Positions 1 to 26,542 of a DNA stretch of 26,542 nucleotides are shown here, piece by piece. Positions within the stretch are counted from its first letter, which is position 1; each line of letters begins with the position of its first letter. Position numbers and translations under genes: made by a program. The notes under the pieces are model-generated. The model was given only the letters and a program-made list of their open reading frames with translations, searched no databases and had not been told where the DNA came from. Where the stretch lies: positions 1-26,542 of the IMG/VR virus record IMGVR_UViG_3300010370_000202. The stretch is one strand, 5' to 3'. The DNA is from a virus.

Positions 1-4
1 AGTA

Positions 5-87
5 GCGAGTTTACTCAAGTGGTCAACGAGGGCAGACTGTAAATCTGCTGGCTTCTGCCTACGAAGGTTCGAATCCTTCAGCTCGCA
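5..87 (+). tRNA. tRNA-Tyr (GTA)
   Basis: Complete type II cloverleaf. The acceptor stem pairs 5-11 (GCGAGTT) with 80-86 (AGCTCGC), with A87 as discriminator. The anticodon arm is GCAGA-CTGTAAA-TCTGC, giving anticodon GTA. A long variable arm (GGC-TTCT-GCC) is present, as expected for bacterial tRNA-Tyr. The T arm is GAAGG-TTCGAAT-CCTTC at 63-79. CCA is not encoded. A second tRNA-like unit starts two bases downstream, so the two are probably co-transcribed. Confidence 0.95.
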
Positions 88-89
88 TT

Positions 90-205
90 AGGTGATCGGC
101 GTGGTGAGAACACGCAGTCTTGAGAAGAGTCTTGCCAGCGTAAAACGGTCTACGGTTAATCGACCGACAAAGTTGGACAAATGGGTTTAAATCCCATATC
201 ACCTT
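90..205 (+). tRNA. Aberrant tRNA-like gene, anticodon unresolved
   Basis: A perfect 7-bp acceptor stem (AGGTGAT 90-96 with ATCACCT 198-204) encloses a perfect T arm (ATGGG-TTTAAAT-CCCAT, 181-197) and a D-arm-like hairpin (GCGT 99-102 with ACGC 112-115). About 65 nt lie between the D and T arms where a normal tRNA has 22-40, and no clean anticodon arm is visible. Candidates are a Ser-like CTTGAGA loop near 119-125 without a good stem, or a GTT loop at 153-159 with G in place of U33. CCGAC-AAA-GTTGG at 164-176 could be a long variable arm. U8 and C56 are also replaced (C97, T188). It may be a decayed tRNA, a tRNA with a small insertion, or a tRNA mimic. Confidence 0.55.
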
Positions 206-207
206 TT

Positions 208-825
208 ATGCATAACATTAACATCCCTCATTTTTACTGCTATTTGCGAAAAGAGCACATGTATCAGCACCAGGATCATGTGGGAGAATTTGACAAAATT
301 TTGGTATTTGGTGCCCAATCTTGTGCCGGATATGCCATGACCTTCCATGTTATGACTGACTATGGCATCGTCCGCAGCCGCGTTCCTGTGCATATGCTCT
401 GCTGGAAACCGGATGCCCCATTGATGCCATTAGACCATCTTCAATTGTGGGATTGTTTTCATGAAAATGTATCCATGATAGAGTATGATGCTCTTTTTGA
501 TTGCAGGGCGAAGGTTATTTTGAAAGATCATTCTGAACATTGGGGTGATTATGTTATGACTTTTGATTGGTACAGAAATGCCTATTCTGAGGAACCTACC
601 CAATACAAGTGTCTCCACATGATTGCACTAGACAATGGAAACTATACACTCCAACCAAATAATAGAATTTTTTGGAAGAACATGTCATTTGTAACCAAAC
701 CATTCCCAGAGAAACCAGATTTTAAGGTGGACAACAAAGCCTGGAAATGCGAAGGAGAGAGTGACAGGTGGATTATTGACGGCCACGATGACAATTATTA
801 TTACGATATAAAGTCAACTAAATAA
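208..825 (+). CDS. Conserved phage hypothetical protein (205 aa)
   Basis: I recall similar proteins from T4-like marine phages but know no function. The protein is soluble-looking and aromatic-rich, with no signal peptide or membrane segment. Recognisable stretches are a HVMTDYG segment, a WDCFHE segment, a CLHMIALDNGNYTLQPNNR segment and a C-terminal YYYDIKSTK. I start at the ATG at 208 because the upstream in-frame ATG at 181 lies inside the T arm of the tRNA-like gene. No good ribosome binding site is visible, and the ATG at 259 is an alternative. The gene sits between tRNA genes and the tmRNA, on the same strand, and is probably transcribed with them. Confidence 0.75.
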   Translation: MHNINIPHFYCYLRKEHMYQHQDHVGEFDKILVFGAQSCAGYAMTFHVMTDYGIVRSRVPVHMLCWKPDAPLMPLDHLQLWDCFHENVSMIEYDALFDCRAKVILKDHSEHWGDYVMTFDWYRNAYSEEPTQYKCLHMIALDNGNYTLQPNNRIFWKNMSFVTKPFPEKPDFKVDNKAWKCEGESDRWIIDGHDDNYYYDIKSTK

Positions 826-889
826 AAATGGTATTGTTGATAACGGATTGAAATGCGACAACACAGGGGTTCGATTCCCCTCGGCTCCA

Positions 890-985
890 TTAGCCTAACC
901 GAAGGATTCTGCAATTCCTTAGAGATGGCGAGTAAAGTCCTCGTAGCAGCGGGGCAATCCCCGAAGTCCTAGGCTTCGGGAATCA
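890..985 (+). other. Spacer between tmRNA pieces, folds as a cloverleaf
   Basis: This segment joins the acceptor 3' end to the coding-piece 5' end and should be removed when the tmRNA is processed. A closing stem AGCCTA (892-897) with TAGGCT (970-975) encloses three hairpins: AAGGA/TCCTT (902-920), CGAG/CTCG (929-943) and CGGGG-CAAT-CCCCG (950-963). It lacks TTC-type T-loop bases and a usable anticodon, so it is not a normal tRNA. CCGAAG (899-904) can alternatively pair with CTTCGG (974-979). Confidence 0.6.
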
Positions 986-1068
986 GGGGCTGAACTGGCT
1001 TCGATTGGCGCAAAGTAATGAAGAAGGAGATACCCGTTACTGGCAACGAGGAACGTGAAACAACAGTT

Positions 1069-1107
1069 GCAAATTTAATTGCCAACGAATTGGCAATGGC
1101 TGCTTAA
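1069..1107 (+). other. tmRNA tag reading frame (ANLIANELAMAA)
   Basis: Resuming at GCA (1069-1071) gives a 12-residue tag, ANLIANELAMAA, ended by TAA at 1105-1107. An AN start and a small hydrophobic AA end are typical of tmRNA tags, which mark proteins for ClpXP-type proteases. The resume codon is inferred by analogy with bacterial tmRNAs that resume at GCA. Confidence 0.85.
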
Positions 1108-1120
1108 AGCAGTGGGGTTC

Positions 1121-1153
1121 CCCGGTTTCCCGCATCTGAAAACCGGGATTTTT
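1121..1153 (+). terminator. Intrinsic terminator after tmRNA
   Basis: CCCGGTTT (1121-1128) pairs perfectly with AAACCGGG (1140-1147) and is followed by a T run at 1149-1153. A small GGGG/CCCC element directly precedes it. It should end the tRNA/tmRNA transcript. Confidence 0.85.
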
Positions 1154-1155
1154 AT

Positions 1156-1183
1156 TTGACTAATAACATTATAAGTATATACT
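1156..1183 (+). promoter_or_regulatory. Putative sigma70-like promoter for the small-ORF operon
   Basis: TTGACT (1156-1161), a 16-bp spacer and TATACT (1178-1183) resemble a vegetative promoter placed right after the tmRNA terminator. The overlapping TATAAGTA (1170-1177) is one base from the T4 late consensus. Transcription from TATACT would start almost at the ATG at 1190. Confidence 0.4.
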
Positions 1184-1189
1184 ATTAAC

Positions 1190-1363
1190 ATGCCTAACTC
1201 AAAGCAACGCATTACTAGTCGTAAACACAAGCGCAGCCATGAACGCAGAAAGCGCCAACGCGCAGAAGCTTTAATGAATGCAAAAGTTGCCACTCTTCGA
1301 AAGCTTGACGAAATTGGCCAACTTCCCACTTCTGTCAAGCAAGCAAGGTTACCAAATGGCTAA
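1190..1363 (+). CDS. Very basic small protein (57 aa)
   Basis: The frame opens at ATG 1190 and is unusually rich in Arg and Lys in its first half (for example RKHKRSHERRKRQR), with a less charged tail ending QARLPNG. It has no membrane segment and no Cys motif. Such composition suits an RNA, DNA or ribosome binder, but I recognise no family. It is the first gene after the tmRNA terminator and promoter-like site, and its stop overlaps the start of the next gene by 8 nt, which supports translational coupling and a real gene. Function is inferred from composition only. Confidence 0.65.
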   Translation: MPNSKQRITSRKHKRSHERRKRQRAEALMNAKVATLRKLDEIGQLPTSVKQARLPNG

Positions 1364-1655
1364 AACCGAATCACAAATGTCACTCTCGGATCTCCGTAAA
1401 AAATACGATCATGTTGATTGTTTTTTTACTTACTATGACGGAGAAAAATGCACTTTTGATTTTTATGGAACAGATGTTTCTGGTAATGAAGTCAGAATTT
1501 CTCTTGGGGGCTGTCCTGCTTGGATCAAGCACATGGCTTTTGGTCCAAACGATCCTCTAAATATTACTGACGCAATGGAGCGTCATGTTCGATACATTTC
1601 TGTCACCGACAATCGTGGCAAATCTGTTTACGAGCAAATTTTTGACACTAACTAA
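1356..1655 (+). CDS. Hypothetical protein (99 aa)
   Basis: Not recognised. The start at ATG 1356 overlaps the end of the previous gene by 8 nt and is preceded by AAGCAAGG; an internal ATG at 1377 is an alternative. The frame is open further upstream, but that part overlaps the basic 57-aa gene in another frame. The predicted protein is compact and mixed alpha/beta, with FFTYYDGEKCTFDFYG and a conserved-looking GGCPAWIKHMAFGPNDP stretch. There is no signal peptide or membrane segment. It lies second in a four-gene + strand operon. Confidence 0.7.
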   Translation: MAKTESQMSLSDLRKKYDHVDCFFTYYDGEKCTFDFYGTDVSGNEVRISLGGCPAWIKHMAFGPNDPLNITDAMERHVRYISVTDNRGKSVYEQIFDTN

Positions 1656-1663
1656 GGAGTAAC

Positions 1664-2074
1664 ATGAATAATTCTGACCACAATGATTTTACCAATTGGC
1701 AAAATAGCGACGATGAACCCAACAATCCAAATAACTGGATTCCAGGTGGGTTCTTTTATTATGGGCCTAGCGAAAACTTTAAAAAGATGTTTGGAAACAA
1801 TCAAAACAATGAAGAGTTTTTGGATAACATGAAAGAATATTTAAACATGGATGATATTTTAAATCAATGGGCCAAACAGTTGCCACCAAAAAACAATCAA
1901 CGAAGAAATAAATCAAAAAATAATTTGCCAAAGACTACGATTTTTTCTCAAGAAGATTACATGAAACTTATTGAAATTCGTGGCTATCTCGCAATTACCG
2001 AACAAATGGCACACGTAAAGGCTTTAGATAAACTTCTTTCACAAATTAAAATTGTACCAAAGGATGAAAAATGA
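1664..2074 (+). CDS. Asn-rich hypothetical protein (136 aa)
   Basis: Not recognised. A canonical ribosome binding site (AAGGAG, 5 nt before the ATG) fixes the start. The first 60 residues are rich in Asn, Asp and Pro and probably disordered (NNSDHNDFTNWQNSDDEPNN), with a GGFFYYGPSENFKKMFGNN patch. A basic linker (about 75-90) precedes a helical C-terminal part (about 95-136). It overlaps the next gene by 4 nt (ATGA), so the two are translationally coupled. Confidence 0.75.
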   Translation: MNNSDHNDFTNWQNSDDEPNNPNNWIPGGFFYYGPSENFKKMFGNNQNNEEFLDNMKEYLNMDDILNQWAKQLPPKNNQRRNKSKNNLPKTTIFSQEDYMKLIEIRGYLAITEQMAHVKALDKLLSQIKIVPKDEK

Positions 2075-2289
2075 GTGAATACAAACCAGGCTCGGCTTAT
2101 AGTGAGGGATTTCAAGCTAGAATGAAAGGCGTATCCAGAACCAGCTTTACCAGTGAAAATCCTGTCTTCATTGAAGAGTGGTATGCTGGTTGGGATGACG
2201 CACATTCAAAAATTATTGAAGAAGCGAGAAGAGCAAACACATGCAGCAAACCAAATTGCTGCCGAAAGAAAAATTTTATTCAAGATTGA
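2071..2289 (+). CDS. RMF-like small protein (72 aa)
   Basis: The first 50 residues follow the pattern of ribosome modulation factor and related small proteins: a G-x-A-Y-x-x-G-F-x-A-R-x-x-G-x-S segment, a spacer, then EWYAGWDDA, matching the family's GY-A...W--GW layout. RMF binds the 30S subunit near the anti-Shine-Dalgarno and helps form inactive 100S ribosomes. A Cys-rich tail (CSKPNCCRKK) is unusual for RMF. The ATGA overlap with the upstream gene supports translation. Its 3' end overlaps the convergent - strand gene by 14 nt. Family assignment is from memory of the motif, and the function in a phage is inference. Confidence 0.6.
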   Translation: MSEYKPGSAYSEGFQARMKGVSRTSFTSENPVFIEEWYAGWDDAHSKIIEEARRANTCSKPNCCRKKNFIQD

Positions 2290-3751
2290 TATTACCTAAA
2301 TGTGGTATTTTTAGAGTCTCGGCATTTTTTTGCTGAGACTCTATTGTATCAACCAATTTACCGTTTCTTTTTACATGTCTAGGAGCAGAAACGCGAAGTT
2401 TTACGTGTTCTCCTCCACCCTCTCTACCTATGTTGCCTAAGTATGGATTTCCAGATTTAGATAAATCTGCAGACATATGAGTGGCTTCTAATCCAAGATG
2501 TTTTAATAACGCTTCGTCGTGAACTCTGTCCGAACCCTCTTCAGTATTATGTGTTATGTGAACATTTTTGTTATTACCAACAATCATCATCCCACCTTTT
2601 GATTTTAATATTGATGATATGCTTTGTTTCACAACATCTGCACCGCGTCTTAAAAATTTTCTCGCTTGACTTTTACCATATTCGCCAAAGTGTTGAATAA
2701 TTTTTGATGGATTTAATGTGTGAGATTTTCCAGTGGCAGAATCGATTTCAAGTTCACTGTGTGGAACTACAATATCATAAGTCGTTGAGTTTCGTCCGGG
2801 AACATGGCGTTGATACTTAGTTTCAATGTGTGAATAGTTCGCATCACCAGATAAATCGTGGTGAACAACTATGTCCGTTTTTTCATTTGATGGGTGAAAA
2901 ACCCCATATTCACCTACTTGTAGGTCTTCTTTTTTTCTTGCGTCTGAATTTTTTTTAAAACCTTTGGCATCCAATAGGCTACCAAAAGAATCATAAACCA
3001 ATTTTTCTCTTTCTTTATTTGATTCTTTAGTTTCAATTAAAAAATCAATATTGTTTAAATTATATTCTTCCATAAAACTTTTTGGAGCATAAGTTATCCA
3101 ATAAAGTTCATGTTCATCGGTATCTGGTCTTTTTGTTTTTAGAGCCATCTTACCATTTGGATTTCTTCTTTGAAATCTTTGCAAATATCTTTTAGTAGCA
3201 CTGTCTTGGATATGTTTCCACGCTTTGGCATTCTTAAATTGATCAAATTCATCTGGATCAACATCAAATATTTCTACTGGGGTTCTTCTAAAAAGTGGAG
3301 CAGCCATTCTAACATCATATCCGGCAACGCCACCTTTACTTTCATATTCTGATGGAGTGCTCAAAGATCCAGGAGCCCCAGCTCCACCCATGGCACCAAC
3401 ACCCATGTCTTCATTTAACAATTTTCCACCTTGGATGTAGCCTTCCATAAACATAATGAATTCTATTTCAGAAATACCAAAAGATTTGGCTTGTTCTGTA
3501 AAATATTGAAATGCCGATGAGTAGTTTGCTAACCTAGCCTTAGTGTAAGACATGGGCAACTCAGAAAAGATTTTTTTTAATTTTATGACAAAATATTCAA
3601 AAGGATCTATGCTGCTCTCGGGTTTTAACAGATTTCCTTGCTCGTCAATTGCCCCAGCACTATATGCTGTAAGCGCGGTGAATGGAGCTGCAATCGCCTG
3701 CGCCAGCGAAGCTATTGAGAATGATGATACAAAGCTTGAGGATGCTGGCAT
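2276..3751 (-). CDS. Late protein with possible PD-(D/E)XK nuclease core (491 aa)
   Basis: No family recognised. Residues 1-35 are Ser/Ala-rich and hydrophobic. A Gly-rich linker lies near 117-130. Around 243-312 the order is charged helix (KESNKEREKLVYDSF), a strand with D293 (TDIVVHH), and IETKY with E310 and K312. That D...ExK order is the layout of PD-(D/E)XK nucleases. The C-terminal third is basic and Gly/His-containing. The start is the ATG just after a CTAAATATT motif. Its 3' end overlaps the convergent RMF-like gene by 14 nt. It is the last gene of the leftward block, probably late and possibly virion-associated. The nuclease call is a hypothesis from motif order only. Confidence 0.7.
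   Translation of the reverse strand: MPASSSFVSSFSIASLAQAIAAPFTALTAYSAGAIDEQGNLLKPESSIDPFEYFVIKLKKIFSELPMSYTKARLANYSSAFQYFTEQAKSFGISEIEFIMFMEGYIQGGKLLNEDMGVGAMGGAGAPGSLSTPSEYESKGGVAGYDVRMAAPLFRRTPVEIFDVDPDEFDQFKNAKAWKHIQDSATKRYLQRFQRRNPNGKMALKTKRPDTDEHELYWITYAPKSFMEEYNLNNIDFLIETKESNKEREKLVYDSFGSLLDAKGFKKNSDARKKEDLQVGEYGVFHPSNEKTDIVVHHDLSGDANYSHIETKYQRHVPGRNSTTYDIVVPHSELEIDSATGKSHTLNPSKIIQHFGEYGKSQARKFLRRGADVVKQSISSILKSKGGMMIVGNNKNVHITHNTEEGSDRVHDEALLKHLGLEATHMSADLSKSGNPYLGNIGREGGGEHVKLRVSAPRHVKRNGKLVDTIESQQKNAETLKIPHLGNINLE
2313..2342. other. Strong hairpin at convergent gene ends
   Basis: A 12-bp stem (AGAGTCTCGGCA with TGCTGAGACTCT, one G-U pair) surrounds a loop of six T. It lies inside the 3' end of the - strand gene, 24 nt beyond the stop of the + strand operon. 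No T run follows on either strand, so it is not a standard intrinsic terminator. It could stabilise 3' ends or block readthrough into the opposing gene. Confidence 0.6.
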
Positions 3752-3756
3752 ATAAA

Positions 3757-3765
3757 AATATTTAG
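3757..3765 (-). promoter_or_regulatory. Late-promoter-like motif CTAAATATT
   Basis: On the - strand CTAAATATT ends 5 nt before the ATG at 3751 and includes the TAA stop of the upstream gene. It resembles the T4 late -10 TATAAATA and the cyanophage late NATAAATA. The very short spacing to the ATG is a caveat. Confidence 0.4.
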
Positions 3766-4187
3766 TTTTCAGCCATCAACAACTTTCGATCAACTCTGGG
3801 ATCGGTATTAATTTTATGGTATTCAACTTCTGGTATTTTTTTAATATTAAATTCCAAAAAAACCAAAAAAGATTTTAAATATGAATGCAATTTTGGTTCA
3901 AGCTTAAAAAATAATATTCGGCAACAATTTTCTTCACCGAATACATTTTTTAATATTATTATATGATTTATTATTAAGCGTTCACGTATTGATTTTAAAG
4001 TTTTGTGCTTATGTATTTTTTGTAATAATCTTTTCACATATTTTATTCTTTTTAAATCATCAACAAACTCATTTTTTCCAGAACACTCTGCATTAAAATA
4101 ATAGTTTTGACAGAAAGAAATAAAATTTTCATCTGTTAAAATTTTAAATGTATGTTCTTTCAAATTAATTGTTGCATCCACAGTCAT
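3762..4187 (-). CDS. Conserved T4-like phage hypothetical protein (141 aa)
   Basis: The protein resembles a widespread, uncharacterised family of about 140 residues in T4-like phages (I associate it with the name DUF7207). Typical features are an N-terminal acidic/aromatic part (ENFISFCQNYYFNAEC), a basic helix (DDLKRIKYVKRLLQK), the segment RERLIINHIIILKNVFG, and a helical C-terminus. I choose the ATG at 4187, preceded by GGTGG; the frame extends two codons to a GTG at 4193. It overlaps the 3' end of the 181-aa gene by about 23 nt. No enzymatic motif is visible. Confidence 0.75.
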   Translation of the reverse strand: MTVDATINLKEHTFKILTDENFISFCQNYYFNAECSGKNEFVDDLKRIKYVKRLLQKIHKHKTLKSIRERLIINHIIILKNVFGEENCCRILFFKLEPKLHSYLKSFLVFLEFNIKKIPEVEYHKINTDPRVDRKLLMAEN

Positions 4188-4710
4188 TACCACCGTTCAT
4201 TCCAAGATCTTCACTAGGTGCAATGACCATGTTTACTTTACGCAAATGATTTGGTTGTTTTTCTACGGTAACAACCAAAGCAAGGCAATAACCAAGTTTT
4301 TCCTTTATACCATCACCTTGTTTAAAGCCCTTTTCGTTTACATCATCATATGGATTTTGACCATAGATTCCAAGCTGTGGACTTCCATATTGAACTAATT
4401 GAAATACATTTGGGCCGTCTTTAAGTGAATTTTTATAATCAAAATCAAAACCAAAATGATTTAATTTTTGTTTTACTACGGCCAAAACACCATCTGGATC
4501 AATATATTCTCGGGTGCTCATTCCATACAACATGGCATTTATTCCATCTATAGAATAAGGAAGCTTAATATTAAAAGTTCCTTTGTCGGTCAATGCGCTG
4601 CCTTTATTTGCATGTTGTGGATCACCAATATAAAGACCACCGCCCTCTGTGTGTTCGGGGGCATTTTCTTGCAATACGCTAATTTTGTTTAGTAATTGTT
4701 TAAATTTCAT
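4165..4710 (-). CDS. Hypothetical late protein with leader-like N-terminus (181 aa)
   Basis: Not recognised by family. The N-terminus MKFKQLLNKISVLQE is amphipathic and ends in L-Q-E, resembling T4 capsid-targeting leaders (MKTYQEFIAEA type), which the prohead protease cuts after (L/I)-x-E. It matches the MNFKQLL start of the 788-aa gene in this cluster. The body is mixed alpha/beta with an IKLPYSIDGINAMLYGMSTREYIDP stretch split by loops, and ends in NDCGCNN. A CTAAATATT motif lies 10 nt before the start. A virion or internal role is inference. Confidence 0.7.
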   Translation of the reverse strand: MKFKQLLNKISVLQENAPEHTEGGGLYIGDPQHANKGSALTDKGTFNIKLPYSIDGINAMLYGMSTREYIDPDGVLAVVKQKLNHFGFDFDYKNSLKDGPNVFQLVQYGSPQLGIYGQNPYDDVNEKGFKQGDGIKEKLGYCLALVVTVEKQPNHLRKVNMVIAPSEDLGMNGGNDCGCNN

Positions 4711-4712
4711 GG

Positions 4713-4729
4713 TATTCTTTAATATTTAG
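4713..4729 (-). promoter_or_regulatory. CTAAATATT motif plus 13-bp shared block
   Basis: On the - strand CTAAATATT (4729 to 4721) runs into ATATTAAAGAATA, a 13-bp block also found exactly upstream of the 733-aa gene (11743-11755). The motif overlaps the stop codon of the upstream gene. It is probably part of a late promoter or translation-initiation region. Confidence 0.45.
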
Positions 4730-5880
4730 AAGTGATTATTTCTGTTCTTTATGAGGCCATAAAGGTCCGGGTTGTAATCAATACCCTCAATGGAGTCTAC
4801 GGTCTTTCTTGCAATTTCTTCTGTTACCTTTTTCCACTTACCGCCTTTTGCTTTGTAGCATTTAGCTGCCCATGCATTAGCATAAGCCGATGGATAAACG
4901 TCAAATTTTGCTTTAGCTTGTTGAATGCAAGAACTCCATTGTTTGGAATTTTTGGCTTTGTTTTTCTTTTCTTCTGTTAAATTTTCTTCCTCACTCAACA
5001 TCGCTGAAACTGGTTTTGCACTCCACGTTTTGCATGCCCAATACCGAGCCTTCCATCTTGGGCCAGGATTATCACAATTGTGTCGTGCTCTAAAATTTCT
5101 TCTTCTGTCCGGGTCATCTCGTTTAATTTCCATGTTCGGATCGCCAAAATTGACTTTCACTACATTACCACGGTCATTTCTAACAAAAACTTTATATTTC
5201 TTTACATCTCCACGCATTATTTTGTTTAATTTGACCTTTTTACCTTCACTTTCATGAACTGAAATTTTGTCGCCAAATTCATTAAATGAGGTTTCTTCAA
5301 GATTATCAACAAATCCCATTACGGTTGAACCATCAAACATTTCATAAATCTCTTCAGAATTTTCATTAGAAAATACAACGTTTATTCCATTTTCAGTTAA
5401 CTCTACAAAATCAACTTCAAGCATTTCCCCAGATTCATTGATTATAATATCACATGGAAGAAGTTCATGAGCTTGTATTGTATCAAAACTCATAGTAAAC
5501 ACTGAACTTTCTCCTTCAACCAAAAACAAGTCAAAACATTCTTTTACTTCGGTAACACCAGTTTTAACGTACACCGGTCTTTTTCCTTTTGCTGATCCTG
5601 TGCCCTTTTTACCTCTTCCAGCTTTCTTTTGGGCAACTCTTTTTCTTCTAACAAAAGATGCAATATTTTCTTTACCTAGTTTTTGAGCTTTTTGCTTGCT
5701 GAGGCAAGCTGAATAAGGATCCCCCTCGTCCGCATCACCACATTTACCAACTCTTTCGCCCTTTGTATTGTATCTGTCCCACCCCGGGCCACCACCAGCA
5801 GATTCTCTATTAAACCACTTGCCCAAACCTGATTTGGCGAATACTTTTTCTAATAAAATTTCGGTGGTTTTAGATATCAT
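4726..5880 (-). CDS. DUF5872-like multi-domain phage protein (384 aa)
   Basis: N-terminal residues about 15-75 (GLGKWFNRESAGGGPGWDRY ... YSACLSKQKAQ) match a Cys/Gly-rich motif I know as DUF5872 from large phages. A basic linker (65-102) follows. A beta-rich segment (about 130-190, HELLPCDIIINESGEMLEVD) has the feel of Hint/SH3-type barrels. Then comes VNFGDPNMEIKRDDPDRRR with a RARHNCDNPGPRWKARYWAC motif (243-284), common in marine phage proteins. The C-terminus (315-350, IQQAKAKFDVYPSAYANAWA) is a second DUF5872-like element. MISKTTEILLE resembles a capsid-targeting leader. It overlaps the upstream HNH-bearing gene by ATGA and has an AAGGA ribosome binding site. Enzymatic function is unknown. 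Confidence 0.75.
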   Translation of the reverse strand: MISKTTEILLEKVFAKSGLGKWFNRESAGGGPGWDRYNTKGERVGKCGDADEGDPYSACLSKQKAQKLGKENIASFVRRKRVAQKKAGRGKKGTGSAKGKRPVYVKTGVTEVKECFDLFLVEGESSVFTMSFDTIQAHELLPCDIIINESGEMLEVDFVELTENGINVVFSNENSEEIYEMFDGSTVMGFVDNLEETSFNEFGDKISVHESEGKKVKLNKIMRGDVKKYKVFVRNDRGNVVKVNFGDPNMEIKRDDPDRRRNFRARHNCDNPGPRWKARYWACKTWSAKPVSAMLSEEENLTEEKKNKAKNSKQWSSCIQQAKAKFDVYPSAYANAWAAKCYKAKGGKWKKVTEEIARKTVDSIEGIDYNPDLYGLIKNRNNHF

Positions 5881-8243
5881 TTCCAGTCCTTGTCCTGTTT
5901 TTCACCTTTTTTGTGTCCATTGTCGGCCCTGTTATCAGATTTTTTTCTTTTACGTAAATTATTTATACCGTTTGAACCACCGGATCTCAATGGTTTTTTA
6001 TGATCAATATCAATTCCATCACCCTTTTTGACCATTCCTTTTTTAATCATCATTTCACGGGCCTTTGTTCTAGCAGCTCTTTGTTTTCTTTGCTTTGGCT
6101 TTCCGTGATAATTCCTATATTCTTTTTTATAATTTCTCTTATACTCTTCTTCTATATTATTCAAAACTTCATTTAAAATTGGTTGCAAATTTGTTTCAAA
6201 TCTATAATAAACTTTATTTAATATTGGAACTAGGCATCCTTGACGCAAATCCTCTTCTTGAAGAAGAGCAACACCATATTTTGTTATGGCTGTTGTTTCT
6301 TCGTCAGTTAAAATGTTTGCTTTACACAAATGAGACAACAAGAAATTATTTGTTAATGACTCTATTATCATTTCATTAACAACATCATAATCTTCGCCAA
6401 TAAGTTTACTGGTTATCTTTTCGTTTCTAACCACAGGAATTTTTGTGGTCTTTCCACCTATTCTGACATAGTTGTATTCTATAGCATTTATTTCTTCTGG
6501 TTTAAATCCAGGCAACAGGCTAGCATTTATGTCAATCGTGTAAGAATTCATCAAATTATTTACCAAAATTCCCAGTGGGTCAATTCCTTGACGGTCAACA
6601 AATAATTTTTCAATATCAAATTCTTCTGCTTGCTCAACTACAGTTCTCCATCTTTGCATGTTTTGAAGAGCTGATTTTTTGTAATAAGAAATGTTCTCGT
6701 TGTTAATGGATTCTTCTGATTTTTTAACATCCAATTTTGCTGTTTTAGAAAGTTCCTCAATGTAATCATCTGTAATTGGGAAAATACCGTTAACAGTAAT
6801 AACGTGGTTTGGTGCTTTTTTAGGATCAGCTAAGTCATCTCCTCTCAGAGAAGATTTTAAAACATTTGATACAACCTTTTTCATAAAAAGGCTTGACTTA
6901 TTTTTCTTAAATAATCCTTTTCCAGCCTCTTGAACTTGGTTTTCGAATGCTGTTACCGAAACTGCTGGATTAATATTTCCATTTTTGTCCAACACCATTC
7001 CAAGATTTTTTCCGTCCGGAGAAATAACTGGGTACTGCTGGAATTGTTGCGCTAAATTTGGATCTTTCGTTATAGCAATCAAAACATCATCTGGAAGTAA
7101 TCTTGTTCCAAAATTTTTAGATTGTTGATCCACACCCTTTATAAAAGCCTGCACATTTGGATCTGTCTTCATTACTTCGGGATCCATAAATGCTTTTGAG
7201 ATGGCGTTTCCAATTATTCCTTTTACAATCTTACCACTTTGATTCAAAGAGTTTGTGGAAATTGTGAATTCTCCACCAGCAGAAACTTTAAATCTATAAT
7301 CACCGCATTCAAGTTCTGGCGCTCCCTCTGCATACATGGTTGTTTGTCCAGATTCAATGCTTGAAACCAAGTTTTGAATGCACTGGTCACCAATTTGAGA
7401 AAGAATTTTGGATGCTTGCAAGAAGGCCCCCTTCGTAAAATCTAAAGAGGCAGCGGCTTGTGCAACCAATGTTTGCATTTCTTGATCGCTTGCTCCAGCT
7501 TTTATTTTTGCAACAAACAACAAAGCATTTAACACCTGTTGGTTGTAGGGAACGCTTGAAAGTGTATTGATACCAAATTTTGTAGTGAGATTTTCAAAAG
7601 TAAGATTATCAAAATCTTTAGCAGCCATTGGCGAACGAAGTCGCTCAAAGAAGTCTTGCTGAACCTCCGGTGGCATCGATGCAAGTTGCTCTGGTGTCAT
7701 GTTGAGCATGGCCTGCATTATTTCTTCTTTTGACAGCCTTTTAGCTTTTGGAGTTTCCTCCTTTTCTTCTGCATCTCCTTGTTCTTTCTTTGGAGATTTT
7801 TTAGATGGTTCTTCTTCTTTTTCGCCCTTTTTCTTTTCTTTGGGCTCTTCTTTCATTTTTAAATTTCCAAACAACAAAGTTGAAGCGCGAGTCTGTTCAA
7901 AGTTTGGATCACTTGTGAATTGCTTAGCTTCGTCCTCTGTCATCACATCGCCCTTGTTCAGCTTTGTGTGGGCGTCTTTATTAAAAGAATCTTTAAAAAT
8001 TAATTGTACTCTGCCAGAGGCGGTTTTTACCGCAATAACTTCTTTTACAAGTTCTCCCTTAGATTTTCTTTCTCTTGGAACTTGTTTGGCTCTTTCTGCA
8101 CGTTTTCTTGCTGCATCCTTGGCTTTTGCGTCTGGCGCACCGGATTTGGCCTTATCTTTAGCCATAGCCTCCCCAGTCGTTCTGAACGAATCCGAAGCGG
8201 TGCGGGAAGCCTCTGCGAGCTGTAAAAGTTGCTTGAAATTCAT
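5877..8243 (-). CDS. Large late protein with C-terminal HNH-like domain (788 aa)
   Basis: The N-terminus MNFKQLLQLAEA strongly resembles the T4 internal-protein leader (MKTYQEFIAEA), with L-A-E as a cleavage-like site. Residues 20-190 are highly charged, Lys/Glu/Ala-rich and probably disordered or coiled. The middle (200-700) is helical and unrecognised. The C-terminus has a basic segment (RAARTKAREMMIKKGMVKKGD) and an HNH-like motif: D747-H748, N762 with NLR, and a final Asn/His near 776-777. Similar KGDG-DV-H...NLR domains are common in phage proteins. It is probably a virion-associated DNA-acting protein, but it could be structural with a dead nuclease fold. A GATAAATA motif lies 7 nt before the start. 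Confidence 0.75.
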   Translation of the reverse strand: MNFKQLLQLAEASRTASDSFRTTGEAMAKDKAKSGAPDAKAKDAARKRAERAKQVPRERKSKGELVKEVIAVKTASGRVQLIFKDSFNKDAHTKLNKGDVMTEDEAKQFTSDPNFEQTRASTLLFGNLKMKEEPKEKKKGEKEEEPSKKSPKKEQGDAEEKEETPKAKRLSKEEIMQAMLNMTPEQLASMPPEVQQDFFERLRSPMAAKDFDNLTFENLTTKFGINTLSSVPYNQQVLNALLFVAKIKAGASDQEMQTLVAQAAASLDFTKGAFLQASKILSQIGDQCIQNLVSSIESGQTTMYAEGAPELECGDYRFKVSAGGEFTISTNSLNQSGKIVKGIIGNAISKAFMDPEVMKTDPNVQAFIKGVDQQSKNFGTRLLPDDVLIAITKDPNLAQQFQQYPVISPDGKNLGMVLDKNGNINPAVSVTAFENQVQEAGKGLFKKNKSSLFMKKVVSNVLKSSLRGDDLADPKKAPNHVITVNGIFPITDDYIEELSKTAKLDVKKSEESINNENISYYKKSALQNMQRWRTVVEQAEEFDIEKLFVDRQGIDPLGILVNNLMNSYTIDINASLLPGFKPEEINAIEYNYVRIGGKTTKIPVVRNEKITSKLIGEDYDVVNEMIIESLTNNFLLSHLCKANILTDEETTAITKYGVALLQEEDLRQGCLVPILNKVYYRFETNLQPILNEVLNNIEEEYKRNYKKEYRNYHGKPKQRKQRAARTKAREMMIKKGMVKKGDGIDIDHKKPLRSGGSNGINNLRKRKKSDNRADNGHKKGEKQDKDWK

Positions 8244-8249
8244 CTCAAA

Positions 8250-8852
8250 TTATTTATCACTATTAAAATTCTGGTCTTGGGCAAATGGATTGTATAATAC
8301 AAAATTTTTATGGCTTTTGGCTTTTCCGTTTGCAACTTTATACAAGGATTTTCTGTCTAAACCATGCTCTTTGGCAAAATTTGCTATGTTTTGAGTATTA
8401 TAAATTTGTTTAGTTTCAATGTGTTGAAATGTGATATCCTTGGTAATTGCTACTTTTTTTCTTTTTGCTTTCTTTACTTTAACATGAGAGCCTGTTGTTT
8501 CTTTTACGTCTCTCAATTCTATTGCAGTCCAACCTTTATATGTCTTTCTTTTGCCATTCAAAAGTTCACAGACTTTAACAGCAGTCATTCCGTGAGCAAT
8601 TGCCCACTCGCTCATGTTGCTGAAAAACTCTTTTTGATTTGTTTGGATGTTTATTAACCAATAGCCATTCTGTTCATCCTCTGGACAAATCCATTTCCAG
8701 TATCTTCCTTCTCGTTTAAAAAAACCTCCATGTTCAGCTACAAATATATCACGCTGTTTTGCTGCTTTGGAACTATCGTTCATCATAGTCCAGAGTTTTG
8801 TTCCACGTTTATTTACAGCATCTTCAAGCGTTCTCAGCTCTTGGTATTTCAT
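8250..8852 (-). CDS. NUMOD-repeat DNA-binding protein (200 aa)
   Basis: Two similar segments (about 64-112 and 142-187) each hold a strand, a helix-turn-helix with AxxHG (WAIAHGMTAVKVCELLNGKR; FAKEHGLDRKSLYKVANGKA) and a W/F-containing end. This is the layout of NUMOD1/IENR1 repeats, which bind DNA in homing endonucleases. The usual GIY-YIG or HNH catalytic part is absent. Residues 40-62 (FFKREGRYWKWICPEDE) look like a small extra fold. A basic linker (120-135) separates the repeats. Ribosome binding site AGGAAA. It overlaps the upstream exonuclease gene by 29 nt. It may be a homing-endonuclease remnant or an adaptor for the neighbouring nucleases. Confidence 0.75.
   Translation of the reverse strand: MKYQELRTLEDAVNKRGTKLWTMMNDSSKAAKQRDIFVAEHGGFFKREGRYWKWICPEDEQNGYWLINIQTNQKEFFSNMSEWAIAHGMTAVKVCELLNGKRKTYKGWTAIELRDVKETTGSHVKVKKAKRKKVAITKDITFQHIETKQIYNTQNIANFAKEHGLDRKSLYKVANGKAKSHKNFVLYNPFAQDQNFNSDK
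8251..8258 (-). promoter_or_regulatory. Late-promoter-like motif GATAAATA
   Basis: GATAAATA on the - strand matches the cyanophage late consensus NATAAATA. It lies 7 nt before the ATG of the HNH-bearing gene and contains the stop codon of the upstream NUMOD gene (GAT AAA TAA). Confidence 0.45.
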
Positions 8853-9492
8853 GGTTTTTCCTATAATTTTTTATTGTTTCTTTTAATTTTTTTACGTATT
8901 GTAATGGGTTTCCCTGGAATACTTGCTTTAATCCATCCTCACAAGAAATTAATATTGCAAAATTTTCAACTATTATATTTGTTCGCTCTTGATACATCAG
9001 AGCATAAGCAGTGGCTTGCAAAAAGTAATTTTCAATATCTTCTTTTCTTTTTTCTTTTGTGCTTGCTTTGAAGTCTATAATGGAAAGTTTGCCGTCATAC
9101 TCTGCAATACAATCCGTTCTTCCAGCCAAACCCAATATTTTAGACCACAGTGGTGTTTCGATTGCAGTAATATTGTCAATTTTATCTAATTCTGGTTTTA
9201 ATAAATTAAAAAGAACTTTATAATTTGGAATCATATTTTCAAAATCAAGTTCCTTATTATTCAAATAGTCTTCTATTATTCCGTGAAATTTTGTGCCACG
9301 GACTGTGACTCTTTTGCTTTCTTCTGGGTTTTTTCTTCTCCACTCAGCAAAAAAATTTTGTTTTTCCCAACCAGTTACAGTTGTTACACTGGGAAATATA
9401 CCACCGGGAGTTTCATAAAATCTTTTCCCATCTACAGTAACTTCTTTTAACTGATTTTCCAATAAAATATGTTTATGTATGAAATTCTTCAT
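8824..9492 (-). CDS. MGME1-like PD-(D/E)XK exonuclease (222 aa)
   Basis: The protein fits the phage exonuclease family related to mitochondrial MGME1 and RecB/Cas4 nucleases. FPSVTTVTG (33-41) is the usual N-terminal signature. The RGTKFHGIIEDYL helix (65-77) carries H70 and E75. GRTDCIAEYDGKLSIIDFKAS gives D127 and D140-x-K142, the metal-binding core. YFLQATAYALMY supplies the conserved Gln/Tyr helix (157-168). The family degrades single-stranded or free DNA ends in repair and recombination. MKNFIHKHILLE resembles the leaders of its late neighbours, so capsid packaging is possible but unproven. A sigma70-like promoter lies upstream. Confidence 0.85.
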   Translation of the reverse strand: MKNFIHKHILLENQLKEVTVDGKRFYETPGGIFPSVTTVTGWEKQNFFAEWRRKNPEESKRVTVRGTKFHGIIEDYLNNKELDFENMIPNYKVLFNLLKPELDKIDNITAIETPLWSKILGLAGRTDCIAEYDGKLSIIDFKASTKEKRKEDIENYFLQATAYALMYQERTNIIVENFAILISCEDGLKQVFQGNPLQYVKKLKETIKNYRKNHEIPRAENA

Positions 9493-9512
9493 GTATACAA
9501 TACCACATAATA

Positions 9513-9540
9513 ATTATAACACTTTTAAATGATTAAGCAA
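9513..9540 (-). promoter_or_regulatory. Putative sigma70-like promoter
   Basis: On the - strand TTGCTT (9540 to 9535), a 16-bp spacer and a perfect TATAAT (9518 to 9513) lie about 20 bp before the exonuclease ATG. It overlaps the 3' end of the 733-aa gene. It suggests the exonuclease and NUMOD genes can be read early by host-type polymerase. Confidence 0.5.
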
Positions 9541-11734
9541 TTGACAATGTTTGAGAAATGGAGTATATGTTCCTCAACAATGCATTGATGTCATTATTAA
9601 CCATGGCTCCACGCATTTTTTCAAACCGCATTCCGGCACTACCTGCGGTATTTGTTCCTCCTGGCACTATAGGTGGAATTTTTTCTGTTGGTTTTGGTGA
9701 TTTTCCGCGATTTTCTAGTTGTCGAGGTGGAGATGGTGGAGGTGGTGGAGGTAATTTTGTATTAGTAATAGTATCGGTAACTCTAATTGCATCTTTTACT
9801 CTATGAGGAATTAAATCTTGTATTCCAATTTGAAAAACACTGGGTTCAATTTTTTCAACTTTATTGGTTGTATCTTCTTTTTGTTTATCTACAGATTGTT
9901 CTGTTTCTTTGGTTGTTCTTATAGTTGTTTCTTTATCTTTATCTTGTGAAACAAAACCTATCGGTGCATTCTCTTTAGTACCACCGATTTTTTCTTTAGT
10001 TTGAATTTCTATTTTTTGTGTTTTTGTTTCAGATTGTTTTGCAGGTTCTCTCAAAACAATTTTTGGTTGGTTTTCTTTGGGTGCAACAGTTCTTGCAACT
10101 TCTGATGCTGGTGTTTTTACTTCTGGAGTTCTTGTTAGTGCTTCTGGGCCAATTAATGTTAATGCGCCACCAATCGCTCTTCCTGTTGCGGAGATCTTTT
10201 GACCAGTTGTTGGAGCCTTTGTTGTTGCAGGAGAATCTGGTTGAATTCTTGGTAAACCTACAGGTTCGGAGATAACCTTGCCGGGACCAGCTGGTTTACC
10301 ATATGGAAAGAAAACACGATCAAATGGAGATTGTTGTGGTTTTCCAACATCATAGATTGATTTTTTTGTTTCTGATGGAACTTCTACTTTTAAAGGTTCT
10401 CCAATTAATCTTCCACCTGGTTGTTGTCCAAATTTCCAAATTTCTGGTTGCAATTTATAATAATTTTCAGGTTTGGAACCGGGAGTCCATGTTCCGCGCC
10501 CCTCTTGTCTCGCTGTTGCCAAATCACGTAAAGTTTCTGGAACCGCTTTAAATTCACCATAACCAATTTCTTGTTTTGGTTCTTGTGTTATTTTTGGCTC
10601 TTGTTCTTTTGGTGTTTCTAGCTTTGGATTTTTTATTTTTGGTGATTCGATTTTTTCTGGTAATTTAAATTCTGGATACTTTTTCCCAACCCACTCTGGC
10701 TCGGGCATTTTAATTGGTTCCTGTCCAGAAACTTTTTGTAGTGGTTCACCCAATACATTTAACTCTGGAGCTCTAACCGCTTTTATGCCTTTCCCAGTTA
10801 TTTCTGCTCCTTTGGCACCAACACCGAAAGGTAATATTCCCCCAAGAAGCGATCCACTAAATTCTGGTAATTTATCCGCCTGCTTTGCTTGGTACGCACC
10901 GACACCAACCAAACCAAGACCAGCTGCTCCAACAGCCTTTTGTCCTAAAGCCGTACCCAGTTCTTCAGCACCTCTTGCTCTAGCTGCACCCGGAATAAAT
11001 TGTGCTACTTTTGTTGCCTGTGGCAACACTTTGGGAACCAATGCTCTGCCTGCGGCACCAGCAGCGGCACCAGCGGCTTTAAATCCAGCACCAAAGGCGG
11101 CTCCCGTTGCAATTCCTTCTGGAGTCAAAAGACCTTCTTCAGCACCCCTTAAAGTTCTGTACAAAATTTCTGCACCCTGATCCATTCCAGACCATTTTTG
11201 CATTACAATGGCGGGGCTTTCCGATTCTCTACCTTCTTTGTCTGTCTTTTTTACATTAATCTGTAAAGGATTTGTTATACTGCCTCCAGATAAACTTTCA
11301 TATTCATCTTTAGTTAATATTTTTGCCAATTCTGGCTTGTTGCCAATTGCTCGGCTTAAAATATCAGTTTCGGAGACATCAGCTTCTTTATTATCAAATG
11401 CTTGTTTTCTTGCTTTAACTAATTCGGTGGCTAATTCTGAGCGAGCTTTATCGTAGGCTTTTGGATCTTGTTTGGATAGGGGTACTTCAACTACAGACAT
11501 TCCAGCAACACCGGGAATATATTCTGAGGCAAAATCTGCAAACCCCGTATCAACAGCAATATCTTGTAATTTTTGACCCAATTCTTCCCGTTTTTTTTCC
11601 CACGAACCTCTAAACTTTCCCCATCCACTTTTTACGCCTTCCCATGCATCAGAAGCAATATTCTCATTCAAAAGAATTTGTTGATATCTTTCTTCAAGAA
11701 TACTTTCTACTAATGGATGTAAGCTTCTAGCCAT
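9533..11734 (-). CDS. Ala/Gly- and Pro-rich late protein (733 aa)
   Basis: No family recognised. Residues 1-24 end in L-L-N-E before NIASDAWEG, a capsid-targeting-like leader. Residues 25-195 are a folded-looking helical part. Residues 205-310 are Ala/Gly-rich and weakly hydrophobic (GAAFGAGFKAAGAAAGAAG), perhaps membrane-active helices. From about 340 to 710 the chain is Pro/Lys/Glu/Thr-rich, repetitive and probably disordered, with LPPPPPPSPPRQ near 665. A short helical end follows. A hydrophobic Ala/Gly segment plus a long disordered region is seen in some ejected internal virion proteins, but this is only analogy. Confidence 0.7.
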   Translation of the reverse strand: MARSLHPLVESILEERYQQILLNENIASDAWEGVKSGWGKFRGSWEKKREELGQKLQDIAVDTGFADFASEYIPGVAGMSVVEVPLSKQDPKAYDKARSELATELVKARKQAFDNKEADVSETDILSRAIGNKPELAKILTKDEYESLSGGSITNPLQINVKKTDKEGRESESPAIVMQKWSGMDQGAEILYRTLRGAEEGLLTPEGIATGAAFGAGFKAAGAAAGAAGRALVPKVLPQATKVAQFIPGAARARGAEELGTALGQKAVGAAGLGLVGVGAYQAKQADKLPEFSGSLLGGILPFGVGAKGAEITGKGIKAVRAPELNVLGEPLQKVSGQEPIKMPEPEWVGKKYPEFKLPEKIESPKIKNPKLETPKEQEPKITQEPKQEIGYGEFKAVPETLRDLATARQEGRGTWTPGSKPENYYKLQPEIWKFGQQPGGRLIGEPLKVEVPSETKKSIYDVGKPQQSPFDRVFFPYGKPAGPGKVISEPVGLPRIQPDSPATTKAPTTGQKISATGRAIGGALTLIGPEALTRTPEVKTPASEVARTVAPKENQPKIVLREPAKQSETKTQKIEIQTKEKIGGTKENAPIGFVSQDKDKETTIRTTKETEQSVDKQKEDTTNKVEKIEPSVFQIGIQDLIPHRVKDAIRVTDTITNTKLPPPPPPSPPRQLENRGKSPKPTEKIPPIVPGGTNTAGSAGMRFEKMRGAMVNNDINALLRNIYSISQTLSIA

Positions 11735-11742
11735 AAACTGCT

Positions 11743-11755
11743 TATTCTTTAATAT
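11743..11755 (-). promoter_or_regulatory. 13-bp block shared with the 4713-4725 site
   Basis: TATTCTTTAATAT (read on +) is identical to 4713-4725. Both copies sit within 25 nt upstream of a late - strand ATG. Here the adjoining motif is CTACATATT rather than CTAAATATT. Confidence 0.45.
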
Positions 11756-13008
11756 GTAGGTCTTGGTTTTGGAGTTGTCCCATAAATCTTTCTTGCATAT
11801 GGAGAACGTCGAAGAAGATCAGACATACCTATTCCAAGTTCTCTAGCGGTATTTTCTATGCTTGGTGTTGCTAACGGTTCAATTGGCCTTGAGCTCATAA
11901 AAGATCTTGCAGTGTCACTTAATGGTTGTGAAGCGCCATATGGTTGACCAACAAATCTTCCTTCTTTAAATCTGCTGGCAATTCCACGTACTAAGTTTTG
12001 ATCTTGTTTATCAAAAGCATTGTATTCTCTTCCAGTCATAGTTTTAAACTGCGAACGAGTCATCGATGTACCAGAAATTTTTGTATCTGGTATATTGCTC
12101 TTTACTACATTAAGACTACTTGGGTCTACTCCCATAACAGAAGAAATTTTGCTTCTTCCTGGCTCAGATGATATATTTCCACCTGTTGGTGATGGACCAT
12201 ACTGGCCACCTGTTTCTGCTTTTGTTGCTAAAGACCCAGAAACTCTTTCTTTTGTTTTTGCATCTTGCATTTGAATTTGCAACATTCTGAGTTTTGCTTT
12301 ATCGCTATCAGTCATGCTTTCTGGAGACATACCAGAAAGTCTATCGACTTCTGATGAAATAGCTTCTGCTTGTCTTTGATTTGCTTTTTCAGTTCCCCAA
12401 GCTTTCATTTGTCTTCTGCGTTCATCTGGGTCAGATGAGAGGGAACCCAATTCTTTTTCGGCCTCTGCTTCTCTGTCTACTTGTCTTTGACGAGCCAATT
12501 CAGCAACTCTTAGCCTTCTTGCTTCTGCTTCCTCTTGGTTCTTTCTTATGCGCTGATCAAGTGCGTCTTGTCTTCTTTTAACTCTCTCTTGACGCATCAA
12601 TTTGCGTTCATCATCTTGGCTAGGTGAATTTGGGCTACCGCCACCTCCACCACCCAAGCCACCGTATTGTTCAGCTAGTAAATTTTTTTTTTGTAATGAA
12701 AATAAATTCTCTGTTATATTTGAAGTAAAAGCTTTAGAGTCTGTTCTTCCTTTATTTACTTCTACCTCAGAGTCTTCGATAAAATTAGATACATTTCTAA
12801 TTGTATTTTCGGATAGAGACAACAATTCATTAACAATTTGCTTATTTGGTAAAATTGGTTGATGTAAAACATTTCCCTGGACAAGCATCTTTTTTATGCT
12901 ATCCTTTAGGGAATCGGGTTTCTTATTAACCGATTCGTTCAATTGAGGTTTTTTGCCCAAAAAGTCTTTGACTTCCCAATAAAATTCTCTATTTTGTTTA
13001 TTATCCAT
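11749..13008 (-). CDS. Coiled-coil-rich late protein (419 aa)
   Basis: Not recognised. The first 25 residues end in Q-L-N-E before SVNKKPD, again leader-like. Residues 30-110 are helical. GGLGGGGGG (about 115-125) is a flexible hinge. Residues 130-260 are a strongly charged Arg/Glu/Gln coiled coil (RRQDALDQRIRKNQEEAEARR). The C-terminal part (260-419) is Ser/Gly/Pro-rich and ends KIYGTTPKPRPTY. It is the first gene of the leftward late block and divergent from the HNH gene. A scaffold-like or internal virion protein would fit the composition, without proof. Confidence 0.7.
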   Translation of the reverse strand: MDNKQNREFYWEVKDFLGKKPQLNESVNKKPDSLKDSIKKMLVQGNVLHQPILPNKQIVNELLSLSENTIRNVSNFIEDSEVEVNKGRTDSKAFTSNITENLFSLQKKNLLAEQYGGLGGGGGGSPNSPSQDDERKLMRQERVKRRQDALDQRIRKNQEEAEARRLRVAELARQRQVDREAEAEKELGSLSSDPDERRRQMKAWGTEKANQRQAEAISSEVDRLSGMSPESMTDSDKAKLRMLQIQMQDAKTKERVSGSLATKAETGGQYGPSPTGGNISSEPGRSKISSVMGVDPSSLNVVKSNIPDTKISGTSMTRSQFKTMTGREYNAFDKQDQNLVRGIASRFKEGRFVGQPYGASQPLSDTARSFMSSRPIEPLATPSIENTARELGIGMSDLLRRSPYARKIYGTTPKPRPTY

Positions 13009-13016
13009 GGCTGTAA

Positions 13017-13025
13017 AATATTTAG
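13017..13025 (-). promoter_or_regulatory. Late-promoter-like motif CTAAATATT
   Basis: On the - strand CTAAATATT ends 8 nt before the ATG at 13008. Unlike most other copies it contains no stop codon of an upstream gene, so its presence is not explained by stop-codon bias. It stands back-to-back with CATAAATA at 13031-13038. Confidence 0.45.
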
Positions 13026-13030
13026 ATTTT

Positions 13031-13038
13031 CATAAATA
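13031..13038 (+). promoter_or_regulatory. Late-promoter-like motif CATAAATA
   Basis: CATAAATA lies 10 nt before the chosen start of the HNH gene and matches NATAAATA. An AAAAGG Shine-Dalgarno-like run lies between, only 1 nt from the ATG. Confidence 0.45.
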
Positions 13039-13048
13039 CTTAAAAGGT

Positions 13049-13546
13049 ATGAAGAAACAGGTTCTCCTGTTAAATCAAGACAATACCCCCCTCAATATTA
13101 TCACTGTCGGCAAAGCTTTTAAGCTCATGTCAAATGATAAAGTTTGGGTTGACGAAACAAGTCCAGAATTTTATGAATTAATATCAGTATCAAAAATTGT
13201 TAAAATTCCTAAAATTTTAATTTTAAAATACTACGTTAAGTTACCATTTAAAAAGGTTCCCGCAACACGTAGAAATGTGTTTCACCGTGACCAATATGTT
13301 TGTCAATATTGTGGTAAAGATCTATGCGACAAGACTGCCACAATAGATCATATTGTGCCTAGGTGTAGGGGTGGTGGTTCTACCTGGACTAATATGGTTG
13401 CAGCATGTAAACCATGTAATCTTTCTAAAGGAAATAGAACACCCAAAGAAGCTAAAATGGAAATTAAAAACAAGCCAAAAGAACCTTCTTATGGATTCTT
13501 GTTTGATCACATGCTAATTACTTTTAAGAGAAATAAAAATGCCTAA
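13049..13546 (+). CDS. HNH endonuclease (165 aa)
   Basis: A clear HNH nuclease. VPATRRNVFHRDQYVCQYCG carries the first zinc pair C85/C88. IDHIVPRCRGG supplies D100-H101, N115 follows, and ACKPCN supplies the second pair C120/C123 with N124. The start MKKQVLLLNQDNTPLNI is the usual beginning of this phage/bacterial HNH family, so I prefer ATG 13049 over the in-frame ATG at 13007, which overlaps the divergent gene's start codon. Such free-standing HNH proteins nick or cut DNA, either as homing enzymes or in packaging. It overlaps the following zinc-ribbon gene by 8 nt. Confidence 0.9.
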   Translation: MKKQVLLLNQDNTPLNIITVGKAFKLMSNDKVWVDETSPEFYELISVSKIVKIPKILILKYYVKLPFKKVPATRRNVFHRDQYVCQYCGKDLCDKTATIDHIVPRCRGGGSTWTNMVAACKPCNLSKGNRTPKEAKMEIKNKPKEPSYGFLFDHMLITFKRNKNA

Positions 13547-13844
13547 CTATGCTTTTAAGTGTGAAAAATGTGATTATTCATTTGATGAAATGTTAAGTCT
13601 TTCAAATAGAGATCAGCCTACAAAAAAGCCTTGCCCAAAATGCAATAAAAAGAAAATTATAAGAGATTGGGCGGCTAGTACACCATCTCTAGCTATGGAT
13701 GCAACTTTGACCCCGCAAAAGGTTGTTGGTAGCCAATTTAAAGAAGTTATCGACAAAATTAAAAGCAGTGGCCAAGTTCCAAAAAGATTCCATGAAAAAT
13801 TGGATAACAGTGCAAAAATGAATGCCGGAAGAATTGTGCGTTAA
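13539..13844 (+). CDS. FmdB-type zinc-ribbon protein (101 aa)
   Basis: MPNYAFKCEKCDYSFDE with CPKCNKKKIIRDW gives two CxxC pairs about 25 residues apart, the zinc-ribbon-8/FmdB pattern. The remaining 60 residues are Lys/Ser-rich with a short helix (FKEVIDKIKSSG). Members are small putative regulators, common in phages, whose target is unknown. The start overlaps the HNH gene's end, so the two form a short operon. The gene meets the RuvC-like gene tail to tail, sharing TTAA at 13841-13844, with no room for a separate terminator. Confidence 0.85.
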   Translation: MPNYAFKCEKCDYSFDEMLSLSNRDQPTKKPCPKCNKKKIIRDWAASTPSLAMDATLTPQKVVGSQFKEVIDKIKSSGQVPKRFHEKLDNSAKMNAGRIVR

Positions 13845-14380
13845 TTTTTGTTTTGTACCAAATGTTTTAAAATATAATAGCTGTCGATAACATCCGTAAC
13901 AGGATTATTTAAAGATTTTTGTTCAAAAATTTTGACAAGATCAATTCCTGTCTCTTTGGTGAAGGCTTCATACATTGCCTGTTTATCTGCGTTACCTTTG
14001 CCCGTAGCGAGTTTCTTGACGCGGGATGGCTCTACGACCGTCACAGGAACGGCAAGCTTATGGAGCTTGTATTTCAAGATTCCGCAGTTTTCAGCTAAAT
14101 TAAAAATTTTGCCATGGGCACCATAAGCATACCCCTCTATGGCTACATCTGCAGCCCCAACACACAAATTTACAGCCCATTCTGAAATTGTGTCAAATCT
14201 TTCAGTATCGTAGCCATATTCCTCAAATCCTTCTCCATTAATATTTGGAGCAATTTTTGTGGCATATTTTTTAGTATTAGTTAAAAAGTAAAAAGAGCAA
14301 TTGGAGAAAGAAAATTCTCGTTTCTCATCGAAAAGACAAATTGCTGGGCTGGTTATAGAATAATCAATGCCGACTAACAT
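13841..14380 (-). CDS. RuvC-like Holliday-junction nuclease (179 aa)
   Basis: RNase H-fold resolvase pattern: GIDYS (D6), AIEGYAYG (E82), GKGNADKQAM (D132) and VTDVIDSYY (D163/D166) supply the acidic active-site residues in the usual order. RuvC-type enzymes cut four-way junctions; phages use them to debranch DNA before packaging. I start at ATG 14380 (MLVGIDYS), because the in-frame ATG at 14389 lies only 3 nt after a TATAAATA motif. That motif suggests late expression, fitting a debranching role. Confidence 0.85.
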   Translation of the reverse strand: MLVGIDYSITSPAICLFDEKREFSFSNCSFYFLTNTKKYATKIAPNINGEGFEEYGYDTERFDTISEWAVNLCVGAADVAIEGYAYGAHGKIFNLAENCGILKYKLHKLAVPVTVVEPSRVKKLATGKGNADKQAMYEAFTKETGIDLVKIFEQKSLNNPVTDVIDSYYILKHLVQNKN

Positions 14381-14392
14381 GGTGAACATAAT

Positions 14393-14400
14393 TATTTATA
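14393..14400 (-). promoter_or_regulatory. Perfect T4-late-type motif TATAAATA
   Basis: An exact match to the T4 late -10 consensus on the - strand, 12 nt before the RuvC-like start. It overlaps no upstream stop codon. Confidence 0.55.
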
Positions 14401-14411
14401 CCGTTGCCAGA

Positions 14412-14487
14412 GATGGTGGTTCCTCAGTAATACGATGGAGACTACTTCGAAGAACTCCAAAAGGATTACGTGGAACTACCCACCATC
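14412..14487. other. Long imperfect inverted repeat, possible structured RNA
   Basis: GATGGTGGTTCC (14412-14423) pairs with GGAAC plus CACCATC (14472-14476, 14481-14487), leaving a 4-nt bulge (TACC). Nested inside are GTAAT/ATTAC (14427-14431 with 14465-14469), TGGAG/CTCCA (14436-14440 with 14455-14459) and an apical CTTCGAAG. About 22 base pairs stack in one arm. It fills a gene-free gap and has a CATAAATA motif (14506 to 14499, - strand) just outside one end. It could be a small late RNA, a 5' leader of the RuvC-like gene, or a protein-binding DNA site. No convincing ORF is present. Confidence 0.55.
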
Positions 14488-14498
14488 CCTGACAAAAA

Positions 14499-14506
14499 TA
14501 TTTATG
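14499..14506 (-). promoter_or_regulatory. Late-promoter-like motif CATAAATA
   Basis: The - strand CATAAATA would start transcription about 14493-14492, a few bases before the inverted repeat. It directly follows the U run of the terminator hairpin. Another TATAAATA occurs at 14545 to 14538, abutting the tRNA-Asn 3' end. Confidence 0.4.
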
Positions 14507-14507
14507 A

Positions 14508-14538
14508 AAAAAATTTCACCTTTTGGGTGAAATTTTTT
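14508..14538. terminator. Bidirectional intrinsic terminator
   Basis: AAATTTCACC (14511-14520) pairs perfectly with GGTGAAATTT (14526-14535), and flanking A and T runs extend the stem. A U run follows on both strands. On the - strand it ends the RNR/tRNA-Asn transcript. Confidence 0.85.
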
Positions 14539-14545
14539 ATTTATA

Positions 14546-14618
14546 CTCCTCCGACTGGATTTGAACCAGTGACCCGAGAGTTAACAGCTCTCTGCTCTAC
14601 CAGCTGAGCTACAGAGGA
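14546..14618 (-). tRNA. tRNA-Asn (GTT)
   Basis: A complete cloverleaf on the - strand: acceptor TCCTCTG with CGGAGGA, D arm with AGCTCAGCTGGTAGAGC, anticodon arm AGAGAG/CTCTC around CTGTTAA (anticodon GTT), T arm ACTGG-TTCAAAT-CCAGT, discriminator G, no encoded CCA. Its 5' end lies 7 nt after the RNR stop codon and a terminator follows it, so it is probably cut out of the RNR transcript. Confidence 0.96.
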
Positions 14619-14625
14619 TTGAGGA

Positions 14626-16515
14626 TCAGACTATCTGGCAACCACCAGCGCTGCAGGCATATTCCTTTGCTGCCTCAGTATTGTCTTCGGCTTCGTATTT
14701 AGACAGATCCTTGAAGTTAACCTTAACCTTTGGATGTGCCGAATAGGTAGCAGAATCAATTTGCTCAAATGGAGCCTGAGCGTATGTATGGCTATCACCA
14801 CCAGGAAGGAACGATATGCCAGTTGCAACATCAAAGTTTTCCCACAACCACTGCCCAACTTCAAGAAACTCCGAGTCCTTGTAGTTTACGGTAATAGATG
14901 GTTTGTGGTGGCAGTAATGCTCCTGATATGTTTTCCACAGATCCAAGTGGTCCAATGCACGCAGATCTTCTGTCGTGGTTGTTCCCTTGGGAGCCTTCAT
15001 AGCAAAGGTGAAGACCGCTGTGTTTCCGGGGTTGATAACATCATCTTCACAAGGAACGCCTTGATCCTTCATGAGATTGTAGATTGGATCTTTCTTGTCA
15101 ATACGAATACGACGATAATAATAATCTGCATATCTTGGGTGCAGCCCTGATGCAGAATCCACCAAGCAAGAAGTTGTTCCCTCTGGCTTGACGCAAGTAA
15201 TTGACTTGCTTGGATTGATACCAAGCTTTTCTGCCCACTTGAGATTTGTTGCTGTTGCGTGATCGCGCAGGGTTTCAAGTAGACGGATCAACTTTGGCTT
15301 ACCTTCAAGACCACTGGTAAGTTTATTATCATAAATGCCTGTCATGCTAACACCGAGCAATCTTTCATCTTCGCAATTCTTTTTCCACTCTGGACGAAGA
15401 TATGGAAAGTTAGTGAAGGTAGATTGAACAGTTCCTATGATCGTAGCGATCTCAATCTTCTTCTTCAAAGTTGCTGCTGTATCATCAGGGCGAACAACTA
15501 CAGTTGAAAGATTGCAGAACTCAAATGGCTTTAGAATAATCTCCGAGCATGGGTTTGTTCCGTACTCACAGTTTTCATCGCGGCCCCACTTGGCTGCTTG
15601 CTCCTGTAAGGCTCTGCGATTGATCATTCCACGCTCACCGCTGTGGCTGTTGTACAATGATGTCCACTCTTCAAGGAACTGGCCCATTGGTGGACGACCA
15701 CGGTATACAGCAGAGTTGTTTGCATATGAACGGAAACCAGCCTGCTCCCACCACGCACCACTCTTGCAGTGAGCCATTTCACGATCAGACAGATCGCTGA
15801 GAGAAATCATAGCAGAACGGCGAACGCCACCTACTATTACTGCATTAGCAATGGCACAGCAAATATCATGGCATTCAAGAGCAGTCAACTTGCGTCCTTG
15901 TGCATTGTAGAAAACCTTGACAAGGAATTTAAATAAATTGTCAAGAGGGGCTGGACCACTGGCACGACCACCAAATGTCTTGAGTCTTGCACCAGCAGGA
16001 CGAATCTTACTCAAGTCCCACTTGACGTGGCGACCTGCATACAAATGATCCATCAAAAACTTGATCGCGTTGCCCCAGCCTTCCTTAGAATCTTCAACCA
16101 CGTAAGTTACGTTGAAATGTTTTTCAATCTTGTTTGCAACCATTGGGAGTTTATCTGTGTACTGACGCTCTACAGAATAACCAACGCCAGTGCCGTTCAT
16201 AAGAACAACAAACAACTCAGCAAACGATTCAAGAGAATCGATTGGCAAATAAGAGCAATTATACAAACAAGTATTGTCGTGATCCAATGCTGGTCCAGCA
16301 GTCATCAGACTACGCATAGATGGAAGAACCTCAAGGTTCAAAATCGCATCCTTTACATCAGGGCGTTCTGCAAGTTGGGGAACCTTGTTCGTAAAGTAAT
16401 TCCACCAACGCTCTACACATTCCTCCCAGCTTTCTCTGCGATTGTAATCTGGAAGCCAGCGGGAGTAGCGAGAGATAAAAATAAACGATTGAAATGGTGA
16501 TAAAATTTCTGCCAT
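14626..16515 (-). CDS. nrdJ: Class II (B12-dependent) ribonucleotide reductase (629 aa)
   Basis: Reduces ribonucleotides to deoxyribonucleotides using adenosylcobalamin; its resemblance to the monomeric Lactobacillus-type enzyme suggests triphosphate substrates. LPSMRSLMTAGPALDHDNTC (64-83) and CLYNCSYLPIDS are typical of that subgroup. NPCSEIIL (321-328) carries the thiyl-radical Cys323 with Asn321 and Glu325. Cys334 is a likely redox partner of Cys83 or Cys87. The tail ACSAGGCQIV has the C-x4-C pair (621/626) that recycles the active site. It is somewhat shorter than the Lactobacillus enzyme. TAGGAG ribosome binding site upstream. It lies 24 nt after thyX, so dNTP-synthesis genes are grouped. 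Confidence 0.93.
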   Translation of the reverse strand: MAEILSPFQSFIFISRYSRWLPDYNRRESWEECVERWWNYFTNKVPQLAERPDVKDAILNLEVLPSMRSLMTAGPALDHDNTCLYNCSYLPIDSLESFAELFVVLMNGTGVGYSVERQYTDKLPMVANKIEKHFNVTYVVEDSKEGWGNAIKFLMDHLYAGRHVKWDLSKIRPAGARLKTFGGRASGPAPLDNLFKFLVKVFYNAQGRKLTALECHDICCAIANAVIVGGVRRSAMISLSDLSDREMAHCKSGAWWEQAGFRSYANNSAVYRGRPPMGQFLEEWTSLYNSHSGERGMINRRALQEQAAKWGRDENCEYGTNPCSEIILKPFEFCNLSTVVVRPDDTAATLKKKIEIATIIGTVQSTFTNFPYLRPEWKKNCEDERLLGVSMTGIYDNKLTSGLEGKPKLIRLLETLRDHATATNLKWAEKLGINPSKSITCVKPEGTTSCLVDSASGLHPRYADYYYRRIRIDKKDPIYNLMKDQGVPCEDDVINPGNTAVFTFAMKAPKGTTTTEDLRALDHLDLWKTYQEHYCHHKPSITVNYKDSEFLEVGQWLWENFDVATGISFLPGGDSHTYAQAPFEQIDSATYSAHPKVKVNFKDLSKYEAEDNTEAAKEYACSAGGCQIV

Positions 16516-16539
16516 ATGTTAGACTCCTAGTTGGTGTCT

Positions 16540-17250
16540 TTATTTAGTTGTTAAAGTGTGCCACGAAACTGGAAAAAGTGGAGCAATTATTTTATCAATT
16601 GCTTTTGCGTATTGCTGTATTTCCCACTGCGCGTGTGCATCGATTCTCAGCTTATAAACACGGGCAAATGCATAGAGAGAACCAGTCCATACAAATTCCG
16701 TATAAGTTCCTTGTGGCAAAATTGAACGTGCTTGCTCTGGAGCAACGCCATCTGCCAACAAACGGTTATAAAGATCAACACATTCTTTTGCAATTCCGTC
16801 ATACTCTTGACGCATTTTAATACAGAGATCCAGATCTTCAATTGGACCACTGCTTCCCTGCTTTGCTCCATCTGTTGGGGCCGACCTCCAAAGAGGAACA
16901 TATATCTCTGGATCAAAAGTCACATACCTGCGACTTACCTCATTCATTGTCAAACCAATTTGGTGTTTCCCCAATTGTGCACGAACAAATATAGGGCACT
17001 TGATTCTCAAACTGATTTGTGGGTGACAAAACGGAGTAAAGTGATTGTGTTTTGCGAGATAAGAAATTAGTTTTTTGTCTTTTTCTTGAACATTGCCATC
17101 TTCACCAAAAGAGCTCTCTTTTTTAAAGGAGACCCTTGCAGCGTTGACAACGCTGAGATCAGAACCCATGTGTTCAATAAGTTGAACATGACCATAATCT
17201 AAAACCGAAACTTTAGTCTGCTCCGCGCTTATCATTGTTTGTATCATCAT
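16540..17250 (-). CDS. thyX: Flavin-dependent thymidylate synthase ThyX (236 aa)
   Basis: Makes dTMP from dUMP using FAD, NADPH and methylene-tetrahydrofolate. The signature region is GKHQIGLTMNEVSRRYV (about residues 94-110), the variant of RHR-x7-S found in many phage enzymes, with KHQ instead of RHR. HFTPFCHPQISLRIKCPIFVRAQ before it and the C-terminal LRIDAHAQWEIQQYA (FAD/dUMP-binding) complete the family pattern. The start may be 17250 (GAGG ribosome binding site) or the in-frame ATG at 17235. It overlaps the preceding small gene by 38 nt at most. Confidence 0.94.
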   Translation of the reverse strand: MMIQTMISAEQTKVSVLDYGHVQLIEHMGSDLSVVNAARVSFKKESSFGEDGNVQEKDKKLISYLAKHNHFTPFCHPQISLRIKCPIFVRAQLGKHQIGLTMNEVSRRYVTFDPEIYVPLWRSAPTDGAKQGSSGPIEDLDLCIKMRQEYDGIAKECVDLYNRLLADGVAPEQARSILPQGTYTEFVWTGSLYAFARVYKLRIDAHAQWEIQQYAKAIDKIIAPLFPVSWHTLTTK

Positions 17251-17446
17251 TCACATCCTCATCATTATCTACAAGTTCAACTCTAACACCAGGTATTTGT
17301 GTAAAATCTGCTGCGTATTCTCTGGCTCTAGACCACAAATCTGGATCCATTTCTTTTATATATTCACCAAAACGATGCACAAAAGTAAGATATGCTTCGC
17401 TTGCTTTTAAAATGTCTTCTTCAGACATATCATCATTATTGTCCAT
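17213..17446 (-). CDS. Small acidic hypothetical protein (77 aa)
   Basis: Not recognised. It is a helical N-terminal part (EEDILKASEAYLTFVHRFGEYIKEM) followed by a strongly acidic tail (DNDEDVNDDTNNDKRGAD) that may be disordered. It starts just after the primase stop, within a tight - strand operon, and overlaps the start of thyX. Position between primase and thyX suggests a replication-linked accessory role, but nothing in the sequence shows it. Confidence 0.7.
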   Translation of the reverse strand: MDNNDDMSEEDILKASEAYLTFVHRFGEYIKEMDPDLWSRAREYAADFTQIPGVRVELVDNDEDVNDDTNNDKRGAD

Positions 17447-17447
17447 T

Positions 17448-18458
17448 TTAAACCTTCTTCCAATAAGTGTACTTCATTTTTGCTTTCAGTCCAGAATAAA
17501 CATTATTGATTATAAGTTTAATCGTGGTTGGTTCGCCGTATGCAAGAACCATATCATTGATGTCTTTCTTATTTATCTCTTCTGGCCACACTACAACGTT
17601 TCTTCCTGCATCAATGTACTTTCCAATCAATAAAACAATTTCTTCATTTCTAGGTTCGTTGTCAAAAATAAAAACAACTTTAGATTTTGATATCTTTTGT
17701 GGGAGCTCTTCAAGCCAGCCAGCTCCCTGCATGGCTACTGCGTTTGGAATAAACATAGAGTCAATCGGGCCTTCTGTAACATAAACCGTATCGTGGGGAT
17801 TTACGCGCTCCAGTCCGTACCAGAGTCTTTCTTGCCCTTCTTTTTTGAGAGTAATGTACCGAATTTTTTCATTTTCTTGTTTACTTTTTCTATTGATCTC
17901 TTTTTCTTCGAAAACTCTTCCCTGGACTCCAATAAGCGAGCCCATCTCGTCATAGAATGGTATGACCAGCCTGGCTTCCTTAGATCCAGTTTTGTCAAAA
18001 GATTGCATGACCCGACTAAAATCGCTGCAGTAATAAAAGTTGCTATACTTTTCTTTTGGTATTTTTCTAGATTGAACATATTTTACTGCCTTATGGTTTT
18101 CATTGAGTATGTCAAGCCTGGTTCCAAGATCAGTAAAAATTGCTTTTCTTGGTTCTGGTTTTGGTTTAAATATTGGTTCTGGGTTTTTTTCTTTGAATAC
18201 TTCGAATGCATATTCTTTGCAGAGAGATGGGCTAATGCTTTCAAGTACAGAATATAAATTGCAAGAAATCCCGCAATTGTGGCATTTATAAACATAGCTT
18301 CCTTTATGCTCAAAAAAATAGCCCCTTGTCTTGGCCTTATTTTTCTTTGAGTCGCCACACTTAAAACATCTACATGTGGCTAATGAATCTTTTTTCCACT
18401 TAAATCTTTCAAGTGACCCCGAAACAAGATTCACGTACTTCTTGTCAATATATAGCAT
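17448..18458 (-). CDS. DNA primase, T4 gp61-like (336 aa)
   Basis: Synthesises RNA primers with the gp41-type helicase. The N-terminal zinc module has CRCFKCGDS (29-37) and YKCHNCG (57-63). The TOPRIM-like catalytic part has VYVTEGPIDSMFIP (Glu of the first acidic motif) and FIFDNEPRN (acidic pair), in about residues 210-265. Length is close to T4 gp61 (342 aa). Its ATG overlaps the helicase stop (TAATG), so helicase and primase are translationally coupled, matching their joint primosome role. Confidence 0.9.
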   Translation of the reverse strand: MLYIDKKYVNLVSGSLERFKWKKDSLATCRCFKCGDSKKNKAKTRGYFFEHKGSYVYKCHNCGISCNLYSVLESISPSLCKEYAFEVFKEKNPEPIFKPKPEPRKAIFTDLGTRLDILNENHKAVKYVQSRKIPKEKYSNFYYCSDFSRVMQSFDKTGSKEARLVIPFYDEMGSLIGVQGRVFEEKEINRKSKQENEKIRYITLKKEGQERLWYGLERVNPHDTVYVTEGPIDSMFIPNAVAMQGAGWLEELPQKISKSKVVFIFDNEPRNEEIVLLIGKYIDAGRNVVVWPEEINKKDINDMVLAYGEPTTIKLIINNVYSGLKAKMKYTYWKKV

Positions 18459-19873
18459 TACTTAGCGTCCTCAAACGTCCAGTTGACTATCTTATTTTTC
18501 TTCTTTCCGAATTTTGGATCAAATGCTTTTCCATCAGCACCTGAACCAAAGCCTTCTTCATCTGTGTTGTTTGCTTCAACCAAATTATTATTGGTATTGT
18601 CAACATCGTAAAACTTCATCTTAGACTTATTGACACCAACCAAAAACTTTCTATTCTTTGTTGTATCGTTTCCACGATTTTTTAACTGCTTAACCATTAG
18701 TTGTCCAGTCTGGGCCAACTCTTCATTTTCTATGAGAGCAAAGAAAAAATCTGCAGTTTGAGGTAGACCAAAACTTTCTGAAGTATCTGTCATCTCCATA
18801 TCACTGCTCTTGGCCCCCTCACGGTTTACCTGTGTTGCAGTCCATAGTGGAATGTTGAATTGCTTGGCCAAACCACGCAACTCTTCAGCAATACCTTTGA
18901 CATATGTATAGCTATTCATACCATTGCCAAGTTTAAATCTTGCACAGGAGCAAATATTCAAATAATCAACAAAAATTACATCAGGAATAAACTTCTTTTT
19001 AATTTTAAGTTCTTCAAGAAGATTTCTAAAATGTGTTACGTTGGCTGCTGCTGTTGGATATTCTTTAATTATCAAACGTCCCTTGCAAGTTCTTTTAAGA
19101 GACTCTACCTTGCTTTCATATTGTGTCAAAGGCATTTGCTCAAGGACATGCATATCAGCATCAAGAAGGTTTGCATCAATTCGTTTTGCGATTTCCTCCT
19201 CAGCCATCTCCAAAGTAATGTACAGAACATTCAAATTTTGAGATAGACAAGAAGCTGCATGGTGACATAAAAATGCACTCTTTCCCACGCCAGATGCCGC
19301 CATGACTACATTTAGTGTCTTTTTACGTGTTCCACCTCTGGTAATGACATTAAACATCTCAAGATCAAAGGGAACCTTTTCCTCCACGCGATGATAATAT
19401 TCATACCGCTCGTCTACGTCCTCAAGGAAATCATGACCAACTCTTGTGTCAAACGAAACCGAAAGAGCCTTTGACATGATTTCTGGAATGGCATTTTGTG
19501 TTTTTTCTTTGTCCTTGCCCTCTATAATACCAATAGATTCCATAATACCGTTGTATATGGCTTTTTCTTTACAAAACTTTTCAGTATTTTCTACCAGCCA
19601 TATTGTGTCGGATTTTTCACCTTCTTTGTACATTTCCTCGCTGATTGAAACACACTTCTTGAACTCGGTTTCCCCAAGACCTTTTTCATTCTCAAGAGAT
19701 ATTAAAATGGCATCCTTTGTTGGGATGTTATTATACTTAAGAATAAACTGGCTTACTATACCGAAGACGGTTCTTTCACATTTATCTTGAAAGTATTCGC
19801 CTTGCAAAAAAGGTACAACTTTTCTTGCGTACTCTTCATTGAGTACCAAGTTCTTTAGAATTACTGTTTCCAT
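18458..19873 (-). CDS. Replicative DNA helicase, T4 gp41/DnaB family (471 aa)
   Basis: A hexameric 5'-3' helicase of the fork. An N-terminal helical domain (1-150) precedes a RecA-like core. Walker A is AASGVGKS (K198, S199), LYITLEM follows, and Walker B is VIFVDYLN (D303). Further on are ATQVNREGAKSSDMEM (sensor/His-type loop, about 345-362) and a C-terminal acidic tail. Length matches T4 gp41 (475 aa). It is preceded by a possible promoter and followed by the coupled primase gene. Confidence 0.93.
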   Translation of the reverse strand: METVILKNLVLNEEYARKVVPFLQGEYFQDKCERTVFGIVSQFILKYNNIPTKDAILISLENEKGLGETEFKKCVSISEEMYKEGEKSDTIWLVENTEKFCKEKAIYNGIMESIGIIEGKDKEKTQNAIPEIMSKALSVSFDTRVGHDFLEDVDERYEYYHRVEEKVPFDLEMFNVITRGGTRKKTLNVVMAASGVGKSAFLCHHAASCLSQNLNVLYITLEMAEEEIAKRIDANLLDADMHVLEQMPLTQYESKVESLKRTCKGRLIIKEYPTAAANVTHFRNLLEELKIKKKFIPDVIFVDYLNICSCARFKLGNGMNSYTYVKGIAEELRGLAKQFNIPLWTATQVNREGAKSSDMEMTDTSESFGLPQTADFFFALIENEELAQTGQLMVKQLKNRGNDTTKNRKFLVGVNKSKMKFYDVDNTNNNLVEANNTDEEGFGSGADGKAFDPKFGKKKNKIVNWTFEDAK

Positions 19874-19879
19874 GATTTT

Positions 19880-19907
19880 ATTATAGTTTCACTTTCAACT
19901 GAGTCCA
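19880..19907 (-). promoter_or_regulatory. Possible promoter before helicase gene
   Basis: On the - strand TGGACT (19907 to 19902), a 16-bp spacer and TATAAT (19885 to 19880) lie just before the helicase ATG at 19873. The -35 match is weak. It overlaps a near-palindrome, CCAGAATTAATCCTGG (19905-19920). Confidence 0.3.
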
Positions 19908-19910
19908 GAA

Positions 19911-20222
19911 TTAATCCTGGTGTACATCATCCTCAAGATCTACTGATTCCATGGTTTCTGCTAGATTTTTTTCAACAATATCACTAAAAATTTCACCAAC
20001 TGTTTGAGTAAACTCTGTTTCTTCTTGTTTAAAGTTTTCTGGTGCAGAAACAATTGTTATGTTCATATTAACTTCCATGTTGCCATCCGCAGTTTCATTT
20101 AAAGAGATTTTTCCGTATCTAAAAATAACTCCACTAAATTGTCCATTCAATATTTCAATTGGACAATTCTCATTTCCATCAAACATCTCGTCTCTAAATT
20201 TGTATTCAGGAACCTTGGCCAT
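19911..20222 (-). CDS. Conserved hypothetical protein between uvsX and helicase (103 aa)
   Basis: Not recognised by function. MAKVPEYKFRDEMFDGNENC opens a beta-rich N-terminal half (QFSGVIFRYGKISLNE ... MEVNMNITIVSAPENF), followed by an acidic helical C-terminus ending EDDVHQD. I start at ATG 20222, preceded by AAAAGGA at good spacing; the frame continues upstream to 20246, but that part lies inside the uvsX end. It overlaps uvsX by 17 nt. The acidic tail recalls phage single-strand-DNA accessory factors, but this is weak. Confidence 0.8.
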   Translation of the reverse strand: MAKVPEYKFRDEMFDGNENCPIEILNGQFSGVIFRYGKISLNETADGNMEVNMNITIVSAPENFKQEETEFTQTVGEIFSDIVEKNLAETMESVDLEDDVHQD

Positions 20223-21228
20223 ATTTAAAATCCTTTTGTACTTCAATATCTAGCTTATCTAGTATATCTTTAGTATAATACTTTTCAGGTTCATCATCAA
20301 TATTTTTTTCAAATACCTTCGAACCATCTGGAAGTTCAATTCGTGTAGACACTTTCTTAAAAATATTATACTTAATCGCAAGATCTGTAAGGCCATAATA
20401 ACGGCTTAGACCAGAAGTGTAGTTCAATCTTGTCTCTACCTGCATGTTTTCTTTTACAAATCTATTTTTGTAATTGGTGCATTTGATAAAATTGCCAACT
20501 ACCCCATCTTCTGTTTTATCTTTGCTCTTTGAGAGAGTGAGAATATTGCTGGCTGCGTACTTGAGACCAATGCCACCACCAAGTTCCTTGGTAGGAACAT
20601 ATGCACCAATAACCTGATATGTGTGGTTAGTGAGAAGCATGGGAATCTTGGCCTTGCCAAGCTTCAAAGTAAGTACACGGAACGTTGCTTTTGTCTGCTG
20701 AGCCTTTGTCATGTCACGAACATCTTTGCCTTCAGCGGAGTCAGTCATCTCCTTGCGTGTAGACAACATCCCAAGTGAGTCAAGAATCATAAAGACTGGC
20801 TTTCGATCTTCTTCAGGCTGCTCAAGAATGTCATTGACAATCTTCAATGCTTGTGTCTTGAACTCTTCGATTGTGGCAACGGGAATGACTGCTACACGCT
20901 CAGGATCAACTCCTCGCGCAGTAAACATATCAGATGTTACTGCCTGTTCGGTATCAAAATAAATCACAACACCGTCTTTGTGATCCTTTAGGAACTGGCC
21001 TGCGATGCCAATGGCATAGAAAGTCTTTCCCGTTGCTGGATCTCCTGCCAAGCAAGAGATCTTGTTGTTTGGTAATCCCCCAAAAATAGATCCAGACAAT
21101 AGTGCATTCAATGCATACGAACCAGTGTCAATGAAGCCGGATACATCTGCACCATCAATGCCTTCAGAAACTAGGGTTGCGTCTGGATTATCAATTTTGC
21201 TTATTAAGTTTTTCAGATATTTTGACAT
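20206..21228 (-). CDS. uvsX: RecA/UvsX recombinase (340 aa)
   Basis: Catalyses strand exchange for recombination-dependent replication and repair. Walker A is AGDPATGKTF (61-70; K68, T69), the catalytic-Glu region is VVIYFDTEQA (about 94-103), and Walker B is PVFMILDSLGML. The loop segment GGGIGLKYAASNILTLSKSK and FIKCTNYKNRFVKE match the phage UvsX subgroup rather than cellular RecA. It is shorter than T4 UvsX (391 aa). It overlaps small genes on both sides, within the compact replication operon. Confidence 0.94.
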   Translation of the reverse strand: MSKYLKNLISKIDNPDATLVSEGIDGADVSGFIDTGSYALNALLSGSIFGGLPNNKISCLAGDPATGKTFYAIGIAGQFLKDHKDGVVIYFDTEQAVTSDMFTARGVDPERVAVIPVATIEEFKTQALKIVNDILEQPEEDRKPVFMILDSLGMLSTRKEMTDSAEGKDVRDMTKAQQTKATFRVLTLKLGKAKIPMLLTNHTYQVIGAYVPTKELGGGIGLKYAASNILTLSKSKDKTEDGVVGNFIKCTNYKNRFVKENMQVETRLNYTSGLSRYYGLTDLAIKYNIFKKVSTRIELPDGSKVFEKNIDDEPEKYYTKDILDKLDIEVQKDFKYGQGS

Positions 21229-21442
21229 TGTTCAATTCCTCTTTCAATCTTTTTATTTCTTCAGATGCTTTTATCATGGTGTCTTGCACTTCTCGCCAAA
21301 ATGAAAACATTGGAGACATGGATACTGCATCCAATCTTTCTTGAATTGGAATATCTTCATACTTCATTTTGGCTAATTTGCCTATTTCGTGTGTGCAATA
21401 TTGGTTTATTGCATGACAGTCAATTTTATTTTTTTCTTCCAT
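21191..21442 (-). CDS. Small hypothetical protein upstream of uvsX (83 aa)
   Basis: Not recognised. It is predicted mostly helical with two parts: MEEKNKIDCHAINQYCTHEI and a C-terminal coiled-coil-like end (ASEEIKRLKEELNNVKISEK). I start at ATG 21442; the longer frame begins with a TTG and overlaps the previous gene more. The 3' end overlaps uvsX by 38 nt. The order polymerase - small genes - uvsX suggests a replication accessory, with no direct evidence. Confidence 0.7.
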   Translation of the reverse strand: MEEKNKIDCHAINQYCTHEIGKLAKMKYEDIPIQERLDAVSMSPMFSFWREVQDTMIKASEEIKRLKEELNNVKISEKLNKQN

Positions 21443-21698
21443 GTTTACTCGCAGTAAGTATACAACCTGCATAGCCTTTTTCAACTATGTTTTGGTCAAT
21501 TTCTATTTTTTCAATTATTAAGTTATCGTCAACATCAAGTAATCTATCGCCAACGATATAGCATGGACCGCCTTCAAAATCAAATAGACCATCCCCGTGC
21601 CGAGTATACAGAGACCTACCTTTGATTTTGTAACGTCCGTCTTCAGTAATTGAGATAATTCGTTCATCACCATATCTAGATTTAACTTTCTTTACCAT
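21426..21698 (-). CDS. Small beta-rich hypothetical protein (90 aa)
   Basis: Not recognised. It begins MVKKVKSRYGDERIISITED and has alternating short strands (GRYKIKGRSLYTRHGDG, GGPCYIVGDRLLDVDDN), fitting a small beta barrel. There is no membrane segment. It begins 16 nt after the polymerase stop and overlaps the next gene by 17 nt, consistent with co-transcription from the polymerase gene. Confidence 0.75.
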   Translation of the reverse strand: MVKKVKSRYGDERIISITEDGRYKIKGRSLYTRHGDGLFDFEGGPCYIVGDRLLDVDDNLIIEKIEIDQNIVEKGYAGCILTASKHGRKK

Positions 21699-21713
21699 TT
21701 CTTAACACTCCAT

Positions 21714-24215
21714 TTAATCAAAAAAAGATTCAAGAGTAACTTTATTGTTTACAGACCAACCAATTGCCTGTAAAATATTTTCAAGTGGCTCATTAAATGT
21801 TTTTTCAAACTGCTTTTTTCTATCGATGTATTTTTCAAGTTCAAATTCTTGCGGTGGTTTTCCAACAAAACCCATCACCGCATCCCTTCCGCCCATACCA
21901 TATGGATTTGGAACTTTTACAAATACAAATTTAATTTTGTCATTTTCCTTTATAGGTGGTACATCCTTTGTCAAATTTAATTTTTTGACATGAGCATTAT
22001 GCAATAGAGCGGCCTTAGTTGCAATTGGCGTACCAGTTTTATAAATTTTTGTAGTGTCTGCATATTTTGCAACACCCTTGACTCCCCGGGGAGATGCGAT
22101 GTCTTCCAAAGATAAATGAACAAATTCATCATAAAATTCATTCACATAATTTCGCAACTCTCCCGGGGTTTTGGTCAAGATGATTTTGATGCAGTCTTTT
22201 AACTTATTTCTTACCACAAATGGTGTGCTGCTTCTTGCGGTTTCAAGACCCATAATCTTAAGCTTTGGTTCTGAAAATCTTACTCCTTCAAGATCTTGCA
22301 CCAGAAGAGCATATCTTTTTTTGGCTATAAACATCCCGGCAGATGCAATCGCCTCACGCTTGAATACAATCTTGTTTTCCCTGCAACCAAGACAATGGGC
22401 TAGCAATTCCATTTCTTTAGTCAATTCTGGTTGTATTTTTTGTTCACAAATTTGATTGATAAATTCAGTAACATCCGCAATTTTAGTTTTTTCAGAAATT
22501 TTTTGCACTATAGAATCAAGATTCAAATATACCGAATCCGTGTCTACTGCAAGAACATAATCTTTTTTATCTTTTGTAAGACCTTGAATGTAGTCATTCA
22601 TGGCCATTTCTGCTTTACGAATAATAACCTGACCTGTTACCGTGACTGCCGTAGCGAGTTCAGGAGATGAATACACAAAAGCGGGATTGCCAAGACAACC
22701 ATAAAGGCTGTTTGCAAGAATCTTCTTAACAGATTGGCGAATCTTGAGGGCGGCAATTCTGGGTAGAAGATCTTTGTTTTTTGTTTGTTCGTATTCTTTT
22801 TCAAGTTCAATCATCCTTGATTTTGCTTCTTTTCGTTGATTAAATGTACGCTCTATTAATATCGGAATAAATCCCTGTATATCTCTAGTAAATGTAGACC
22901 CATTACAAGCAAGGCAAGAATTTATATTTTCTGCTTCTTCCAACAGATCTGGAATATCTTTTCTATCACTGCCCATAAAATGATTTGCATTCATAGACGA
23001 ATCAGCTTTGGTGCAGGTTTCCGGAGAAATGTTCCACTGAATAATAATTGATGGATACAGGCTGGTTGCGTCAAAGCTTACAACATTTTTATACAAACCG
23101 GGGATTACATCTTTAACATATGCACCGACAAATTGTTCATCTTTATCATAGCTACGCTTGAGAGGTGGAACAATATTACGTTGCATCAAATAATCGCAGC
23201 AAATGGTTTCCCAGATGCGTGTTGCGAAGAAAACAGTATCATACGTAATCTTTGCTTCATATGCAATAGAAACAGCCAAGCCAATAAGTTTTAATTTATC
23301 GTCAAGTCGTTCAACCAGGATAGCGTCTTGGACGTTATACTCTGCAAACTTTTGGAAATTCTTCTTATAGAACTCCCTAAGTGAACCATACTCGCTATAA
23401 TCCAGTTTTTGAGCATCTAGTTCCACCTTTGCTATGTTTTGCAGAGCGTAACTTTCTTGACTGGTTCCAGAAAACTTTTTGTAAAGATCCATGTAATCCA
23501 GAATTGTGTAACCTGGAAATTCATAAATCTTGTAATTTTTACCGCCAATGTCGGTTTCCCGGCATTTCATCAAATTAAAAGGCAACCACCCCTGTATTTC
23601 TTTTTCATCAAAATAAAGCAAAGCCCTACCAATTATATAGGGAATATCGAATAGCTTTACATTCCATCCAGTTATTACATCAATATCCTCATTAGCCAAT
23701 ATTTTAAATGTTTTTTGCAAAAGTTCTTTTTCATTTGAAACCATATGAACTTTGCAATCAGGCAAATTAATTGGAGTAAAGCTTATAACATGTGTTACAC
23801 CAGAAATTCTGATGCTCATAAGATTTACTTTTTCATTCGGACTTTCAAGATCTGGGAATCCGTTTTCTGATTCACATTCCAAATCCAAATATGCTATTTT
23901 GATTTTGGAAAGATCGTATTCCACCTCAGCCGGATAAGTCTCCATGAGATATTGAGTGATAAAATCAGTGTTTCCATAGATTGGGCAATCCTCCAGTTCT
24001 CTGTACTGGTCAAGAAACTCTCTGCAATCATATAAAGTGTCAAAAATCATTTTTTTGACCTTAATATTGCCCAGAGTTTTATACTTTGTATCTTTGTCTG
24101 AACGAATAAACATAGAAGGTTTAAAGGAAACTGAATCCGTAAACCTTTCTCCGTTTTTGTAACCGCGAACAAGAATTTTATTGCCTTTTAAGGCACATGC
24201 AGTATAAAACTTCAT
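21714..24215 (-). CDS. Family B DNA polymerase, T4 gp43-like (833 aa)
   Basis: The replicative polymerase with 3'-5' proofreading. Exo I is AYLDLECES (D111, E113), Exo II is TGWNVKLFDIPYI (182-194) and Exo III is YNVQDAILV (293-301). Polymerase motif A is SFDATSLYPSI (D382), motif B is KKILANSLYG (497-506) and motif C is AVDTDSVY (D558, D560). Length is close to T4 gp43 (898 aa). No intein or homing insertion interrupts it. Its start overlaps the DUF1599-type gene by 4 nt (ATGA). Confidence 0.96.
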   Translation of the reverse strand: MKFYTACALKGNKILVRGYKNGERFTDSVSFKPSMFIRSDKDTKYKTLGNIKVKKMIFDTLYDCREFLDQYRELEDCPIYGNTDFITQYLMETYPAEVEYDLSKIKIAYLDLECESENGFPDLESPNEKVNLMSIRISGVTHVISFTPINLPDCKVHMVSNEKELLQKTFKILANEDIDVITGWNVKLFDIPYIIGRALLYFDEKEIQGWLPFNLMKCRETDIGGKNYKIYEFPGYTILDYMDLYKKFSGTSQESYALQNIAKVELDAQKLDYSEYGSLREFYKKNFQKFAEYNVQDAILVERLDDKLKLIGLAVSIAYEAKITYDTVFFATRIWETICCDYLMQRNIVPPLKRSYDKDEQFVGAYVKDVIPGLYKNVVSFDATSLYPSIIIQWNISPETCTKADSSMNANHFMGSDRKDIPDLLEEAENINSCLACNGSTFTRDIQGFIPILIERTFNQRKEAKSRMIELEKEYEQTKNKDLLPRIAALKIRQSVKKILANSLYGCLGNPAFVYSSPELATAVTVTGQVIIRKAEMAMNDYIQGLTKDKKDYVLAVDTDSVYLNLDSIVQKISEKTKIADVTEFINQICEQKIQPELTKEMELLAHCLGCRENKIVFKREAIASAGMFIAKKRYALLVQDLEGVRFSEPKLKIMGLETARSSTPFVVRNKLKDCIKIILTKTPGELRNYVNEFYDEFVHLSLEDIASPRGVKGVAKYADTTKIYKTGTPIATKAALLHNAHVKKLNLTKDVPPIKENDKIKFVFVKVPNPYGMGGRDAVMGFVGKPPQEFELEKYIDRKKQFEKTFNEPLENILQAIGWSVNNKVTLESFFD

Positions 24216-24538
24216 CCCATTTTCTTTTGATCTTTGTCCTTCAACAACCCAGCAAGAAGGATGCTGTAGTTTACCATATCTATGATGGCATCATAAACGC
24301 TTTCGTTGGTCAACGAAAGATCACCATTCTTTAAAAAAGTAGAAATTCTGGACATCTTATCAGTCATTCTTATGAGAACTCCCAGTTCAGCGGTTGCAAA
24401 TCCCAGATATTCCGCTCTACGAAAATTCATAAATGGATCCACGCCAGAAGCATAGTCATTATTCTTCTTTTTCATTAATTCTAGGGCTTCTTTGCAAATA
24501 TCTTGGTGTAATTTAAATAAATCTTCTCTTGTAGTCAT
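24212..24538 (-). CDS. DUF1599/Nmad1-type nucleotide-associated protein (108 aa)
   Basis: KKKNNDYASGVDPFMNFRRAEYLG and a helical tail VYDAIIDMVNYSILLAGLL match the small all-helical family DUF1599, linked in name to nucleotide modification and resembling MazG-like pyrophosphatases. The acidic pair in the DMVNY helix is the likely metal-binding part. I start at ATG 24538; the frame extends to a TTG at 24574 that looks non-coding. As first gene of the leftward replication operon, it would act on nucleotide pools, which is inference. Confidence 0.8.
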   Translation of the reverse strand: MTTREDLFKLHQDICKEALELMKKKNNDYASGVDPFMNFRRAEYLGFATAELGVLIRMTDKMSRISTFLKNGDLSLTNESVYDAIIDMVNYSILLAGLLKDKDQKKMG

Positions 24539-24576
24539 GGTAAACAAATATACACCGGTTATAGGGCCCGTCAAGT

Positions 24577-24585
24577 CTAAATATT
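24577..24585 (+). promoter_or_regulatory. Late-promoter-like motif CTAAATATT
   Basis: CTAAATATT lies 17 nt before the ATG at 24603, in the divergent intergenic region and free of any stop codon. It is followed by an ACGGAG ribosome binding site. It is the best-spaced copy for a functional late promoter. Confidence 0.5.
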
Positions 24586-24602
24586 AAGACACGGAGTTTT
24601 TA

Positions 24603-25193
24603 ATGGATTTACCCAAAATATTTGAAATAGCAGCATATTCCGCAGCAGGAATTTTAGGTTTAGGCTACGGAATAAAAAAGTTTTGGAGTTCTGAAAAGAA
24701 AACTGATAATTTTATTGCTATTCATACCGAAATTCATGAATTATTAACAGAACTTCGTGTTAATAGTAAAGCAATGAGGGTTAGCATTCTGCAATTTCAT
24801 AATGGTGAATATTTTATGGATGGCATATCAATGAGAAAGTTCTCCATAACACATGAATCTTCTCATCGTGGATATATTTCTCAGTCTTTAAAATTTAAAA
24901 ATGTTTTATGCTCTTTGTTTATACCATTGTTAAATAAAGTTCTTGAAAACAGACCAACGATTCATCATGTAGAAGCCATGTCTGGTTCTTATGCTAAACA
25001 CTTTTTTGAAGATGAAAATATTTCTCATTATGCTTGTTTACCTTTAAGATCTAAAAATTTAAACGTAGGTTTTATTTTAATACAATGGCATTTCGATTTC
25101 CCGCCTGTAATGGAAAATCAACAAGCAATAATGGATTATGCCGAGACGACTAGAGATTCAATAGAAATTCAACTTTCATATCAAAAGAATTGA
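24603..25193 (+). CDS. Membrane-anchored GAF-like phage protein (196 aa)
   Basis: Residues 8-26 are hydrophobic and Gly/Ala-rich (a probable inner-membrane anchor), followed by a helical linker. From about 57 on, RVSILQFHNGEYFMDG and YACLPLRSKNLNVGFILIQW resemble GAF-type sensor folds recurrent in marine phages next to holin genes. No catalytic residues are evident. Regulation of lysis timing is one idea from context. ACGGAG ribosome binding site; 7 nt before the holin-like gene. Confidence 0.75.
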   Translation: MDLPKIFEIAAYSAAGILGLGYGIKKFWSSEKKTDNFIAIHTEIHELLTELRVNSKAMRVSILQFHNGEYFMDGISMRKFSITHESSHRGYISQSLKFKNVLCSLFIPLLNKVLENRPTIHHVEAMSGSYAKHFFEDENISHYACLPLRSKNLNVGFILIQWHFDFPPVMENQQAIMDYAETTRDSIEIQLSYQKN

Positions 25194-25200
25194 GGAATAT

Positions 25201-25635
25201 ATGCCGACAGAATTAATATCTTTGCTTGGAGGAGGAGTAACTGGATTTTTATTCCGTTACTGGGCCCAAAGAGCGCAAGACCAAAAAGACATGTTTAAAA
25301 TGGCGATAGAAGCCAACAAACAGACAACAGACAACCAAGATAAGGCTGTTCAAAGAGTTCCGCTTGATTTTGGAAAAGGAGTAAGACAACTTATAGTCTT
25401 GTCTTGTTTGTTTGCCGTGGTTGCTGCACCATTTGTTCTTCCATTTTTTGGAATTTCAACTTTTGCAGAGTTTACCCAAACCCAACCAGAAGGATTTTTT
25501 GGGTTAGTCCCAGAAACTACCCGCAAATATTTTGTAGAAATACCAGGTTACTTGTTTGCTGAAGAAAACCGTCAAGTTCTTTTGGCTGTTGTCGGATTCT
25601 ATTTTGGTACTGCTGCTGGAGGAAATAAATCATGA
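25201..25635 (+). CDS. Three-TM holin-like protein (144 aa)
   Basis: Three hydrophobic segments: about 5-20 (LISLLGGGVTGFLF), 64-86 (LIVLSCLFAVVAAPFVLPFF) and 125-141 (VLLAVVGFYFGTAAGG). A charged helical part (AQRAQDQKDMFKMAIEANKQ) lies after the first. This fits the 3-TM holin family known from gene transfer agents and marine phages, which permeabilises the inner membrane at lysis. GAGGA ribosome binding site. It overlaps the lipoprotein gene by ATGA. No endolysin gene is seen in the window. Confidence 0.8.
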   Translation: MPTELISLLGGGVTGFLFRYWAQRAQDQKDMFKMAIEANKQTTDNQDKAVQRVPLDFGKGVRQLIVLSCLFAVVAAPFVLPFFGISTFAEFTQTQPEGFFGLVPETTRKYFVEIPGYLFAEENRQVLLAVVGFYFGTAAGGNKS

Positions 25636-25871
25636 AATATTTGATATCAACAATTTTATTTTTAGCTTCCTGCACAAGCCCACAAATAATTTCTCCTCTT
25701 GACAAACAAGGAAACGCAATACACAGCGTTTTAAAAGAACCATTTTTTGGGTCACCAAACCAAGCTTCGGAGTGGAGTTTTTGGTATGGAATAATTGTTG
25801 TATTAGTTTTATGGTTTGCCTGGAAGGAATTTAAGTCTATAAAATTTCCTAAGCAAAAAATAGATAAATAA
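25632..25871 (+). CDS. Small lipoprotein with second TM segment (79 aa)
   Basis: The signal peptide MKYLISTILFLASC has a lipobox with lipidated Cys14. A periplasmic stretch (15-46) follows, then a hydrophobic segment (SFWYGIIVVLVLWFAW, about 49-64) and a basic cytoplasmic-looking tail. With a lipid anchor at the N-terminus and one TM it could be a unimolecular spanin-like protein linking the two membranes, but its periplasmic part is short for that. It overlaps the holin-like gene by 4 nt. Confidence 0.75.
   Translation: MKYLISTILFLASCTSPQIISPLDKQGNAIHSVLKEPFFGSPNQASEWSFWYGIIVVLVLWFAWKEFKSIKFPKQKIDK
25863..25870 (+). promoter_or_regulatory. Late-promoter-like motif GATAAATA
   Basis: GATAAATA overlaps the lipoprotein stop (GAT AAA TAA) and lies 15 nt before the next ATG, with AAAAGGA between. 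It is the same arrangement as at 8251-8258. Confidence 0.45.
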
Positions 25872-25885
25872 TTAAAAGGAATATT

Positions 25886-26542
25886 ATGGCTGTAGGAAAA
25901 TCAATGAAAACCTTTATATCAGCTATGACCGAACAGACGGGCATGGGTGGTTATGGTAGTAAAATTAAAAGTACCCCGATGGGGCCGTTCAAATGGAATG
26001 ATCTCACACAATTGTGGGAAAATGTGAATAACGGCATGGTAATGAATAACGTTTCATTTCAAGACATGTTTATGATGAATTATGATACCATTGGGGGTGA
26101 TACTATTAATAATATTATAGAAGTAGTATATGACTGGGGTGTATTAAATTTTACTTTTGGGGACACAACCGTTTCAACAACACTTTATGCGAGACCTAGC
26201 TCGGCAACGGAAACCATATCACAAGGTAAGGTAATAATACCTAATGGTAACATTACTTTTGGAGGAGTTGCAACTTATACAATTACTGGTGGGAAACAGT
26301 TTGATTTAATTCAAATTAGCAAAATTATAGGCGGTACCGGGGGTCTACTTGTAAATCAAAATCTTCTTGCACCAGAAGGTGTTACTGCCTCAGCCGGTGA
26401 TCATATCAGAATACGTGCAACTGCTTTGGGAGTGAGCGGCGGTTGGACTTTAGGTAATACCGGCACTCTTGAAATTGTAAGTTTATCCCAGGGAGGAATT
26501 ACTTTGGATACAATTCCATTTGTATATGGTGTTACCGAACCA
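25886..26542 (+). CDS. Probable structural protein, 3' end outside window (219 aa seen)
   Basis: Open from ATG 25886 to the window end, with AAAAGGA at good spacing. The first 50 residues are charged/Met-rich (MKTFISAMTEQTGMGGYGSK, then FKWNDLTQLWENVNNGM). From about 60 on it is Gly/Thr/Ile-rich with repeated short strands (TFGDTTVSTTLYARP, GKVIIPNGNITFGG), as in phage tail or fibre-type beta proteins. No known family is recognised. The late-type motif upstream supports late expression. Confidence 0.75.
   Translation, partial: MAVGKSMKTFISAMTEQTGMGGYGSKIKSTPMGPFKWNDLTQLWENVNNGMVMNNVSFQDMFMMNYDTIGGDTINNIIEVVYDWGVLNFTFGDTTVSTTLYARPSSATETISQGKVIIPNGNITFGGVATYTITGGKQFDLIQISKIIGGTGGLLVNQNLLAPEGVTASAGDHIRIRATALGVSGGWTLGNTGTLEIVSLSQGGITLDTIPFVYGVTEP

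Follow-up and report, generated by a model that had tools for sequence, protein, structure and literature searches.

A conserved structured RNA domain in the intervening sequence of a permuted tmRNA gene from a T4-like bacteriophage

Background

Circularly permuted tmRNA is an established form of the molecule (PMC11915505), and RNase P and tRNase Z are the probable enzymes that split its precursors into two RNAs (PMC3985003). A 2021 study classed 53 of its 133 phage tmRNA structures as two-piece, and 50 of these 53 came from marine or aquatic samples (PMC9004378). We confirmed permuted tmRNA genes in three aquatic T4-like phages of the Kyanoviridae, S-SSM7, S-CAM1 and Melnitz. The intervening sequence (IVS) that lies between the acceptor piece and the coding piece is ~4 nt long in the marine cyanophages S-SSM7 and S-CAM1, and the Rfam models of permuted tmRNA hold few IVS positions. 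Structured RNA has also been described within or beside such genes. In one earlier case a tRNA-Ala lies inside the IVS of a permuted tmRNA, and in intron-form tmRNA a group I intron interrupts the T loop (PMC11915505). In Melnitz, a glutamine riboswitch (RF01739, 52.8 bits) is located just 3' of the tmRNA and not in the IVS (PMC9004378).

Here we analyse a tmRNA locus in the window, a stretch of 26,542 nucleotides that makes up a linear virus record of 26.5 kb (IMG/VR record IMGVR_UViG_3300010370_000202). All coordinates are positions in this window, and all features of the locus lie on the + strand. An earlier reading made from the letters alone (the sequence-only reading) had proposed a permuted tmRNA here and had called such a gene uncommon in a T4-like phage, which is overstated in view of the two-piece structures and T4-like examples cited above. 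A permuted tmRNA in a phage is of an already known kind and, in itself, nothing new. The unusual part of the locus is a conserved structured RNA that fills the 96-nt gap between the two pieces, which the sequence-only reading had missed.

Results and discussion

The phage and its permuted tmRNA gene

The assignment of the phage to the T4-like group is supported by its DNA polymerase, whose nearest records in the phage collection come from cyanobacterial T4-like phages and are ~43% identical to it along the full length. Pfam domains in the window include a DnaB-type helicase, a RecA-family recombinase and ribonucleotide reductase. At the DNA level, megablast matched the window to no isolate phage.

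The Rfam model tmRNA_permuted (RF04321) matched positions 830-1107 (+) with 79.9 bits (E 4.7e-14), above its gathering score of 47, and ARAGORN independently called a permuted tmRNA at 800-1198 with the tag ANELAMAA; their agreement bears out the proposal of a phage-encoded permuted gene. The lineage-specific forms behaved differently. The beta_tmRNA model (RF01850), the best of the three, aligned end to end at 787-1171 with 56.5 bits, below its gathering score of 84, and gave 36-47 bits in relatives; none of the alpha, beta and cyano models reached its cut-off. Thus the general permuted model was matched above its cut-off and the lineage models, which the sequence-only reading had suggested running, were not, and the hint at a host lineage that it had drawn from the gene is not clear.

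The acceptor piece (830..889), delimited by RF04321, ARAGORN and acceptor-stem covariation across the gap, contains the 5' strand of P2 (GGTAT, 830-834), a T arm read directly as AGGGG-TTCGATT-CCCCT (865-881) and the acceptor 3' strand CGGCTCC (882-888), followed by the discriminator base A889. CCA is not encoded after A889, where TTA stands instead. The IVS occupies 890-985. The coding piece (986..1165, with an approximate 3' end) was defined by RF04321, ARAGORN, beta_tmRNA and direct reading, and comprises the acceptor 5' strand GGGGCTG (986-992), a D-like arm, the 3' strand of P2 (ATACC, 1030-1034), the tag frame and a terminator.

Both helices that had been proposed to join the pieces hold, as do the coordinates and the placement of the T arm and acceptor strand ahead of the coding piece. 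The acceptor strands 986-992 and 882-888 form 7/7 pairs across the gap, and among 41 variants from related phages the stem has 7/7 pairs in 40 and 6/7 in one, with compensatory changes such as GGGCCTG/CGGGTCC, GGGACCG/CGGTTCC and GGGCCTA/TAGGTCC. The alanine identity pair G3-U70 (G988/U886) lies inside this helix and is kept in every variant listed. P2 joins 830-834 with 1030-1034, and in the relative L068 it reads GGCAT with ATGTC, including a compensatory change from U-A to C-G. These results support an alanine-type circularly permuted tmRNA of the two-piece type, which has in common with RF04321 and with the alpha, beta and cyano forms (RF01849-RF01851) its piece order, its acceptor stem and P2 across the gap, G3-U70 and a tag frame.

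The tag reading frame called by ARAGORN, ANELAMAA* (1081..1107), ends in AA and a stop, as expected for a permuted tmRNA. An in-frame GCA at 1069 would yield the longer tag ANLIANELAMAA; since the relatives L002, L040 and L041 carry 1-nt indels between 1069 and 1081, we favour the 8-residue tag over a resume codon at 1069. By direct reading, a likely intrinsic terminator (1121..1157) follows, in which CCCGGTTT (1121-1128) pairs with AAACCGGG (1140-1147) ahead of a T-rich run. The terminator scan listed none, and the 11-nt loop of this hairpin exceeds the limits of that scan.

In a subgroup of relatives (L019, L036, L038, L040, L080, L081, L092 and others), the usual tmRNA start CTGGCTTCGA is replaced by AAAGGAATCGA or AAAGGCATCGA, and several of these genes escape ARAGORN. 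The 5'-end stretch of the coding piece contacts SmpB in known tmRNAs, so the replacement may be functionally relevant.

Structure of the IVS domain

The IVS (890..985) is a conserved structured RNA domain, as judged from its recurrence in 60 other contigs, its covariation and its conservation, and it matches no Rfam family. Hairpin A (893..929) begins with a basal stem, GCC 893-895 with GGC 927-929, that is invariant. Above it lies an internal loop with UAA (896-898) opposite GAU (924-926), across relatives usually UAA opposite GAY or AAY, which we take to be a UAA/GAN motif. The upper stem (902-906 with 916-920) closes a loop that contains CUGCAA (909-914). This upper stem has 19 sequence variants and a paired fraction of 99.4%, a value biased upwards by the picking of stem positions for best pairing; shuffling strands among the sequences gave 67% paired on average and 78% at most in 2000 trials. 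A count of pairs in fixed columns of a 25-sequence alignment is free of this bias and agrees, with double changes in 6/6 alignment pairs of hairpin A.

Hairpin B (937..955) pairs 937-943 with 950-955 around the loop UAGCAG (944-949), follows the pattern GUCC(U)CN / N'GGGGC and has a covarying closing pair; U941 is either bulged or paired in an alternative register. GCAG (946-949) in its loop pairs with CUGC (909-912) in the loop of hairpin A, and the variants seen are CUGC or CUGU in hairpin A against GCAG or ACAG in hairpin B. At the pair 912/946, C-G is swapped for U-A in L008 and in L081. We take these as two events, because the closest relatives (L007/L009 and L092, respectively) retain C-G. 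The support for the loop-loop contact thus comes from covariation at one of its pairs, and the folding program gives it none. An alternative in which loop A pairs with the tag region fails in L008 and was dropped. Hairpin C (960..980; 960-968 with 972-980) shows double changes at 5/9 pairs and is optional, being missing in seven variants (L041, L114, L115, L117, L118, L119 and L122).

In the 25-sequence alignment as a whole, double changes were found at 8 pairs, none of 500 shuffles reached the observed covariation score or percentage paired, and the covariation signal was lost when partners were slid by 1-3 columns. In the predicted fold of the whole precursor, the three IVS hairpins cap an intact acceptor stem; the overall stability of this fold is not unusual (z -0.64). 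We conclude that the IVS domain is a real RNA structure. A protein-coding constraint on the IVS is unlikely, given that small indels and compensatory changes are tolerated.

Distribution and conservation

The element was found in 60 other IMG/VR contigs, 59 by pattern scans and one more (L080) in addition. These yielded 44 distinct core sequences, among which the copies in L083 and L121 are cut by contig ends, and every intact copy has the acceptor strand and T arm of a permuted tmRNA on one side and its coding piece on the other. A further scan, with the junction CTCCATTAGCCTWA as its key, yielded no contig from outside the known set. When 18 element-bearing records, among them the window, were scanned with a covariance model of the core, each gave one strong copy; no second or stand-alone copy turned up in any of them, the best extra matches being weak (E 0.03 to 1). 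With the strict pattern, no copy was found in GTDB genomes, and blastn of the IVS found no match among isolate phages; exact patterns and blastn can miss diverged copies, and the restriction to this phage group holds at that sensitivity. A looser GTDB pattern gave a single match, in Sphaerisporangium, whose surroundings read by eye as a protein-coding frame, and it was put down to chance.

Across 41 aligned genes, the 67-base core formed by hairpins A and B has a mean pairwise identity of 81%, with 33/67 columns invariant, compared with 86% and 23/53 for the acceptor piece, 73% for the 5' tRNA half, 80% for the tag region and 72% for the 3' tail. By this measure the core is about as conserved as the mature tmRNA, a level that the sequence upstream of the gene does not reach. 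Unpaired conserved stretches in the core include GGCGA and AAGU. Between the discriminator base and the first IVS stem there are 3 nt in 42/42 variants, and the stretch from hairpin B to the coding piece varies, at 5-6 or 28-31 nt.

Searches for the identity of the domain

Rfam searches with the window copy of the IVS, at E values up to 10, and with divergent copies gave no relevant family among ribozymes, riboswitches and sRNAs. Neither did the glutamine riboswitch model RF01739 match in 700-1300 or 885-990 of the window, nor did ARAGORN or the Rfam tRNA model find a tRNA in 890-985, and there was no group I intron match to the domain. Likenesses to HDV, twister, twister-sister and RNase P were seen by eye, each over a few bases; they had no model match and were dropped. 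In the open-access literature on phage tmRNA, intervening sequences, ribozymes and kissing loops, we found no description of the domain.

Intervening sequences of other permuted tmRNAs

The conserved 96-nt folded domain sets this gene apart from the Rfam permuted models and from S-SSM7 and S-CAM1, with which it otherwise has the permuted form in common. It also differs from the IVSs of 31-60 nt found in 51 IMG/VR contigs (L130-L180). Those too join the two acceptor strands, and many resemble simple hairpins extending the acceptor stem; their first bases are CC, in most cases as part of an encoded CCA, whereas the window IVS begins with TTA. The domain model found no credible remote copy in the surroundings of these 51 tmRNA loci. 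Another group of phages among them (L132, L135, L138, L147, L149, L154 and L178, with L156 and L161 near-identical) has a common 60-nt IVS that looks like an acceptor-stem-extending hairpin.

In the relative L039, the IVS of a closely related gene measures 5 nt, which argues that the domain can be lost or gained. In L004, a permuted tmRNA of the cyanophage type (1318-1695) carries a complete tRNA-Asn (GTT) in its IVS, at 1412-1486. This gene and the tRNA-Ala case resemble the present one in lodging a structured guest RNA in the IVS; their guest is an ordinary tRNA, and the domain described here is not recognised as tRNA-like by ARAGORN or Rfam. Intron-form tmRNA is comparable in that its precursor, too, contains a structured RNA that has to be taken out, as we suppose for the IVS domain, but its intron sits in the T loop, whereas the IVS domain lies between the pieces and is much smaller.

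A proposed role in maturation

The reading that we favour, at a probability of roughly one half, is that the IVS domain would serve the processing of pre-tmRNA and would itself be removed during maturation. A single precursor would run from the acceptor piece through the IVS to the coding piece, with the acceptor stem and P2 folding across the IVS. The domain, made up of A and B joined by the loop-loop contact and optionally C, would cap the acceptor stem, tethered 3 nt past the discriminator base. There it would keep the two acceptor strands together and set the position of the 3' cut, presenting a 3'-processing site at 889/890, for tRNase Z or an exonuclease, near an RNase P site at 985/986. 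Addition of CCA after 3' processing is proposed because CCA is not encoded. The IVS would then leave as a compact RNA of ~96 nt, and the two remaining RNAs would make up the tmRNA.

What speaks for a processing role is that the tether on the 3'-processing side is always 3 nt long and that the domain is strictly tied to tmRNA genes. The IVSs of 5 nt in L039 and ~4 nt in the marine cyanophages imply that the domain is not needed for maturation of permuted tmRNAs generally. Against a processing role, the conservation of unpaired bases exceeds what a passive scaffold would need; a further weakness is that covariation backs the loop-loop contact at one of its pairs.

The IVS might instead be an independent small RNA (~96 nt), freed by RNase P and 3' processing, that works in trans in the infected cell, where it could for instance bind a host protein or RNA. 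The near-equal conservation of the A/B core and the mature tmRNA, unpaired GGCGA and AAGU included, is in keeping with this, as are the compact fold with its loop-loop contact and the example of L004, where a phage has lodged another RNA, a tRNA, at the same spot. A trans-acting RNA could sit anywhere, however, and no copy was found outside tmRNA genes; no target is known either, and we consider such a small RNA rather unlikely. A self-cleaving ribozyme could alternatively open the IVS, with the ends trimmed afterwards, and a compact conserved fold with a tertiary contact exactly where the precursor needs cutting would suit it. If self-cleavage occurred immediately 3' of A889, the cyclic phosphate left there would block CCA addition, so that trimming would be required; moreover, the Rfam ribozyme models gave no match and host enzymes suffice in other permuted tmRNAs, all of which makes a ribozyme improbable in our judgement. 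About as improbable is a riboswitch-like element that senses a ligand or protein and regulates the maturation or stability of the tmRNA. Its two hairpins, kissing loops and closing stem resemble the layout of purine-type aptamers, a likeness that we treat as a lead, and Melnitz does carry a riboswitch just 3' of its tmRNA (PMC9004378); no riboswitch family matched, though, and neither an alternative structure nor an expression platform was seen.

Combined, a released RNA, a ribozyme and a sensing element amount to just under an even chance. That the domain is a new functional RNA class with its own activity, whether as a self-cleaving ribozyme, a ligand- or protein-binding element or a trans-acting phage RNA, lodged in a tmRNA precursor, is a tentative proposal to which we give rather less than even odds. 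A neutral spacer that looks conserved through the close kinship of the phages would account for part of the pattern, since the carriers all appear to be related phages and some of the conservation must therefore be descent. The covariation already contradicts it: helix A occurs with 19 different stems, all of them paired, double compensatory changes are seen in three hairpins and also where the loops of A and B touch, and the core matches the mature tmRNA in conservation where the upstream bases do not. We hold it to be highly implausible.

Few tests bear on how permuted precursors are split into two RNAs, or on the reason for phages to carry tmRNA at all. A conserved domain at the presumed cleavage site in dozens of phages, along with the natural variants L039, which has no domain, and L004, which has a tRNA, provides a ready test set. 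Should the domain prove to have an activity of its own, it would represent a new phage RNA class.

Neighbouring RNAs

Upstream of the tmRNA, on the same strand, the window encodes a tRNA-Tyr and, at 181-825, an ORF of unknown function. Positions 88-206 fold into a tRNA-like cloverleaf with no recognisable anticodon (MFE -37.3 kcal/mol, z -3.3), with the acceptor strands GGUGAU/AUCACC and the T arm AUGGG-UUUAAAU-CCCAU. Because the cloverleaf spans 88-206, the ORF probably starts at ATG 208. This cloverleaf is conserved in L034, L075, L085, L088 and L011, and its middle hairpin is absent in L068. By eye, a possible degenerate tRNA-Ala(UGC)-like RNA was also seen in L009 (~6424-6511), L034 (~4870-4960) and L039 (just upstream of 4330). 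The copy in L009 has the T loop UGCAAGU and is uncalled by ARAGORN; in L009 and L039 the tRNA-Ala(UGC)-like RNA lies directly upstream of the tmRNA.
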